Assembly: GCA_030424975.1 (NCBI GenBank) | Contig: JAUHVY010000001.1 | Span: 245,093 to 309,092, forward strand | Source of the DNA: Alphaproteobacteria bacterium | GTDB taxonomy: Bacteria > Pseudomonadota > Alphaproteobacteria > Micavibrionales > Micavibrionaceae | Direction: 5' to 3' | Length of the DNA: 64,000 nucleotides | Notes under the pieces: model-generated | What the model was told of the DNA's origin: nothing | The model's input: the letters and a program-made list of their open reading frames with translations, nothing else | Databases searched by the model: none | Position numbers and translations under genes: made by a program | Part shown: one piece after another, positions 1-64,000 of the stretch | Numbering within the stretch: the stretch's first letter is position 1 | Layout of the letters: each line of letters opens with the position of its first letter

Positions 1-315
1 GAAATTGAAACACAGCTTGCGATCGAAACGGAAAAATCTAAGGAAATGGGGGCGGAAATGCTCTCTTATTTCGGGCCGTATGCGAAAGCCTCTCGTAAAA
101 AGATAGAGCATATAGATTATCAGCGTCAACAACTGGAAAATCATATTCGCATGGCACAAGATGCGATGCGTGATGCCTTTGCCGAAATGAAAAAAATTGA
201 AATTATTGATGAGCGCCGTAAAGAAGAAGAGCTTGCCGCATTAGAGAAAAAACTCTCTGCTGAGCTTGATGAAATTGCAATTAACGGGTTTCGCCGTAAT
301 ACCGAAGAGCCGTAG
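1..315 (+). CDS. fliJ: FliJ flagellar export coiled-coil protein (5' truncated)
   Basis: The reading frame is open from base 1, so the start lies left of the window; about 104 C-terminal residues are visible. They are almost entirely charged, heptad-like helix rich in Glu, Lys, Gln and Arg, ending in a short tail, which matches the C-terminal part of FliJ (family length about 140). FliJ is the soluble stalk of the flagellar type III export ATPase FliI and escorts chaperones to FlhA. The flagellar genes that follow support the call; fliI is normally adjacent and probably lies just outside. The gene converges on the FliK-like gene with one base between the two stops. A different coiled-coil flagellar protein is possible. 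Confidence 0.7.
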   Translation, partial: EIETQLAIETEKSKEMGAEMLSYFGPYAKASRKKIEHIDYQRQQLENHIRMAQDAMRDAFAEMKKIEIIDERRKEEELAALEKKLSAELDEIAINGFRRNTEEP

Positions 316-316
316 T

Positions 317-2275
317 TTAAATATCAGTATCAAATTCTTGCGCATTTTTTTGCGTAATTTTAACCCAGCTATCAATCTCGCCCTGAAATGATAACTCACC
401 CGTGATCTGTGTTTCCTGTAATGCTTTTTTGTATCCTTCGCGCATCTGTTGTTTCATGGCGGCGGAAAATGATTGCTCGGTGCGCAAAACCAAATCAAGT
501 CTTCCGATGGCGTTTTCCTTTTGCCCGATAAAGAGGGCATCCAGTTGAACCTTGCCCATTTGACTGAGGGATAAATCCATAACAAAGCGTGTTTTTGTAC
601 CGCCTCTTTGCTCGTCTTCAGATGCGCTGCGGTCTTCACGCCGGTAATGAACAACCATTTTATGGACTTCGTTTTGCCATGCCAAAGGAATGGAGAATGC
701 GCGCCAATCTTGTGATACGGGTTCACGGCTCAGGCGGTAGAGGGCGTTTAATTCTGATCCTAAGCGAGAGAGAATATCGCCTTTTCCTGCTTTGCGAAGT
801 GTATTGACGGCGCGCTCCCCCAGCCAGCTTTGCACATCACCAGATCGGATGGCGGCGATGAAAAACATGGCAGCACTCCCCAGGTTTTGGGGCGATGCTG
901 CATTGGGGATGATGGTTTGTGCGGCGCTCGCCGAGGTCGCCGCTTGTGGCGAGGTATTCATCAGGCTTTGCTGTATATCCTGCATAAACGGCCACAGATC
1001 AGGCGTGAGTAAATAGGCCGTCGTGATCGGCGGGTAGTAGGGCGGTGCGGGTGTTGTGATGTGTGTTGCTGTGCCTGATTGCAATGTTTCTGTATCAGGC
1101 AAAACATTCAAAACACGTAATGTGATTTCTGACCCTATGGGAAGGGTACTTTTGATAATCGGGAAATCAAAATGAAAAACTTGAGAGGTTTGTTTTACGT
1201 TTTCAGATTCGCTTGGCGGCGAATGTATCACCAGTACAGGGAAATGGCGATCAGGCGTATACCCCACAAGCGTTGCGGATTTCGTATCGCGCGGTGTGAT
1301 GTTTTCCTCAAATATACTTGCCTTGGACGTGTCTGTTATAATCGGCGCTGTCGGTTCGCCGCTTTTGGGCTTTAATGTAATTTGCGGTGGCGAAATCTCC
1401 GTGACATCAATTTGTGTCGGTTCCGCAATGAGGGGGGGGATTTCTGTGCCGTTTGTAAGTGGAGTATGCGTTGTAATGAGCTGCGCTGCTATGGCTTTAA
1501 AGGGGACAATCACATTGTTTTCGGGAATCGGTTGCATGGTTATAACATGCTCCGAATCTGCTGGCGGCGGTAAACTGGTTATATTCGGCGCTGACGTTAG
1601 TAAGACATCGTTAACGAAGGTTGGCGGCAGCGTTCCCGTAGCTAATAGCTGTGGCATTTTTGCAGTGTTGTTAATCAATAAATTTTGTGCTTTTTCAGCA
1701 ATCTGATTTTGCACAACATTGTCTGTTGTGGTTGGTGGCATGCTCGGCATGAGGTTTTGCGACGGCATTTGAGCTGCTTCAACTTCAATATATGGCACAA
1801 TGACATCTGGCAATTGTCCATGCGGTGTCGGCAAAATGACGATTGGCGGCGCGTCCTCAGGGTGGGCAATGATTTGATCCGCCGTGATGGCCGGGGGCAG
1901 TTTTGTTGTCGGCGTATAAGGCTGTGGCGGCGGGGCGTCGATATCAGGCGTGATGACCTTTATAACGACGCTGGGTTGTTTTTCACGTGATTGCGCTTGA
2001 TCAATGCGCACCTCGACATGATCACCTTTTTGCGGTGCTTTTTGTTGTTTGGGAATACGTAATGTGACCTCTCCGCGCTCCGTTTGGACTGTAACCGTGC
2101 GGTCACGTTCATTAACGCGCGTTACGCGCCCCTCCAGACGTGTTGATTGTTTGGATGTTTCAACAGATTTGGGAATATCAACAATCTGAACGGATTCACG
2201 CTTTTCGGCAGTGTTCTGCGCATTTTGTTCAATGCGTGCGTTTAATCCGCTAACGATTGGTGGCGTATCACTCAT
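317..2275 (-). CDS. Second FliK-like hook-length-control-type protein
   Basis: 652 residues. Residues about 45-110 form a small beta-rich, OB-like segment (RLEGRVTRV, GDHVEVRI). A long Pro/Thr/Ile-rich disordered region (about 110-430) follows. A folded C-terminal part (about 460-645) contains FVMDLSLSQMGKVQLDALF and LDLVLRTEQSF, the layout of the FliK C-terminal domain that switches export specificity through FlhB. No signal peptide is seen. The gene lies 45 bases downstream of flhG and probably shares the flhF-flhG transcript. The canonical fliK is at 23621-25288, so this is a second, divergent member. Whether it acts in hook-length control or in another export step is inference. Confidence 0.6.
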   Translation of the reverse strand: MSDTPPIVSGLNARIEQNAQNTAEKRESVQIVDIPKSVETSKQSTRLEGRVTRVNERDRTVTVQTERGEVTLRIPKQQKAPQKGDHVEVRIDQAQSREKQPSVVIKVITPDIDAPPPQPYTPTTKLPPAITADQIIAHPEDAPPIVILPTPHGQLPDVIVPYIEVEAAQMPSQNLMPSMPPTTTDNVVQNQIAEKAQNLLINNTAKMPQLLATGTLPPTFVNDVLLTSAPNITSLPPPADSEHVITMQPIPENNVIVPFKAIAAQLITTHTPLTNGTEIPPLIAEPTQIDVTEISPPQITLKPKSGEPTAPIITDTSKASIFEENITPRDTKSATLVGYTPDRHFPVLVIHSPPSESENVKQTSQVFHFDFPIIKSTLPIGSEITLRVLNVLPDTETLQSGTATHITTPAPPYYPPITTAYLLTPDLWPFMQDIQQSLMNTSPQAATSASAAQTIIPNAASPQNLGSAAMFFIAAIRSGDVQSWLGERAVNTLRKAGKGDILSRLGSELNALYRLSREPVSQDWRAFSIPLAWQNEVHKMVVHYRREDRSASEDEQRGGTKTRFVMDLSLSQMGKVQLDALFIGQKENAIGRLDLVLRTEQSFSAAMKQQMREGYKKALQETQITGELSFQGEIDSWVKITQKNAQEFDTDI

Positions 2276-2320
2276 GCGTATAGAGTTTAGACGAAATCAT
2301 GAAAATTGCATGATATTTTT

Positions 2321-3154
2321 TTATGCGCTGGCGGAACGACGATGTGCGTTTTGAACTGTTTGCCATACATATTTTGCAATTTTTTCCACATCGGCTGCGG
2401 CATCTGCGTTCGGGCTGCGGATCAATATTGGTGTTTGGCTACGAATTGTTTCCTTTACCTTAACATCCGCGCGCACCATCCCCGCAAGCGGTGGAGAAAT
2501 ACGTAAGAAGTTTTCACACGCCTTTAGCAATGTTTTATATGTCTTTTCGCCTTCTTGGACGGATGATGCCATGTTCACAACAATGTTGATGTTCTTTGAC
2601 ATGCCTGCGGCGTTACCGAGTTTGATAAACGCATAAGCATCCGTGAGCGATGTCGGTTCATCCGTGCTGATGAGCAATGTCGCGCTTGCCGTAGCAGAAA
2701 GCATGCGCACCGTACGGTCAACGCCCGCGCCAAGGTCACATATCACAACATCGTATTCTGATGCCACATCAATCAACTGATCACGGAGCAGGGCGAGGCG
2801 CTGGCTCGGTAATGCAGAAAGTGATGCCTGTCCGGAACGGCCGGCAACAATGTCAAATCCGCCTTCTTCGTATTCTTGTATGACTTTATCCAGTCCCAAA
2901 CGTCCACGAATAACATCATTTAAATCACGTTTTGGCATCAGCCCTAATTGTACGTCAACATTCGCAAGACCGAGATCGCCATCAAACAATAATACGCGGC
3001 GACCGGCTTTGGTCAGGGCATGTGCCAACGTAATGGAAAACCATGTCTTGCCTACACCGCCTTTACCGCTGGCTACGGCAATGATATTCGACCCTCTTTG
3101 AAAAGCGGGTGAACCTGTTTGCGGTGATTTTAACGGCGCTGACTTCTCGGTCAT
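2321..3154 (-). CDS. flhG: FlhG (FleN/YlxH) MinD-type ATPase, flagellar number regulator
   Basis: 277 residues. The deviant Walker A motif GKGGVGKT is at residues 30-37, switch I is within DGDLGLANVD (about 58-67), and Walker B is in DVVICDLGAG, as in MinD/ParA ATPases. FlhG proteins limit polar flagellar number by antagonising FlhF and, in some bacteria, the flagellar activator. The start overlaps the flhF stop, so the two genes are translationally coupled. The N-terminal 20 residues are polar and Pro-rich rather than carrying a clear FlhF-activating DQAxxLR motif. The C-terminus (HRRSASA) is short, and no strong MinD-like membrane-targeting helix is obvious. Confidence 0.9.
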   Translation of the reverse strand: MTEKSAPLKSPQTGSPAFQRGSNIIAVASGKGGVGKTWFSITLAHALTKAGRRVLLFDGDLGLANVDVQLGLMPKRDLNDVIRGRLGLDKVIQEYEEGGFDIVAGRSGQASLSALPSQRLALLRDQLIDVASEYDVVICDLGAGVDRTVRMLSATASATLLISTDEPTSLTDAYAFIKLGNAAGMSKNINIVVNMASSVQEGEKTYKTLLKACENFLRISPPLAGMVRADVKVKETIRSQTPILIRSPNADAAADVEKIAKYVWQTVQNAHRRSASA

Positions 3155-4212
3155 TATGATGTTCCTGTCTTTTGGCGTGCCAATGTTCCTGATTGGTATC
3201 CTGACACTATATCATTTTTTTGTGGGTCTTGTATCCCCCGAAACAAGCGCGGCATAAATAATTTTGCCAAACTCTGCGGGGTCATGGTGGTAAGGCCGTG
3301 CGCAACCTTGGCGGTATCGCTCATATCGGCGAAACATAAACCGCCCTGATGTGCGGCACTCAGGAGGCTGCCGTAACGGCGAGCAATATCTACGCGCGTG
3401 GGCATCATTTCCATTGTGCCGATTGTTGCAAAAACCCGTGCCATCTCGCCGGCTTCGTCGCAATCCATTCCGGCAGGCATCACCAAAACAGGGCGTACTT
3501 GTACCGCGCTCATCAGGCGGGCCAGAATCTTGATGTCGTCTGTATTGAACGGGTTTAATCCCGCCGTATCAATAATGAGCTGGTCATTTTCCTGAAGTAG
3601 ATCCTGCGCCATAAAGCGTAAATCTTTTGGATCATTTGTTGTGTGCAATTGTGTGCCGAGCAAGTTTGTAAACGCTTTAAGCTGCTCAATTCCGCCTGCG
3701 CGAACCGTATCGGTCGACATCATGCCGACGCGCAAGCCGTTCATTGTGCCCCGTGTCGCAATTTTTGCCGCAGCCAATGTTTTACCGCCGCCGGGCGGGC
3801 CGACAAGCATAATGGCCTTTTTATAAGGGGTTGTTGGTAGCGGTCGATAAGAGAAAAGCTGCTCCAGTGTTTCAATCAGCGCGGTCGAGATATCATTATA
3901 TCCCATCACGGTTGCGCAAGAAATGACATGATCCAGAATGTCTTCGGGAACACCATGGCGCAGCATAATTTCGGTTAATTCTTCGGCAACCGCATCCGTG
4001 TCTTGTTCATCGTCATATTGCAGCCAGCTATCAGAGCCCGCAATGCCGTCATCACCGATTTCAAACGCAGGTTCAATCGCCGCGGTAACGCGCACACCGC
4101 CACGGGCGCGTTCATCGCCTGTTGCAACGATAATTGCTTCGTCGCCTAAGGTTTCCCTTATCATTTGCATTGCCTCTGTCATTGTTTTGGCATAGAAAGT
4201 TTTTAGCCGCAT
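3154..4212 (-). CDS. flhF: FlhF SRP-type GTPase for flagellar placement
   Basis: 352 residues. The N-terminal basic segment (MRLKTFYAKTMTEAMQMIRE) is the typical FlhF start. An acidic linker and N domain follow, then the SRP-GTPase NG fold: G1 GPPGGGKT at residues 138-145, G2 DTVRAGG, G3 DTAG and a G4-like TRVD. FlhF recruits early flagellar components to the pole with FlhG. The usual Arg after DTAG is Leu here (DTAGLNPF), which is unusual. The gene is divergent from the secreted pair at 4347, with 134 bases between them. No clear sigma-54 element is seen upstream. Confidence 0.92.
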   Translation of the reverse strand: MRLKTFYAKTMTEAMQMIRETLGDEAIIVATGDERARGGVRVTAAIEPAFEIGDDGIAGSDSWLQYDDEQDTDAVAEELTEIMLRHGVPEDILDHVISCATVMGYNDISTALIETLEQLFSYRPLPTTPYKKAIMLVGPPGGGKTLAAAKIATRGTMNGLRVGMMSTDTVRAGGIEQLKAFTNLLGTQLHTTNDPKDLRFMAQDLLQENDQLIIDTAGLNPFNTDDIKILARLMSAVQVRPVLVMPAGMDCDEAGEMARVFATIGTMEMMPTRVDIARRYGSLLSAAHQGGLCFADMSDTAKVAHGLTTMTPQSLAKLFMPRLFRGIQDPQKNDIVSGYQSGTLARQKTGTS

Positions 4213-4346
4213 AGAATTGGTCGCAATCGAATCCGTTAATCAGTATATGGTGTCTTATTGACATATACTAGAGCATATTAGCAAAAAAATGCTACAATCT
4301 TTATGAATTTATTGTAGTTTAACCCTGTAAACAAAAGGGATTTTCC

Positions 4347-4916
4347 ATGTCCGTCGAAAAAGTATCACTTCAAACTTTACATATAACAACATTGATTTTT
4401 CTTGTTTTTCTAACCTTGGGGGGAGGGCAGATTGCCATGGCGCAAGACCGTATTACCGAGCAGGCTATTCGTAGCTTTTATAAAGAATCTGCGGAAATTC
4501 AAATGGAGGAAAAGGATACGGCCGTGGCATATTTCAAAAAACACCTTGCTGAGGATGCCGTATTAATGGTGCGTACTATTACGAATATGGAGGGCGTGCC
4601 GCCACAAAAACAGGAAATGAAATTCAATAAAAAAGAGATGGTTGAGGAAACCGAGCGTGGTTATCAATACGGGCGCGTACAGAAAATTGAAAACACGGTT
4701 TTACGTGTTGATATTGCCGAGGATGGGAAATCCGCCCGCGTCAAGGACAGCAGCTTTGCCATTATGTCGATAAATATTCCGGGGCCACAGGGTAATGTGC
4801 CGATGAAAAGTGAAAACTCTATTCTGTGTGATGATACAATTATTTTGGGTGCGAACGGCGTTTTGCAGATCAAGGATAGTGTTTGTAACATGGAAGTCAG
4901 CATGGAAATGCGATAG
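4347..4916 (+). CDS. Secreted protein of unknown function, paralogue A
   Basis: 189 residues. An N-terminal signal peptide has a hydrophobic core LIFLVFLTLGGG and a likely cleavage after AMA-QD. The mature part (about 155 residues) begins with a helix (TEQAIRSFYKES) followed by beta-rich sequence. Two cysteines 18 residues apart near the C-terminus could form a periplasmic disulfide. It is a paralogue of the next gene: same signal-helix-beta order, the shared xSFYxx helix and the C-terminal cysteine pair. The helix plus curved sheet pattern could be NTF2-like, which is only a guess. It sits between flhF and flhA, so a flagellar or surface role is possible but unproven. Confidence 0.75.
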   Translation: MSVEKVSLQTLHITTLIFLVFLTLGGGQIAMAQDRITEQAIRSFYKESAEIQMEEKDTAVAYFKKHLAEDAVLMVRTITNMEGVPPQKQEMKFNKKEMVEETERGYQYGRVQKIENTVLRVDIAEDGKSARVKDSSFAIMSINIPGPQGNVPMKSENSILCDDTIILGANGVLQIKDSVCNMEVSMEMR

Positions 4917-4928
4917 GGCGCGATAAAT

Positions 4929-5462
4929 ATGATATCAAAACAATATTCACGGTTCTTTGTTATGTTATGCGCGGCGGGGGCGGTTTTGTTACCGTCCGCA
5001 CCGTCATTTGCGCAAGTTGATGAATTAACGGAAAAAAACATTCAAAGCTTTTATCAACTTTACATGCATAACAAGGATGCGGGATCTTCGGCCGTTCTGG
5101 AATTTTTGGATCGCCATTTCGCTGATGACGTGCAGACCTATATCGAGGTCACACCGATAAAAAATGATATGCAGAATGATGTTATAAAACTCAATCGTGG
5201 CAAGGATAAGTATATCAGCGGCGTCCAAAGCAATGTTGATACGATGCGCTTTTATAATTCTACGGCCGAGGTGAAAAGTATTTTACCCCAAGAAAATGCA
5301 AATGAATTTGTTGTGCGTGTATCATTTACGAGTGATTTTACCGTCACCAAAAACGCGCAAAAAGGGCAAGAGGATGTATTTTGCCGTGATGTCATTGATG
5401 TCAGCGGTGAATATATCAAGATCAAAGAAACCTCATGCTATAGCACAGTTTATTTGGACTGA
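4929..5462 (+). CDS. Secreted protein of unknown function, paralogue B
   Basis: 177 residues, starting 12 bases after the preceding paralogue and almost certainly co-transcribed. The signal peptide is MISKQYSRFFVMLCAAGAVL with probable cleavage after SFA-Q. The mature protein begins with LTEKNIQSFYQLY, matching TEQAIRSFYKES in its neighbour, and contains the FADDV / EDAVL-type strand and two C-terminal cysteines 17 residues apart. The copies are diverged well beyond a recent duplication. The product is probably periplasmic. No domain is recognised with confidence. The gene converges on flhA, with 45 bases between the stops and no clear terminator. Confidence 0.75.
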   Translation: MISKQYSRFFVMLCAAGAVLLPSAPSFAQVDELTEKNIQSFYQLYMHNKDAGSSAVLEFLDRHFADDVQTYIEVTPIKNDMQNDVIKLNRGKDKYISGVQSNVDTMRFYNSTAEVKSILPQENANEFVVRVSFTSDFTVTKNAQKGQEDVFCRDVIDVSGEYIKIKETSCYSTVYLD

Positions 5463-5507
5463 TGTTTTTGCTAAGGCATAATCCCTTATTTCATATCTGA
5501 AATGACG

Positions 5508-7616
5508 CTAAACCTGTCCGACCGTTTTAATGCGAGCCTTCGGGTGGATTTCGTTTTGTGACATCACAACCGTTTGTGGGCGGAAGCGTTCAATAACGGA
5601 GCGCACATACGGGCGGATCATGGGGGAGGTCAGCAGCACAGGGTTGATGCCCTGTGCACCCAGATCATCATATTGATCGCGCACGCGAGAGATGAATTCC
5701 TGCAATCGGCTTGGCGGCATAGCGAGCTGCTTTTCTTCGCCATCACCCATTAGGGCCTCCATAAATCCTTGCTCCCATTCAGGGGAAAGTGTGAGCAGAG
5801 ACAAAACGCCGGATCCGTCACTATTGGCATCACAAAGTTGGCGCGCCAGTCGTGATCTGACATGCTCTGTGATTTTCGCGATGTTCTTGGTGTATCCTGC
5901 TGCTTCTGAAATGCCTTCTAGGATGGTTGGTAGATCACGTACAGATACGCGTTCGGATAACAAGTTTTGGATGATGCGTTGCAGGCTGCCGATTGTGATT
6001 TGACCCGGAATAACATCCGCCACAAGTTTTTGATATTCGCGCGGTAATTCATCAAGCAGCTTTTGTGTTTCTGCATAATTCAGCAGATCAGACATATTAT
6101 CTTTGATCAATTCCGTAATATGTGTGGTGATAACCGTTGGCGCATCAACAACGGTGTAGCCCTTGAAATGAGCTTCTTCACGGTATTGTTCCTGTATCCA
6201 CATGGCGGGCAGGCCAAAGGTCGGCTCGATTGTATTCTCCCCGGGGAGGGTGATCGGCGCACCGTTCGGGTCCATGCACATCAACATTTGGGGGCGGACC
6301 TCTCCGCGGCCGGCCTCGATTTCCTTAATGCTCACGACATAGGCATTGGCGGCAAGTTGAAGGTTATCCTGTATGCGTACAGCCGGTAGAACATAGCCCA
6401 TATCCTCTGCCAGTTGGCGGCGCAATCCTTTTATTTGATCCGTCAGTTTATTGCCGCCATCCCCCTGTACAAGCGGAAGCAGGCCATAGCCAAGTTCTAG
6501 TCTGATGATATCCATGGCTAATGCTTTTGAAATCGGTTCTTCTGCGGGGGCAGCTTTACCGCCAGCATCGGATTGCCCCGCTGCGGCGCTTGCCATGGCT
6601 TCTTGTTCTAATAAATTACGCTGATAGGACATGTAGCCGAATATGCCGGTGACAACGGATAGTGTGGCAAAGGGGATGAACGGAATAGCCGGAACAACGC
6701 CCAAGCAGAACATTAGGCCCGAGCTGACGAAAAGGGCGCTTGGGTATTTGCCGATTTGCGCAAAGAGTGCTTCATCAGATGAGCCTTCTACACCGGCTTT
6801 TGATACAAGGAAACCTGCCGCTACGGAAACGATAAGCGCAGGAAGCTGGCTGATCAGGCCGTCACCAATGGTTAGGATGGTGTAATTTGACGCGGCTTCC
6901 GCTAATGACATACCCTGCATCGCGGTGCCGATAACAATACCACCGATAATATTGACGAATACAATTAACAATCCCGCAATGGCATCACCGCGCACGAATT
7001 TTGCCGCACCGTCCATGGCGCCGAAAAACGTGCTTTCAGATTCAAGATTCTTACGGCGGGCTTTGGCTTCGTCCTCTGTGATCATACCTGCGGACAGGTC
7101 GCTGTCGATGGCCATTTGTTTACCGGGCATCGCATCAAGGGTGAAACGCGCGGCGACCTCTGCTATACGGCCGGAACCTTTTGTAATAACAACAAAGTTC
7201 ACAATTACTAAGATGGCAAAAACTATGGCACCGATGACGTAATTGCTGCCGATAATCAATGTGCCGAATGCGCCGATAATGCCCCCTGCGGCATCGGTTC
7301 CCGTGTGCCCGTTTTCAAGGATCAGGCGCGTTGATGCAATATTCAAGCCCAGCCGGAGAGAGGTGGACACCAGCAAAACGGTAGGAAATGATGAGAATTC
7401 GAGCGGCGTTTTAATAAACAGAACCGTCATCAAAATCATCACGGAAAATGTAACTGATATGGCGATGCCTGCATCCATCATAAAGGGCGGCATCGGTATA
7501 AGCATGAACAGGATAATCGTCACAACGCCAAGTGCGAAGATCACGTCAGTACGCATGAAATTAACACCGCTAAGCGGGTTTGCGTTTGTTGTGCTTGGTG
7601 TCGGGTTATCGGCCAT
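5508..7616 (-). CDS. flhA: FlhA flagellar export gate protein
   Basis: About 702 residues from the ATG at 7616. FlhA forms the nonameric export gate: an N-terminal half with about eight membrane segments (residues about 20-320) and a large cytoplasmic C-terminal domain that docks chaperone-substrate complexes. The family signature EVAARFTLDAMPGKQMAID is intact in the first cytoplasmic loop. A TTG codon at 7661 would add 15 residues, but the ATG gives the usual MAD-like N-terminus; neither has a good Shine-Dalgarno sequence. The gene appears to be a single transcription unit flanked by convergent genes at its 3' end. Sequence matches the family along its full length. Confidence 0.96.
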   Translation of the reverse strand: MADNPTPSTTNANPLSGVNFMRTDVIFALGVVTIILFMLIPMPPFMMDAGIAISVTFSVMILMTVLFIKTPLEFSSFPTVLLVSTSLRLGLNIASTRLILENGHTGTDAAGGIIGAFGTLIIGSNYVIGAIVFAILVIVNFVVITKGSGRIAEVAARFTLDAMPGKQMAIDSDLSAGMITEDEAKARRKNLESESTFFGAMDGAAKFVRGDAIAGLLIVFVNIIGGIVIGTAMQGMSLAEAASNYTILTIGDGLISQLPALIVSVAAGFLVSKAGVEGSSDEALFAQIGKYPSALFVSSGLMFCLGVVPAIPFIPFATLSVVTGIFGYMSYQRNLLEQEAMASAAAGQSDAGGKAAPAEEPISKALAMDIIRLELGYGLLPLVQGDGGNKLTDQIKGLRRQLAEDMGYVLPAVRIQDNLQLAANAYVVSIKEIEAGRGEVRPQMLMCMDPNGAPITLPGENTIEPTFGLPAMWIQEQYREEAHFKGYTVVDAPTVITTHITELIKDNMSDLLNYAETQKLLDELPREYQKLVADVIPGQITIGSLQRIIQNLLSERVSVRDLPTILEGISEAAGYTKNIAKITEHVRSRLARQLCDANSDGSGVLSLLTLSPEWEQGFMEALMGDGEEKQLAMPPSRLQEFISRVRDQYDDLGAQGINPVLLTSPMIRPYVRSVIERFRPQTVVMSQNEIHPKARIKTVGQV

Positions 7617-7830
7617 GGCGCATAAGAAAATAAAGAGTGTAAGGGCGCATAAAGAATGCAACGGAAATTATGCGCGAAATTTATGCGCACTGCTTTATTC
7701 TATATTTATAAGATATAAGTTGCAAACGCTTATGATGCCAAGGTTTGAATTATTAACGGGTACGGTCATGACGGTGAGTGCAACTTATATGGTGCATTAA
7801 TCAACTGGTTATCATTTTGATCACAGTGAT

Positions 7831-8421
7831 TTACTCCTTTACAGGAACTCCGTTTTCAATACACAGAGGCTTGAAAAATTCCCATAATGATATTTCTAAG
7901 AGGATATTAGACTTGTTGATATACATTTGCATTTTATCGATGTTATCAAAATGAAGCTTTTTACATTCCTTAATGGCATTCCATGGAATGAAAACCTGAT
8001 CTTCAAAAAACAGAGTGGTTTCTGATCGGTTAAAAAAATGATTTATTGGCCGTGATAAGTAAAGGCCATCATTGTAAAGACTTAATTTTACGTCATATAT
8101 GTGTTTTTGTTTTTCGTTTTCCCGAGTATTTAACACAAGCTTATATTTACCATCTTGGTATTCGACAGGGGTATCGTTTGCATAGTGTTGTTGTAGTTTC
8201 GTCCACGGTGAAGCTAAAGATGTATATAGGGACACGCCAAATACAGTCGCCATTAAGCAGGTGAGAATAAAGCATATTGTTAATAGTTCATTTTTGAAAC
8301 TTTTGTAGTCTTCATCGCCTGTTATTCTTGATGATACTTTCATGGATATAAAATGAAATAATACTAAACCCGAGCTTAGGGTGGTTAATCCTATTAAGAC
8401 TTTATGGGTAAGTTTTTTCAT
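7831..8421 (-). CDS. Orphan membrane protein, AT-rich
   Basis: 196 residues. There are two hydrophobic segments near the N-terminus (about 8-27 and 45-70) and a cytoplasmic or periplasmic domain of about 120 residues. The latter has a strand-rich YQDGKYKLVLNTRE segment and a bulky IPWNAIKECKKLHF region like a PH-type or DUF fold. I recognise no family. Composition is noticeably more AT-rich, with more Lys/Asn/Ile codons than the flagellar neighbours, which may indicate later acquisition. It has no partner in the flagellar apparatus and separates flhA from the EF-hand-like pair. Confidence 0.6.
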   Translation of the reverse strand: MKKLTHKVLIGLTTLSSGLVLFHFISMKVSSRITGDEDYKSFKNELLTICFILTCLMATVFGVSLYTSLASPWTKLQQHYANDTPVEYQDGKYKLVLNTRENEKQKHIYDVKLSLYNDGLYLSRPINHFFNRSETTLFFEDQVFIPWNAIKECKKLHFDNIDKMQMYINKSNILLEISLWEFFKPLCIENGVPVKE

Positions 8422-8525
8422 GTGAATCCGAATAAAAAACTTGGGGAATTTTATGAAAAGATATCACATTATATGCCGCATCGTCGAAAAATTAAACGGC
8501 TCGTGGAAGTTTTATCGAGGGGCAT

Positions 8526-8554
8526 AAAAAAAGCCCCGCAGGATCGGAGCTTTT
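8526..8554 (-). terminator. Rho-independent terminator after the 8578-9225 gene
   Basis: Read on the minus strand, the stem AAAGCTCCG pairs with CGGGGCTTT around a short loop and runs into seven Ts. It starts 24 bases after the stop of the 8578-9225 gene. Confidence 0.8.
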
Positions 8555-8577
8555 AAAAAATCAGGTATGTTTTCGCA

Positions 8578-9225
8578 TTAACCGATATCAAGGTCTTTTG
8601 CGATATATGCCGGAACTTCCGGTTGCTCCGTATAGGCGTGTGTGCCTTCGGCAGGGTGCTTTGGTGCATTAAAGTCGTATGTTGTACCGGTTTGCTGATC
8701 AACCATTACATAATGCGCATCGCCGCCATCATGTTCAATAACCGCCAAACCGTTTTGCGCCGCGCCCATAATTGCTTGGTCACGCTCGTCTTTCGGAATA
8801 GAGATAAAGTGAAGCAGGTTATCTTTTTCATCTGCATCTAGTGCATCATACGCTTTTACATCACTACCAAGATCTTGTCTTAGTTGCGCTTCGCTTTGTT
8901 TTTTCACTGCGTCGCTTACATCTGATTTGATGTAACCTTGGTCGATCAAGCGTCCTGCAAAGTCAGAAAGAAGCTCAACCGCTTCGCCTTTGCTTACAAC
9001 GCCGTCATCTTTTTTCGCGCCGCTAATGTCCATGTTGAACTTTTGTTCCATCATGGCGCCTTGTTGCGGGTTGTTCAAAATTGTTACGATTTCATCGAAG
9101 CTAACATTTGTTGATTGCTCAGGCTCTCCGTCGATTACATCGCCGACTTTGTTTGCTGCATCTTTACCCAAATCAACGGCTTTCTTTGCTGCTTCTTCTA
9201 ATTTTTTCTTCAGGTCCCATCCCAT
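8578..9225 (-). CDS. Uncharacterised cytoplasmic protein with EF-hand-like loop, paralogue 1
   Basis: 215 residues, no signal peptide or membrane segment. Residues about 5-35 form a Lys/Ala-rich amphipathic helix (KKLEEAAKKAVDLGKDAANK). A block shared with the next gene follows: PQQGAM, EQKFNMDISGAK, then a DDG-V-x3-E loop and ELLSDFAGRLIDQGYI. The loop keeps EF-hand positions 5 (D), 6 (G), 8 (V) and 12 (E) but lacks acidic residues at 1 and 3, so calcium binding is doubtful. The C-terminus ends TEQPEVPAYIAKDLDIG, again shared. It has its own promoter-like element and a terminator. Function unknown. Confidence 0.75.
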   Translation of the reverse strand: MGWDLKKKLEEAAKKAVDLGKDAANKVGDVIDGEPEQSTNVSFDEIVTILNNPQQGAMMEQKFNMDISGAKKDDGVVSKGEAVELLSDFAGRLIDQGYIKSDVSDAVKKQSEAQLRQDLGSDVKAYDALDADEKDNLLHFISIPKDERDQAIMGAAQNGLAVIEHDGGDAHYVMVDQQTGTTYDFNAPKHPAEGTHAYTEQPEVPAYIAKDLDIG

Positions 9226-9267
9226 GGTAAATCCTTTTGTGTTACGTAAATAGGTCTAAGGGGGCGC

Positions 9268-9296
9268 ACCATAGTGATGAATTCCCCAAATGTAAA
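9268..9296 (-). promoter_or_regulatory. Sigma-70-type promoter for the 8578-9225 gene
   Basis: On the minus strand TTTACA, a 17-base spacer and TATGGT sit about 43-71 bases upstream of the start codon. Five of six -35 bases and four of six -10 bases match consensus. Confidence 0.45.
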
Positions 9297-9312
9297 GTTT
9301 TTTCGAAAAGCC

Positions 9313-9948
9313 TTAACCCATGTCAACGACGTCAATTTTGAAAATTGCGGGTGTGTATGGTTGTTCGGTTTTTGCGATAGTCTTGGTTTTAACATCGCTT
9401 AGGCTATCAATATTTGTTAATTTTCCTGTCTTAATATCAAGGAACAGATCCTTTGTCGGGATTGTATCATCGATATCCAGTGATGATAGGCCGTTCACTA
9501 ATGCCTTTTGAATGGCGCTCTGGCGCTCTGTTTCGGGAACGGAAATGAATGTCAGAAATGAATCTTTTTGTTCAGCCGTTAGATTGTCATAAGTTTCAAC
9601 ATTCTTACCAAGCTCATCACGGAGTAGTTCTTCGTTACGGCTTTTTGTCGCTGCATCTACGGATGAGCTAATATAGCCTTTATTAATAAGCTTTCCTGAA
9701 AAGTCGGCGAGCAATTCGACGGTTTCGTATTTTGTCACTTTGCCGTCATTGGCTTTTGCGCCGCTGATATCCATATTGAATTTTTGCTCAAACATTGCCC
9801 CTTGTTGCGGGTGATCCAGAATTTGCGTGATGCGTTCCAAATCGAATTCCAAATTTCCGACGGGCTTTTTCAAATCGCCTTTGGTTTGCTCGGGGTTATT
9901 TCGCATGTTGTCTAATGTTTGCTTAACTTTGTCCAGACTGTCCGTCAT
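9313..9948 (-). CDS. Uncharacterised cytoplasmic protein with EF-hand-like loop, paralogue 2
   Basis: 211 residues. It is a clear paralogue of the 8578-9225 product, sharing PQQGAM-EQKFNMDISGAK, an NDG-V-x3-E loop, ELLADFSGKLINKGYI, a middle block (LLRDELGKNVETYDNLTAEQKDS) and the terminal TEQP...PA...DMG. The N-terminal helix is shorter and less Ala-rich. The start is supported by the Shine-Dalgarno sequence AGAGGTGGA before the ATG. A good TTGGAA-17-TATAAT promoter precedes it, so it is likely expressed well and independently of flagellar sigma-54 control. No domain is recognised; the genes may simply be located here. Confidence 0.75.
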   Translation of the reverse strand: MTDSLDKVKQTLDNMRNNPEQTKGDLKKPVGNLEFDLERITQILDHPQQGAMFEQKFNMDISGAKANDGKVTKYETVELLADFSGKLINKGYISSSVDAATKSRNEELLRDELGKNVETYDNLTAEQKDSFLTFISVPETERQSAIQKALVNGLSSLDIDDTIPTKDLFLDIKTGKLTNIDSLSDVKTKTIAKTEQPYTPAIFKIDVVDMG

Positions 9949-9982
9949 GGCTCCACCTCTTGTGTTTTTTGGTGATAGATTA

Positions 9983-10011
9983 ATTATACGCAGTGTTTAA
10001 AATTTTTCCAA
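9983..10011 (-). promoter_or_regulatory. Sigma-70-type promoter for the 9313-9948 gene
   Basis: On the minus strand TTGGAA, exactly 17 bases, then a perfect TATAAT. The predicted start site is near 9976, giving a leader of about 27 bases before the ATG at 9948. Confidence 0.6.
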
Positions 10012-10022
10012 ATTTCTAAAGC

Positions 10023-11423
10023 TTAATTGCTACTGGCAGCAGGAATATCAACGCCGTCTTCTTTATATTGGTTCAATTTATTTCTTAATGTACGTATTGA
10101 GATACCCAAAATATTCGCTGCGTGTGTACGATTTCCAAGGCAATGATCAAGTGTGTTGATAATCATATCACGTTCAACATCGGCAATTGTGCGGCCAATC
10201 ATGCTCTCGACGCTGCCTTGGTTTTGTATGACAGGGGGGCTTTGCGGTGTTTTTCCCGCGCTTGAAACACCGGCCGGATCGGGGGCATTTGCCGGCGCCT
10301 GTGCAGGGGCGCTTGTTGATAAACCCTCACTTTGAATAAAGATGGCGTCAGGTTCTACTTCATCTTCGCTCGACATCAAAATGGCACGATGCATTGTGTT
10401 TTCAAGTTCACGGATGTTACCGCGCCATGCACAAGCCTGTAGTTTTTCAATCGCGGCCTGTGAAACAATTTTCTTTTCAATGCTGTTTGCTTCGGCGTAT
10501 TTATCGGCGAAAAACTGTGATAAACGGGCAATATCAGATGGGCGATCACGTAAAGGCGGTAGGGGGATGTTCACAACATTTAGGCGGAAATAGAGGTCCT
10601 CTCTAAATTCACCTTTTTGAACAGAGGCACCTAAGTCGCGGTTTGATGTTGCGATAATGCGCACATCAACTTTGATTGAATCATTGCTGCCGATACGGGT
10701 GATTTCTTTTTCCTGAATAGCGCGCAAGAATTTTGCCTGCAAAAGCGGGTGCATCTCGCTGACCTCGTCCAGCAGGATTGTGCCCATATGCGCTTCTTCG
10801 AATTTCCCTATGCGGCGTGATGATGCGCCCGTGAAGGCACCTTTTTCATGGCCGAATAATTCCGATTCCAACAGGTTTTCAGGGATGGCAGCGCAATTCA
10901 CCGCAATGAACGGGCCGCTTTTGCGTTTTGATTTATTATGCAGGTAACGTGACATGACCTCTTTACCTGTTCCGGATTCACCGGTGATCATGACGGTCGC
11001 TTCGCTCGGTGCGATTTTATCGGCCAATGCGATGATCGGTTTCATCGACGGGTCGTTGGCGATCATGGAATTGTTTTCTTCGGTGACTGCCTCAAGGACT
11101 GCGGCAATCAGTTCTGCATCCGGCGGTAGGGGGATGTATTCTTTTGCGCCTTCTTGAATGGCTTTCACGGCGGACCGTGCATCGGTGCTGACGCCGCAGG
11201 CAACAACAGGCATGTGAATACGCTCTGTCTTAAGGCGTTCGATAAAATCACCAATTTTCTGTTTGACGTCCACCATCGCAAGGTCGGCGCTTTTTCCGTT
11301 GAGCAGCGCCCCAATGGCCTGATCTATGTCTTCACAATGCGTCACCTTTGCACCACGTTGCAGGGCGATTTTCCCCGCCTGAGAGATGTGTCCGTCCAAG
11401 CCGCCGATAATCATTAAACGCAT
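10023..11423 (-). CDS. flbD: FlbD-like sigma-54-dependent flagellar activator
   Basis: 466 residues in three parts. The N-terminal receiver-like domain (about 1-115) has a central VDV strand but lacks the full acidic pocket, as in FlbD proteins not driven by a standard kinase. The AAA+ domain has Walker A GESGTGKE, Walker B and the sigma-54 contact loop GAFTGA. A Pro/Ala-rich linker leads to a C-terminal Fis-type helix-turn-helix (NRTHAANILGISIRTLRNKL). FlbD activates sigma-54 flagellar genes and in Caulobacter is governed by FliX, whose gene is at 28195. Sigma-54-like sites before four operons here are its likely targets. It is separated from the fliF operon by an oppositely oriented gene. 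Confidence 0.9.
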   Translation of the reverse strand: MRLMIIGGLDGHISQAGKIALQRGAKVTHCEDIDQAIGALLNGKSADLAMVDVKQKIGDFIERLKTERIHMPVVACGVSTDARSAVKAIQEGAKEYIPLPPDAELIAAVLEAVTEENNSMIANDPSMKPIIALADKIAPSEATVMITGESGTGKEVMSRYLHNKSKRKSGPFIAVNCAAIPENLLESELFGHEKGAFTGASSRRIGKFEEAHMGTILLDEVSEMHPLLQAKFLRAIQEKEITRIGSNDSIKVDVRIIATSNRDLGASVQKGEFREDLYFRLNVVNIPLPPLRDRPSDIARLSQFFADKYAEANSIEKKIVSQAAIEKLQACAWRGNIRELENTMHRAILMSSEDEVEPDAIFIQSEGLSTSAPAQAPANAPDPAGVSSAGKTPQSPPVIQNQGSVESMIGRTIADVERDMIINTLDHCLGNRTHAANILGISIRTLRNKLNQYKEDGVDIPAASSN

Positions 11424-11525
11424 ATGAAAGAATACTCCCGATACAAAACCTTAAATTAGAAAACTCTGTGATATAATGCAGCGAATTAACGCATAAGCAA
11501 TATATTTACAGTATAATGCCAATTG

Positions 11526-12200
11526 ATGACACAGAAGAATTATATACCAGACGGATACGATCGAATAAAGGTTGTTGGTGATATGTTGTCATTTTTGACA
11601 ACGGACTTTGAGCCAAAAGCCAATGTTGTTTTGTTCCAACGTGATATTAGCGGCGATTTTGATCGATTAGCCGCATTGATGGCTGTGCATTACGGGTTGG
11701 AGGAGGAAGAGATTTTCATCAAGTATAGCGAGCGTGATGAGATATTAGCTTTTCGCGAAACACTGGATGATGATCTAAAACCATGTGTCGATTTGATTTT
11801 GAATGACATGGAATTTTTTTATTCATCTGGAATCAAAACGCATATGCGGTTGCTCACCAATTATAAAATCCATCAGGGGACATATGAATTTCATGTTGAT
11901 GGTCTCATGCAGGATTTTGATCGCTACATGACGTGCTACACGGAGCCTGTGACGCAATTTATTAGGAATGAAGATGTTGTGCAGGTTAACGGGCACGATG
12001 TTATTTGCAAACCTGATGCGGAAATTTTTGGTTTTTGTGTGGGTGATATTTGGAAATCACGTGTGCGGAATAAGGCGAAAAACAGTGCTGATACGTTTTT
12101 GGAAAAAATGCTGCGGGTTAAGGAGGGGCGCGCCTTTGTTCATCGCGCACAAAAATCTGATAAACCACGCCTGATGGTGGTTGGCGATAAGCGCGTATAA
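11526..12200 (+). CDS. DUF1826-like protein, paralogue 1
   Basis: 224 residues from the ATG at 11526 (a TTG lies directly upstream). No signal peptide. VVLFQRDISGDFDRLA near residue 40 and FHVDG...DRYMTCYTEPVTQF near residue 125 resemble the conserved blocks I associate with the DUF1826 family (FHxD...R..CTYxGPGT). A second, diverged copy is at 42626-43252. A His/Asp pair could bind metal, but this is inference. It sits between divergent flbD and convergent motA, so it has its own promoter region in 11424-11525, where nothing clear is seen. The function of the family is not established. Confidence 0.65.
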   Translation: MTQKNYIPDGYDRIKVVGDMLSFLTTDFEPKANVVLFQRDISGDFDRLAALMAVHYGLEEEEIFIKYSERDEILAFRETLDDDLKPCVDLILNDMEFFYSSGIKTHMRLLTNYKIHQGTYEFHVDGLMQDFDRYMTCYTEPVTQFIRNEDVVQVNGHDVICKPDAEIFGFCVGDIWKSRVRNKAKNSADTFLEKMLRVKEGRAFVHRAQKSDKPRLMVVGDKRV

Positions 12201-12225
12201 TGCGCATATCTGTTTCTTTAATAAT

Positions 12226-13083
12226 TTAATCGAAATATTTAATGCGTTCCGATGGCGGTAAAATGGAATTGATCGTCATTTCCAAATTGCGCGGGTTTTC
12301 CTGTTTCAGAACCGACATTACCGTAAACAGTGTCATTTTTTTAGCCTTGACCGTATCGGCTGCGATTTTTTCAAGCTTGGCGGCAAGGGGCGCGAAAACA
12401 ATACTGCTCAAGATAGCACCATAAAATGTCGTCAGAAGAGCAAGCGCCATGTCACCACCCAGTTGGTCTGGGTTATCTGCAAGGTTAGCGAGCATTTTTA
12501 CAAGGCCGACCAATGTCCCGATCAGGCCCATCGCAGGCGCAATTTCAGAGGCGCGTCGCAAAATGCTGGCGGCACGTTTCAGGCGCTCTTCTTCTTCGTC
12601 GATATCCTGTTGCAAGATGCGCTCTATGTCTTCGGGGTTGTATCCGTCAACAGCCAGGCGCAGAGCGTAATTTAAAAACGGTTCGTTTGCCGTTTGGCCT
12701 TCGAAGTTTGAGAGGGTTAAAAGGCCGCGTTTTCGGGCTATATCGGCGAGGTCAACCATCGCGCGCGCCAATGCCTTAATATCCCGTACAGGGCGCATAA
12801 AGGATGAAAAGATAACACCAATAGATTCGCGTAGCTCTTTTCCGGTATAGGCGATGCAGGTCGCGGTAATTGTGCCGAATACAACAATCAAAATGGATGG
12901 CGTGTTAAAAAATCCTGCGTTGCTTTCACCGATGGATATTGCGCCGATGATTAAGACGAAAGACAGGATTATTCCCAAAATGCTGGCAAAATCAAGGGCG
13001 GAGCTTGCGACCGGCACGCGAATAGTCGGAAGCGGGGCTGCTTCCTGTTGTGGCGCTGCTGCTGCGGCTTCATTTTCGGCCAT
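12226..13083 (-). CDS. motA: MotA flagellar stator channel subunit
   Basis: 285 residues. The start is the ATG at 13083, preceded by AAGGA at nine bases; a TTG three codons upstream lies directly on that site. An Ala/Pro/Glu-rich N-terminal tail precedes the four membrane segments of the MotA/PomA family (about 30-50, 60-80, 185-205, 220-240). The large cytoplasmic loop between segments 2 and 3 contacts FliG. The conserved stretch PAMGLIGTLVGLV and the segment-4 proline (VFAPLAAKL) are present. It is the last gene of the fliF operon, as in many Rhodospirillales, while its MotB partners are 25 kb away. Confidence 0.92.
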   Translation of the reverse strand: MAENEAAAAAPQQEAAPLPTIRVPVASSALDFASILGIILSFVLIIGAISIGESNAGFFNTPSILIVVFGTITATCIAYTGKELRESIGVIFSSFMRPVRDIKALARAMVDLADIARKRGLLTLSNFEGQTANEPFLNYALRLAVDGYNPEDIERILQQDIDEEEERLKRAASILRRASEIAPAMGLIGTLVGLVKMLANLADNPDQLGGDMALALLTTFYGAILSSIVFAPLAAKLEKIAADTVKAKKMTLFTVMSVLKQENPRNLEMTINSILPPSERIKYFD

Positions 13084-13159
13084 ATCATACAATCCTTGTA
13101 TCAGGTCATACTTGAGGGCGTATCATTTAAGCCCTCACCAAACGCAGTGGAAAGAACGC

Positions 13160-13564
13160 CTATGATGAGCGTTCGGATTTAACGATCTCAGTCATGGTAA
13201 TGCCGAGCTTGTCTTCAACGACAACAACCTCACCACGCGCGACAAGGCGGTTGTTTACGTAAATATCGATGGCTTCGCCCACTTTACGGTCGAGTTCAAC
13301 AACCGCGCCACGGCCAAGTTTCAAAAGCTGGCTAACCTGCATGGTTGAACGACCCAAAACGGCCGAAACGTTGACGGGAATATCATAGATCGCCGTCACA
13401 TCACCTGCCATGGCTTCGCCAATTTCAAATTCGCGCTCATCACGACCCTGTAGTTCCGCAGGTTCTTCAATTTCATCCAGGTTTAAATCACTACCACCTT
13501 CGGGGCCGAACATGTTGTCAACATCGGCTTGGCTGGCATTGTCACCGTTGTCTTCATCACTCAT
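13160..13564 (-). CDS. fliN: FliN C-ring switch protein
   Basis: 134 residues. The acidic N-terminal half (DEDNGDNASQADVDNMFGPEGG) is variable. Residues about 55-130 form the SpoA/FliN domain (VSAVLGRSTMQVSQLLKLGRG, YVNNRLVARGEVVVVEDKLGI), which builds the bottom of the cytoplasmic ring with FliM and binds FliH at the export gate. It overlaps the end of fliH by four bases, indicating coupled translation, in the order fliF-fliG-fliH-fliN-motA. Confidence 0.95.
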   Translation of the reverse strand: MSDEDNGDNASQADVDNMFGPEGGSDLNLDEIEEPAELQGRDEREFEIGEAMAGDVTAIYDIPVNVSAVLGRSTMQVSQLLKLGRGAVVELDRKVGEAIDIYVNNRLVARGEVVVVEDKLGITMTEIVKSERSS

Positions 13565-14274
13565 GTTTGTTTCTCCTGATCATTGCTGTCGTCTTGTGCG
13601 TCTGCGCCGTCATTTTCGGCTATTACAACAGGTTGTTTTGTCTGAATATCATGAACGGTAATACCACGCTCCGCAAGGGCGTCTTTTATGATATCAAAAG
13701 TTTTTTTGGCGATATCTTCATGATTATACAACATTCCACCGCCATCCCATAGTATTTGTGCCTGTGTATTGGGAATATCTTCTTTGGCGCTAATAATGTA
13801 TTGATCCTGCGGGATAGAAGAGCTTGTAAATGCTTTTTCAACCTTATCTTTTATATCGGGGTGAATGCGAATATCTATACGCGCCGCGTTTTCGAGATTC
13901 TGTAGGGCATTTTTCACGGCATTTGTTATTTCGTCTGCAGCAAAATTTTGTGCAAGAAAGGGGAAGAGGTTCTCGTATATTTTGGCGGTTAAGTTTGGTG
14001 CTTCAGTCTCAAACACGCTATTGCGTTGCGCTTCGTTAGACATAAATATCTGTAGCTTTTGTGCTATATCATTCAAAAGCATCTGTGTTTGTTTTTCAAT
14101 TGACTGCTGTGCTTCTTTAATACCTTGTTGTTTGCCCTGTTCAAAAGATTTTTGTTTTTCTTCGTCTAGCGTTGTTTGTGTGAACTCGGGCTCCTCGACA
14201 AATTCCTCTTCCTCGACAGGCGGGGCGTCATCATCGAAGTTATTTGTATCAAAGAAAAAAGGTTGCCCTTTCAT
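13561..14274 (-). CDS. fliH: FliH-like export ATPase regulator
   Basis: 237 residues. An acidic N-terminus (about 1-40, many Glu/Asp) precedes a helical segment with small-residue spacing (EQGKQQGIKEAQQSIEKQ). The C-terminal FliH/YscL-like domain follows, where FLAQNFAADEITNAVKNALQ and RIDIRIHPDIKDKVEKAF are visible. FliH holds the FliI ATPase and links it to FliN. Position between fliG and fliN matches Caulobacter flbE/fliH. The final 25 residues are acidic and unusual. Sequence similarity to classical FliH is low, so the call leans on both pattern and position. Confidence 0.85.
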   Translation of the reverse strand: MKGQPFFFDTNNFDDDAPPVEEEEFVEEPEFTQTTLDEEKQKSFEQGKQQGIKEAQQSIEKQTQMLLNDIAQKLQIFMSNEAQRNSVFETEAPNLTAKIYENLFPFLAQNFAADEITNAVKNALQNLENAARIDIRIHPDIKDKVEKAFTSSSIPQDQYIISAKEDIPNTQAQILWDGGGMLYNHEDIAKKTFDIIKDALAERGITVHDIQTKQPVVIAENDGADAQDDSNDQEKQT

Positions 14275-14336
14275 GCGTGTGCTGTTCCTTTATAATCCGT
14301 TGGTCTGAGTATAACACAATGGGCCAAATAATGATA

Positions 14337-15362
14337 TTAACCGATCATTTCTTCTTCTACGGCGCCGGTGGAAATTGTAACTTCGCCTCGACCCTCCAGG
14401 TCTTTTGTGACGGTTACAACATATTGTTGTGCTTCTTCGACGTCTTTCAATCGAACAGGGCCCATTGCAGCCATATCTTCTTTCATAATTTTGGCTGCAC
14501 GTTCGGACATATTGCCGAAGAACAGGTCTTTTAGCTCGTCTGTCGCGCCCTTCAGTGCAAGCGGAAGCTTTTCCTTGTCCACGGCGCGGATAACAGTTTG
14601 AATAGAAGCCTGATCCAGCTTGAGCAAGTCTTCGAAAGTGAACATAAGGCTTCTGATTTTTTCTGCCGCATCGGGGGAATCTTTTTCAAGTTCATCCATA
14701 AAGCGCGTTTCAACGGCGCGTTCCATGTTGTTGAAGATTTCCGCAATTAATTCGTGACTGTCACGACGCTGGGTTCTGGCAAGGTTTGACATGAACTCTT
14801 TGCGCAGTGTTTTTTCCACCTCATCCAGAATGTCTTTTTGGACGGTTTCCATGCGAAGCATTCGGTTCACAACCTCTAGGGCAAATCCCTCGGGCAAAAT
14901 TGCCAGAACGCGTGCCGCGTGATCTGTTGCAACCTTTGATAAAACAACGGCCACTGTCTGAGGGTATTCTTTTTGTAAGAAGCTCGCCAAGATATCCTCG
15001 TTCACATTGCCCAGTTTTTCCCACATTGTGCGTCCTGCCGGGCCTCGGATCTCCTCCATAATCAAATCAATTTTTTCCTGCGAGAGGCCGGAACTGATAA
15101 GCATACGTTCCGTACTCTCCTGTGATCCGACGAGTGAGTTTGTTGAACTCATTTGATCTGTAAAATCAATAAATAGTCGTTCGACAACTGTGGGGCCGAT
15201 CTTGCCCAAACCTGAAATGATCTGTGAAATTTCCAAAATTTCATCATCATCCATGTTTTTAAAAATCTGAGCGGTATGTTCCTCGCTTAATGACAGGATA
15301 AATATGGCGGCTTTTTCTGGGCCGGATAAGGATCTGTAATCATCTCGTACACGCATGGCCAT
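14337..15362 (-). CDS. fliG: FliG motor switch protein
   Basis: 341 residues, the normal FliG length. N ([12 protein letters not shown]), middle ([18 protein letters not shown] with an EHPQ-like [12 protein letters not shown]) and C-terminal torque ([20 protein letters not shown]) domains are in order. The charged torque helix includes [12 protein letters not shown]. FliG couples the stator to the rotor and sits on FliF. It begins two bases after the fliF stop. Confidence 0.97.
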
Positions 15363-15364
15363 TT

Positions 15365-17065
15365 TTATCCCTCCTGCGACATCCAGCTTCTGATGACGGC
15401 CACAGTTTCTGCCGGGTACGTCTCAACGATTTCTTCTACCTTCTTTACTGTAGAGGCTTTTACTTTTCCTTCGATACCTTGGATATTGATGAGCGCTTCA
15501 TCATCTTCGCCCTGACCTTGCGCACCGGTATCAGCAGGAATAGGCATGCCGTCAGCGCCAACAAGCATGCGTTGCGCCTGTTCAGGTGGTGCTAGGGCAG
15601 GGTTCGCAGGGCTGGCGGAGAGAAGGTCGTGTTGCAAGAGGTCATCAAGCCCCATGCCGCTTGATTTTGATCCTTCAACAGCCATAAGCTTTCCGACCAT
15701 AGGCTGTAATACCAAGAGGACAACCAAAATGATCATAATAGCAACAATAACAATCTCCGCTGCGTCGATCAGGTCGCTTTTGTCAAAGCCGAATAAGGTG
15801 CTTTCATCGACGAACTCGTCATTGACGTCGACTTGTGCAAACTGAAGATTTGCGACCTCTATCGTGTCTCCGCGATCTTCGTTAAATCCGATGGCCGTAC
15901 GGACAAGTGCTGAAATCTGTGCCATTTCTTGTTCTGATCGTGGGTTATAAGTTTTTTCGCCTTCTGCATCTGTTATGTATCGACCATCCACCAGAACGGA
16001 TACAGACAATCTGTCAATGCGCCCCGATTGCTGCACTGTATTGCGGATCGTTTTACTGATTTCGTAATTTGTAACCTCTTCAACGCGGTTGCTCTCTGCT
16101 GTGGGGCCGCCATTGCCGAGTAAGTCTGTATTAATTCCCGGAAGGTTGGTGCCGACAGAAACCTCATCAGATGGAGGCTCTGTTTCTCTGTTTTCTTCTT
16201 GGGTTGTTTGTGATGATCGTAGGACTTGCCCTTCAGGGTTGAACATTTCCTCGTTCATGCTGATTTGATCGAAATTCATTTCTGCAGTTACAATTGCAGT
16301 TACTTTTCCATAGCCAACAATGCGGCTGACTTGTTCTTCGATTTTACTTTGTAAACGGTTTTCGTAATTACGTTTCAGATCCTCTGTCTTCATAGCCATA
16401 AGGCTCTCGTCTTCTTCACCGCCCTTGGCCAGAAGATTACCATTGCTATCGATAACGGAAACGGTATTTGCTTTTAAATTGGGTACAGCTGACGCCACGA
16501 GAGATTGTATGGCGATGATTTGCTGACGCTCAACGGTTTGTCCGTTTTGAATGCCCAAAAATACGCTTGCAGAGGCGGATTTTGTTTCGCGGCTGAATAA
16601 CTCTCTTTCAGGGAGTACAATATGTACGCGGGCGCTGCGGATATTTTCCAAAGAGCTGATAGTGCGTGATATTTCGCCTTCTAATGCCCTGATTTGGTTT
16701 ATGTTTTGAACAAAATTGGTCGTTCCGAAACCTGATTGCTTGTCAAAAATTTCATAACCCATAGAGCCGCCGTTTGGCAGGCCTGCCTCAGCGAGTAACA
16801 TGCGCGCACGGCCGACTTGGTCACCCGGAACCAATATACGTGATCCGTCTGCGGAAATTTCATATGCAATTTCGGTTTCTTCTAATTTTGCGGCAACAGC
16901 ACCCGAATCAGTTGATGATAAATCGGTGTAAAGTAATTTCATTTCAGGAGATGTGACGCGCATAGAAAGGAAGACAAAGAACATCAGTAAACCAAGCAAT
17001 ATTGCGCCCATGACACCTAATCGTGCCGGGCCGAGTTGCTGGAGTGTTGCGACGAAGCTATTCAT
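15365..17065 (-). CDS. fliF: FliF MS-ring protein
   Basis: 566 residues. A first membrane helix (residues about 15-35) is followed by the periplasmic RBM1-3 domains ([44 protein letters not shown]). A linker with disordered insertion, a second membrane helix near residue 440 ([20 protein letters not shown]) and a cytoplasmic C-terminal tail binding FliG follow. FliF forms the inner-membrane base of the motor. As first gene of fliF-fliG-fliH-fliN-motA it is preceded by a sigma-54-type element. Confidence 0.97.
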
Positions 17066-17402
17066 CTATAACCTTTTTTACGCTAGAGCTACCCATAGGT
17101 TTATGGATGCAAGTATTGTACCAGAAAACACATCGAAAGCCGAGCAGGTTAGCGGTTTTTGGCACATCAACCTCTAAGGTACTTTAGTTTTCTTAAACTT
17201 GCAATCGTCAACAGATTTTTTTTCATTCTGGTGAAGGGTAAAAACATAGTTAAAAGAATGGATTATGGTTTTTTTTCGTGTGGATTTATATCTAAAAAAC
17301 TTGACTTTTTGCCATAAAGTATATAGAGTGATAGTAGGGTAGTATGTCTAAAGTATGTGTTTTTTGTGCTTTGGGCTATATAGGAAAGGTTAGGAATGTG
17401 CC
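17066..17402. other. Divergent intergenic region fliF / FlaG-like gene
   Basis: 337 bases between divergent start codons. On the minus side it holds the sigma-54-like site of fliF at 17107-17124. The plus side has GGAAAGGTTAGGAA before the 17403 start. No TTAA-N7-TTAA box or strong sigma-70 promoter was recognised. Confidence 0.6.
17107..17124 (-). promoter_or_regulatory. Sigma-54 (-24/-12) promoter of the fliF operon
   Basis: On the minus strand CTGGTACAATACTTGCAT: GG, ten bases, GC, with TTGCA at -12. The expected start site is near 17095, leaving a leader of about 30 bases. It has one deviation (T for C) from TGGCAC and aligns base for base with the sites before flgI, flgF and flgB. Confidence 0.7.
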
Positions 17403-17918
17403 ATGATTGAAGCGGCAAATTCTGCAGTATCGAACGCGTCGGTCGTAAAGGCCGTGTCTGCACAGGTGTCATCATCTGTTGCTGCCGCTGATGTTGCGCC
17501 TACGACTGTTTCTACCGGAGAGAGTAGCGTGCCGAAAGCACCATACATCAGCCCTTACATTTCCGTTGATTTAAACTCTAACAAAGCGGTTTTGCAGATC
17601 AGGGATTCTGAAACCGGTGATGTTGAGCAACAATTCCCTACGGAAAGTCGTTTGGCGCAGATCAGGCGCACGCAGGCTTTGCAAGAGGCGCGTGAATTAG
17701 CGCAAAAAAGTGTTAACGCGCAGACAGTGAGCCGAGAGGCCAGTCAAGAACAGCAGGTTGCTGCGCAGTCTTCAAATATTATTACTGTGCAGGATATCAC
17801 TTCTTCTCAGCCCTCTAATACATCAAGTGGCACACCGCAGGTGGCTGTTGCTGCGTTTACTGCGGGTGCGCAATCCGGGCAATCGGCTGGTAGTTCAGAG
17901 ATTAGTGTTCTTGCATAA
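17403..17918 (+). CDS. FlaG-like flagellar protein
   Basis: 171 residues, rich in Ser, Ala, Val and Gln, no signal peptide. The central block SVDLNSNKAVLQIRDSETGD followed by VEQQFPTESRLAQIR fits the short FlaG-type motif (strand, D, TG-x-V, P-x-E). The flanks look disordered, including a Q/S-rich tail. FlaG family proteins are exported factors affecting filament length near flagellin genes, and here flaF, flbT and the flagellin follow within 1 kb. The start ATG has AGGAA about six bases upstream. A terminator follows directly. Assignment is by motif and context. Confidence 0.6.
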   Translation: MIEAANSAVSNASVVKAVSAQVSSSVAAADVAPTTVSTGESSVPKAPYISPYISVDLNSNKAVLQIRDSETGDVEQQFPTESRLAQIRRTQALQEARELAQKSVNAQTVSREASQEQQVAAQSSNIITVQDITSSQPSNTSSGTPQVAVAAFTAGAQSGQSAGSSEISVLA

Positions 17919-17938
17919 TTGAAATTAAATTGAAACGT

Positions 17939-17970
17939 AGGCGGTCATGAAAATGAGCGCCTTTCTTTTT
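17939..17970 (+). terminator. Terminator after the FlaG-like gene
   Basis: AGGCG-g-TCAT pairs with ATGA-g-CGCCT around a GAAA loop, followed by TTCTTTTT. It starts 21 bases after the stop codon and ends before the converging flaF gene. Confidence 0.7.
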
Positions 17971-17986
17971 GTTTAGGCTGTATTAT

Positions 17987-18466
17987 TTATCCTGTAATGT
18001 CAGTGGTGGACTGCCCGCTCTGACTTTGTGAGGTCTGCGGTTGTGTGTTTTGCGAAGGGTTGGGGTTGTTTTTTACGCTTTCCATCAACCCGGCTGCAAT
18101 CTCTTTGTTTATATTGATCAAAATTTCGAGCTTTTTCTTCTCAGGGTTAGATAGTATTTCCATCTCACGTTTGAAGATAAAATTCGCCAGATTTACAATG
18201 TTGCTACGCAGATCATTCGGGCGGTCTTCGTCCTTGTTTTCAAGCGCAGTGTCGTAAAATAATACCCAAATTTGGCGATTGTATTTTAATGTTTCCTCGA
18301 GCAAGTCTTTGGGTTGTTCATCCCACCCGTCAATCAAGGTTTGCATCATACGGTTTGATTTTAATAAAACACGGGCCTCCAGCTCACGTTGATCACCTGC
18401 ATTGGATTGTGCGTTGCTGTCATAGGCATTTGTTGCTTTTGAATACGGATTATTATTATACGACAT
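17987..18466 (-). CDS. flaF: FlaF flagellar biosynthesis regulator
   Basis: 159 residues. A polar Asn/Ser-rich N-terminus is followed by the helical FlaF domain (LLKSNRMMQTLIDGWD, LKYNRQIWVLFYDTALE, NLANFIFKREMEIL). FlaF is needed for flagellin synthesis and secretion in Alphaproteobacteria, opposing the repressor FlbT. It overlaps the flbT 3' end by 11 bases, giving the order flbT-flaF downstream of the flagellin in the same orientation. A Gln/Ser/Thr tail of about 25 residues extends past the domain. Confidence 0.93.
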   Translation of the reverse strand: MSYNNNPYSKATNAYDSNAQSNAGDQRELEARVLLKSNRMMQTLIDGWDEQPKDLLEETLKYNRQIWVLFYDTALENKDEDRPNDLRSNIVNLANFIFKREMEILSNPEKKKLEILININKEIAAGLMESVKNNPNPSQNTQPQTSQSQSGQSTTDITG

Positions 18467-18842
18467 TTTGCAATAACTCCGCTTCGTGTTCGATAAGCTG
18501 TTTTGCCAGTTTCATGGCTTTGTAATATGCGCCATCCATTATTTGCTCATTAATTTGCATGAAGAAAATTGATGATGATGGTGAAGCTTTTTGTACCTCT
18601 TGAATTTCTGTGAAGTAGCGCTCGTGATAATCTTTTGGCGTTCGTGAAATGTACATGCATTGGATCAAAAAGTAGATGCGTTTGCACGGTGTGTCCGTAT
18701 CTTCCTCGCGCATGATGTCTTTTTCGCGAATGATTGGGGCATCGCCCGCAATGTGCAGGCGTGTTCGTTGAGAGCTGTTTGTAATAACAGCTTCGCCAAT
18801 TAATATTTTTTCTTGAGGTTTAAGGTCTATAACCAGAGCCAT
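18456..18842 (-). CDS. flbT: FlbT post-transcriptional flagellin repressor
   Basis: 128 residues with the family start (LVIDLKPQEKILIGEAVITN), a RTRLHIAGDAPIIREKDIM core and a helical end (KAMKLAKQLIEHEAELL). In Caulobacter FlbT binds the 5' leader of flagellin mRNA and promotes its decay when the hook is unfinished. Here the flagellin leader has an inverted repeat at 20760-20778. The Shine-Dalgarno sequence GAAAGGAAG precedes the ATG. Confidence 0.93.
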   Translation of the reverse strand: MALVIDLKPQEKILIGEAVITNSSQRTRLHIAGDAPIIREKDIMREEDTDTPCKRIYFLIQCMYISRTPKDYHERYFTEIQEVQKASPSSSIFFMQINEQIMDGAYYKAMKLAKQLIEHEAELLQNVV

Positions 18843-18978
18843 GGAGTTCTTCCTTTCGTATAGGACGCTTTCTGCGAACGATGTTGTATTAGCCTATCAT
18901 ACAAGATGAATGTAAAGGAAGGCTTAATTAGGGACATAAAAATATAAATATAATTTGCACCTGAGGCGCCGCACATGG

Positions 18979-19007
18979 AAAAGGGCGGAAAATTCCTTTT
19001 TCCGCCC
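18979..19007 (-). terminator. Terminator of the flagellin gene
   Basis: On the minus strand GGGCGGAAAA pairs with TTTTCCGCCC around a five-base loop, followed by TTTT. It lies about 47 bases after the flagellin stop. Confidence 0.8.
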
Positions 19008-19053
19008 GTAAACCGTAATTTTAAAATTCGTTCTATGCCGAAATTCTTCGGAA

Positions 19054-20730
19054 TTAGAATAGTCGTAGAACCGCCTGTTGTGACTGAGAAGCCAATGAAA
19101 GGGATGTAACACCCAATGTTTGACGTGTCTGCAAGGCAAGTAGGTTTGCACCTTCTTCGTTTTGGTCTGCAACTGTCAGGTCGTCCGCACCGGCTTGCAA
19201 TGTGTTAATTGTTTGCTCAGTGAAGTCTTGACGTGTCTGGATGATTGACAGGTTGTTAGCCAAGGTAGAACCGAAGTTACGAACTGATGTCAATGCGTCA
19301 CGTGATTGTGCGGCTGTTAGCTCGATATCTGCAGAGCTTCGGAATGAAGCGGCAGTCAGGCCAAGGCCGTCAGCAGTGAAGTTCACACCAGATGTTGTCA
19401 AACGGCTTGTGTTGTTTTCGTTGAAGAATGTTGTGAGGTCATCACCATTCAACAAGTTAACACCACGATAGCTGGCGTCTGCAACCAAACGGTCAATCTG
19501 TGAACGTACGTTGTTGTAGTCCGCGGCCAAGGAGTCCAAAGCCTGTGTAGAATTGTTGAAACGGAATACAGAGTCGTATGTTTCACCGGCACCGATAGTT
19601 TGCGGGTCAAGATTTCCTGATGTGTCACCAAGACCGATGCTGAATGCACCACCGGCTGCGCTTGAAACAGATAGGGCAACGTTTTGCACGGTGTCAGAAA
19701 TTGACGTGATGCTTAGCTGGCCTGTCGCTGTATCAAAGCTTGCTTCGATGTATTGGTTAACGTTTGTATCCAGGTTGATGGAGTCCACTAGGTCCTGGAA
19801 TGTCGATGTTGCTGTAACTGCGAAGTTACCTGCGCCTGCAAGAGAAGCAGTGTTACCGTTACCAAGATCAAGTGTCAGGTCAAATGTGTCTGCAGCAGCA
19901 AAGCCGGAGAATACAGTGTTACCATCACCATCAATGTATGTACCTGTCAAAAGGTCACCTGAGTCAACAGTGTCACCTGATGCTTCGTACAATGAAATTG
20001 ATGTTGCTGTGCTTCCTGCCACTACTGTTGTTGCAGCAAGTGTCGCACCACCGCGAACTTCGTCTTCGAAGTAGTCACCAAGACCGATAGCCGTGAAGCC
20101 GGTCGTGTCAAAGTTTGTGTTTTCCTGAATGCGGAAACTACGTCCTTCAGAGCTTGAGATAGAGAAGAAGCCATCATCAGTCACGCTTGCTGATACTTCG
20201 CCATTGCGGCTATCTGCAAACTGGTTTGTGATTTTTGCAGCCAATGAATAGGCAGTGTCACCATCATTAAGCGTAATGGTTTCTGTGATTTGGTTCCCAT
20301 CGGCATCTGTTGTGATGATGTCAAAAGAATCACCGTCAGCAAGGCCTGTTGTTACGACAAGATCGCTTTCCTCGCTAAGGTCGACAGAGCCAACGATACG
20401 AGCTTCACCTTCAGAGGCGGCTAATTCGTCACGTGCAGATGAAGCAATGGATTGTGCTGTTTCGACAAGGTTTGTCAAAGCGGTAACACCGTTATCTGCC
20501 TGTTCGATTGTACGAATTGACTGACCGATACCGTCAAGCAAACGGCTAAGGTCGCTCGCGCGGTTATCAAGAGCTTGTGCAGCGAAGAAGTTAGATGGGC
20601 TGTCCAGAGCAGAGTTAACTTTCAAACCGGTAGCAAGACGCAACTGTGTTTTGTCAATTAAGCTTTGTGTGTTCTGGAGAGAGAGTAGATTACTCCGTAG
20701 AGCAGATGTTAAAACGACGTCAGAAGACAT
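19054..20730 (-). CDS. fliC: Flagellin
   Basis: 558 residues, longer than the usual alphaproteobacterial flagellin (about 270-400). Conserved N-terminal (SALRSNLLSLQNTQSLIDKT, RLATGLKVNSALDSP) and C-terminal (SLASQSQQAVLRLF) helices form the filament core. The middle, about residues 110-400, is an insertion containing two flagellin-IN-like repeats (ITETITLNDGDTAYSLAAKI; FQDLVDSINLDTNVNQYIEA) that should form exposed outer domains. It is the only flagellin in the window. GGAAAGGAA precedes the ATG. The promoter has a CtrA-type box and the leader an inverted repeat. Confidence 0.97.
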   Translation of the reverse strand: MSSDVVLTSALRSNLLSLQNTQSLIDKTQLRLATGLKVNSALDSPSNFFAAQALDNRASDLSRLLDGIGQSIRTIEQADNGVTALTNLVETAQSIASSARDELAASEGEARIVGSVDLSEESDLVVTTGLADGDSFDIITTDADGNQITETITLNDGDTAYSLAAKITNQFADSRNGEVSASVTDDGFFSISSSEGRSFRIQENTNFDTTGFTAIGLGDYFEDEVRGGATLAATTVVAGSTATSISLYEASGDTVDSGDLLTGTYIDGDGNTVFSGFAAADTFDLTLDLGNGNTASLAGAGNFAVTATSTFQDLVDSINLDTNVNQYIEASFDTATGQLSITSISDTVQNVALSVSSAAGGAFSIGLGDTSGNLDPQTIGAGETYDSVFRFNNSTQALDSLAADYNNVRSQIDRLVADASYRGVNLLNGDDLTTFFNENNTSRLTTSGVNFTADGLGLTAASFRSSADIELTAAQSRDALTSVRNFGSTLANNLSIIQTRQDFTEQTINTLQAGADDLTVADQNEEGANLLALQTRQTLGVTSLSLASQSQQAVLRLF

Positions 20731-20759
20731 GGTTATATTCCTTTCCTAGGTTTGTAGCA

Positions 20760-20778
20760 CCGAAACATCCTATTTCGG
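20760..20778 (-). promoter_or_regulatory. Inverted repeat in the flagellin mRNA leader
   Basis: CCGAAA, seven bases, TTTCGG: a stem-loop about 30 bases upstream of the start codon and inside the predicted leader. It is a candidate FlbT-responsive element by analogy with Caulobacter; this is inference. Confidence 0.45.
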
Positions 20779-20792
20779 CTTCATACTCCATC

Positions 20793-20822
20793 ATAATAGC
20801 ACAAGATTTAATAAATCGTTAA
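20793..20822 (-). promoter_or_regulatory. Flagellin promoter with CtrA-type box and extended -10
   Basis: On the minus strand TTAACGATTTATTAA (20808-20822) is an exact TTAA-N7-TTAA CtrA box in the -35 position, followed nine bases later by TATTAT inside an extended -10 (TGCTATTAT, 20793-20801). The start site would be near 20786. No sigma-54 element was seen here. Confidence 0.55.
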
Positions 20823-20912
20823 ATTAAAATTTTACTGCGTCAAAAAAGCTGTGCATCTCTTTGTTCGTTGTTGGGCATCAATGCTTTAGAAAATAAAGTT
20901 AAAAAAAGTTAT

Positions 20913-20962
20913 AAAAAAAGGGCGCACGCCACCGAAGTCCTTTCGGGTGGGGTCGTGCGCCC
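20913..20962 (-). terminator. Terminator of the flgI-flgE operon
   Basis: On the minus strand GGGCGCACG pairs with CGTGCGCCC, with an inner CCACC/GGTGG extension, followed by TTTTTTT. It lies about 120 bases after the flgE stop. Confidence 0.85.
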
Positions 20963-21084
20963 GAGCTATGACATTCATACGTACTGTATTTTCGTATCGT
21001 CACAGCGATTTCGGATACTGGGCGTTAGGGGTTAGGGATGCGGGTAGCTAGGCCTAAAACCCAATATCCAAAGCCTTGTATTTA

Positions 21085-22830
21085 TTATCGAAGTTGCAAC
21101 AGCTCCTGTGTCATTTGGTCAACAGTATTGATGACCTTTGTTCCCGCAGAGTAGGCGCGTTGTGCAACAATCAAGAGGGCAAATTCATCCGCCAGATCAA
21201 CGTTGGAGTTTTCCAGTGTTGATGGCTCGATGAATCCTGCACCACCGCTACCGGCTTGTCGCAGGTTCTCTTCACCTGAATCTTCGGTTTCGGTGTAGGC
21301 CGTTCCCGATACTTCGGCCAAGCCGTTAGCATTGGCGAATGTCACAAGAGGAAGCTTGTACAGAACCGCACTGGCACCGTTAGAGAACTGCGCGATAACG
21401 AAACCTTCACGGTCAATCTCAATCCCTGTTCTCAGACCAAGTTCCGCACCGTCCTGGTCGGCAAAAAGAACTGTAAAGTCACTCGAGAATTGGCTGAAAC
21501 GTTCAACATCAATTGAGATGTTTTGAAGTTCGGAACCGTTGTTCCAATCAATTTGGTTCAACTCGATATCGATGTTTCCGTCTACATCTGCCAAGGCATT
21601 GATGGTACCGTCACCGTTAAAGTTTACCAAACCTGTTGTCAGCTGGTTATTACTTGGGTCGCGAATACTTACATTCCACCAACCACGCGAGTTATAAGAC
21701 GGGTCACCCGGCTGGAATTGCAGAGAAGGGAAGTCGCCCGAGCTATAGGGTGGTGTGTCTGTCGGTAAACCGTTTGAAAACGTACCGCCTGACAGGTTGT
21801 CGGATGTATATGTGCCCGGCGTAAAGCCCAAAGAGGAAAGGGCAGTGCCTGCACCAACTTCGGCAAGGGTAAAGTTTTCTGTACCCAATATGAATTCATC
21901 ATGTTGGAGGACAAGTTCACCCGCGTTTCCGAGATAGGCCGATAGATTTGTCACATTGTTGTTGATGTCATCGATAATGTCACCAATATCAAACAGCATT
22001 ACATCAACCCCTGGAGGTGCGGCTGCACCCTCAGTATCCGTGATTTGATATGTTCGCGCCGCGCCGCCGTCAACGGCTATAGTGAACTGATCACCATTGG
22101 ACAGGCCCAAATCATTTACCATTTCATCGGTGGCGGTTAGTGTTGAGCGCGTGCTGGCTTGTGTTGCTTGCGGGCCGTAAACTTTTGTGAACTCAAAGCT
22201 CATTGTTTGCGGGTTACCAAGTGTGTCATACACCGTAATACCACGTGTAAAGTCCGCCGTAGACGACGCAAGATCAGACAATAATCTGTCTTCTGCTGCA
22301 GAGTCGAGGTTAACCGAAAGCTGTGCGTTATTGGTCGGCCTTGTTAATCCGCCAAGGAATGCAACATCAATCGGAACCAGTGATGTTAAGTCCCCTTGGT
22401 TAGCGGGCAGGTTTCCTGCTTGGTCAATCGGCCAGCCGTAAAGGTAGAAGCCCGCGGAGTTACGTAAGTAACCTTGGGCGTCTTCACTAAATTGTCCGTT
22501 ACGTGTGTAGAGGAACTCCGTAAGGGCAGAATCGTCCGAATCACGTTTTACTGCAAAAAAACCACGACCGGAAATCGATGCGTCCGTTCCTGATGCTGAT
22601 TGTGTAATTGGCCCCTGTTGGTCAACACGTTGGATACGGTTTGCTGTCACTGTCCCCGGTGAATAGCGGCTTGTGTTACCACGTGTTGTAACGAGCGAGA
22701 AGAAGGCTGCTTCTGATCGTTTGAAACCGGTGGTATTCACGTTCGCGATATTATTCGAAATAATCGCCGTATTCTGTGATTGGGCGGTCAAGGCGGAAAC
22801 GCCAGTAAATAATGCTCCGAATAGTCCCAT
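21085..22830 (-). CDS. flgE: FlgE hook protein
   Basis: 581 residues. The N-terminal rod/hook motif (ALTAQSQNTAIISNNIANVN, TTGFKRSEAAFFSLV) and C-terminal motif (NSNVDLADEFALLIVAQRAYSAGTKVI) form the D0 coiled coil. The large middle region supplies D1/D2 surface domains. The family range is about 400-600 residues. It is last in the flgI-flgJ-FlgN-like-fliK-flgD-flgE operon, starting 28 bases after flgD. Confidence 0.95.
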   Translation of the reverse strand: MGLFGALFTGVSALTAQSQNTAIISNNIANVNTTGFKRSEAAFFSLVTTRGNTSRYSPGTVTANRIQRVDQQGPITQSASGTDASISGRGFFAVKRDSDDSALTEFLYTRNGQFSEDAQGYLRNSAGFYLYGWPIDQAGNLPANQGDLTSLVPIDVAFLGGLTRPTNNAQLSVNLDSAAEDRLLSDLASSTADFTRGITVYDTLGNPQTMSFEFTKVYGPQATQASTRSTLTATDEMVNDLGLSNGDQFTIAVDGGAARTYQITDTEGAAAPPGVDVMLFDIGDIIDDINNNVTNLSAYLGNAGELVLQHDEFILGTENFTLAEVGAGTALSSLGFTPGTYTSDNLSGGTFSNGLPTDTPPYSSGDFPSLQFQPGDPSYNSRGWWNVSIRDPSNNQLTTGLVNFNGDGTINALADVDGNIDIELNQIDWNNGSELQNISIDVERFSQFSSDFTVLFADQDGAELGLRTGIEIDREGFVIAQFSNGASAVLYKLPLVTFANANGLAEVSGTAYTETEDSGEENLRQAGSGGAGFIEPSTLENSNVDLADEFALLIVAQRAYSAGTKVINTVDQMTQELLQLR

Positions 22831-22858
22831 AGTTTTTCTCCTTTACTCTTAAAATCTG

Positions 22859-23608
22859 TTACGTTGTTGTGTTGTCTTCTTCACTGTCACCACTCGTGTC
22901 GTTTGAGGTGTCAGTGTTGTCAGTTGTTTCGTTTTGTGTTGATGATGCTTCCCTGACATTGATGACGTTACCGATAGATACGGCACGCTCTCCGACAAGT
23001 AGGAATGTAACACCGTTCTGGGTTTCGATACCGCTAACATGGCCGCTGACCACGGTTGTCGTATCGATGTATTCGCCCTCATTATCTAGTGCATCAACGC
23101 GAATTTCGTATGTACCTTCGGGTGCTATATCGCCGCCATTCGTTGTGCCGTCCCATACAAAACTTTCTACGGTTTCGTCGTCACTAACCTGTTTGGAGTA
23201 GACAAGGCCGCCTTCCGAATCAAAAACATTGATTGTCGTATCAACCGAAGTGCCATCAATGGCGTAGTTAACCTCGATAGGGGTTTCCCCATCAAAATGC
23301 GCCTCAGAACTGATATAGCTGATGCTCTTGCCGACATAATTAAGTGCCGATGAGAAGGAGCTGCCCAAGTTTAGGGAAACCAAATCATCAAGTTTTTGGT
23401 TTGTGTTAATCTGCTGTTCTACGCCTGTGAATGCGACAAGCTGATTTGTAAATTCCGTGGAGTCCATCGGTGAGAGGGGGTCTTGGTTTTGTAACTGGAT
23501 CGTCAGCAGATTCAAGAAGTCGGAAAAATCTTCTGCGAGCTGCGCTGTCGAAGCAGAGGTGTTCTGCGCCGAATTAATTACACTGTTTACTGTTACATCA
23601 CTTGCCAT
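22859..23608 (-). CDS. flgD: FlgD hook cap protein
   Basis: 249 residues. The conserved N-terminal export and capping region (DFLNLLTIQLQNQDPLSPMDSTEFTNQLVAFT) is followed by a FlgD-type Ig-like domain (VDTTINVFDSEGGLVYSKQV, NGGDIAPEGTYEIRVDAL). The C-terminal 30 residues are Thr/Asn/Asp-rich and repetitive. FlgD caps the growing hook. It lies between fliK and flgE in the expected order. Confidence 0.94.
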   Translation of the reverse strand: MASDVTVNSVINSAQNTSASTAQLAEDFSDFLNLLTIQLQNQDPLSPMDSTEFTNQLVAFTGVEQQINTNQKLDDLVSLNLGSSFSSALNYVGKSISYISSEAHFDGETPIEVNYAIDGTSVDTTINVFDSEGGLVYSKQVSDDETVESFVWDGTTNGGDIAPEGTYEIRVDALDNEGEYIDTTTVVSGHVSGIETQNGVTFLLVGERAVSIGNVINVREASSTQNETTDNTDTSNDTSGDSEEDNTTT

Positions 23609-23620
23609 TGTTTATGCTTC

Positions 23621-25288
23621 CTATGCCATTATGTTGTAGCGCATGTGCCCTGTATTCGGGTCGACCTGCCACGTCATGGTTGAGTTGATAATATCCGCAT
23701 CCTCATTTGTATTGCTGTTGCCTGTGCTTCCGCCGCGGCCATGATTGGCGTTATTGCCACCAAAGTCATGGTTGTCACTGGCCATTTCAAATTGTAGGTC
23801 ACCGCTATCAGCGCTCAGGCCTGCATCAGCCATTGCGCGTTCCAAAAGATGAGCATCTTTTTGCAGCATCATGTACGTTTCCGGCTTTTCCGCAGTCAGA
23901 ACGATTTTGGTTTTATGATCTTTATCGATGCTCATTTTGACCTCAACGCGGCCTAATTCCGGCGGGTCGAGTTGCATTTTAATGTCTGTGTTTTCACCGG
24001 CTTTTACGGCTTTTTGAATTGACACCGAAACAGCCTGTGTTGCGGGGTGGGCATGTGCAGCGCTCTGCGACTGTGTGATCACATTCCCTGCTGCGCTCTG
24101 TATTGCGTTCTGTGTCGGTGTTGTTGCCGTTGTTGTGTTTTGTGCGGCGTATAAATATGTATCAAAACTTTGTGTGCCCGCTGTCGTGTTTTGTGATGCA
24201 CTCAATAAACGCTCGCCTGCGCCAGCCTCATCAGCTTTATGCGCATTTTGAGCATGCTTTTCTGTACTGTCTTTGACTGCGTTTTGCGGGTCTGTTTTAT
24301 CATCAACGCGTGGTGTTGCGTCATTTTGATAACGATCATCATAGCGCGCACGGGCGTAATGTTCTTTGTTTACGACATCGTCATTTGTCGTGCCAACTTG
24401 CATGGACGCGTTTTGAATATCCTTAACAACCTCTGCGGCCTTTTCCTGTGCTGTGGTCTTCTTTTCTTGCGGGTCTTCTGTACGGATGAGCAAGGAAGAC
24501 AGAGCGGAGAGCAATTCTTGCTCATCACGCTCATGCTCTTCTTTGACGAAGCCTATGATTTGTTCCTGAATCTCTGTAATCTCTTGCGGGGTCAAGCCGC
24601 TTGTAATGGGGGAGAGTTCATCGAGTGTCTGCAGCTGCGCTGTAAGCTTTTCAAGAACGGCACGCTGTTTCAGCAATTCTTCATCTGTGCCTTCGCTCAG
24701 ATCAAGTGTGGCCGTCAGCATATCGAGCAAGCTCTGGGCATCTTCTTTGTTATCAAAAGATGCGACCAAGGCATTTAAATCTGTTTCATCAATTTGACCG
24801 TCTTCGACAAAGGCCCCTAAGTAATCGAGGATTTCAGCATTTAGCGCAGCGATTTGTCCGGCGTTAAATGACGGCACATCACCATTTTGTGAAATGTCAT
24901 TGTTTTCGGTTCCTGCTGTGTTCAGGATAGAAAGGATATCTGTGTTTTCTTCGATTTCCTGAAGTAAAGTCGATATTGTCATGGTTTTGATACTGTCATC
25001 ACCTTCGATGACAGGAGGATCGTGACGCACAGCTTTTCCTGTGTTTTCGGCGCGCTGTGTAAGGTGCTGAGATTTATCCGCATTTTCTTTTTGACGAAAA
25101 CGCTCTATGTACTTTGCAAAACTATCTGTTTCGCCATTTTTATTGTCTTGCGTCTTCTTTGTTGTGATTTGATCGTTATCCGCATAAGGGATCGTCTTAT
25201 TTGTGCGCGCAACGCTGTTCCCGACTTTATTTGATGTGTCGAGATAGCTCTGATCAAAATTTTGCTGCGGTGTGAAAAACTCTAGCAT
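23621..25288 (-). CDS. fliK: FliK hook-length control protein
   Basis: 555 residues. A disordered N-terminal and central part is rich in Gln, Thr, Asn and Ala. The C-terminal Flg_hook domain (about 425-500) contains MQLDPPELGRVEVKMSIDKD and a helix ending MLQKDAHLLERAMADAGLS. FliK acts as an exported ruler and triggers FlhB switching. The tail after the domain is Gly/Asn/His-rich (NNANHGRGGSTGNSNTNED). It is located directly upstream of flgD, as usual. A second FliK-like gene is at 317-2275. Confidence 0.93.
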   Translation of the reverse strand: MLEFFTPQQNFDQSYLDTSNKVGNSVARTNKTIPYADNDQITTKKTQDNKNGETDSFAKYIERFRQKENADKSQHLTQRAENTGKAVRHDPPVIEGDDSIKTMTISTLLQEIEENTDILSILNTAGTENNDISQNGDVPSFNAGQIAALNAEILDYLGAFVEDGQIDETDLNALVASFDNKEDAQSLLDMLTATLDLSEGTDEELLKQRAVLEKLTAQLQTLDELSPITSGLTPQEITEIQEQIIGFVKEEHERDEQELLSALSSLLIRTEDPQEKKTTAQEKAAEVVKDIQNASMQVGTTNDDVVNKEHYARARYDDRYQNDATPRVDDKTDPQNAVKDSTEKHAQNAHKADEAGAGERLLSASQNTTAGTQSFDTYLYAAQNTTTATTPTQNAIQSAAGNVITQSQSAAHAHPATQAVSVSIQKAVKAGENTDIKMQLDPPELGRVEVKMSIDKDHKTKIVLTAEKPETYMMLQKDAHLLERAMADAGLSADSGDLQFEMASDNHDFGGNNANHGRGGSTGNSNTNEDADIINSTMTWQVDPNTGHMRYNIMA

Positions 25289-25306
25289 TGCGTCCTATCC
25301 TGTCCT

Positions 25307-25810
25307 TTAAACCGTTTCACTTAGCCCTGATGAAATTACTCTGCGTTGTGCGTTATTCGACAACGCGCCGTTTTCTTCATAGCTATAGGCGCTGCGGGCA
25401 CGCGCGGATTTGATCACGGAATTTCGAATTGTATTGCCCAGGCGCTCCGTGCAGCGATGCATACGGTTTAACGCTTCGAGGTTTTTTTCCGATAATGCGT
25501 TGAAATCATCGTATAAATCTTGCAAATCCTTTCGTAATGTCGGGTCTGCCTGTGTTAACTCGTTTTTACGCGCAATCATCTGTGTGATGGCATTTTCGTA
25601 TTCTTGCGCGGCACTTATTTTATTATCCTGCAGGGCAAAAAACGCGTTTGAATCCGATTTCGATAGCGCCTTAATCTCCTCGCTATAAACACGGCCAAGT
25701 TTTTCAATTGTGCCCATCACATCGCGAATTGCGGCGTTTGTATCGCGCGGCAAAGCTTTTTGCGGGCGGGCAGTAGATTCTTGTTGAGGCTGTTGTGGTG
25801 TATGTGTCAT
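25307..25810 (-). CDS. FlgN-like coiled-coil chaperone candidate 1
   Basis: 167 residues, fully helical by composition, with no signal peptide. The layout is a Pro/Gln N-terminus, a long helix with an acidic/Lys heptad pattern (IRDVMGTIEKLGRVYSEEIK), LQDNKISAAQEYENAI, then a second long helix with LYDDFNALSEKNLEALNR. That layout matches FlgN-type export chaperones for FlgK/FlgL. It overlaps the next upstream gene by four bases, and both sit between flgJ and fliK. The tandem arrangement suggests paralogues. Sequence alone does not prove FlgN identity. Confidence 0.6.
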   Translation of the reverse strand: MTHTPQQPQQESTARPQKALPRDTNAAIRDVMGTIEKLGRVYSEEIKALSKSDSNAFFALQDNKISAAQEYENAITQMIARKNELTQADPTLRKDLQDLYDDFNALSEKNLEALNRMHRCTERLGNTIRNSVIKSARARSAYSYEENGALSNNAQRRVISSGLSETV

Positions 25811-26259
25811 GCCGAATCCTTTGCTGTTATTGGTTTTTGAAAGCGAACGCGTTGCCCTAATTCCTGAGCAGTGAACAAGGTTGATTGCGTGTTTGATGAT
25901 GCCTTTGTTTTGATTTGCTCAATTAAGACATTGTTATTGCTTGTTTTTTCTTTTAAATCCTTTTGTAGGCGATCCAGTTGCATCAACAGGCCACGATCGG
26001 CTGTTTTGAAATCTTCTACGTGGTTTCTGAATTCTTCTGATGCCTTCATATAGCGTGCGGCAAGATTTTCCTTGTCACGCTGGGTGAAGGCAAAGCCGAT
26101 ATGATCATGTGTAATCAGGCATTGTGTTTCCTGATCGGCAAAACCGATGAGTTTGCGTGTAATGCTTACAAGTTCGCTAAGGGATGCGTTTACATCCGGT
26201 TGCAAAACACGTTTTTTTGCGGTTGGGCGCATTCCGGCGTTGTGTTGACCTGTCATCAT
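25807..26259 (-). CDS. FlgN-like coiled-coil chaperone candidate 2
   Basis: 150 residues. Two ATG codons occur in tandem (26259, 26256); the second has the better spacing to AAGAG. Helical throughout: LSELVSITRKLIGFADQETQ, the RDKENLAARYMKASEEF block, and a helix with LDRLQKDLKEKTSNNNVLI. It parallels the 25307-25810 product and the FlgN family (early helix, E-K-x-x-L-A-x block, long helix). The start abuts the flgJ stop and the end overlaps the next gene, so the region is a tightly coupled operon. Confidence 0.6.
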   Translation of the reverse strand: MMTGQHNAGMRPTAKKRVLQPDVNASLSELVSITRKLIGFADQETQCLITHDHIGFAFTQRDKENLAARYMKASEEFRNHVEDFKTADRGLLMQLDRLQKDLKEKTSNNNVLIEQIKTKASSNTQSTLFTAQELGQRVRFQKPITAKDSA

Positions 26260-26675
26260 TACTCTTGATCCTGTGTTACGGGGTTCGTGTATTCAGTGTA
26301 TTGCGCATCAATGATTTGCGCGTTTTGGGGCAGGGGGGCTGCGTTTGTGTGTTGCGCTGTGCGCTCAGCCTGTGCCTCAAGCAGTTTATTCTTCACCTGG
26401 GTTTGTATGCCGGTGATGTCTTTTTCTGCTAATTCCTTGCCGTATTCCTGAAGCATCATGCCACGGAATATTTCTTCGCCCTTGCCGCCGCCAAATGTGT
26501 CGTCGACCTCTATGCCTTCAAACATTGGTTTCAGCATTTCTGAAAGGAAAACAGCTTCGAAATCTTTTGCAATTTTGTTTAGCTTTTCTTCGCTCTTTAC
26601 GCCGTTCGCCTTTGGCTCCTGCACTTGTGTGGCGCTTAAGAGGGATACAGCAGTTTCGTGTGTTAAATTTTGCAT
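26259..26675 (-). CDS. flgJ: FlgJ-type rod-binding protein without muramidase domain
   Basis: 138 residues. The FlgJ N-terminal rod-binding domain (IAKDFEAVFLSEMLKPMFEG, FGGGKGEEIFRGMMLQEYG, ELAEKDITG) is present. The C-terminal glucosaminidase domain found in enteric FlgJ is absent, as is normal in Alphaproteobacteria. It scaffolds rod assembly; peptidoglycan cleavage must come from another enzyme. The start overlaps the flgI stop. Confidence 0.9.
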   Translation of the reverse strand: MQNLTHETAVSLLSATQVQEPKANGVKSEEKLNKIAKDFEAVFLSEMLKPMFEGIEVDDTFGGGKGEEIFRGMMLQEYGKELAEKDITGIQTQVKNKLLEAQAERTAQHTNAAPLPQNAQIIDAQYTEYTNPVTQDQE

Positions 26676-27862
26676 TACATCACCTCTATTTCTGCCTGCA
26701 GCGCACCGGCTGCTTTGATGGCTTGGAGGATGGTGATGATGTCGCGCGGCTTTACGCCAAGTTGGTTTAGTCCTGTGACCAATTCCTGTAGCGTTACTCC
26801 GGTATCAAGAACGGCAAGCTGTGCATCGCCTTGCTCTGCGGATACATCAGTGCGCGGCACGACAACGGTTTCGCCTTGATCAGCAAACGGGTTTGCTTGT
26901 GATACTTGTGGCGTTTCATTGATTTTCAGGGTCAAATTACCTTGTGCAATGGCAACACTGCTCACTCTGACGTCTGCGCCCATTACAATCACACCTGAAC
27001 GCTCTGAAATTACAACGCGCGCTGGCTGGTCGGGCTGAATAGGGAGCTGTTCGATATCAGTGATCAAATCAACAATTGATCCGTCATAGTTATTCGGGCG
27101 GCGTAAGATAACGCTCGCGGAATTCTCGGCTTTTGCCAATGTGCCGCTGGTGAAGCCGTTAATGGCCTGCGCGATGCGGCGAGATGTCGTGAAGTCCGGG
27201 TTCTTTAATGCTAAACGCACTTGTTGAAGATCTTCGAGCTGGAAATTAATCTCGCGTTCAACGATCGCACCGTTAGGAATCCGGCCTGCGGTCGGAATAT
27301 TTTGCGTCAGGCTTGCAGCATCACCCTCTACGGAAAAGCCTGCAATGTTTACCTCACCCTGTGCCACCGCATAGACTTCGCCATCAGCCGCCAAAAGCGG
27401 TGTGACAAGCAATGTACCGCCCTGAAGGGAGCTTGAGTCACCCAAGGCGGAAATATTGACGTCTATACGTGAGCCCTGGTTTTGGAATGGGGGGAGGGTT
27501 CCTGTCACCATAACGGCGGCTACGTTACCGGTATTTAAATTCTGCCCGCGGATGTTAACACCCAATCGTTCCAGCATTGCAATCAGGCTTTGCTCAGTAA
27601 ACGGAGAGTTGTTCAGCCCGTCACCCGTGCCGTTCAAACCTACCACAAGACCATAACCGATCAGCTGGTTTTCTCTTACGCCCTCGATATCAACGATATC
27701 TTTGATGCGCGATGTTTTTGCATGAGCAATATTATAAAGCGGAGTAGACAGACATAGTCCGGCCATCAATGTGAGCCCTAAATTCTTCAGGATTGATGAC
27801 CGAACGACCACCGAAGTGTTCTCTTTGTTCTGTCCTAAAATATGTTTTGTGTTGGTAAACAT
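26675..27862 (-). CDS. flgI: FlgI P-ring protein
   Basis: 395 residues. An unusually long N-terminal extension of about 27 residues precedes the signal peptide (LGLTLMAGLCLSTPLYNIAHA). The mature FlgI sequence follows (SRIKDIVDIEGVRENQLIGY, GLVVGLNGTGD), ending with TLQELVTGLNQLGVKPRDII. FlgI forms the periplasmic P ring. It is first gene of the operon running to flgE, and a sigma-54-type site is 89-106 bases upstream. Confidence 0.96.
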   Translation of the reverse strand: MFTNTKHILGQNKENTSVVVRSSILKNLGLTLMAGLCLSTPLYNIAHAKTSRIKDIVDIEGVRENQLIGYGLVVGLNGTGDGLNNSPFTEQSLIAMLERLGVNIRGQNLNTGNVAAVMVTGTLPPFQNQGSRIDVNISALGDSSSLQGGTLLVTPLLAADGEVYAVAQGEVNIAGFSVEGDAASLTQNIPTAGRIPNGAIVEREINFQLEDLQQVRLALKNPDFTTSRRIAQAINGFTSGTLAKAENSASVILRRPNNYDGSIVDLITDIEQLPIQPDQPARVVISERSGVIVMGADVRVSSVAIAQGNLTLKINETPQVSQANPFADQGETVVVPRTDVSAEQGDAQLAVLDTGVTLQELVTGLNQLGVKPRDIITILQAIKAAGALQAEIEVM

Positions 27863-28194
27863 ATTGCTTCTACTTTTGCTCTTATAAACTTTACTTAACT
27901 TTTCTACTTTTACGCTTTGAGGAGGTTTTTAAATCTCTCGCCTATATCCTTTGCGAAAGTCGTGCCAGTTTTTGAAACGTGTTGAAACGCAATGGTTTTT
28001 TTGTATTTTCTAAGGTTTCTGTGATGTTGGCATTGGCCGTTTTAAATAACGGGTAGACGGAATTTTCTGTCGCTAGGCAATTCTTACCGACTTGATCAGG
28101 CATGTTTTGCAGCGTTAGTATATTGTCATCAAAACGTGGTATAGTTTTATCCTGCGATGTTATATATACATAAAGTGCAGCGAATGGAGAGAGC
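27863..28194. other. Divergent intergenic region flgI / fliX
   Basis: 332 bases between divergent starts. On the minus side it carries the sigma-54 site at 27951-27968. The region towards fliX has no recognised promoter. An 84-codon minus-strand frame spans 27942-28196 but is not accepted as a gene. Confidence 0.6.
27951..27968 (-). promoter_or_regulatory. Sigma-54 (-24/-12) promoter of the flgI-flgE operon
   Basis: On the minus strand CTGGCACGACTTTCGCAA: TGGCACG, four bases, TTCGCA; GG and GC are ten bases apart. The predicted start site is near 27939. Confidence 0.8.
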
Positions 28195-28638
28195 ATGAAA
28201 ATCGACAGATCTAAAAATACGGGATCGACATCAAAAACGGGGAAGAGCGGTGGCTCTAAATCGTCTGATGGGGCGGATTTCTCTCAGTTTGTAACGGGCG
28301 GTCCGTCGGAAGCGCCCGCAGCGGCGGCATCGCAATCTATCGCGCAACTTGATGCTCTTTTGGCAGTGCAAGAGGTTGAAGACCCGATGCAAAAGGCGGC
28401 GCGCAAGAAGGTGCGGATGCGTGCTAATACGATCCTCGATAAGCTTGAGGGGATTCGTATGCGTATGCTTGGTGGCGATTTGACCGTAGGTGATATGATC
28501 GATGTGGCTGATGTTGTGGCATCGCATCGTGACAAAATTGATGACCCGCGTTTGAGTGCGATTATGGATGAAATCGACTTGCGTGCGCAGGTCGAGCTTG
28601 CGAAAATTTCTGTTGCGATGGGGAAGGCAACACTATGA
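28195..28638 (+). CDS. fliX: FliX flagellar assembly regulator
   Basis: 147 residues. A Ser/Gly/Lys-rich flexible N-terminus is followed by the FliX helices (AQLDALLAVQEVEDPMQKA, LDKLEGIRMRMLGGDLT, LSAIMDEIDLRAQVELAKI). In Caulobacter FliX binds FlbD and links early flagellar assembly to sigma-54 transcription. flbD is also in this window. It is divergent from the flgI operon and overlaps the converging small gene by six bases. Confidence 0.9.
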   Translation: MKIDRSKNTGSTSKTGKSGGSKSSDGADFSQFVTGGPSEAPAAAASQSIAQLDALLAVQEVEDPMQKAARKKVRMRANTILDKLEGIRMRMLGGDLTVGDMIDVADVVASHRDKIDDPRLSAIMDEIDLRAQVELAKISVAMGKATL

Positions 28639-28836
28639 ATTTAGGTGTTTTTTAAATTGAATTTTCTCTGGGTTCGGGAGCGAAATTAGAGGGGTGAAAT
28701 CCACCTTCCATAAGTCGAGCTCAAACAGCCTGTTTTGTTCGTCTAGGTTTAATGTTGCAGAAACAAGGACATCATCAGCATCATTGAACTCGCATTCAGC
28801 AATAACGTTTCCCAGTTTTCTGGTTTTTGTGATCAT
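28633..28836 (-). CDS. Small uncharacterised protein
   Basis: 67 residues. Beta-rich and acidic: AECEFNDADDVLVSATLNLD then LFELDLWKVDFTPLISLP, a regular two-half pattern that looks like a real folded small domain rather than a shadow frame. There is no signal peptide or cysteine pattern (one Cys). It ends inside the fliX stop region (six-base overlap, convergent). I do not recognise a family. The coding call rests on the amino-acid pattern and the absence of another gene here. Confidence 0.6.
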   Translation of the reverse strand: MITKTRKLGNVIAECEFNDADDVLVSATLNLDEQNRLFELDLWKVDFTPLISLPNPEKIQFKKHLNS

Positions 28837-29016
28837 GGAATTCTTCGTAAAAATCGATTTGATTTGTATGTGTTTGGTTCAAATTATTTACTAATGAATA
28901 ATTTAAGTCTATGTCTTGATTCAATTTTTATTGTTTTTATTGCATAATCGCACTATATTCTGTGATCTCGATTTTAAAGTGCCTGCGGGCTTTGTAACGT
29001 CAAGGATTATTAAAAT

Positions 29017-29451
29017 ATGTCAACACCTGATAGCGTAACCCTGCCTCCTGATTATGATCCGGAAAATGATAATGGGGAATTTATGAACCCTGTGATGAAG
29101 GAATACTTCCGCAGGCAGTTGATTTCCTGGAGAACTGAACTCTTAAAAGAATCCGAAGCAACCATTCATGACACGTTGCAAGGAACAGAATTGCAAAAGC
29201 CTGATTTGGCGGACCGCGCATCTGCGGAAACAGATCACGCACTTGAGCTACGTACACGTGACCGTGAGCGTAAATTGATTTCAAAGATCAACAGCACTTT
29301 GCGTAAGCTTGATGAAGATGAATACGGATATTGCGAAGAAACCGGCGAGGAAATAAGCGTTGCTCGTTTGAAAGCGCGTCCGATTGCATCCTTGAGTTTG
29401 GAAGCGCAGGAGCGTCATGAGCGCATGGAAAGAACACAGCGCGACGATTAA
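29017..29451 (+). CDS. dksA: DksA/TraR family transcription factor
   Basis: 144 residues. The coiled-coil region (REFMNPVMKEYFRRQLISWR onwards) has the DxxDxA-type tip DLADRASAETD. The zinc-finger region YGYCEETGEEISVARLKARP keeps only one cysteine, as typical for alphaproteobacterial DksA with a reduced zinc site. DksA binds the RNA polymerase secondary channel with ppGpp. It lies alone between flagellar operons and has a strong bidirectional terminator after it. Confidence 0.92.
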   Translation: MSTPDSVTLPPDYDPENDNGEFMNPVMKEYFRRQLISWRTELLKESEATIHDTLQGTELQKPDLADRASAETDHALELRTRDRERKLISKINSTLRKLDEDEYGYCEETGEEISVARLKARPIASLSLEAQERHERMERTQRDD

Positions 29452-29452
29452 A

Positions 29453-29474
29453 GTTTCACTTTATGTGAAACTTG
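29453..29474 (+). repeat. Inverted repeat directly after dksA
   Basis: AGTTTCAC pairs with GTGAAACT around TTTAT. It lies two bases after the stop and upstream of the main terminator; it may be an mRNA 3'-end stabilising stem. Confidence 0.5.
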
Positions 29475-29515
29475 AAAAAGGCGCTCTAAGGCGCCTTTTA
29501 TATTGTTTTTTTTGA
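29475..29515. terminator. Bidirectional terminator dksA / flgH
   Basis: AAAAGGCGC pairs with GCGCCTTTT around a loop (29475-29499), with A-rich and T-rich flanks and a run of Ts at 29506-29513. It serves dksA on the plus strand and the flgF-flgH operon on the minus strand. Confidence 0.8.
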
Positions 29516-29527
29516 TTTTCGATACGA

Positions 29528-30286
29528 TTAGAACGGGAAGATGATATCGTATAGTTGCTGTCCGTATCTTGGCTGTTGCATGTTTGTAATTTGACCTTCA
29601 CCGCCATAAACAATGCGGGCCTCTGCGATTTGATCATAGGACACGGTATTATCAGTTGAGATGTCTTGCGGTCTGATCACGCCGTCAATTTGCAAGATGC
29701 GTTTTTCGAAATTAACACGCACCTCTTGTTTGCCGTGAATGACCATGTTGCCGTTTGGCAATAATTGCGTAATAAGGGCGGCCATACGGAGCTTGATTTC
29801 ATCTTCGCGTTCAATGCTTCCGGTTCCGCTATGGCTTGAATCCGCACCAAAATCGGCAAGGCTCGTATTATCGACGGCCTCTGGCAGGACACGATTTAGA
29901 GATTGCTCGAGCCCGAGAAAGCTGTTTAATCCTGCGCTCTCACCGCTGGAGCGCGTTTGTTCGGTTTCATTGTCCATTGTCGCTTCGTCTTTGATATCAA
30001 TCATCACTGTAATGATATCGCCGATATTACTTGCACGTTGGTCTTTAAAGAATGTCACGCGGTTGCTCTGCCAGAGTGAATTTTTCTGCGGCGTAATTTC
30101 TTCGGGGGTCGGCATGGGTAGGCTGACCGGTTGGTATGTCGGTTCGGTTGTTGGGTTTGATATTTTGGCCATCTCAGGCGCTTTGCCGATTTGTGAAATG
30201 CGATCCGCCGTTGAGCACGCACCCAACATCGAGCAGGCGAGCAGGGGAAGGGCAATTGTTTTCAATGTCTTATTTGTTTTACGCAT
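29528..30286 (-). CDS. flgH: FlgH L-ring lipoprotein
   Basis: 252 residues. A lipoprotein signal peptide ends in the lipobox LGAC. FlgH motifs follow: SLWQSNRVTFFKDQRASNIG, GDIITVMI, NGNMVIHGKQEVRVNFEKRI and YGGEGQI near the end. FlgH forms the outer-membrane L ring. It is the last gene of flgF-flgG-flgA-flgH. Confidence 0.96.
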   Translation of the reverse strand: MRKTNKTLKTIALPLLACSMLGACSTADRISQIGKAPEMAKISNPTTEPTYQPVSLPMPTPEEITPQKNSLWQSNRVTFFKDQRASNIGDIITVMIDIKDEATMDNETEQTRSSGESAGLNSFLGLEQSLNRVLPEAVDNTSLADFGADSSHSGTGSIEREDEIKLRMAALITQLLPNGNMVIHGKQEVRVNFEKRILQIDGVIRPQDISTDNTVSYDQIAEARIVYGGEGQITNMQQPRYGQQLYDIIFPF

Positions 30287-30320
30287 TAGCTACCTCATGG
30301 TGTTATACGGATTTACCGTT

Positions 30321-31271
30321 TTAATTTTTTAAGACCGTGACCTCGTTTTCGCCTGTGATTCTGGCGTGAAGGGTACGGTTACTGCCTGTGTTTACAACGC
30401 GGATGACATCGCCTTTTGCGCCGCTTTCAAGAGCTTTGGCCTGTGCTGTGATGTTCATTATTCCGTCGCTAAGTGACATAATGACCATTTCGCCGCGATC
30501 AACGATTTGCGGGGCGATGATTTCGTTATCTTTGACAGGGCGGCCGGCAATTAGTGATCTGCGGGCTGTCATGCCGATAAGGCTGTCGGCGTCAATCAAT
30601 GTGCCATGTGCAAAACCGCTTTCGGGTATGGTGATGAAATCGATATCGGTTTTCTTGATGATGCGCCCGTTTTGTATGTTTTCAATCAGAACGGGAACGC
30701 GAATGACTTGCTCTATGCGTCCGTCTACCGTGAATGTATGTATGGGGTTTGCGGCCGATGGCGCGGCAATTGTTGCCTTGAAACTCTTGCGCTGTGCATC
30801 AATTGAAATATTTGTGATGGCCATTTCTGCGGGTTGATCTGCAGGCAGGATGATTTCATGATGCTGCGCGGGGATGCTGACTTCGAAATCTCCGTAAATG
30901 CCTTCATCATAAAGCGCAGTATTCAAGCTTTCCTTGATTTGATCGTAGTTTATTACGGTTGCTTCGCGGCGAAGGGTTACTTGGTCGCGTTCGCTTGTGG
31001 GGCGCCATGGAAGATCAAGTGCAATGGCAATTTTTAATAATGTGCGTGCATCGAGGACAAGGTTCTGCCCAGGGCGCGGCGCGGTGCCGAGGATACGCCC
31101 TTCATCACGGGGCAGGTCGTAAAAAATATCACCCAGCTTGATGGTGTTATCGCTCAGGATGCTGTTTTCCTTTAGCCCCATGCCAAAGCTTGGGGAGATG
31201 GCGCACACCATACAGCAGAGAAAGCATAGGGTGAAAATGCCTGTCTGTCTTTTTGCTGATGATCTCATCAT
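30321..31271 (-). CDS. flgA: FlgA P-ring assembly chaperone
   Basis: 316 residues. A signal peptide (TLCFLCCMVCAISPSFG) precedes a periplasmic protein with the SAF-like FlgA domain in its C-terminal half (VPVLIENIQNGRIIKKTDID, ITAQAKALESGAKGDVIRVV). FlgA assists FlgI polymerisation. The N-terminal extension of about 110 residues is typical of longer alphaproteobacterial FlgA. Two ATGs occur at the start. Confidence 0.93.
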   Translation of the reverse strand: MMRSSAKRQTGIFTLCFLCCMVCAISPSFGMGLKENSILSDNTIKLGDIFYDLPRDEGRILGTAPRPGQNLVLDARTLLKIAIALDLPWRPTSERDQVTLRREATVINYDQIKESLNTALYDEGIYGDFEVSIPAQHHEIILPADQPAEMAITNISIDAQRKSFKATIAAPSAANPIHTFTVDGRIEQVIRVPVLIENIQNGRIIKKTDIDFITIPESGFAHGTLIDADSLIGMTARRSLIAGRPVKDNEIIAPQIVDRGEMVIMSLSDGIMNITAQAKALESGAKGDVIRVVNTGSNRTLHARITGENEVTVLKN

Positions 31272-31304
31272 GTGTCCATCTCCTCAACTAGGGTTATTCA
31301 GTGA

Positions 31305-32090
31305 TTATCGTAATTGCGATACAGTTTGCAGCATCTCATCACTTGTCGAGATGACATTTGAATTCATTTCATATGCGCGTTGTGCCGTGATCAATTTTGT
31401 GATCTCGGATACAACATCGACGTTTGATTGCTCCAGTGCGCCTTGTTCCAGTCGGCCGAATTGCTCGTCCCCTGCGGTTCCTGTAACGGGTGCGCCAGAA
31501 GCGTCCGTTTCCAGATAGAAATTATCGCCGATCGCATCAAGGCCAACGGGGTTCACAAAATCTGCCATCTGGAATTGTCCTAGGTTTGAAACGGCTGTTT
31601 GCCCCTGGATTGTGGCTATGATTTCACCTTGTGCGTTGATATCAATGCCTGTTGTATTGGCGGGAACGGTAATTCCCGGAACGACTGTGTAACCTTGAAC
31701 GGTTACAATTTCACCGTTTTCGTTAATTTGGAACGTACCGTCGCGGGTATAGGCTGTGTCACCATTTGGCATATCAACCTGAAAAAAGCCTCGCCCGAGG
31801 ATGGCAACATCAAGTTCGTTCTCAGTCATCTGCACCGTGCCTTGGCCGTGTTCGCGGTATACGGCACCAGTTTTGACACCGAGGCCGACTTGCAAGCCTG
31901 AGGGTAGTGTTGTGCCTGAATCGGAGGAGGTTGACCCGGGGCGTTTCAAGTTTTGGTAAATCAGGTCCTGAAAGGCTGCACGTTGACGTTTGAATCCGGT
32001 CGTTGTCATATTCGCAATGTTGTTTGATATCACATCAACATTTAATTGCTGCGCCATCATACCTGTTGCGCCGATATCCAGTGATCTCAT
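31305..32090 (-). CDS. flgG: FlgG distal rod protein
   Basis: 261 residues. The N-terminal rod motif (MRSLDIGATGMMAQQLNVDV, SNNIANMTTTGFKRQRAAFQ), the insertion typical of FlgG and the C-terminal LEQSNVDVVSEITKLITAQR are present. FlgG forms the distal rod. It follows flgF by 21 bases. Confidence 0.97.
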   Translation of the reverse strand: MRSLDIGATGMMAQQLNVDVISNNIANMTTTGFKRQRAAFQDLIYQNLKRPGSTSSDSGTTLPSGLQVGLGVKTGAVYREHGQGTVQMTENELDVAILGRGFFQVDMPNGDTAYTRDGTFQINENGEIVTVQGYTVVPGITVPANTTGIDINAQGEIIATIQGQTAVSNLGQFQMADFVNPVGLDAIGDNFYLETDASGAPVTGTAGDEQFGRLEQGALEQSNVDVVSEITKLITAQRAYEMNSNVISTSDEMLQTVSQLR

Positions 32091-32111
32091 GATCTTTTAC
32101 TCCTTGTTATC

Positions 32112-32831
32112 TTATACTTGTGTTAATTTTTGGATGGCCGTGCGCATGCGGTCATGCTCGGTTTCCAGTAATTTTTGTGTATTTTGAAATCCGCGTAATA
32201 TTTCAACCATGCGGGTCATTTCCACGATAGGGTTTACGTTTGAGCCTTCCAAAAAGCCTTGTTCAACCGTTGTGTCTTCAGGGATTTGGGTTGCGCTATC
32301 TGTTGTATAGGTATTGTTTCCGTTGGGTTTCAGGTCTTGCACATTGTCAAATTCAACGACCATTAACTGGCCAATTTGACCGTTCTGATCGGAAACCATA
32401 CCACGTTTATCAATTGTGACCTCTGTTGCATCTGCAGGTAGGGTGATCGGCCCGCCTTGTCCCATTATTGGGTATCCTGATGATGATACCAGCATGCCGT
32501 CGGCACGGCGCATAAATGATCCATCACGTGTATAGCCCGTTTCACCGCTCGGCATTTGTACGCCCAAAAAACCCGGGCCGTTAAGCGCAACGTTTAAAGG
32601 GTTGTTTGTTTGGCTCATCGTGCCGGGCGCGGTGTTGTCGTATTGCCCGTAATCGGTGACAAAGGATAGGGGATCATCGCCATATCGCGGGTCGGAAAGG
32701 TATTCCTCAAACACAGGGTTTTGCGCACGAAATCCCGTTGTATTCATATTGGCAATATTGTTCGACACGATGTCCATATTGGTCATCAGGGTCATTTGCC
32801 GCGATAGTCCGAGATAAATGCTGTTTTCCAT
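32112..32831 (-). CDS. flgF: FlgF proximal rod protein
   Basis: 239 residues. The rod-family N-terminus (SRQMTLMTNMDIVSNNIANM) and C-terminus (VEMTRMVEILRGFQNTQKL) match FlgF. It is the first gene of flgF-flgG-flgA-flgH, with a sigma-54-type site 57-74 bases upstream. Confidence 0.95.
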   Translation of the reverse strand: MENSIYLGLSRQMTLMTNMDIVSNNIANMNTTGFRAQNPVFEEYLSDPRYGDDPLSFVTDYGQYDNTAPGTMSQTNNPLNVALNGPGFLGVQMPSGETGYTRDGSFMRRADGMLVSSSGYPIMGQGGPITLPADATEVTIDKRGMVSDQNGQIGQLMVVEFDNVQDLKPNGNNTYTTDSATQIPEDTTVEQGFLEGSNVNPIVEMTRMVEILRGFQNTQKLLETEHDRMRTAIQKLTQV

Positions 32832-33171
32832 CTTTATATACCTGTTTTTCGTAAAATCAGTGTTGAGGTATTCCTCGGGGATAGGTAATGCGAAGATCGT
32901 GCCAAGTGCGAAAAATGTTGTTTTACAGTCGTTTACTGTCTTGTTGATGTGATTTGGTCGTGGGTGTTTTTGTCCGGCTAATGGTCAAAAATGTCGTTGC
33001 AGGCATTTTTTGCCTTGTGTATAAGTCACTGTTTTTCTGCAATTTTGTATAATGCCTTGTTGATATGTATCTTTGGTGATTAGACCTTGGGCGCGGCATG
33101 CTTTATACTGTCGGTGCAAAAATTGTGTTTCTTTATTTCAAAATCATCGCATTACAACAGACGGATATATT
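32832..33171. other. Divergent intergenic region flgF / fliL
   Basis: 340 bases. It contains the flgF sigma-54 site (32888-32905) and, towards fliL, a perfect TATAAT at 33048-33053 without a clear -35. No other feature was recognised. Confidence 0.6.
32888..32905 (-). promoter_or_regulatory. Sigma-54 (-24/-12) promoter of the flgF-flgH operon
   Basis: On the minus strand TTGGCACGATCTTCGCAT, with GG and GC ten bases apart. It is near-identical in arrangement to the flgI and flgB sites. Confidence 0.82.
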
Positions 33172-33810
33172 ATGGCAGACGAAGAAGAACAGGTCGACGG
33201 TGACGTAGAAGGCTTAGAGGAAGAAGGTAAAAAGGGCGGGAAGAAAAAGCTTTTGATGATCCTTTTGCCACTATTGTTGATAGGCGGCGGAGCAGGTGGC
33301 GCATACTATATGGGGATGCTTGATGGCTTGCTTGGTATTGAGGCCGTTTCTGAGGATGGTGAGCATGCCGAGGATGGTGAAGATCACGGTGAGGACGATG
33401 GTCACGGTGAAAAAAAGGACTCTCATGGCAAAAAAGACGCGCATGCCAAGAAGGATGATGGTCATGGTGGCGGTGGTGACGGTCATGGCGAAGGTGAAGC
33501 TGATGCGTCCGCCTTCTTGCCTGTGCCTGCGATGCTTGTGAATTTGAACACGGAAGACGGTACGCCGCGTTTCTTGCGCCTTGTTGTGCAATTGGAATTA
33601 GCAGACCCGAACGATAGTGATGCCGTAAAGGCGGTTTTGCCCAAAGTTGTTGATCAGTTTCAGACATATCTGCGTGAGCTTCGTGTCCGTGATTTGCGCG
33701 GATCGGCCGGTATTTACAGATTGCAGATGGAATTATTATGGCGTGTAAATCAGGCCGTTGAGCCGCTTGAAATAAAAGATATCTTGTTTCAGGAGATTCT
33801 TATACAATAG
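33172..33810 (+). CDS. fliL: FliL flagellar basal-body protein with His/Asp-rich linker
   Basis: 212 residues from the ATG at 33172, which gives the usual short acidic cytoplasmic N-terminus. One membrane helix (LLMILLPLLLIGGGAGGAYY, about 23-45) follows. A linker at about 60-115 consists of repeated His, Asp, Gly, Glu and Lys. The periplasmic FliL domain (FLPVPAMLVNLNTEDGTPRF, LRLVVQLELADP) ends the protein. FliL surrounds and stabilises the stator. The linker is far richer in histidine than usual. It precedes fliM, and a sigma-70 -10 lies about 120 bases upstream. Confidence 0.92.
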   Translation: MADEEEQVDGDVEGLEEEGKKGGKKKLLMILLPLLLIGGGAGGAYYMGMLDGLLGIEAVSEDGEHAEDGEDHGEDDGHGEKKDSHGKKDAHAKKDDGHGGGGDGHGEGEADASAFLPVPAMLVNLNTEDGTPRFLRLVVQLELADPNDSDAVKAVLPKVVDQFQTYLRELRVRDLRGSAGIYRLQMELLWRVNQAVEPLEIKDILFQEILIQ

Positions 33811-33932
33811 GGTTTATGCCATATAGGTTTATGGCGTATTCGAAAAACGGCATGCAAATTGCTTAGTAATATCATTGGGTAGTTATTTCCTGCCTTTTTT
33901 GGAAACATGACGATAGATCTTAGAGATTTCTG

Positions 33933-35045
33933 ATGAGTGAAGATTTAGAAGAATTATCACAGATGAGTGCTGAAGAGCAGGCCATGATGGATGAGTGGGC
34001 TGCGATGGCCGGTGATGAGGAACTCGCCGATGGTGCTGCTGCTGTGCAGGAGGATGCCGCGGTAGCAGGGGATGACGGTCAAACGCGTATCCTGAATCAG
34101 GAAGAAATCGACAGTCTTTTGGGGTTTGATGATGATGTCGGCGGCGGTGAAACATCGGGCGTGATGGCATTAATCAATTCTGCAATGGTGAACTATGAAC
34201 GTTTGCCTATGCTCGATATTGTTTTTGATCGCTTGGTCCGCTTAATGTCTACATCTTTGCGAAATCTGACCAGTGATAACGTTGAGGTTAGCCTTGATCA
34301 GGTATCAACGGTGCGTTTCGGCGATTATATGAATTCAATTCCTTTGCCGGCGATGCTCTCGGTGTTTAAGGCTGAGGAATGGGATAATAACGGTTTGATG
34401 GTTACCGATAGTGCGCTGATTTATTCTGTCGTGGATGTGTTGCTCGGCGGGCGTAAGGGGGAATCTTCTATACGTGTTGAGGGACGCCCCTATACAACAA
34501 TCGAGAGTAAATTGGTGGAGCGTATGGTGCATGTGACGCTTTCTGATTTGTCCTCGGCCTTTGATCCGCTTTCACCCGTCAGCTTTAATTTGGATCGTGT
34601 GGAAACAAACCCGCGTTTTGCAACAATTACGCAAACGGGAAATGCCTGTGTGCTTGCGCGTCTTCGTATTGATATGGGGGAGCGCGGCGGGCGTATGGAA
34701 ATTCTTATTCCTTATGCGACACTGGAACCTATTCGTGCGTTGCTCTTGCAGCAATTTATGGGCGAAAAGTTTGGGCGTGACTCGATTTGGGAAACGCACT
34801 TGACGCAGGAACTGTATAAAACTGACGTACAATTACAGGCGGTTTTGGGTGAATTGGCCGTACCGCTGGGTGATATGCTAAACTGGAAAGTCGGAGATCA
34901 GATCATGCTTAATACACGTGTGAATGACTTTCTGGAATTACGATGCGGGCATTTCCCTATGTTCAGGGGGCCTGTCGGACAAAAGCAGGGCAGTATTGCC
35001 GTCCGCATCGAGAGGTATATTGAACCGGAAGAAGATAGTGAGTAA
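33933..35045 (+). CDS. fliM: FliM motor switch protein
   Basis: 370 residues. The N-terminal EIDSLLGFDD motif is the CheY-P binding segment, here preceded by about 50 acidic Ala/Glu residues. The middle CheC-like domain (LPMLDIVFDRLVRLMSTSLR) and the C-terminal SpoA domain (LAVPLGDMLNWKVGDQIMLN) follow. FliM forms most of the C ring and sets rotation sense. Confidence 0.96.
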   Translation: MSEDLEELSQMSAEEQAMMDEWAAMAGDEELADGAAAVQEDAAVAGDDGQTRILNQEEIDSLLGFDDDVGGGETSGVMALINSAMVNYERLPMLDIVFDRLVRLMSTSLRNLTSDNVEVSLDQVSTVRFGDYMNSIPLPAMLSVFKAEEWDNNGLMVTDSALIYSVVDVLLGGRKGESSIRVEGRPYTTIESKLVERMVHVTLSDLSSAFDPLSPVSFNLDRVETNPRFATITQTGNACVLARLRIDMGERGGRMEILIPYATLEPIRALLLQQFMGEKFGRDSIWETHLTQELYKTDVQLQAVLGELAVPLGDMLNWKVGDQIMLNTRVNDFLELRCGHFPMFRGPVGQKQGSIAVRIERYIEPEEDSE

Positions 35046-35047
35046 TA

Positions 35048-35728
35048 ATGAGTAGCGACTTTTTGGCTTTGTTTATGGATGTTGTCGTTTTGGCGGCATT
35101 GGGGGTTACTGTATTTTTTGTAGTCCGGTTGCATCAAAGCTTGAGTGATTTTAAAGCGCATCGCCGTGAGTTTGATACCGTTATTGCAAATTTACTCTCC
35201 AGTATTGACCAAGCTGAGCGCTCGGTGAATACATTGAAGCAAACAAGCGCACAAGAAGCAGGGCATCTGGAAAAATTGATACATCAATCCCGAGCACTGG
35301 CCGATGAATTAAAGATTATTAATGATGCAGGCGAAAGTATGGCGACGCGTCTGGAAAAGCTTGCGGAAACAAACCGCAAGCTCGTTAAGCCGATGCCAAG
35401 CGATTTGCGCAAAAAACCATCTGATGACGCCGGAGATAAAATAAGCTCACCAGTATTTCAGGATAAGAAAAAAGGTAATGAGGCGTCGGGGGAGTATTCA
35501 TCAACCTTAAAAAAAGTGAAGAAGGATGAAGAGTTCCCATCCTTTATGATTAAGGATCGTGAATATGATGATGTGAAATCTCTGAACCGTCGTCTTGATG
35601 CATCCGCCAGTAATGACTTGGATACGGAAAGTGATGCGGATATGCCTGAGCATTTGCAAAGTCAGGCCGAAAAAGAGTTGTTCGCAGCGCTTCGAAATAC
35701 GAAAAGAAATATCGGGGGGGATGCGTAA
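35048..35728 (+). CDS. Flagellar-cluster protein with N-terminal membrane helix (DUF6468-like)
   Basis: 226 residues. One membrane helix at the N-terminus (FLALFMDVVVLAALGVTVFF) precedes a helical, basic region (LHQSLSDFKAHRREFDTVIA) and a charged disordered tail rich in Lys, Asp and Ser. The position directly after fliM and before a MotE-like gene matches an uncharacterised alphaproteobacterial family that I believe is DUF6468; this is from memory. It starts two bases after fliM and is co-transcribed. A motor or basal-body accessory role is inferred from context only. Confidence 0.7.
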   Translation: MSSDFLALFMDVVVLAALGVTVFFVVRLHQSLSDFKAHRREFDTVIANLLSSIDQAERSVNTLKQTSAQEAGHLEKLIHQSRALADELKIINDAGESMATRLEKLAETNRKLVKPMPSDLRKKPSDDAGDKISSPVFQDKKKGNEASGEYSSTLKKVKKDEEFPSFMIKDREYDDVKSLNRRLDASASNDLDTESDADMPEHLQSQAEKELFAALRNTKRNIGGDA

Positions 35729-35734
35729 AATATC

Positions 35735-36400
35735 ATGAGTGTTTCTCGTATTTTACCGTTGGTTATTATCATTGCCGTATTGGCTTTTTCTGTGCGACTG
35801 ACAGAGGTTGTGACAGGGATTTCGAATTTATCTGCAACCGCCTATGCCGAAACAAAGTCTGAGGATGACGGTCATGCCTCCGGGGATGTTCCAGAAGCAA
35901 AGGGGCATATGGATACCGCGCCTGTTGAGGTTAGTGATAAGGACGTCGCGCAGCCGAAATGGCAAGATGCAAATGATTCAAATTTGGATGTAACAAGCGT
36001 CAAAATGGAGATGTTTGAGGATTTGTCAAAACGCAGGCAAGAGCTTGATAAGCTTGAAAAGGACCTGCAGGTGCGTGAAGCCTTGTTGAAGGCGGCGGAT
36101 CAGGAATTGGATCGGAAGTTCCAAGAGCTTACAAAGCTTAAAAAAGAAATTGAAGGCTTGCTTCAGACTCAATCAGAGGAAGAGCAGGGGCGCATCGACT
36201 CTCTTGTGAAAATATACGAGGGTATGAAGCCGAAAGACGCAGCACGTATTTTTGATACTTTGGACTTGGATGTTTTGGTGGCTGTTGTATCCAAGATGTC
36301 AGAGCGTAAGATTGCGCCCGTAATGGCTGCAATGGACCCTGAGCGTGCAAGGACGATCACTATAATGCTTGCCGAGCAAAAAAAATTACCGTCATTGTGA
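35735..36400 (+). CDS. MotE-like periplasmic protein (MgtE N-like domain)
   Basis: 221 residues. An N-terminal membrane or signal helix (ILPLVIIIAVLAFSVRL) precedes a His/Asp-containing linker (about 40-75), a long coiled coil (about 95-150, LEKDLQVREALLKAADQELD) and a C-terminal helical domain of MgtE-N/MotE type (MKPKDAARIFDTLDLDVLVA, MAAMDPERARTITIML). MotE is a periplasmic chaperone of motor proteins in Rhizobiales. Length and layout agree with that family, but no function has been shown for this branch. Confidence 0.75.
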   Translation: MSVSRILPLVIIIAVLAFSVRLTEVVTGISNLSATAYAETKSEDDGHASGDVPEAKGHMDTAPVEVSDKDVAQPKWQDANDSNLDVTSVKMEMFEDLSKRRQELDKLEKDLQVREALLKAADQELDRKFQELTKLKKEIEGLLQTQSEEEQGRIDSLVKIYEGMKPKDAARIFDTLDLDVLVAVVSKMSERKIAPVMAAMDPERARTITIMLAEQKKLPSL

Positions 36401-36610
36401 TTTTTCTTATTTGTCGTTTTATGCAGATGATATTCCACGCATTTACACATTGCTTTTTCTGCATTTTTATCTAGAATCAATAACATATTTTTTCACATCA
36501 CTTACGATGTGTTAACTTTTTGCATACATAATGCAATCGGTTGGGCGTTTTCTGTCTTTATAATCTGTGTTTTTTTTTAAATTTTAGTATCTAATTTAAG
36601 GAGGCTTCTT

Positions 36611-37000
36611 GTGGCTGTAGATATGAATATGAACGTGTTAATTGTTGATGATTACACAACAATGTTGCGTATTATTAAAAATCTTTTGAAACAATTAGGG
36701 TTTAATAATATCGACGAAGCAACAGATGGCACAATGGCCTTGGAAAAGGTAAAAGCAAAACGATATGGCTTAATTATTTCTGACTGGAATATGGAGCCTA
36801 TGAGCGGGTATGAATTTTTGAAGCAGATTCGTGCTTCTGATGAAGCATTTAAAACAACACCCTTTATTATGGTGACAGCTGAAAGTAAGACAGAGAATGT
36901 TATTGCGGCGAAACAGGCAGGTGTTAACAACTACATTGTGAAACCATTTAACGCGGAAACACTAAAAACAAAAATCACTGCTGTTCTGGGTGAATTTTAA
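36611..37000 (+). CDS. cheY: CheY single-domain chemotaxis response regulator
   Basis: 129 residues starting with GTG, preceded by a strong AAGGAGG. Receiver signature: VDDYTT near residue 12, phosphorylated Asp in ISDWNMEPMSG, MVTAES with the switch Thr, and VKPF with the conserved Lys. CheY-P binds FliM to change rotation. No cheA, cheW or receptor gene is in the window, so the kinase is elsewhere. The upstream region (36401-36610, 210 bases) is very AT-rich, without a clear promoter. Confidence 0.95.
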   Translation: MAVDMNMNVLIVDDYTTMLRIIKNLLKQLGFNNIDEATDGTMALEKVKAKRYGLIISDWNMEPMSGYEFLKQIRASDEAFKTTPFIMVTAESKTENVIAAKQAGVNNYIVKPFNAETLKTKITAVLGEF

Positions 37001-37041
37001 TAAGTATGCGTCATCTGAGTTTTAATAGTTAAGGAGTGGAT

Positions 37042-37647
37042 ATGTCTGAACCGATTAAGGCGGAAGAAACAAAAGATAGTAAAAAACAACGTATTGTCGG
37101 AATTATTTCTTCCGTAATAGAAAAGGTTGGTAAAAACGAGCAGGTTTCTATGACTGCTATTTTGACCGAGCTTCGTGATTTATTGATCGTGATTGAAGAA
37201 ACGCGGGCAGAAATCGGACAGGCGCGACCATCTGATATCAAGGGGAAACATATCCCCGGCGCTACGGATGAGCTAGATGCAATTGTTGAGGCAACATCAG
37301 AGGCAACCGGAACAATTATGGATGCTTGTGATGTAATCATGGAAAAGGCCAATGAGGTCGGTGGTGAAAATGGTGACGTAATTGTCGCGGAAGTAATGAA
37401 AATATTCGAGGCATGTTCATTCCAGGATATCACAGGACAGCGCGTATCAAAGGTTATTAAAACCTTCCATGATATTGAGGGTAAAATTGATAAACTTGTT
37501 TCTGTCTTGGGCATTAAAATAACAGGTGTTGGCGAGGAAGAGGATGAGCGTTCAGAGGATGAGAAGCTCCTAAATGGCCCGCAGCTTACCGGGCAAGGTG
37601 TGTCGCAAGAGGATATTGATAAATTATTGGCTGAATTTGATGATTAA
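37042..37647 (+). CDS. cheZ: CheZ-like CheY-P phosphatase
   Basis: 201 residues. The ATG at 37042 has AAGGAG five bases upstream; a GTG at 37036 is overlapped by that site. The helical-hairpin CheZ fold has the catalytic motif FQDITGQRVSKVI and an acidic tail ending QEDIDKLLAEFDD, like the CheY-binding C-terminal helix. CheZ dephosphorylates CheY-P. It follows cheY closely, consistent with a cheY-cheZ unit within the fliM-motB block. Confidence 0.92.
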   Translation: MSEPIKAEETKDSKKQRIVGIISSVIEKVGKNEQVSMTAILTELRDLLIVIEETRAEIGQARPSDIKGKHIPGATDELDAIVEATSEATGTIMDACDVIMEKANEVGGENGDVIVAEVMKIFEACSFQDITGQRVSKVIKTFHDIEGKIDKLVSVLGIKITGVGEEEDERSEDEKLLNGPQLTGQGVSQEDIDKLLAEFDD

Positions 37648-37686
37648 TTAAATACGGTTTATGTATGAAAAGATCGAGGCGGTAGT

Positions 37687-38490
37687 GTGTTCTATCGCTT
37701 TTTCTTTTGTTTTTCGCTACACTATACAGGTAATCAAATAATTGTCGGTAATGACAATATTGCGGAAAGAATTTCGGTCTCTATGGTAAATCAGTATTTA
37801 TCACTGTCGCTTTTTTTGATGCTGCTCTCCTTTTTTATCGTTTTAAATTCGATATCAGAGGTTGACCAGCAAAAGTCATTGCCTGTCTTAAACAGTCTGT
37901 CTTTGGTGTTTTCAAATGAACCGCTATTAGAGGACGATACTCAAGCGTCGAAAGTATCTGACTTTTTAGATGATAAGCGTCAAGGGGATACTTTGGAATC
38001 AATGGAGGGGCTCTTTAATACGCATATTGCAGGGTTTGAGCCAAAGCGAAATCGTTTGGGAACCGTCATGCATGTGAAGCTTCCTATTGGCCGTTTTGAA
38101 AATGCCGTACGTATTGGTGGTTTTATGGATATTGACGCGCCTGTCGGTACGACGGGCTCATTTCTCCAGACAATGATATCCCTCATACGTTCTTCTGAAA
38201 ACGGACAACCATATCGTATGGATATGATCCTTAATTTGGATGATGATCCGAATACTATGTTTATGAATGAGCCGGTTATATACCGAGAGAATTTAACCCG
38301 TATCAGTAAGCTGGCTTTTGATTTGGAGCAAGCCGGAATGCCACGAAAAATGCTGGCAAGTGGTATGGTAAAGGGGCGCTCAGGGTATGTGGATTTGTAT
38401 TTTTATAAGTATGAGCCGTTTACATTGCCAAAGGATGTTGCGAACGCCTTGGGGGAGGACGCAGATGTTGATGCAGAAAAGGAATTGTGA
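37687..38490 (+). CDS. MotB-like protein lacking the channel aspartate
   Basis: 267 residues from the GTG at 37687 (GAGG seven bases upstream); an ATG at 37783 would shorten it to 235. One membrane helix (YLSLSLFLMLLSFFIVLNSI) contains no acidic residue, so the MotB proton-binding Asp is missing. The periplasmic part (about 60-260) has a region reminiscent of the OmpA/MotB fold but no clear peptidoglycan-binding motif. The gene overlaps the next MotB-like gene (TGATG), indicating coupled translation. It is probably a non-channel stator partner or scaffold, by inference from position and topology. Confidence 0.65.
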   Translation: MFYRFFFCFSLHYTGNQIIVGNDNIAERISVSMVNQYLSLSLFLMLLSFFIVLNSISEVDQQKSLPVLNSLSLVFSNEPLLEDDTQASKVSDFLDDKRQGDTLESMEGLFNTHIAGFEPKRNRLGTVMHVKLPIGRFENAVRIGGFMDIDAPVGTTGSFLQTMISLIRSSENGQPYRMDMILNLDDDPNTMFMNEPVIYRENLTRISKLAFDLEQAGMPRKMLASGMVKGRSGYVDLYFYKYEPFTLPKDVANALGEDADVDAEKEL

Positions 38491-39317
38491 TGTCCGATCA
38501 TGATTTAGAAGGTGAAGAGCAGGTAGGTGGCAATGCGAATACGGTATTGCCCCCCCGTGGAATTATTACGGGTTTTTCCTCTATTATAAGGCGTTCAGAC
38601 GGGGATGAAAATCCTCCGCCGTTGTGGCTTATCACATTTACTGATGCTATGGCGCTTATGCTTACATTTTTCGTGATGATGTATTCCATGTCAAAGCCTA
38701 AAGAGGAAATATGGAATGAAATCTCATACGGTATTTCAAGCCATTTTAAACAAAAGGAGGCTGCTCCGTATAATAGGGGATCTCAGGATGCAATCAGTAT
38801 TGATCAGGTTAATACCAAAAAGGCGCTACAGCTTGATTATGTGCAAAGCATTGTTGCTAATTCATTGAAAGGAAAAGGCATTGAAAAAATTGCGCTCATA
38901 CAAAATTCAGAGCGTTTGATTATTTCTTTGCCATCTGAGCTTTTATTTAAATCAGGCCAAATTGAAATTGGTACGGAAGGCACAAAGATGCTGTTTACAC
39001 TGACGGGTGTGCTGGCGCGATTGCATAATAGGGTTATTGTCGTAGGGCATAGTGATCCTGATCCGATTAGCGCGCAAACAAAGGGGCCTTACCGCACAAA
39101 TTGGGAGCTGTCATTGGCGCGTGCAACCTCGGTCGCCGCGAAAATGCGTGAGTCCGGATATGTGAAAGAAATTACCGTTAAGGGCCTGTCTAGTGGCCGT
39201 TTCGATGAATTGCCTGAGGATATAGCGCTTTCGGAGCGTAAGAACTTGTCCAGACGTGTTGATATTGTGGTTATGAATGACGATGGCATTCGTCAAAATG
39301 CGTTTGATGTTCCTTAG
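38490..39317 (+). CDS. motB: MotB stator protein with OmpA-like domain
   Basis: 275 residues from the ATG at 38490, overlapping the preceding stop by one base and served by AAAAGGA. The membrane helix LWLITFTDAMALMLTFFVMM carries the conserved proton-binding Asp. A plug-like segment precedes the periplasmic OmpA/MotB domain (GVLARLHNRVIVVGHSDPDP, WELSLARATSVAAKM, LSERKNLSRRVDIVVM), which anchors the stator to peptidoglycan. The matching MotA is at 12226-13083. Confidence 0.93.
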   Translation: MSDHDLEGEEQVGGNANTVLPPRGIITGFSSIIRRSDGDENPPPLWLITFTDAMALMLTFFVMMYSMSKPKEEIWNEISYGISSHFKQKEAAPYNRGSQDAISIDQVNTKKALQLDYVQSIVANSLKGKGIEKIALIQNSERLIISLPSELLFKSGQIEIGTEGTKMLFTLTGVLARLHNRVIVVGHSDPDPISAQTKGPYRTNWELSLARATSVAAKMRESGYVKEITVKGLSSGRFDELPEDIALSERKNLSRRVDIVVMNDDGIRQNAFDVP

Positions 39318-39409
39318 GTTGTGTTAATGTAAATGTTTGTTGTTGTTTATTTTTACGGTATTTCGCTTAACGCTGGAACACCGCTCGCGGCTATGGCACA
39401 CTATTAACC

Positions 39410-42400
39410 ATGAAAAGATTTGTCTTTTTCACATTCCTTTTACTGAGTTTTAGCATCGCATCACCATCTTTTGCGCAGGAAAAAATATCTGTGCGGGCCG
39501 GGGTGCGTGACGGATATACACGCCTTGTTTTTGGTTGGGACAAGGCCGTTACGTATGATTTTAAAGATGATGGCAAGGGAGCGGTCGAAATAACATTTGA
39601 TACAGATGCGGATGTGAATTTTGAAGGGGACGCACTGGAAACTTTGAAAATTATACGCAATGTCGAGGTCGCAGAAACCAAGCCATTGAAAATTCGGTTT
39701 CAAACACCAGTATCCAGTAAGAAGCGAGATTTTAATATCGGAAAACGTGTTGTTGTAGATATTTATGATCCCGAAAACCCTGATGATATGAAGGCGTTTG
39801 TCAGCAATGATACAACGCCTGCGAAACCTGAAGAAGAGCAGGTCTCTGAGCCGCTGCAGCAGCCTGATGATGAGGTTAAGCATGCCGATAGTGCTCCCGT
39901 GACAGAAAATCCGACTGCGCCGAAGGTCGATGGCCAGAGCCATGACGCTCATGCTGCTGTTGAGGCGCCTAAAAAAGAAACCGCCAAATACGAATTGGTA
40001 CCGGAACGCATGCCGCAAGTTCGGCCTAAGCCGGTTGAACGCGAAATTCTGCAGCCAAAAGATGTACAGAAAAAAGCTCTGGCGAATGCTGTGGAGCAAG
40101 TAAACCATGTTATTTCGGTGCGCTCAATGCAGGCAATACCGATGGCGGCATTTGTACAGCATGGTGATATGTATATCGTTGTTGGTGATAGCTCTGCCTT
40201 TCGTGCGCCCACATTATCATCAGAGGAACCTCAGCTGTTTGGAGATATTCAGCGTGTTTCGTCAAATGACACTGCGAGCGTTTATAAAATGAAACTGCCG
40301 AAAAACCATGACTTCCCCGTTCAATCACGTGGCGACGGGCTTGTTTGGGACATTATCCTCGGGGATAAAGTAAAAGAACCGGAGGCATTAGAGCCGATCC
40401 GGATTGCCCCCGAAGATAAATACGCCCGTGGCGGTAAATTGATTTGGCCGATGAAAAACGTCAGCAATATTATTGATATTACTGACCCTCTCACAGGGGC
40501 CGCATTCAAGGTCGTGATGGTTGATGATGGGGAAGATTATATCGGACGCGCACAAAGTTATATCGATTTTGATGTGCTGTTCTCGCCTTTGGGCATGGCT
40601 ATTTATCCAAAGGTGGATGATTTACGCATTGAGAAGACAGATAAGGGCGTAGAAATTTCACGTCCTATCGGATTGGCAATTATGAGTAAATCTGCGGTGA
40701 ATGAAGCGAAATTATTCAGAGATCGCCATTATCCGGCGAAGAAAGCATCATCACATAGTACTGATGCATCAGGTCATCATGATACTTCTCATGGAGATGA
40801 TGGTGATCACGGCACCAAGGATGAGCATCAACTTGATCAATTTTTATTTCAGTTCCGTAAATGGCAACTCGGTAAGGCAAGTGATATTGAGCATAATGAA
40901 AACTTATTGCTGGATGGGATGCACACAAAAACAGCCGCGCGTAAGGTCGAGGATTTATTGGCACTGGGTAAAATGTTTGCTTCATTCGGACGAGGCGCTG
41001 AGGCGTTGGGGTATTTTGATTATGCTTTGGCAGAAGTACCCAAACTGGACGAAAGCGCAGAGTTTCATGCGCTACGTGGGGTAGCAAGAGCGCTCGACTG
41101 GAAAAGTGAAGGGGCACTAGAAGATTTTCTTTATCCTGAATTAGATGATTTTGATGAAGTGAAGTTCTGGACGTCTTATGTGCTTGCTGACTTAGGGGAC
41201 TGGCAGCAGGCGATTAAGGTTCTACCGGTCAATTTTGAGGCGCTGCATTCATATCCGCCAAACATCGCAACTCGTTTGAGTTTAAAATTAGCAGAGGTGA
41301 GTTTGCGTGATGGTAAGGTTGCGCAGGCAAAAGAATTAATGGCGATAGCAGAGCATCATAAAGACCATATGTTGCCCGCACATAAGGCGGAATATAAATA
41401 TCTGCAAGGCGAAGCTGCGCGTCAGGCAAATGAAATAAACGTGACGAAAAAGCTTTGGAGCGATTTGACGAGAGATCAGGATGATTTATATCGCACAAAG
41501 GCCGGCCTGGCGCTCGCGATTTTACAACAAAATGAAAAAGAAATTTCAAATGATGAAGCGATCGATCGTTTGGAACGCCTGCGTTATGCATGGCGGGGAG
41601 ATGAGCTAGAGGCGCAAATTAATTACTGGCTTGGGGATGCATATTTTAAAGGTAAAAAATACGTAAAAGGGCTATCCATCATGCGTGATGCCGTTTCTTT
41701 TGCTGATCAGGATGTTTTGGCAGAGAGAATAACTGCGGATATGGCTGAAACGTTTAAAAACATGTATCTCTCGGATGCTTTGAAAAATGTTTCCCCCCTC
41801 GATGCTGTCGCTGTTTATGAGCAGTTCAGTGAATTAACGCCTGTCGGCCCTGAGGGCGACCTGCTTGTTCAGCGTCTGGCTGAGCACTTGGTGAGGGCGG
41901 ATTTGCTTGGGCGTGCAACTAAATTATTGCAATATCAGGTTGATCACAGGCTGGATGGAGAAGAGCGTATACGCATTGCAATACGCTTAGCCGCGATTGA
42001 ATTGATCGATAAAAAGCCACAAAAAGCTATAAACGCCCTTGGGAAAGCAGAAAACACAATGTTACGCTTATCTGCAAGCCCGAAAAAAGCGCAATACCAA
42101 AGAGAGATAGACCTCTTACGCGTACGTGCATATTCGCAAAACAAGCAACATGATAAGGCATTGAAGTTGCTTGAAAAATTACCGGTTGATCGCAATACAA
42201 GCAATCTTCGGGCTGATATTTCTTGGTTGGCTGGGTATTGGGGAGAGGCTGCCGATGCCTTAAATACGATATTAGTTGATGAGAATATCTCGCCGAAACA
42301 AGATTTAACGCCAGAGCAATCGACATTGATTATGAATCGCGCGATTTCTCTGAGCCTTGATAATGACCGCATTGCACTTGCGAATATGCGGGAAAAGTAT

Positions 42401-42571
42401 TCAAGCCAGATGGGTGATACACCGAAGGCCAATCAATTTGAATTGATTACGCGCCCACGCCGTAATTCTGAATTGGCGGATAGGGAGACGCTACTTTCTG
42501 CTATCCAAGAGGTTGATTTATTCAAAGATTTTCTGGATAGTTACCGCGAAGATCCTGCACCCACACAATAA
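39410..42571 (+). CDS. Large periplasmic TPR protein of the flagellar cluster
   Basis: 1053 residues. The signal peptide is MKRFVFFTFLLLSFSIASPS with cleavage after FAQ. A beta-rich AMIN-like domain (about 28-125, VRAGVRDGYTRLVFGWDKAV) is followed by a Pro/Glu linker, another beta segment, a His/Asp-rich stretch (about 443-475) and an alpha-solenoid of TPR-like pairs (about 490-1000; AEALGYFDYALAEVPKLDES, KAKELM-type repeats). No enzyme motif is seen. It directly follows motB and may help place or stabilise the stator, by analogy with TPR/AMIN envelope proteins. That role is inference. Confidence 0.75.
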   Translation: MKRFVFFTFLLLSFSIASPSFAQEKISVRAGVRDGYTRLVFGWDKAVTYDFKDDGKGAVEITFDTDADVNFEGDALETLKIIRNVEVAETKPLKIRFQTPVSSKKRDFNIGKRVVVDIYDPENPDDMKAFVSNDTTPAKPEEEQVSEPLQQPDDEVKHADSAPVTENPTAPKVDGQSHDAHAAVEAPKKETAKYELVPERMPQVRPKPVEREILQPKDVQKKALANAVEQVNHVISVRSMQAIPMAAFVQHGDMYIVVGDSSAFRAPTLSSEEPQLFGDIQRVSSNDTASVYKMKLPKNHDFPVQSRGDGLVWDIILGDKVKEPEALEPIRIAPEDKYARGGKLIWPMKNVSNIIDITDPLTGAAFKVVMVDDGEDYIGRAQSYIDFDVLFSPLGMAIYPKVDDLRIEKTDKGVEISRPIGLAIMSKSAVNEAKLFRDRHYPAKKASSHSTDASGHHDTSHGDDGDHGTKDEHQLDQFLFQFRKWQLGKASDIEHNENLLLDGMHTKTAARKVEDLLALGKMFASFGRGAEALGYFDYALAEVPKLDESAEFHALRGVARALDWKSEGALEDFLYPELDDFDEVKFWTSYVLADLGDWQQAIKVLPVNFEALHSYPPNIATRLSLKLAEVSLRDGKVAQAKELMAIAEHHKDHMLPAHKAEYKYLQGEAARQANEINVTKKLWSDLTRDQDDLYRTKAGLALAILQQNEKEISNDEAIDRLERLRYAWRGDELEAQINYWLGDAYFKGKKYVKGLSIMRDAVSFADQDVLAERITADMAETFKNMYLSDALKNVSPLDAVAVYEQFSELTPVGPEGDLLVQRLAEHLVRADLLGRATKLLQYQVDHRLDGEERIRIAIRLAAIELIDKKPQKAINALGKAENTMLRLSASPKKAQYQREIDLLRVRAYSQNKQHDKALKLLEKLPVDRNTSNLRADISWLAGYWGEAADALNTILVDENISPKQDLTPEQSTLIMNRAISLSLDNDRIALANMREKYSSQMGDTPKANQFELITRPRRNSELADRETLLSAIQEVDLFKDFLDSYREDPAPTQ

Positions 42572-42625
42572 TTTCCTTGTATATGCACATATCACGGGCG
42601 TATAACAAAAAGAAAAAAGGGTGAT

Positions 42626-43252
42626 ATGAGCGATTTCATAAAAACAAAAACCGTCGATAGTATCGAAGAGGTTGCAAACGGGTCTTTTGGTGCTTTCGGC
42701 CGCCATCAAGTCTTATTACATGAACGTGAAATTGACGGCGATTATGCCGCCGTTGCACGTTATTTCCTTGAAATAAACAATGTTGGCGAAGGTGAGGAGG
42801 CGCGCGTATCTCTTGACCAATTGTCCAATCTTTGTGCGGATGACAATATGGACCAAGCCATGCGCGAGGCGGCGATGCAAATGTGGATCGATTTGCGTGA
42901 TGTGCGCGCGTATATCGGCAATGCAGAGTTGTATGTGCAAGGTATTCATACCGATAATTATGCATCCAAATGGCATCATCACGGCTTTAATGTGGAGCGT
43001 ACAGTTCTATGCAAATACACAGGTGAGCCGACAGAAATGGCGCAGAATAAAGACGTCACATCATGGGGTGAGGATAACGGCATGTCATTGGTTGTTTGCG
43101 ACGTTAATAGCGATGCGGTTCCATTGCAGTTTAATAACGGAAGCATGTTTGCGATGGCCGGAAATCGTCGTCTTTTCGGTAAGCCGACAGTTCACAGAAA
43201 GCCACCAGTAAATGAAGAGCCGAGCTTATTGCTAATTGCCGAGCCGGAATAG
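42626..43252 (+). CDS. DUF1826-like protein, paralogue 2
   Basis: 208 residues. QVLLHEREIDGDYAAVARYF and WHHHGFNVERTVLCKYTGEP match the two blocks in the 11526-12200 product (VLFQRDISGDFDRLA; FHVDG..DRYMTCYTEP), so the genes are diverged paralogues. No signal peptide. The His cluster (KWHHHGF) suggests metal binding. It sits between the TPR gene and convergent fliP, outside any obvious operon, 55 bases after the TPR stop. The family function is unknown. Confidence 0.65.
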   Translation: MSDFIKTKTVDSIEEVANGSFGAFGRHQVLLHEREIDGDYAAVARYFLEINNVGEGEEARVSLDQLSNLCADDNMDQAMREAAMQMWIDLRDVRAYIGNAELYVQGIHTDNYASKWHHHGFNVERTVLCKYTGEPTEMAQNKDVTSWGEDNGMSLVVCDVNSDAVPLQFNNGSMFAMAGNRRLFGKPTVHRKPPVNEEPSLLLIAEPE

Positions 43253-43265
43253 CGCAAAAATCTGG

Positions 43266-44048
43266 TTATCCGCCGCCAACAGTTCCGTAGCTTTGGATGA
43301 GAGAACCGCAGACCAAATACCATCCGTCAACCAGAACAAAGAAAACGATCTTAAACGGTAGTGATACCGTAACGGGCGGCAACATCATCATACCCATTGA
43401 CATTAGGATGGATGCAACCACCAAATCAATAATCAAAAACGGCAAGAACAGCATAAACCCGATTTCAAAGGCGCGTTTTAATTCCGAAATCATGAAAGCC
43501 GGAATAACGATGTGTAGTGGTATATCCATCGCCTCATCATAAGGGCCGGTTTCACTCATTCTAATGAATAGCTCAAGGTCTTTGTCACGAACATGTTGCA
43601 ACATAAATTCTTTAAACGGGGTTGTTGTGCGCTCGAAAGCTTGCACTTCGTCAATTTCCTCACTTATCAGCGGGGCAACGCCGTTTTGATAGGCGGCATT
43701 GAGCGTGGGGGCCATAATAAAGAACGTCAAAAACAGCGCGAGTGAAATCATAACTGTGTTTGGCGGTGTTTGCTGAATTCCGATTGCTGTACGCAAGAAT
43801 GACAACACCACAACAATCCGCGTAAAACATGTCATCATTATCAGTATAGATGGCGCGAGTGAAAGCACGGTCATTAAAATGACAAGCTGTATCACACGGC
43901 CTGATACTGTGCCTTCGCCCTCAGTGCCAAGATCAATTGATACACTTTGTGCAAGTGCATCTTGGCTTAGCGCGCCAAAGAATAAGCAAGCTAATAACGT
44001 AAGAGCGAAGATCGCAAATTTGATCTGGAATCGATTATGCATGCACAT
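43266..44048 (-). CDS. fliP: FliP export gate membrane protein
   Basis: 260 residues. A signal peptide (FALTLLACLFFGALSQDALA) precedes the FliP sequence with the family motifs (LAPSILIMMTCFTRIVVVLS, FLRTAIGIQQTPPNTVMIS, IPAFMISELKRAFEIGF). FliP pentamers form the export channel core with FliQ and FliR. It is last in flhX-fliO-fliP. ATG codons at 44048 and 44042 are both usable. Confidence 0.96.
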   Translation of the reverse strand: MCMHNRFQIKFAIFALTLLACLFFGALSQDALAQSVSIDLGTEGEGTVSGRVIQLVILMTVLSLAPSILIMMTCFTRIVVVLSFLRTAIGIQQTPPNTVMISLALFLTFFIMAPTLNAAYQNGVAPLISEEIDEVQAFERTTTPFKEFMLQHVRDKDLELFIRMSETGPYDEAMDIPLHIVIPAFMISELKRAFEIGFMLFLPFLIIDLVVASILMSMGMMMLPPVTVSLPFKIVFFVLVDGWYLVCGSLIQSYGTVGGG

Positions 44049-44073
44049 ATCTTAGTGCAGATTTTATAAACGT

Positions 44074-44400
44074 CTAAGTCTGTTCGGATGGTTTTGGTGA
44101 TTGATCCACAACTGTGCTTGTTTCACTAAGGTCGTGTGCGATTACAGTTTCGGAATTCGCTCCTAAAATAACCAAATGCTCTTGATCGTCGCATTTTATA
44201 ATAACCAGGCGGCGACGCACATCAAGGGGCAGGGATTCAACAATTTTTAACCGTCTTGTATCGCCTGTCTTTATTGAGTTTTGCGGCGCAAGCCCGAGTT
44301 TTTTAATCAGGAATGATAAGCCCCCCATCAAGGCCAGAACAAAGCCTAGCGCCAAAATGAGCCGAAGAAATTGCGGTAAGTCGGGTGATATTACGTCCAT
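44074..44400 (-). CDS. fliO: FliO export gate assembly protein
   Basis: 108 residues. One membrane helix near the N-terminus (LRLILALGFVLALMGGLSFL) is followed by a short cytoplasmic domain with KIVESLPLDVRRRLVIIKCD and a polar tail. Length and layout fit FliO, which assists FliP ring assembly. It lies directly upstream of fliP. Confidence 0.88.
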   Translation of the reverse strand: MDVISPDLPQFLRLILALGFVLALMGGLSFLIKKLGLAPQNSIKTGDTRRLKIVESLPLDVRRRLVIIKCDDQEHLVILGANSETVIAHDLSETSTVVDQSPKPSEQT

Positions 44401-44406
44401 AGTTTT

Positions 44407-44772
44407 TTAGGTATCATCTTTCAGTAATGTGTCAAAGGGGTTTTCCTGTCCGTTCGCACGATAAACATAGGATAAGATTTCACCCACAGCGAGAAAAGCT
44501 TCGGATGGTATGGGGCTGTCGATTTCGATTTGCGCCAACATTTCCGCAAGGTCGCTGTCCTCACGTACCTTGATGCCGTTTTCAAAGGCAAGCTGCAATA
44601 TTTTCTCGGCAATAATGCCGCGTCCTGCTGCTTTTACACGGGGCACTTTTTTCCCGCCCTCGGAATCTGCAAGGGCAACGGCCGTTTTCTTTTTTGGTAT
44701 TTTCTTTATATTGTAACGGCTTAGGTCGTCATTGTTGTTTTTTCTATATCCGTCATCATAGCCATCACTCAT
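44407..44772 (-). CDS. FlhX: FlhB C-terminal-domain-like protein
   Basis: 121 residues from the ATG at 44772 (a GTG at 44778 is two codons upstream). AGGA precedes it. It resembles the FlhB cytoplasmic domain (TAVAL, VPRVKAAGRGIIAEKILQLA, FENGIKVRED, IPSEAFLAVGEILSYVY) but has no membrane part and lacks the NPTH self-cleavage motif present in the FlhB at 47309. Such stand-alone proteins (FlhX/YlqH type) can partly replace the cleaved FlhB part. Its start codon overlaps the divergent flgB promoter. Confidence 0.85.
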   Translation of the reverse strand: MSDGYDDGYRKNNNDDLSRYNIKKIPKKKTAVALADSEGGKKVPRVKAAGRGIIAEKILQLAFENGIKVREDSDLAEMLAQIEIDSPIPSEAFLAVGEILSYVYRANGQENPFDTLLKDDT

Positions 44773-44789
44773 TGGCACGCTTCCTGCAT
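44772..44789 (+). promoter_or_regulatory. Sigma-54 (-24/-12) promoter of the flgB operon
   Basis: TTGGCACGCTTCCTGCAT, with GG and GC ten bases apart. The predicted start site is near 44801, 31 bases before the flgB ATG. The -24 element overlaps the flhX start region on the other strand. Confidence 0.8.
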
Positions 44790-44831
44790 AGTTCTTTGTG
44801 TTGGTAATGAAACTATACAGGGTTTAAGGCA

Positions 44832-45254
44832 ATGACGATACAAGATATAGGACTTTTTCAGGCGATTTCATCGAAGATGGAATATCTGAACCAACGTCAT
44901 AACGTGCTTGCGCAAAATATTGCAAATGCGGATACCCCGGGATATCGCCCGAAAGATTTGGTAGACGTCGATTTTTCATCAATGGTGCGAAATGTCACAA
45001 GTGCGACTAATGGCGGTTTACAAAATGTATCGATGACAACAACAAATGCGGGGCATTTAGGCCATCTGGAAGGTGAAACAGATGCGGATGCACGCAAACA
45101 GCGCAATATGTATGAAGTCGCACCGGCCGGAAACTCGGTTATTATCGAGGAACAACTAGTGAAATCCGGTGAAAATGCCATGGATTATAACCTGATGTTG
45201 AGCTTGTATCAAAAGCAGGTTGGTTTGATTAAGACCGCAATCGGCACACGATAA
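44832..45254 (+). CDS. flgB: FlgB proximal rod protein
   Basis: 140 residues. The rod N-terminal motif (QRHNVLAQNIANADTPGYRP) and a C-terminal helix (NAMDYNLMLSLYQKQVGLIK) match FlgB. It is the first gene of flgB-flgC-fliE, then fliQ-fliR-flhB. Confidence 0.96.
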   Translation: MTIQDIGLFQAISSKMEYLNQRHNVLAQNIANADTPGYRPKDLVDVDFSSMVRNVTSATNGGLQNVSMTTTNAGHLGHLEGETDADARKQRNMYEVAPAGNSVIIEEQLVKSGENAMDYNLMLSLYQKQVGLIKTAIGTR

Positions 45255-45274
45255 AACAGAGTAGGGATAAAACA

Positions 45275-45694
45275 ATGAGTAATGATATTGTTAACGCAAT
45301 GAAGATTTCCGCCAACGGTATGCGCGTACAGGGAACGCGTATTCGGGTGATTTCTGAAAATATCGCGAATTCTGACACGACCGGATTAACACCGGGTGCA
45401 GATCCGTATCGACGTCAGACCATTAGTTTTAAGAATGAGATGGACCGCGCACAAGGGATTCGCCTGGTTGAGGTCGATGACATCGATGTTGATCGTGAAA
45501 CACCGTTCGGCCTTGAGTTTATGCCGGATCATCCGGCGGCGAATGCTGACGGGTATGTGAAAACACCAAATATTAATCCATTATTGGAAATGATGGATGT
45601 GCGCGAAGCACAGCGATCATATGAGGCAAATTTGGGAATGATTGAACAGTCCCGTTCTTTGATATCCCGTACGATTGATTTGCTTCGTACGTAA
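45275..45694 (+). CDS. flgC: FlgC proximal rod protein
   Basis: 139 residues. SANGMRVQGTRIRVISENIA, NSDTTGLTPG and a C-terminal rod helix (MDVREAQRSYEANLGMIEQS) are FlgC hallmarks. It lies 20 bases after flgB. Confidence 0.96.
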   Translation: MSNDIVNAMKISANGMRVQGTRIRVISENIANSDTTGLTPGADPYRRQTISFKNEMDRAQGIRLVEVDDIDVDRETPFGLEFMPDHPAANADGYVKTPNINPLLEMMDVREAQRSYEANLGMIEQSRSLISRTIDLLRT

Positions 45695-45730
45695 TAGCGG
45701 ATTAGAATAGTAACGTGAAAGGATCACGAT

Positions 45731-46093
45731 ATGCCAATTACAGGAATTAATCCCAACGCCGCCGCCAGTGCCTATAGCAATTCCCAGAGCATCACAGGGC
45801 AGGGGCAAGTTACTGATATTACAAAAAATATCAAAGGATTAGCGAGCGAGATCGCATCTCCGGGGCAATCCGAAGCGCCGAGCTTTGCTGATTTTATGGC
45901 AAAGAATATCCAGCAATCCGTTCAAACCATGAAGGGCGGAGAGGAAATGGCCGCCAAAGCCGTTACGGGTGATGCTGATGTCACGGATGTTGTGCAGGCC
46001 GTAACCTCCGCCGAGCTTACGCTACAAACTGTTGTTGGTGTCCGCGACCGTATGATTTCCGCCTACCAAGAGATTATGCGCATGCCGATTTAA
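45731..46093 (+). CDS. fliE: FliE rod/MS-ring adaptor
   Basis: 120 residues. A Ser/Gln-rich N-terminus is followed by FliE helices (FADFMAKNIQQSVQTMKGGE; VTSAELTLQTVVGVRDRMIS). FliE joins the MS ring to the rod. It follows flgC by 36 bases, and 123 bases separate it from fliQ. Confidence 0.94.
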   Translation: MPITGINPNAAASAYSNSQSITGQGQVTDITKNIKGLASEIASPGQSEAPSFADFMAKNIQQSVQTMKGGEEMAAKAVTGDADVTDVVQAVTSAELTLQTVVGVRDRMISAYQEIMRMPI

Positions 46094-46216
46094 GGTTTGT
46101 CAGCGGGACATTTTCATTGTTTTTATGCATGAGCGAATGCGCAAAATTATGTGGTTAAGTCCATAGGGCGTTGGAAATGCGTTTTGTCACAATCACGCAT
46201 TTGATAGCATATATAC

Positions 46217-46483
46217 ATGAATGATGCTCAAATCATAGAAACTGCACAACAAGCGTTGCTGATTACCATGCAAATCAGCGCACCCATTTTGATTGTCGGT
46301 CTTGTTGTTGGTGTTTTGATTGCTTTGGTGCAGGCTTTGACACAAATTCAAGAGATCACTCTCGTTTTCGTTCCTAAAATTATGGCGATCTTCCTATCTA
46401 TGTTTATTCTTTTACCATGGATGATGAATATTTTGGTCGTATTTATGGAATCTCTCGCGGATCGTATTGTCGCCGGCGGATAG
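46217..46483 (+). CDS. fliQ: FliQ export gate membrane protein
   Basis: 88 residues with two membrane helices (ALLITMQISAPILIVGLVVG and IMAIFLSMFILLPWMMNILV) joined by VQALTQIQEITLVF, the FliQ signature. It belongs to the FliP5Q4R1 export core. Confidence 0.96.
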   Translation: MNDAQIIETAQQALLITMQISAPILIVGLVVGVLIALVQALTQIQEITLVFVPKIMAIFLSMFILLPWMMNILVVFMESLADRIVAGG

Positions 46484-46498
46484 GGTGTGTGATTACAG

Positions 46499-47284
46499 AT
46501 GCAAAGCGCACTTGAAACATTTATGACCACAGGGGTTCTTGCCTTTATCCTGACCTTCACGCGGGTTGGTAGTGCGATGATGATTATGCCCGGGATTGGC
46601 GATTCATTTGTTTCAGAACGCGTGCGTCTTCACCTTGCGCTTGCGTTAAGCTTCGTTCTTTTTCCGTTTATTATGCCGCATATTCCTTCGCCTGTGCCGC
46701 AAACAATCGCATTATTCAGCCTGATTGCGATGGAGTTGGTGATTGGTTTATTAATCGGCACGGTGGCTCGTATTTTTATGACAGCGCTTGATACGGCGGG
46801 AATGGTGGTGTCTACACAATCCGGTCTTGCAAATGCGCAGGTATTTAACCCGTCATTGGCGTCGCAAGGGTCGATTATCGGAGCCTTTTTGTCGATTACC
46901 GGTACAGTGTTCCTATTCGCGACAGATCTTCATCATGTTCTTTTGATGGGCATTGTCGAGAGTTATAATATGTTTCCGATCGGTGATGTGCCGGATACGG
47001 GATCAATGGCGGAATTGATAACCCGCGCCGTGGCGGCAAGTTTTAACCTTGGTATTCGTTTGGCCGCGCCGTTTTTGGTGCTTACATTGCTGATTTATGT
47101 CGGAATGGGCGTATTATCACGTCTTATGCCGCAGGTTCAGGTCTTTATGGTGATGTTACCCATACAGATCCTGTTGTCGGTCATCTTGTTAATGTTGGCG
47201 ATGACGGCATTGTTCTATCACTGGGCGAGCGCGTATGAAGGAGCGATCTTGTATTTCTTCAGTAATGCAGGTTCGGCAAATTAA
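46499..47284 (+). CDS. fliR: FliR export gate membrane protein
   Basis: 261 residues with about six hydrophobic segments (FILTFTRVGSAMMIMPGIGD; GFLSI-like and VGMGVLSRLMPQVQVFMVML). Size and order match FliR. It starts 15 bases after fliQ. Confidence 0.95.
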   Translation: MQSALETFMTTGVLAFILTFTRVGSAMMIMPGIGDSFVSERVRLHLALALSFVLFPFIMPHIPSPVPQTIALFSLIAMELVIGLLIGTVARIFMTALDTAGMVVSTQSGLANAQVFNPSLASQGSIIGAFLSITGTVFLFATDLHHVLLMGIVESYNMFPIGDVPDTGSMAELITRAVAASFNLGIRLAAPFLVLTLLIYVGMGVLSRLMPQVQVFMVMLPIQILLSVILLMLAMTALFYHWASAYEGAILYFFSNAGSAN

Positions 47285-47308
47285 CCATTTATAGGGTATA
47301 GTATAATC

Positions 47309-48385
47309 ATGGCTGATGGTGAACAGACCGATGATTCCCAGAAAACCGAAGACCCCACCCCCAAGAAATTGGAGGAGGCGCGCAAACGTGGCCAGGTTCC
47401 GTTATCACGAGAGGTGAATAATTGGGTAATGATGGCGGCGGCATCGTTATTTATTATGGTTTTTGCCACGCCGATGATGCGTGATTTAGGCAGTGTTATG
47501 CGTGTGTATATCGAACAAGCGCATGCCTTGCCGCAATTACCTGGTGGTCTGGCAGTGGTTTTAGGCGATGGCATGAAGCAGGTTGTGAAAATTATGTTTT
47601 TGCCGTTTTTATTGTTTATGGCCGCGGCGTTTCTTGCACCGTTTTTGCAAATCGGCCCCTTATTTGCACCTGAGGTTATTAAACCTGACTGGGGAAAGGT
47701 GTCGCCGATAAAGGGATTTGGCCGGTTGTTTTCGTTGCGCTCTATTGTTGAGTTCGTCAAAGGGATTTTAAAGCTCGGCGTTATCGGTTTGATTGCGTTT
47801 ATCATTGTGTATCCGTATTTTGACCGCCTTGAACATATGATTGATATGCCGATTTTGACCGTAATGTGGGAAATGAAGGTCATTGTCATGAAGATGATGA
47901 TCGGCGTTTTGGTGGCATTGGCGATTATTGCGGGGCTGGATTTGATTTATCAGCGTCAGGAATATAACAAGAAAATGCGTATGAGCCGCCAAGAGATCAA
48001 GGATGAATACAAGCAATCCGAAGGGGATCCGCAGATTAAGGGGAAGTTGCGGCAATTACGTGCAGAGCGCGCCCGTCAACGTATGATGCAAAATGTACCG
48101 AGCGCCGATGTCGTTATTACAAACCCGACGCATTATTCCATTGCCCTGAAATATAACCCAGATGAAAACCCCGCGCCGATTGTTGTGGCAAAGGGTATCG
48201 ACAATGTCGCGATGCGCATCCGTGAGATTGCCAAGGAAAATGATATTATCCTGTATGAGAATAAACCCTTGGCACGGGCATTGTACGATGTTGTGGAAAT
48301 TGATGAAATGATCCCGACGGAGCATTTTCAAGCCGTGGCGGAAATCATTTCCTATGTCTTTAAGTTAAAAGGTAAATTACGATAA
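47309..48385 (+). CDS. flhB: FlhB export specificity switch protein
   Basis: 358 residues. The N-terminal DSQKTEDPTPKKLEEARKRG motif, four membrane helices and a cytoplasmic domain with the autocleavage site NPTH (VITNPTHYSIALKY) are present. FlhB cleavage and FliK signal the switch from hook to filament export. It is the last gene of the flgB operon and converges on a small gene with no terminator seen. Confidence 0.97.
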   Translation: MADGEQTDDSQKTEDPTPKKLEEARKRGQVPLSREVNNWVMMAAASLFIMVFATPMMRDLGSVMRVYIEQAHALPQLPGGLAVVLGDGMKQVVKIMFLPFLLFMAAAFLAPFLQIGPLFAPEVIKPDWGKVSPIKGFGRLFSLRSIVEFVKGILKLGVIGLIAFIIVYPYFDRLEHMIDMPILTVMWEMKVIVMKMMIGVLVALAIIAGLDLIYQRQEYNKKMRMSRQEIKDEYKQSEGDPQIKGKLRQLRAERARQRMMQNVPSADVVITNPTHYSIALKYNPDENPAPIVVAKGIDNVAMRIREIAKENDIILYENKPLARALYDVVEIDEMIPTEHFQAVAEIISYVFKLKGKLR

Positions 48386-48393
48386 TTTATCTG

Positions 48394-48666
48394 TTAAGAA
48401 TCTGCTTTATCAAATTCCTCTAAATCTTTTAATTGTTTGCGTAATTCTGCTTTGCGGATGCGTGTTTTCAGGCTTCGTTCTTCCTTGTCACCACGTTTTT
48501 GTAAGGCGATGAGCGAGAAAAGCGGTGGTAAGCCCAAAAGGAGTATCAGGTATTTCTGATCACCATAGGTTTGGGAATAGACAAATATGCACATCAAGAT
48601 CAGGCCGATATTCATCAGTTTTGTAAGCCCCAGAAACAGGCATTCCTTTTTTGAACAGTGGTGCAT
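48394..48666 (-). CDS. Small membrane protein with charged tail
   Basis: 90 residues. Two close hydrophobic helices (about 12-30 and 38-55, ending LGLPPLFSLIAL) are followed by a Lys/Glu/Arg coiled-coil tail (KTRIRKAELRKQLKDLEEFD). It has a plausible membrane topology but no recognised family. It converges with flhB, eight bases between stops. The shadow frames on the other strand are worse, so it is likely real. Confidence 0.55.
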   Translation of the reverse strand: MHHCSKKECLFLGLTKLMNIGLILMCIFVYSQTYGDQKYLILLLGLPPLFSLIALQKRGDKEERSLKTRIRKAELRKQLKDLEEFDKADS

Positions 48667-48773
48667 TTGTAAAATTCCCTATGGTTTGATTTCCCGTTCG
48701 CTATACGCGTTCTTGTTGTGGTATAAATTGTACCCTATATTGAATGCGTTTGAAATAATGAGGGGATATTATT

Positions 48774-50459
48774 ATGCGCCGTATACTTTTTTCGATGATG
48801 TTTTTTTCTGCTTTGACGGCGGTTCCTGCCTTTGCGGAAGACATCGATGTCACAAGCGAGATTAAAGCCGCCACGGTGTATAATGATCGTGCAACATTAA
48901 CGCGCAAGGCCGTGATTGATGTTCCTGCGGGGGCGCATAATCTTGTGTTTACGGGAATTCCATTACGTATTTATACGGATTCATTGCGTGTCGGCGGTAG
49001 TGCGCAGGCCGACGTTGTTTTTGGTGCCCTGAGCCATAAGCGCGAGTCATTCGAAGATTATGTTGTGCCAAAGGAAAAGGAGCTGAATGCACAGCTCTTG
49101 TCATTGCAAGATCAGGTGAAGGTTTATAATGCCGAGAAAAGCGCCCTGAAAACAGCACAGGAATTTTTGCAAAATATTGGGAAAACAGCGGCTCTTCGTG
49201 AAAATGAAGAGGTCGCGAAATTAGAGCTTAGCCCTGATGAATGGGCGGCGGCGGCGGACGGTTTGTCGGCCAAAATGGCGCAAACGATGAAGGAAAGCAT
49301 CGGAATTGATATCAAAATTCGTGATACGAATGACAAGATTAGAAAAATTCAAAATGATCTGCGTCAGCTTCGTACAGGGAATAAACAAAACTATATCGTT
49401 AGTGTTCCGTTCGAGGCCGCACAAGCGACGCGTTTAACTGTGGATTTGAGCTATCAAATTTCAGGGGTAAGTTGGCAGCCGATTTACGATGCGCGCCTTG
49501 ACGTTAAAAGCGGTAAAATGGATTTGGTGCAATATGGTCAGGTATGGCAACAAACGGGCGAAGATTGGGACGATATTGAATTAACCCTATCAACAGCGCA
49601 GCCAAGCCGCGGCGCGACATTGCCGGATTTGTATCCGAGCTGGCTGTCCATTTATGCCCCGCCCAAAATGCAAGCTATGAGCGGAATAGCAATGTCAAAG
49701 CGTTCAATGAATGAGATGGCATCTGCATATTCCGCTGCTCCGATGATGGATGATATGGCTGAAGCAGATATGGCAATGGAAGCGCCGGTGGAAAAAGAAG
49801 TCGTCATGCAAACCGCGCAGATCAACACCGAAGGGTTTGTCGGGGAATATAAAATCACCGGACCGGCAACGGTGACATCTGACGGAACCAAGGCCAAATT
49901 GATGATCGGTGCATTTGATATCGATTCATCCTTGCAGGTACAGGTGAAGCCACAGCTCAGCACGGATGCATTCCTTGTTGCGAAAACAACATTAAAAGGC
50001 GAAGCGCCGATTTTACCGGGGCAGGTCAGCTTGTTCCGTGACGGGGCTTATATCGGTCAGAGCTATATGCAGATGATGCGCCCGGGCGATGAGGATGAGC
50101 TTTCCTTTGGTATTGATGATAATGTTGTTGTGAAACGTAATACCCTGATGGATGAGCGTAGCGAAGAGGGTATGATTACGAAAGACAGCGTGATCGAGCG
50201 TCACTATGTCACTGATATTCAAAACCTGCATAAAGAGGCGATCAATCTGGCGGTTTTGGAAACTGTTCCTGCATCAAAGGATGAGCGTATTCGCGTTGAG
50301 ATTTTAAAAGATCACACAAGCGGTGGATATGAAGCCGACCTTGAGAATGTAAAGGGCGTTACACGCTGGGTTATGGACGTCAAACCACAGGAAAAAACGC
50401 AAGTGAAGCTTGGGTGGCGCGTGAAATGGCCTAAAGGAGAAAATATTTCGGGCCTATAA
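48774..50459 (+). CDS. Secreted MuiA-like protein (DUF4140/DUF4139)
   Basis: 561 residues. The signal peptide ends VPAFA-ED. The N-terminal beta domain (ATVYNDRATLTRKAVIDVPA) is DUF4140. A coiled coil (about 95-185) follows, then the C-terminal DUF4139 domain (SWQPIYDARLD, LTLSTAQPSRGA, ETVPASKDERIRVEI), the layout of mucoidy-inhibitor MuiA-family proteins. The Met/Ala-rich insertion at about 300-345 is unusual. The exact role is unknown. Confidence 0.8.
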   Translation: MRRILFSMMFFSALTAVPAFAEDIDVTSEIKAATVYNDRATLTRKAVIDVPAGAHNLVFTGIPLRIYTDSLRVGGSAQADVVFGALSHKRESFEDYVVPKEKELNAQLLSLQDQVKVYNAEKSALKTAQEFLQNIGKTAALRENEEVAKLELSPDEWAAAADGLSAKMAQTMKESIGIDIKIRDTNDKIRKIQNDLRQLRTGNKQNYIVSVPFEAAQATRLTVDLSYQISGVSWQPIYDARLDVKSGKMDLVQYGQVWQQTGEDWDDIELTLSTAQPSRGATLPDLYPSWLSIYAPPKMQAMSGIAMSKRSMNEMASAYSAAPMMDDMAEADMAMEAPVEKEVVMQTAQINTEGFVGEYKITGPATVTSDGTKAKLMIGAFDIDSSLQVQVKPQLSTDAFLVAKTTLKGEAPILPGQVSLFRDGAYIGQSYMQMMRPGDEDELSFGIDDNVVVKRNTLMDERSEEGMITKDSVIERHYVTDIQNLHKEAINLAVLETVPASKDERIRVEILKDHTSGGYEADLENVKGVTRWVMDVKPQEKTQVKLGWRVKWPKGENISGL

Positions 50460-50521
50460 CTTTATAGAACAATAGGATATGACTTGCTGCGGGCTTGGCT
50501 CTGTGCCATGATTTTCGGGCG

Positions 50522-53026
50522 ATGAATACTGATCACTCCGAATTTATTAACAGACACCATAATCGCCGTGCGTCGGTGCAAATGAAAAGCAACCGTAAAA
50601 CGCTGACGGCGGCGGTTGTTGTTTCAATTGCTGCGCTGTATTGCGTGTTGCTGAGCTTTGTTGTGCATATGGCACAGGTTGATCAGGCGACGATCCTTAT
50701 TTCCGTTATGGTGTTTATTACGGCGACGTTGGTGGCGTTTGCGGCGCGCCGTGCGCAATATCTTCAGGCGATGCACGAAGATGAGCTGATCTTGCTGAAG
50801 GAAGTTTTGGAAGGCAGTCGCGGCGGCAGGCTTATTACCGATCATGCCGATCAGGTTCTGTATTATAATCATCGTTTTGTGGAGCTGTGCCATATCGATG
50901 GGGGCGGCGCATCATACGACAAATTGGTTGATATGTTTTCGGGTAATGATAAAGCCAGCGCGCTGTTCAGTACATTGTCTGATCAGGCGCATCGCGGGTT
51001 AACCGATTCTATTGAGCTCTATTGTGATGTCAAAGATTACGAAGGATGGTATCACGTCACCGCACAGCCAGTAACAGGACACGCAGGATATATTCATTGG
51101 CGCATAGATAATGTGACCGATAAATATACGGCCGATCGCGCCGTACATGAAGAGCGTGAGAAACTGATCGATTTTACTGATAATGCGCCCGTTGGGTTCT
51201 TCTCACTCGATCAAACAGGGGCGTTTGTGTTTGCAAATGCGACCTTTGCCAGATGGGTGGGGGAGGATATTAACCATCTGTTATCGCGGGCAAAATTCCA
51301 CACATATCTAAACGATCCGCCGCAAGGTGTTATGCCGTATGATGTCACGGAAAAAGGCGGTGATATTCAAATTGCCGAACTTGAGATGAAAGGTGCGGGC
51401 GGGCGAATGTTCCGTGCATCGATAAACCAAACGATTATGCGCGGTGCAGACGGTAGTATTCGTACGCGGGCTGTTGTTCATGATTTAACATCTGAACGTG
51501 AAATGCGACAGGCATTGAAGGCCTCAGAGGATCGTTTCAAACGTTTCTATGACGAAGCGCCGCTGGGGATTATTCTGGTGAATAAAGACGGGCTGGTCGA
51601 AGATTGTAACAGTGAATTTGCCCGTATGATGGGAAAAAACACGGAAGAGATTGAAAACAAGCACTTTAAGCTCATGATTAGTGAACAACACAGAGAGCAG
51701 GTTTTGGCTGCGCTTGAACAAATGAGCGAGGGGCAGCCAATGGCGGAGTCCATGGAAATCGCCCTTGTGAGTGATAAGAAGGACGCATCGATAAATGCGC
51801 AACTCCATGCACGTCGTTTTTCCGATGGTGGTTTTACAGTGCTCCACTTTATTGATATTACGGAACAAAAATCGCTGGAGGCGCAATTTGTGCAATCACA
51901 AAAAATGCAGGCTGTGGGACAGCTCGCAGGCGGTATTGCACATGACTTCAATAACCTGTTGACCGCTATTATCGGCTTTTGTGATTTGCTCTTATTACGA
52001 CATAAAGCAGGCGATCCGTCCTTTGGCGACATTATGCAGATCAAGCAGAACTCTAATCGTGCGGCCAATCTTGTGCGCCAGCTTTTGGCGTTTTCGCGTC
52101 AGCAAACATTGCGTCAACGGGTGCATGATATCACCGATATCCTGACAGAGCTTTCACATCTTTTACGTCGTCTGATTGGCGCGAATATTGAACTGGAGAT
52201 GATACACGGCAGCAACCTTGGTTTGGTGAAGGTCGATGAAGGGCAAATGGAACAGGTGCTGATTAACCTGGCGGTGAACGCACGTGATGCGATGGATGGC
52301 GGAGGGAAACTGACGATCACCACCGAAAATCATACGAATAAACGCGCACGTAAAGTGATGGAAGAGAAGATGCCGGCCGGGCATTGGATTTTGATTAAGG
52401 TTACGGATACGGGGTGCGGTATTTCAGAAGAGAATATGAGCCGTATTCTTGAGCCGTTCTTCACAACAAAAGGCGTCGGTGAGGGCACTGGTCTTGGCTT
52501 GGCTACAGTGCACGGTATTATCCGTCAGAGCGGCGGTTATCTGGATATCGAAAGCGTTATGGGCAAGGGAACGACCTTTTCTATCTATTTGCCATGTACC
52601 AACGAAGTGGAAGATGACGAGCCAAGTGCGCAACAACAACCGCAAACACGTGATTTGACAGGGACGGAACGTATTTTGTTGGTTGAGGATGAAGCTGCAG
52701 TGCGTAGCTTCTCTGAGCGGGCACTCGTGAATAAAGGGTATGAGGTATTGAGTGCTGAGCACGGGCAGGCGGCTTTGGATGTTTATGAAAAAGAAGGGCA
52801 GAAGCCGATTGATTTGCTCATTACTGATGTTGTGATGCCCGATGTTGACGGGCCGACTTTGGCAAAGAAAATCAGGGAGCATAACCCCGCCATGAAGATT
52901 ATCTTTATGTCAGGTTACACGGAAGATAAGCTGAAGGATCATATGGATGATAATACGTATTTCTTGCCGAAGCCGTTTACATTAAAAGGGCTTGCAGCCA
53001 AGGTGAAAGAGGTTTTGGAGGAGTAA
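50522..53026 (+). CDS. cckA: CckA hybrid sensor histidine kinase
   Basis: 834 residues from the ATG at 50522 (an in-frame ATG at 50582 is an alternative; neither has a strong Shine-Dalgarno). Two membrane helices (about 30-75) precede three PAS-like domains. The DHp helix AGGIAHDFNNLLTAIIGFCD has the phosphorylated His. An ATPase domain (NLAVNARDAM, TDTGCGI, GEGTGLGLATVHGIIRQSGG) and C-terminal receiver (VEDEAAVR, TDVVMPDVDG, KPF) follow. CckA phosphorylates ChpT and thereby CtrA in Alphaproteobacteria. Order and motif wording match CckA closely. Confidence 0.93.
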   Translation: MNTDHSEFINRHHNRRASVQMKSNRKTLTAAVVVSIAALYCVLLSFVVHMAQVDQATILISVMVFITATLVAFAARRAQYLQAMHEDELILLKEVLEGSRGGRLITDHADQVLYYNHRFVELCHIDGGGASYDKLVDMFSGNDKASALFSTLSDQAHRGLTDSIELYCDVKDYEGWYHVTAQPVTGHAGYIHWRIDNVTDKYTADRAVHEEREKLIDFTDNAPVGFFSLDQTGAFVFANATFARWVGEDINHLLSRAKFHTYLNDPPQGVMPYDVTEKGGDIQIAELEMKGAGGRMFRASINQTIMRGADGSIRTRAVVHDLTSEREMRQALKASEDRFKRFYDEAPLGIILVNKDGLVEDCNSEFARMMGKNTEEIENKHFKLMISEQHREQVLAALEQMSEGQPMAESMEIALVSDKKDASINAQLHARRFSDGGFTVLHFIDITEQKSLEAQFVQSQKMQAVGQLAGGIAHDFNNLLTAIIGFCDLLLLRHKAGDPSFGDIMQIKQNSNRAANLVRQLLAFSRQQTLRQRVHDITDILTELSHLLRRLIGANIELEMIHGSNLGLVKVDEGQMEQVLINLAVNARDAMDGGGKLTITTENHTNKRARKVMEEKMPAGHWILIKVTDTGCGISEENMSRILEPFFTTKGVGEGTGLGLATVHGIIRQSGGYLDIESVMGKGTTFSIYLPCTNEVEDDEPSAQQQPQTRDLTGTERILLVEDEAAVRSFSERALVNKGYEVLSAEHGQAALDVYEKEGQKPIDLLITDVVMPDVDGPTLAKKIREHNPAMKIIFMSGYTEDKLKDHMDDNTYFLPKPFTLKGLAAKVKEVLEE

Positions 53027-53308
53027 ATGGTCGAACAGGTTAGCGCGGTTATCGGGGTGATTTTAATGATGGTGATTCTCCTGATGCTGGGTGTACTTGA
53101 TCGGGATATTAAACAGCTCTTTCGCCAATTGGAGATCAAAAAGAAGCCTGCACTTTTACACAGTAAGGTGAAACTGATTAAGGCGCAGGAAAGTGAATTG
53201 AATAATGTTCATAAGTCACGATTTTCAAGGGTTCTGGTGTTAGAGCGTTGGCTCTATTTCTTCTTTGTTTTGCTGTTTTGCGTATATATAATCGGTAATC
53301 TCATTTGA
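53027..53308 (+). CDS. Small two-helix membrane protein after cckA
   Basis: 93 residues. Membrane helices at about 5-24 (VSAVIGVILMMVILLMLGVL) and 71-91 (LERWLYFFFVLLFCVYIIGN) flank a basic middle region. It starts at the base after the cckA stop (TAAATG), so it is probably co-transcribed. I do not recognise a family; a CckA accessory role is possible only by position. Confidence 0.6.
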   Translation: MVEQVSAVIGVILMMVILLMLGVLDRDIKQLFRQLEIKKKPALLHSKVKLIKAQESELNNVHKSRFSRVLVLERWLYFFFVLLFCVYIIGNLI

Positions 53309-53315
53309 GTTTTTT

Positions 53316-53330
53316 GTTCTTTTTTTGTTC
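53316..53330 (+). promoter_or_regulatory. LexA (SOS) box of recA
   Basis: GTTC, seven Ts, GTTC: an exact alphaproteobacterial LexA box GTTC-N7-GTTC. It lies just upstream of a TTGACA -35. Confidence 0.8.
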
Positions 53331-53337
53331 TTTTTTG

Positions 53338-53366
53338 TTGACAGTGGGGTAAAACAAGAACATTCT
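53338..53366 (+). promoter_or_regulatory. recA promoter
   Basis: TTGACA at 53338-53343, a 17-base spacer and CATTCT (53361-53366) as a weak -10. The -10 is overlapped by an imperfect palindrome ACAAGAA-CA-TTCTTGT (53354-53369). Confidence 0.6.
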
Positions 53367-53445
53367 TGTGTGCATAACTCAGGTTCCATGACCACGGAAT
53401 GATTTGCACAGATGCCGCAACTATGCGACAAAAAGGAGATAACGT

Positions 53446-54552
53446 ATGAGCGTAACACCACTTCGTCAGAGTAAGGATACTGATATGAGCCAAAATTCAG
53501 CTGAAAAGCAAAAAGCATTAGATGCCGCATTGGCACAGATTGAGCGCGCCTTTGGTAAGGGATCAATCATGAAAATGAATGACGGCCACAGCCCGATGGA
53601 GGTTGAATCTGTTTCAACAGGTTCTTTGGGGCTTGATATCGGTCTTGGTATTGGTGGTTTGCCGCGCGGACGTATTATCGAAGTTTACGGCCCGGAAAGC
53701 TCAGGTAAAACGACACTTGCTTTGCATGTTATTGCAGAGGCGCAAAAATTAGGCGGGACATGTGCGATTGTTGATGCCGAACACGCCCTTGATCCAAGCT
53801 ATGCGCGTAAACTTGGCGTTGATGTTGATAATTTGCTTATCTCACAGCCTGATGCGGGGGAGCAAGCCCTTGAAATTACAGATACATTGGTGCGTTCCGG
53901 TGCGTTGGATGTGCTTGTTGTTGACTCTGTAGCTGCGCTTGTGCCGCGTGCCGAGCTAGAGGGCGAAATGGGCGATTCACATATGGGTCTGCAGGCACGT
54001 TTGATGTCGCAAGCTTTGCGAAAATTGACCGGTTCTATCTCGCGCTCTCGTACGATTGTTATTTTCATTAACCAAATTCGTATGAAGATCGGCGTTATGT
54101 TCGGTTCGCCCGAAACGACAACTGGTGGTAATGCACTTAAATTCTATGCCTCGGTTCGTCTTGATATCCGCCGTATTGGTGCGATTAAGGATAAGGACGA
54201 AATCGTGGGTAACCAGACACGCGTGAAAGTCGTTAAAAATAAAATGGCGCCGCCATTCCGCCAGATAGAATTCGATATCATGTATGGTGAAGGTATTTCC
54301 AAGCTTGGTGAGCTGATTGATCTGGGCGTTAAGGCCAATTTGGTTGATAAGGCCGGTTCATGGTTCTCTTATGACGGGCAACGTATCGGGCAGGGGCGTG
54401 AAAATGTGAAAAACTTCATGCGTGAGAACCCTGAAATTGCGGCCAAATTGGAAAAACAAATTCGGGCTAATGCGGGGCTTATTGCCGATGATATGCTGAC
54501 AGGGGCAAAAGAGGGTGAGGATGCCGCAAGTGACACTCCCGCAAATGACTAA
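53446..54552 (+). CDS. recA: RecA recombinase
   Basis: 368 residues. The ATG at 53446 has AAGGAG at seven bases. Walker [10 protein letters not shown], the MAW-like [20 protein letters not shown], Walker B LVVDSV and the L2-type loop are present. The C-terminus is acidic ([13 protein letters not shown]). RecA drives recombination and SOS induction. The upstream LexA box and the terminator after the gene define a monocistronic unit. Confidence 0.98.
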
Positions 54553-54602
54553 TTTGCCATAGGCGTTAGGATAAAGTTTCTCCTCATAGATAGATGATTG
54601 AG

Positions 54603-54637
54603 CGCTGCATTGTGAAATATCAATGCAGCGTTTTTTT
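54603..54637 (+). terminator. Terminator of recA
   Basis: CGCTGCATTG pairs perfectly with CAATGCAGCG around an eight-base loop, followed by seven Ts. Confidence 0.9.
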
Positions 54638-54651
54638 ATCGTGATGTGTGC

Positions 54652-55143
54652 TTAGTTGTTTTGCTTGAGAATGCGGTGTTTTTGCTTGGCCCAATCGCGT
54701 TTCTTTTCGGTTTCGCGCTTGTCGTGCATTTTCTTACCCTTGGCTAAGGCAATTTCAAGCTTTGCCTTGCCGCGCTTATCGAAGTAGATCTTATTGGCAA
54801 CAACGGTCATGCCTTCACGTGCTACGGCGCCGAGGATTTTGTTAATCTCGCGTTTATGCAGCAGTAATTTACGCGGGCGAGTGGGTTCATGTTGTAAATG
54901 CGACCCCGCCTGTTGATATTCAGAGATATTGGCATTGAACAACCATATATCACCGTCCTTGGGCCCGACATAAGATTCCTTGATACTGCATTGACCAAGG
55001 CGCAAAGATTTTACCTCCGTGCCCTTTAGCATGATGCCTGCTTCGAAGGTGTCTTGTAATTCATAATCAAAACGTGCCTTACGATTATCTGCAATCGTCT
55101 GGTCGGTTGAAATCATTCCTGATTTTTTCTTTTTAGGGGCCAT
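54652..55143 (-). CDS. smpB: SmpB tmRNA-binding protein
   Basis: 163 residues. The SmpB barrel ([36 protein letters not shown]) and the C-terminal basic tail ([17 protein letters not shown]) are present. SmpB with tmRNA rescues stalled ribosomes. It lies 16 bases after dapA on the minus strand; the ssrA gene is not in the window. Confidence 0.95.
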
Positions 55144-55159
55144 AATGAATTACGTGTGT

Positions 55160-56038
55160 TTACGCCCCCGTAATGCCTGCATGCTCTAATGCTGCGTCCA
55201 CTTTTGCACGACCTTTATCGGTAAGCGGCAAGATAGGCAGACGCGATTCCTCGGAGCATAAACCAAGTTTTGCGGCGACATATTTCACCGGTGCGGGGCT
55301 GCTTTCACAGAATAGATCAACGGCCAAGAAGCATAAGCGATCACGGATTGCATTAGCAGTTGCAAAGTCGCCTGTTTGCCATGCGTTTTGCATATCGGCA
55401 CATTCCTTTGGCAGAACGTTTGACATCACAGATATGCAGCCATGTCCGCCCTGTGCCAAAAACGCAAGAGCCGTGACATCATCACCTGAAAGCTGGCAGA
55501 AATTATGGCCGATTGTTTGATGTGTTAAAAGGGGGCGCGATAAATCGCTCGTGGCATCTTTAACGCCAACAATATTCGGTAATTTCGCCAGTTCCGCCAT
55601 TGTCGGAATATCCATATCAACAATTGAGCGACCCGGAATATTATAAATAACAATAGGCATATCACCGTCGTCATGGACGGCTTTGAAATGCGCATACATG
55701 CCCGCCTGTGTCGGCTTGTTGTAATATGGGGTCACAACAAGTGCCGCGTCGGCACCGGCAGATTTTGCATGTTTTGTTAATTCCACAGCTTCTTTTGTTG
55801 AATTTGAGCCTGTTCCGGCAATTACCGGAATTCTTCCCTTGACCACATCGACGCAACGCTCGACAATAGCCTTATGTTCATCATGAGAGAGCGTTGGCGA
55901 TTCACCCGTCGTACCACAGGGGACAAGTGTATGCGTGCCATTTTCAATTTGCCATTCAACCAGCTTGTCAAAAGACGGCCAATCAATTTCGCCGTTTTTG
56001 AATGGGGTGATCAATGCGGTAATGGAACCGTGAAACAT
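55160..56038 (-). CDS. dapA: DapA 4-hydroxy-tetrahydrodipicolinate synthase
   Basis: 292 residues, the usual length. The class I aldolase motifs are present: GTTGESPTL, the Tyr region IYNIPGRS, and the Schiff-base Lys in VGVKDATSDLSR. It condenses pyruvate and aspartate semialdehyde in lysine and peptidoglycan synthesis. Its start codon overlaps the divergent lytic transglycosylase start by nine bases. Confidence 0.96.
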   Translation of the reverse strand: MFHGSITALITPFKNGEIDWPSFDKLVEWQIENGTHTLVPCGTTGESPTLSHDEHKAIVERCVDVVKGRIPVIAGTGSNSTKEAVELTKHAKSAGADAALVVTPYYNKPTQAGMYAHFKAVHDDGDMPIVIYNIPGRSIVDMDIPTMAELAKLPNIVGVKDATSDLSRPLLTHQTIGHNFCQLSGDDVTALAFLAQGGHGCISVMSNVLPKECADMQNAWQTGDFATANAIRDRLCFLAVDLFCESSPAPVKYVAAKLGLCSEESRLPILPLTDKGRAKVDAALEHAGITGA

Positions 56039-58123
56039 GTTCTTTCTTTCTTTTCAAAACTTTATAAAAGGGATGTCAATCTATCGCGCAGCGCGGCTTT
56101 TTGCAAGCCGATCTATCGTTTGATTATTGCGTTTATCGGGATTTTTACGCTTGTTTATACCGCGCATCCCGTCGGTGCGAAGGACAGCCCCGTCAACAGA
56201 GAGCAAACACCCTTTGCCAAAAACCTGACGATGATTGCATTAAAGGCGGTTTCAGACGGGGATTGGGATTTAGCGCGTGATAGTGTTGCACAGAGTAAAG
56301 ACCCGCTTGCAAGCAAGCTGTATTTGTGGCTGATGCTTAATCACGCATCACAAGAAGATTTGTCAAAATATCAGTTTATACAGCTGACACATTTTATTCG
56401 GCATAATCCTGAATGGCCGTCTATTTCGCATTTAAAGGTGCGCGCCGAAGGCGCCATGCCCGAAGATCTGCCCAATGCAGAAGTCCTTGTTTGGTATAAT
56501 GATTATCCGCCGAAAACGCCGTATGGTATGGGGCGTTATGTTAGTGCGATGATCATTGAAGGCAAGAAAGATGAGGCGCGTGCCTTTTTAGCAGATTGGT
56601 GGGCGGGGACATTGACCTCTCGTGATCAGCAGCGTCAAATTTTCTCTGAGTATGGTGGGTATCTTACGCTTGATGCGCATAAGAAGCGTTTTGATGCGTT
56701 ACTGCTGAACGGTTACTATGAGAGCGCGATTGCTATTGCCGATGTGCTGGGGCAGGGCTATCCGGAGCTTGCAAGAGCGCGAATTGCACTGGCGAAAAAC
56801 CAGGGGAGCGGTTTGTCCGCGCTTATCGATGCGGTGCCAGAGCATTTGCAACACGATCCGGGGCTGTTATATGAGCGCCTGCATTGGCGTCGTAAACGTG
56901 ATCTTACATCGGGGGCAGTGGAGATTTTGTTACTTCCGATTGACGGCAGTAAGGTGCAAAATCAAAAAGATTGGTGGCAAGAGCGTCATATCATTATTCG
57001 CCGTTTACTGGAGGATCGTAAATATGCCACAGCCTATAAAATCGCCAGTGAACATTTTCAAAAAGACGGTTTTGCTTATGCGCAATCACAATGGATTACG
57101 GGCTGGCTTGCGCTTCAGTTTATGAACAAGCCGACAGAGGCATATGAGCGTTTTTCATCTATGTATGAAAGCGTTGAAACCCCTGTGAGCAAGGCACGTG
57201 GTGCGTATTGGACGGGGCGCGCGGCAAAGGCGATGGGCAATCAAAAGTTAGCCGATGGCTGGTTTAAAACGGCCGCGCAATTTCAAACGGTATTCTATGG
57301 TCAGCTTGCGATGTCTGAATTATCTATGACCGGATCATTACCGGAAGGAAACATGCCACGTTTGTCATCTTCGGACAAAAAGGAATTTAAAAAATCAGAG
57401 TTGGTGCAAGCTTATGACTTGTTCAGTACGATCGGTAAAGAAGATGTTGCGCAGAAATTCATGAGCGCGTTTTTGGATAGTGAGGGCACACCCAAGGCCT
57501 ATCGCTATGCCGCAGAGAAGATAGCCGAGCAGGGGGATTATCATAATGCAGTGCGTATTGCGAAGAAGGCAACGCGCAAAGGTTTGTTTTTAACAAAGCA
57601 GTCTTATCCAACGATTACAAAGCATTTGGCGGATATTAATGATGCGGAATGGGCGTTGATTCATGCGCTTATCCGTCAGGAAAGTATGTTTGATCAAGAG
57701 GCTAAATCGCATGCCGGGGCAATGGGGTTAATGCAACTTATGCCGGCTACGGCTCGCAGTGTCGCAAAAGAAATGAATGTTGGCTATAAGCAGGAATGGC
57801 TGACTGAGCGTCCGCAGTATAATATGAAGCTTGGGGCGCGTTATATCGGTGCACTTGTTGATCGATATGAGGGGAGCTATCCGCTTGCTATTGCGGCTTA
57901 CAATGCTGGCCCAGGACGTGTTGACAGGTGGCTTGTTCAATTTGGTGATCCGCGAAAAGGTGAGGTCAATTTAATTGATTGGATCGAATTGATTCCGATT
58001 TATGAAACACGAAATTATGTTCAAAGAGTCCTGGAAGGGGTTTATGTATATCGATTAAGGCTCAATCGCATACAGCAGCAACCTAATATACCGATACACG
58101 TTGCAACACATACACATCGTTAG
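56030..58123 (+). CDS. Soluble lytic transglycosylase (Slt family)
   Basis: About 697 residues from the proposed GTG at 56030; no in-frame ATG fits before the signal-like segment RLIIAFIGIFTLVYTAHPVG. The alpha-superhelical U domain (about 60-520) precedes the SLT domain (about 555-690) with catalytic Glu in ALIRQESMFD, GLMQLMPATA and AYNAGPGRVDRW. It cleaves murein with 1,6-anhydro ends. As FlgJ here lacks a muramidase domain, such an enzyme could open peptidoglycan for the flagellum, but that is inference. The N-terminus overlaps dapA. Confidence 0.88.
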   Translation: MKHVLSFFSKLYKRDVNLSRSAAFCKPIYRLIIAFIGIFTLVYTAHPVGAKDSPVNREQTPFAKNLTMIALKAVSDGDWDLARDSVAQSKDPLASKLYLWLMLNHASQEDLSKYQFIQLTHFIRHNPEWPSISHLKVRAEGAMPEDLPNAEVLVWYNDYPPKTPYGMGRYVSAMIIEGKKDEARAFLADWWAGTLTSRDQQRQIFSEYGGYLTLDAHKKRFDALLLNGYYESAIAIADVLGQGYPELARARIALAKNQGSGLSALIDAVPEHLQHDPGLLYERLHWRRKRDLTSGAVEILLLPIDGSKVQNQKDWWQERHIIIRRLLEDRKYATAYKIASEHFQKDGFAYAQSQWITGWLALQFMNKPTEAYERFSSMYESVETPVSKARGAYWTGRAAKAMGNQKLADGWFKTAAQFQTVFYGQLAMSELSMTGSLPEGNMPRLSSSDKKEFKKSELVQAYDLFSTIGKEDVAQKFMSAFLDSEGTPKAYRYAAEKIAEQGDYHNAVRIAKKATRKGLFLTKQSYPTITKHLADINDAEWALIHALIRQESMFDQEAKSHAGAMGLMQLMPATARSVAKEMNVGYKQEWLTERPQYNMKLGARYIGALVDRYEGSYPLAIAAYNAGPGRVDRWLVQFGDPRKGEVNLIDWIELIPIYETRNYVQRVLEGVYVYRLRLNRIQQQPNIPIHVATHTHR

Positions 58124-58178
58124 TGTTGTGTGATATATTTTTTCTGATTTTTTTAATTATATTTTATATTTTCTAATA

Positions 58179-58192
58179 TAGAATGTATTCTA
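58179..58192. promoter_or_regulatory. Palindrome upstream of the NarL-type regulator
   Basis: TAGAAT-GT-ATTCTA, a perfect inverted repeat 56 bases before the gene start. Candidate operator. Confidence 0.4.
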
Positions 58193-58201
58193 AAGTATTA
58201 G

Positions 58202-58223
58202 TATACTCATGGTTGGGAGTATA
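58202..58223. promoter_or_regulatory. Inverted repeat upstream of the NarL-type regulator
   Basis: TATACTC, eight bases, GAGTATA, 25 bases before the gene start. Candidate autoregulatory operator for the LuxR-type regulator. Confidence 0.4.
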
Positions 58224-58247
58224 TAAGTGTGTGGAGTAAAATTTTAA

Positions 58248-58952
58248 ATGAAATTGTTGATAGCAGATGACCATACGTTGTTTAGGGATGCTTTGGTTCA
58301 ATATATTGAGCGCTCGAATCCTGAAGCTACAGTGACATTGATGCAAGACCTTTATGGTGCGTTGGATTGCTTGAAAAAAGATGACGGGTATGACCTTGTA
58401 ATTCTTGATTTACGTATGCCCGGAATGGATGGCTTAAATGGCCTTAAGTCTGTAAGAGAGGCTTTTCCTGAACTTCGTGTTGCCCTGATGTCAGGTGTTG
58501 CTGAAGAAGAAGATGTGCGCGCCGCATTGAGTATGGGGGCTGTCGGATACTTTCCTAAAACATTGTCCGGACGTGCGTTGCTCGATGCAATTCATGACGT
58601 CTTGCAAGGTGAGATATTTATCCCAGAGGGTGAAGATACTGAATTTTTACCATCGCATTATGGTGACATGGATTATGATAATGTGATCGAAGAGGGTGTT
58701 GATTTCATAAGAAGAAAGCAAGCTCAAACGTTGAGTGAAGTGAATTTAACACCGCGTGAATTAGAGGTTCTTTCTTATCTTGTCGATGGTGCAACCAACA
58801 AAGAAATTGCAAATTCTCTGGATTTACAATTGGTTACCGTTAAGTTACATGTCCGAGGTATTTGCCGCAAATTGGATGCAGCTAACAGAACACAGGCCGC
58901 ATTAAAGGGTAAAGATCTGGGGGTCAGTTCTGCGTTGCGTAAAAATGCCTGA
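58248..58952 (+). CDS. NarL/FixJ-type response regulator
   Basis: 234 residues. The receiver (LLIADDHTLFRDAL, phosphorylated Asp in VILDLRMPGMDG, PKT with Lys) is followed by a LuxR-type helix-turn-helix (LTPRELEVLSYLVDGATNKE, IANSLDLQLVTVKLHV). It precedes a hybrid kinase by 29 bases and likely forms a pair with it. The target is unknown. Confidence 0.9.
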   Translation: MKLLIADDHTLFRDALVQYIERSNPEATVTLMQDLYGALDCLKKDDGYDLVILDLRMPGMDGLNGLKSVREAFPELRVALMSGVAEEEDVRAALSMGAVGYFPKTLSGRALLDAIHDVLQGEIFIPEGEDTEFLPSHYGDMDYDNVIEEGVDFIRRKQAQTLSEVNLTPRELEVLSYLVDGATNKEIANSLDLQLVTVKLHVRGICRKLDAANRTQAALKGKDLGVSSALRKNA

Positions 58953-58981
58953 TATATGATTTTTTGTGTGGGGAGGGGGAT

Positions 58982-61249
58982 TTGAAATATAAATCTCTAG
59001 GGCTAAATTTTTTTCCGGCTATTTTAATCCTGATGTTTGGCGTTTGGGCGCTATATCTGACACATGATCACATTCATACGGTTGAAGTCATTCAACATGA
59101 CCTTGAGGAGTTTAATAAAAACTTCCAGGAGGTTAGTGCAGCATATGAACAAGTAGAAATCGGCATAAAAAGATTTGCTGGCTCAAGAACGGAAGAGCAG
59201 AAGAGCGTTGTTTTGAATGCACTAAAAAACTTTTCTGAGAGTTTAACGCTTATAATCCCTTATTTTGATAAAAAAATTAACACAGATAGTCGTTGGAATG
59301 AATTAAAGGCAAATACAGGAATATTGCGTGATCGTTTTTCGTTGAGAAAAAAAGCTCAGGATATTCATGTTGATGGACTTATTATCCACCTAAATAAAAC
59401 AGAAAGTGCTTTAAATTCATTATACCGTCTGCATGTGAGTAAGATAACGCAAGACGGGTTATCCGAGGATATGCGACAAAGACAAGTGTGGGTTTTATTG
59501 TCTGTGCTGTTAATTAGTGTATCCGGATTTGTACTTGTTATTTTGAATATTCATAAGTTGCGTGCTTTATCTATTATGGATGAAGAAAGACGCATGACGC
59601 TTGATGATTTCAAAGCGAAGCTGGCTGCTTTGGAAATGGCGCGTGACGGAATTGTTATTATTGATAAAAACATGAATCTGATGTTTATCAATAAGGCACT
59701 TTGTAAAATAAGTGGCCTAAAAGAAAGTCAGAAAGATAACGTGATCGGTCAGCCATGGGCTAATGCTTTTTCTGCTTCGGATGCTGAGGTTATTGAAGAG
59801 GATATTTTCCCCGAAATTCATGAAAATTTACACTGGATTGGTGAGTTTCCTATATATCGCGAAGATGGATCGGTTTTGCATACTGAGCTATCATTCACCA
59901 AATTGCCCGATGGCGGTATGATCGGAACCGTTCAGGACATTACAAATATTCAGAAAAATGAAAATGAGCGTAAGACACTGGAAGAGCAATTTTTCCAGGC
60001 TCAAAAAATGGAAGCCATAGGTCGTCTGGCCGGTGGTTTCGCTCATGATTTTAATAATATTTTGGCCGCAATGAACGGTTATGCAGAATTTCTGATCGAT
60101 GATTTGGAAGACAACAGTTCCGAGCAAGGCTATGCGAAAAACATTCTGAACGCAGGCTTACAGGCGCGTACGCTTATTGATCAAATGTTGGCATTTTCAC
60201 GCCGCAATGACGGTCGCAAAGAGGCTTTGGATATTATTCCGTCTGTCCATGAAGTCATTTCATTACTCCGTGCAACAATGCCAAAGTCGATAAATCTGAA
60301 TGAGAATTGTGGTGTGAAATCTGCCATGATTGAAGGAAACAGCACACAGCTGTCACAATTAATTATGAATCTATGCGTTAATGCACAGGATGCGATGGAA
60401 AACGATACGGGAACGCTTGATATCTCGGTCAATACGATTACCGCAAGTGATCTTGGCATTGAAGAGTTGCTCCAGGATAAACTTCCAAACGCTGAAGAAA
60501 CGCCGTATATGGGAATAATGGACGTTGCGCCCGCGAAAACACGACTTGTTTTAGGGCATATGTCAAAGAAACATGAATATGTCGCAATTAACGTTAGTGA
60601 TACCGGTACCGGTATTAGTCGCATTGTAATGGAACGCATATTTGAACCGTTCTTTACAACAAAACCTGCTGATAAGGGTACAGGGTTAGGCTTGGCGACG
60701 GTGCATGGTGTTATTATTGGTCACCGCGCCTGTATGGTGATTGATAGTGAACTTGGGAAAGGGACATCGTTTAATCTTTGTTTCCCGTTGGCCGGAAGTG
60801 TTGAAAAAATACAGCCTGAGCATTCTGTGTCGGCGCAAAATGATAACGCAAGCGAAGCTACGCAGCGTCATATTTTACTGGTAGAAGACCAAGAAAACGT
60901 ACGTGATATGACGACGCTGTTATTAAAAAGATTGGGTTATGACGTTACGAGTACGGATTCCGGAATGGCCGGATTAGACGCTATTCGTAAAAAACCTGAT
61001 GAATATGACTTGGTTTTGACAGATCAAAATATGCCTGAAATGACGGGTATTGAGATGGTGCAACAAGCGCATACAGAGTTTCCTGACCTGCCATTTGTCA
61101 TTTTATCAGGTTACAGTCTTGAGAAAATTGAGGATATTATCGTCGATCATGAAGCCATCAAGGCATTTGTTAAAAAGCCGATTACGCGTGATGATTTGAT
61201 GCGTACTCTAAATGATGTCTTTGAAAAACAAAAAAAAGATGCCGCATAG
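58982..61249 (+). CDS. Hybrid sensor histidine kinase
   Basis: 755 residues from a TTG at 58982, chosen because GGAGG lies five bases upstream; a TTG at 58964 is the alternative. A membrane helix near the N-terminus and another at about 165-185 bound a periplasmic sensor of about 130 residues (four-helix type, no Cys). A PAS domain, a DHp helix (AGGFAHDFNNILAAMNGYAE), an ATPase domain (NLCVNAQDAM, GTGLGLATVHG) and a C-terminal receiver (VEDQENVRDM, TDQNMPEMTG) follow. The kinase core resembles CckA-like kinases. It is downstream of a NarL-type regulator, suggesting a two-component pair. Confidence 0.9.
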   Translation: MKYKSLGLNFFPAILILMFGVWALYLTHDHIHTVEVIQHDLEEFNKNFQEVSAAYEQVEIGIKRFAGSRTEEQKSVVLNALKNFSESLTLIIPYFDKKINTDSRWNELKANTGILRDRFSLRKKAQDIHVDGLIIHLNKTESALNSLYRLHVSKITQDGLSEDMRQRQVWVLLSVLLISVSGFVLVILNIHKLRALSIMDEERRMTLDDFKAKLAALEMARDGIVIIDKNMNLMFINKALCKISGLKESQKDNVIGQPWANAFSASDAEVIEEDIFPEIHENLHWIGEFPIYREDGSVLHTELSFTKLPDGGMIGTVQDITNIQKNENERKTLEEQFFQAQKMEAIGRLAGGFAHDFNNILAAMNGYAEFLIDDLEDNSSEQGYAKNILNAGLQARTLIDQMLAFSRRNDGRKEALDIIPSVHEVISLLRATMPKSINLNENCGVKSAMIEGNSTQLSQLIMNLCVNAQDAMENDTGTLDISVNTITASDLGIEELLQDKLPNAEETPYMGIMDVAPAKTRLVLGHMSKKHEYVAINVSDTGTGISRIVMERIFEPFFTTKPADKGTGLGLATVHGVIIGHRACMVIDSELGKGTSFNLCFPLAGSVEKIQPEHSVSAQNDNASEATQRHILLVEDQENVRDMTTLLLKRLGYDVTSTDSGMAGLDAIRKKPDEYDLVLTDQNMPEMTGIEMVQQAHTEFPDLPFVILSGYSLEKIEDIIVDHEAIKAFVKKPITRDDLMRTLNDVFEKQKKDAA

Positions 61250-61272
61250 GCGCAAGGCAATACAATACAGGG

Positions 61273-63375
61273 TTAATCTGTTTGCCCTTCTTTCCACCAT
61301 ACACCGATTAAAATACTCATGAGAATCAAGAATATTACCCATTCAGGCAGTAGGGGGATATCGCGAATACCGCTAACGGTGTAATCATCGTTGCGTTTGA
61401 GTGCAAGCCAGTCAGAACCACCATATTTACGTGTGCTGGCGTAGCTTGTGATCTTTGGCGTCGGTTCTTCAGATGCCCAGATGAACGTACCGCGCGATGC
61501 TTCTACCAAAGGAGAAAGCTTCTCCTCACTTGTTTTAATTCCGCGCAGTTCAGGCGGGTTCAAATCACCAACAACGGCGAATTTTCGTGTGCCTAGCGTG
61601 TCCTCGAAGGCATGAATTCCAAGATGCTGCGCGTTATATTTATATTCCAGAACGCCTTTATTGTTCTGTTTTAAGGTAATAACCTCCATATCCCCTTCGG
61701 GATCGCGCATGGATACGGCTTCTTCCTGCACGCCGTAAGCCGATTTTTGAATGGTAATTACATTCTTGTTGACGCTGACATGCATGGCGCGCTCATCCAG
61801 TTCCGGCTCTTTCATAAGCCAGTGAACAATGCGGCGAAGCAACTCTGCGTGCGGGCCGCCGCCGTTATAACCGCGTGACCATAGCCAGATTTGATCACTC
61901 GAGAGCTGCGCAACGCGTCCCTGTCCGACGCGATCAAGAATAAGGAGCGGTTTGTCATTCATCGCACTCATCAAGACATCACCGCGCAAAGGCGTGATAT
62001 CAATATAGCGAAGCCATGCACCCCATGTCGGGTCTTTATCGTCGCTCATGACGTCGTTATTCCAAATCAGGTTTTTGGTCACAGGGTGTTGATGACCTAG
62101 GGGGGTGACCTTTGGCACATATTTATTCTCGTTAACTGTTCCCGTCGGGCGGGCAGGTAAAATCTGACCGAGTGGCGTGTCGTAAACTGATCGGTTGGTG
62201 GCAAAGCTCGGCCCGCTTGAAACCAAGAACGCCCCGCCTTTTTGTACATATTCCGTGATATTCTGGAAGTAGCGTTCCGGCAGGATGTTGTTCACGCTGT
62301 AGCGATCGAAAATAATTAAATCGAAATCATATAGTTTGCGTTCGAATAGCTCCTGAAACGGAAATGCAATCAGGGAGAGTTGATTTTTCGGTGTGTAGTC
62401 GAATTTTTGCGGTTCCCGCAAAATGGTGAAATGTACCAAATCAACACCCGGATCCCCTGTGAGGAGGTTACGCCATGTGCGTTCACCCGCATGCGGAACA
62501 CCGGAAACTAGTAAAACCTTTAATCGGTCACGTACACCATTGGCTATGACGGCGGTTTTGTTATTTGCTTTTGATATTTCGTCTTTTACCGCTTCAACTT
62601 CGATAGAAAACACATTTTGTCCCGCATGATCCAGGGGAACCGATACGGATTGCGTTTTATTGACGGGTACATAATATGTGCGCTGTTCACCGTTATGAAG
62701 CGTAAGCGTGACTTCGGCGTTTGATGCGCCGATATTGCGTGTATCATCGACTTTGTACTTTATCGTAATATTTTTTCCGACAAGGCCATAGGCAGGGGCG
62801 TTCTCAATAACGATTTGTCGATCTTTTTCATTTTTCTTACCTGATAAAATGACGTGTACTGGGCCGTATGCGTCAAATTCATCCGCAATTTTCGGTACAT
62901 CATGCACCTGACCGTCTGTGATGAATATCACGCCTGCACGACGTTTTTTCGGTACATCACTGAGGCTTTGGTCAAGGGCATCAAATAAGTCGGTTCTGTT
63001 CGTCAATAGGGCGTTTTTAGGGGCCTCTATGACGCGTAATTCGAATTGTCCGCTGTCGTTGATTTCGGATTTCAAATACTCCAATACGTTGTTTGTCGTT
63101 TGGGTACGCTGTTGCATTGTTTGGCTGGTGCTGCGGTCTACAACGATGACGGCGACATCCTTGACATAGTTTCGCTCTTCTCTGAGCAAAGACGGGTTGA
63201 GTAACGCCAATGTAAAGGCGATATAGGCGATAACGCGCAACATAAGGCCACGGCGGTATATAAAGGCGGACGCCACCAGAAGCCCAAGTCCGATAACGGC
63301 GATAAGGGCAATCCATACTGTATCCAGATATGGTGTAAAGTGCAGCGTTGTGGTCAGGCTTGTATTTGCGTTCAT
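61273..63375 (-). CDS. Membrane protein with VWA-like and class I amidotransferase-like domains
   Basis: 700 residues. N-terminal hydrophobic helices (about 15-60) precede a VWA-like segment (VAVIVVDRSTSQTMQQRTQT, AGVIFITDGQVHD), then an amidotransferase-like domain (LKVLLVSGVPHAGERTWRNL, IIFDRYSVNNILPERYF) and a C-terminal helix (VIFLILMSILIGVWWKEG). It abuts the DUF4159 gene. Alphaproteobacteria keep these in a MoxR-DUF58-type cluster for envelope or metalloprotein assembly. The precise role is unknown. Confidence 0.75.
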   Translation of the reverse strand: MNANTSLTTTLHFTPYLDTVWIALIAVIGLGLLVASAFIYRRGLMLRVIAYIAFTLALLNPSLLREERNYVKDVAVIVVDRSTSQTMQQRTQTTNNVLEYLKSEINDSGQFELRVIEAPKNALLTNRTDLFDALDQSLSDVPKKRRAGVIFITDGQVHDVPKIADEFDAYGPVHVILSGKKNEKDRQIVIENAPAYGLVGKNITIKYKVDDTRNIGASNAEVTLTLHNGEQRTYYVPVNKTQSVSVPLDHAGQNVFSIEVEAVKDEISKANNKTAVIANGVRDRLKVLLVSGVPHAGERTWRNLLTGDPGVDLVHFTILREPQKFDYTPKNQLSLIAFPFQELFERKLYDFDLIIFDRYSVNNILPERYFQNITEYVQKGGAFLVSSGPSFATNRSVYDTPLGQILPARPTGTVNENKYVPKVTPLGHQHPVTKNLIWNNDVMSDDKDPTWGAWLRYIDITPLRGDVLMSAMNDKPLLILDRVGQGRVAQLSSDQIWLWSRGYNGGGPHAELLRRIVHWLMKEPELDERAMHVSVNKNVITIQKSAYGVQEEAVSMRDPEGDMEVITLKQNNKGVLEYKYNAQHLGIHAFEDTLGTRKFAVVGDLNPPELRGIKTSEEKLSPLVEASRGTFIWASEEPTPKITSYASTRKYGGSDWLALKRNDDYTVSGIRDIPLLPEWVIFLILMSILIGVWWKEGQTD

Positions 63376-63376
63376 T

Positions 63377-64000
63377 TTAGCGTCCTAACCTTTCCAGAAT
63401 ATGTGGAATGTGTACTTGGTCGGCTTTATAATTTCCGGTCAATGCATACATCATCAGGTTTACGCCAAAGCGCAAGGCTTGCTCTTCTTGCGCGGTATCT
63501 TGGCTCTGGCTGTAGATGCTAAAACCGTTATTGCGTGTTTGTCTGGAATCTGCCCATGCGCCTGCCCAATCGTTGCTTCCGATTAAAACGGATGACACAT
63601 TATCGCGCCCGCCCAAGCTTTGTTGTTCGAGCCACAGTGTTCCGCTGCTGTAACGGCCCGGAAATTCATCCAGTAAATAATATGATCGCCCTAAGACGTG
63701 ATCTTGCGGGATAGGGGCAATTGGGGGGATATTCAAAGACGATGTAATACGGCGCAGAGCCTTGGCATTTGGTGAGTTAATATTATTGCTGAGGGTGCGG
63801 TTTTGATCGCGCGTATCAAATAAAATCGTACCGCCCTGATCCAGATAGTTTTGAATATTTTCAAGCGCCTCATCCGAATATTGTTTTTGTGTATCCGTTA
63901 CCGCCCAATAGATTAACGGAAAAAATGAAAGATCGTCTTTTTCAGGGTCGACACTGACAACACCTTCCGGTTCAACGGATGTGCGTTGTGTCAAAACCTC
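63377..64000 (-). CDS. DUF4159 protein (5' truncated, continues beyond window)
   Basis: The frame is open to the right edge; about 207 C-terminal residues are visible. RTSVEP, FFPLIYWAVTDTQ, YLDQGGTILFDTRDQNRT, PIPQDHVLGRSYYLLDEFPG, DWAGAWADSRQT and VNLMMYALTGNYKADQVHIP match the DUF4159 domain found at the C-terminus of BatA-like membrane proteins in Alphaproteobacteria. The N-terminal membrane and VWA parts lie outside the window. Confidence 0.88.
   Translation of the reverse strand, partial: EVLTQRTSVEPEGVVSVDPEKDDLSFFPLIYWAVTDTQKQYSDEALENIQNYLDQGGTILFDTRDQNRTLSNNINSPNAKALRRITSSLNIPPIAPIPQDHVLGRSYYLLDEFPGRYSSGTLWLEQQSLGGRDNVSSVLIGSNDWAGAWADSRQTRNNGFSIYSQSQDTAQEEQALRFGVNLMMYALTGNYKADQVHIPHILERLGR

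Follow-up and report, generated by a model that had tools for sequence, protein, structure and literature searches.

In a Micavibrio-like alphaproteobacterium with a genome of 2.43 Mb, the element in front of the sole flagellin gene is in all probability a CtrA-activated sigma-70 promoter, an arrangement that would take the filament off the sigma-54 switch and place the assembly check on the mRNA. Only one Flagellin_N gene was found in the genome, and it lies in the window (the whole stretch of 64,000 nucleotides analysed here); its closest relatives in named records are from Micavibrio sp. and from Alphaproteobacteria MAGs. Direct activation of this gene by CtrA is, as judged from the sequence, very likely. 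We infer the binding and activation by CtrA, the start site and the action of FlbT on the leader; the promoter element and its conservation are observed. What is new is that a CtrA-type promoter is fixed at a sole flagellin, with sigma-54-like basal-body operons beside it, and that the flagellin leader has a covarying hairpin.

The flagellin promoter and its conservation

The features of the flagellin gene and its surroundings are as follows.

20913 to 20962, minus strand: hairpin followed by seven T, the likely terminator of the flgE operon (-28.3 kcal/mol, z -3.84)
20808 to 20822, minus strand: CtrA-type box TTAA-N7-TTAA (TTAACGATTTATTAA) over the -35 region
20793 to 20801, minus strand: extended -10, composed of TGC (20801 to 20799) and TATTAT (20798 to 20793)
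19054 to 20730, minus strand: flagellin gene, 558 amino acids, recognized by NCBIfam flagellin models
18456 to 18842, minus strand: flbT, post-transcriptional flagellin regulator and candidate leader-binding protein (PF07378, E=1.3e-42)
17987 to 18466, minus strand: flaF, flagellin secretion chaperone/regulator (PF07309, E=4.7e-25)

The initial annotation had described an exact TTAA-N7-TTAA at the -35 position of the flagellin promoter, nine bases from an extended -10, and this is what is found on the minus strand. The box begins at -92 from the ATG and is separated from the TGC by ATCTTG, so that the TG extension follows the box after 6 bases and the -10 hexamer after 9; transcription is likely to start near 20786. 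Read as a sigma-70 promoter, the element is TTAACG-18-TATTAT with TG and a poor -35. The hairpin at 20913 to 20962, which a simple terminator scan overlooked because its stem is interrupted, likely ends the upstream flgE operon and isolates the flagellin promoter.

No other such box had been seen in the intergenic regions read, and the exact box indeed occurs only once in the whole window. The accompanying caution, that roughly two matches per 64 kb are to be expected by chance, was sound: dinucleotide shuffling gives 1.86 expected boxes, and the flagellin box by itself is therefore not significant. The composite pattern TTAAC-N6-TTAA-N6..9-TGNTATNNT has a single match in the 2.43-Mb genome, which is at the flagellin gene, and its reversed control has none. 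With a matrix built from 41 flagellin leaders, among them that of the window, the site scores 31.4 bits, as compared to 8.9-19.7 bits for the best site per simulated window (n=20). With a matrix built from distant relatives only, the flagellin site ranked second in the window; the top site, at 12908 on the minus strand, was rejected as a second CtrA promoter, for it falls within a MotA-like coding sequence.

The box is present in the same place in all 44 readable orthologous flagellin leaders of Micavibrio-like relatives (41 tabulated leaders plus L018, L029 and L032), in 20 of them exact over the eight defined bases and in 24 with one mismatch; since it is conserved to this extent, we consider the box functional, as its position and spacing had already suggested to the initial annotation. 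The 44 leaders are not 44 independent events, those of L052-L054 being near-identical, and the unreadable ones belong to loci, among them L017, L047, L057 and L060, that end short of the promoter. Among the 41 tabulated leaders the box lies between -84 and -108 relative to the ATG, and the half-site columns hold 1.1-2.0 bits; of the spacer columns, the C following the first TTAA holds 1.44 bits and another 1.04, the other five at most 0.53. The -10, preceded by the extended TGN, starts exactly 9 bases past the box in 31 of the 41. No CtrA box is present upstream of L050, a second, diverged flagellin copy; the other copy in the same genome, L063, has the full element.

The motA gene served as negative control: an exact box was found in 4 of 26 orthologues from the same relatives, the window's own included. 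The candidate motA (C1:499948) was accordingly rejected as a conserved CtrA target, its box being present in the window's genome but missing from most relatives. The flbT promoter was likewise rejected: its one-mismatch box in the window recurs in just 7 of 26 relatives. A degenerate CtrA box was seen at 18842-18930 on the minus strand, about 85 bases ahead of flbT; similar sites in the relatives are weak.

These data bear on whether the element could be an ordinary constitutive sigma-70 promoter, with the TTAA pairs there by chance or as an A+T-rich upstream element. Its scan score of 9 of 12 with TG (shuffles average 0.9 such sites) would suit such a promoter, as would the chance-level count of exact boxes in the window, but every readable leader preserves the two half-sites 7 bases apart while the spacer varies, the second TTAA has no part in a sigma-70 -35, and in the motA control an exact box is present in only 4 of 26. 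We regard this explanation as improbable.

The CtrA pathway and the sigma-54-like sites

The genome encodes nine OmpR-type regulators. The initial annotation had named the lack of a CtrA gene as a ground against its reading, and the gene was found: against the CtrA equivalog model, which has a cut-off of 350 bits, the product of L096 reaches 410 bits, and the receiver domain of this protein matches the solved CtrA structure 4qpj with E=1.6e-50. On the minus strand, L096 has its start at C1:242694, which is 2.4 kb to the left of the window; the flagellin promoter is about 23 kb away. L095, the best OmpR-family match, was considered for CtrA and rejected in favor of L096. The cckA gene reported from the same window is also there, its score being 701 bits, under the curated cut-off of 1000 bits.

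50495 to 53026, plus strand: CckA, sensor kinase of the CtrA pathway, with CckA models as its best family hits

In addition to CckA, the window encodes a second hybrid kinase, which is VirA/CckA-like, at 58964-61249 on the plus strand.

The region upstream of ctrA (L136, C1 about 242695-242800) is dense in half-sites and contains two exact TTAA-N6-TTAA, which suggests autoregulation of ctrA; in Caulobacter the CtrA-activated P2 promoter of ctrA has the TTAA-N6-TTAA spacing (PMC11264516). Genome-wide there are 47 TTAA-N7-TTAA sites, of which 30 lie outside predicted genes, as against 26 of 109 sites with other spacings (Fisher p=2.6e-6), the latter counted in a 464-kb sample. This sample contains one N7 site where about 9 were expected from the genome rate, and hence only the other spacings were taken from it. 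One of the N7 sites, an exact CtrA box with TGCTATTCT, precedes the gene of a 60-amino-acid Flp pilin (L239, C1:1293992), with 12 bases from box to -10 instead of the 9 at the flagellin; pilA is a classical CtrA target (PMC11264516).

In Caulobacter, CtrA sites near -35 activate (PMC6180460; PMC11264516). The box could nevertheless be one at which CtrA acts as a repressor, or be read by another TTAA-reading regulator, activation coming from elsewhere. Caulobacter CtrA does repress some promoters (PMC6180460), and the genome has nine OmpR-type regulators. Yet the reported repressing sites overlap the -10 and the activating ones lie near -35 (PMC6180460), and the CtrA consensus is matched by the N7 spacer and by the C that follows the first TTAA, which leaves this explanation a small chance, slightly smaller than that of the constitutive promoter.

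The initial annotation had set the CtrA-like site of the flagellin against sigma-54 sites at four rod/ring operons. These sites are indeed found, before fliF, flgI, flgF and flgB, each with one mismatch in a scan in which GG and GC were held fixed; none is found at the flagellin. Two proteins of the sigma-54 switch are encoded in the window.

17108 to 17123, minus strand: sigma-54-like site TGGTACAATACTTGCA before fliF, at -58
27952 to 27967, minus strand: sigma-54-like site TGGCACGACTTTCGCA before flgI, at -105
32889 to 32904, minus strand: sigma-54-like site TGGCACGATCTTCGCA before flgF, at -73
44773 to 44788, plus strand: sigma-54-like site TGGCACGCTTCCTGCA before flgB-flgC-fliE, at -59
10023 to 11423, minus strand: FlbD-like sigma-54 activator (FlbD model: 702.8 bits, with a cut-off of 750)
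28195 to 28638, plus strand: FliX (PF10768, E=5.6e-36)

RpoN is encoded in the genome. For FliA (sigma-28) the genome has no match above cut-off; of two matches below it, the stronger lies in a 680-amino-acid frame. Within 250 bp upstream of the flagellin there is no TGGCAC-N5-TTGC site with two or fewer mismatches. That the true flagellin promoter is a sigma-54 or sigma-28 promoter elsewhere in the gap or further upstream is therefore very improbable, even though RpoN and FlbD are encoded and TGGCAC-N5-TTGC stands at many flagellins elsewhere in the class, since those 250 bp lack such a site, FliA is nowhere above cut-off and a likely terminator lies between flgE and the flagellin.

The wider class was sampled with 30 flagellin loci from FlbT genomes, 29 of them readable, some with an uncertain start codon. 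A CtrA box is absent from all 29, and a sigma-54 site is present in about a dozen. By eye, the diverged extra flagellins L065, L068, L070 and L074 of Micavibrio-like genomes have sigma-54-like promoter sequences, unlike the main flagellin.

The suggestion that the usual hierarchy is inverted or flattened has to be divided. The early flagellar genes checked, a class that CtrA usually targets, have no clear box here: in the window none with one mismatch or fewer precedes flhA, flbD, fliX, fliL or fliM, and thus CtrA and sigma-54 have not been exchanged along the whole cascade; flhA, flbD, fliX and fliL have neither type of site, and fliM has a two-mismatch sigma-54-like site alone. The filament gene either departed from the sigma-54/FlbD class or was never part of it, and the hierarchy is flattened for this gene rather than inverted.

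We propose that CckA, via a phosphotransfer protein, would phosphorylate CtrA, and that CtrA~P would bind TTAA-N7-TTAA over the -35 and recruit sigma-70 polymerase to the extended -10 with its poor -35, so that the filament gene would be on when CtrA~P is high. The gene would thereby stand outside the sigma-54/FlbD/FliX assembly switch, by which the operons for MS-ring, rod, ring and hook seem to be driven. As filament transcription would then not be gated by completion of the basal body, assembly is probably checked at the mRNA level. An FlbT-type step would gate flagellin translation via a leader hairpin and the conserved motif CCTAGGAAAGGA over the ribosome-binding site.

The flagellin leader and FlbT

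The flagellin mRNA leader is roughly 55 nt long and contains two elements, of which CCTAGGAAAGGA forms its end, ahead of the ATG.

20759 to 20779, minus strand: leader hairpin GCCGAAAUA-GGA-UGUUUCGGU with an AGGA loop, which folds in the window's leader (z -1.86)
20739 to 20750, minus strand: leader motif CCTAGGAAAGGA containing the ribosome-binding site, little changed in nearly all orthologous leaders

Leaders of the window's genus have one hairpin and those of other genera usually two, with an AGGA or AGUA loop. In the first hairpin of the family type 84.3% of cells pair, versus 51.0% after shuffling. For covariation the hairpin scores 0.816, versus 0.215 +/- 0.035 in shuffled alignments, of which 0 of 500 reach the observed value, and with the partner slid the score is at most 0.233; a further analysis gave a consistent result. 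The hairpin windows for this analysis were picked by position and centered on the loop, not by pairing, and the set comprised 27 leaders, the window's leader, of the one-hairpin type, lying outside these 27. Rfam holds no known family that matches the flagellin leader.

Of the 29 class flagellin leaders one has a similar hairpin. Many of the class leaders (L198-L227) have a CC(T)AGAAnGGA-like motif just ahead of the ATG, and a GGGC-AAAAY-GCCC hairpin recurs in several of them; these motifs may be a wider FlbT leader signal.

Caulobacter FlbT binds the flagellin 5' leader (PMC3930126), and a review lists the FlbT RNA motif as unresolved (PMC4347634). The flbT gene adjoins the flagellin gene here and in the relatives, and this adjacency, together with the work on Caulobacter and Brucella, suggests by analogy that FlbT may recognize the flagellin leader. 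The first 45 residues of FlbT (by eye) and the strand order of its AlphaFold model resemble CsrA, the AGGA hairpin loops are CsrA-like, and csrA itself has no match in the genome. Homology of FlbT to CsrA found no support in profile or fold comparisons and is not claimed here: hmmsearch against the PDB came back empty, hhalign gave at most 6% probability, and Foldseek returned no CsrA chain with the whole model or with the N-terminal domain. In the fold alignment of FlbT (VIA-align) the rows are nearly confined to the helical C-terminal part, and the match to the flagellar export chaperone 1orj (Z 6.0) is at the noise level of helical bundles.

Comparison with known systems

The initial annotation started from the view that in Caulobacter the flagellins are late sigma-54 genes. 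This is too simple, since the minor flagellin gene fljM is a direct target of activation by CtrA (PMC4432633) and the regulatory flagellin gene fljJ is promoted by it (PMC7591256). The likeness to fljM and fljJ is that of a flagellin gene activated by CtrA. The major Caulobacter flagellin, fljK, is under FlbD/sigma-54, whereas here the sole flagellin has the CtrA-type promoter, and this arrangement is fixed across the Micavibrio-like relatives. The Caulobacter CtrA promoters of pilA, fliQ and fliL share with it the TTAA-N7-TTAA-like site over the -35 (PMC11264516), but they serve pilus and early flagellar genes, and here the box stands before a late structural gene.

CtrA control of flagellar genes is also known from the Rhodobacter sphaeroides fla2 and Phaeobacter regulons (PMC6180460; PMC12363192), and Phaeobacter mutants that lack the CtrA phosphorelay show a 64-fold drop in fliC (PMC12363192). 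Different from both, among the genes checked here only the flagellin has a well-placed exact box, and it stands beside four operons with sigma-54-like sites. The FlbT systems of Caulobacter and Brucella resemble ours in having flbT and flaF beside the flagellin gene and a structured leader of about 55 nt; the difference is that a covarying hairpin with an AGGA/AGUA loop is defined here. In the literature searched, we found no publications joining Micavibrio and CtrA.

A wider proposal, which we offer tentatively and hold to have somewhat less than an even chance, is that in Micavibrio-like bacteria as a group the filament is out of the sigma-54 hierarchy and under CtrA with the checkpoint on the mRNA, and that the AG(G/U)A-loop hairpin together with CCTAGGAAAGGA is a new RNA element, the FlbT operator. 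The covarying hairpin is in any case a concrete candidate for the RNA target of FlbT. The case illustrates how an order-level group can rewire its flagellar hierarchy: the filament, which is the most abundant part and the last to be assembled, would be tied directly to a cell-cycle regulator and not to completion of the basal body. Some Micavibrio-type bacteria are predatory. In bacteria of this type swimming would be linked to the state of the cell cycle.
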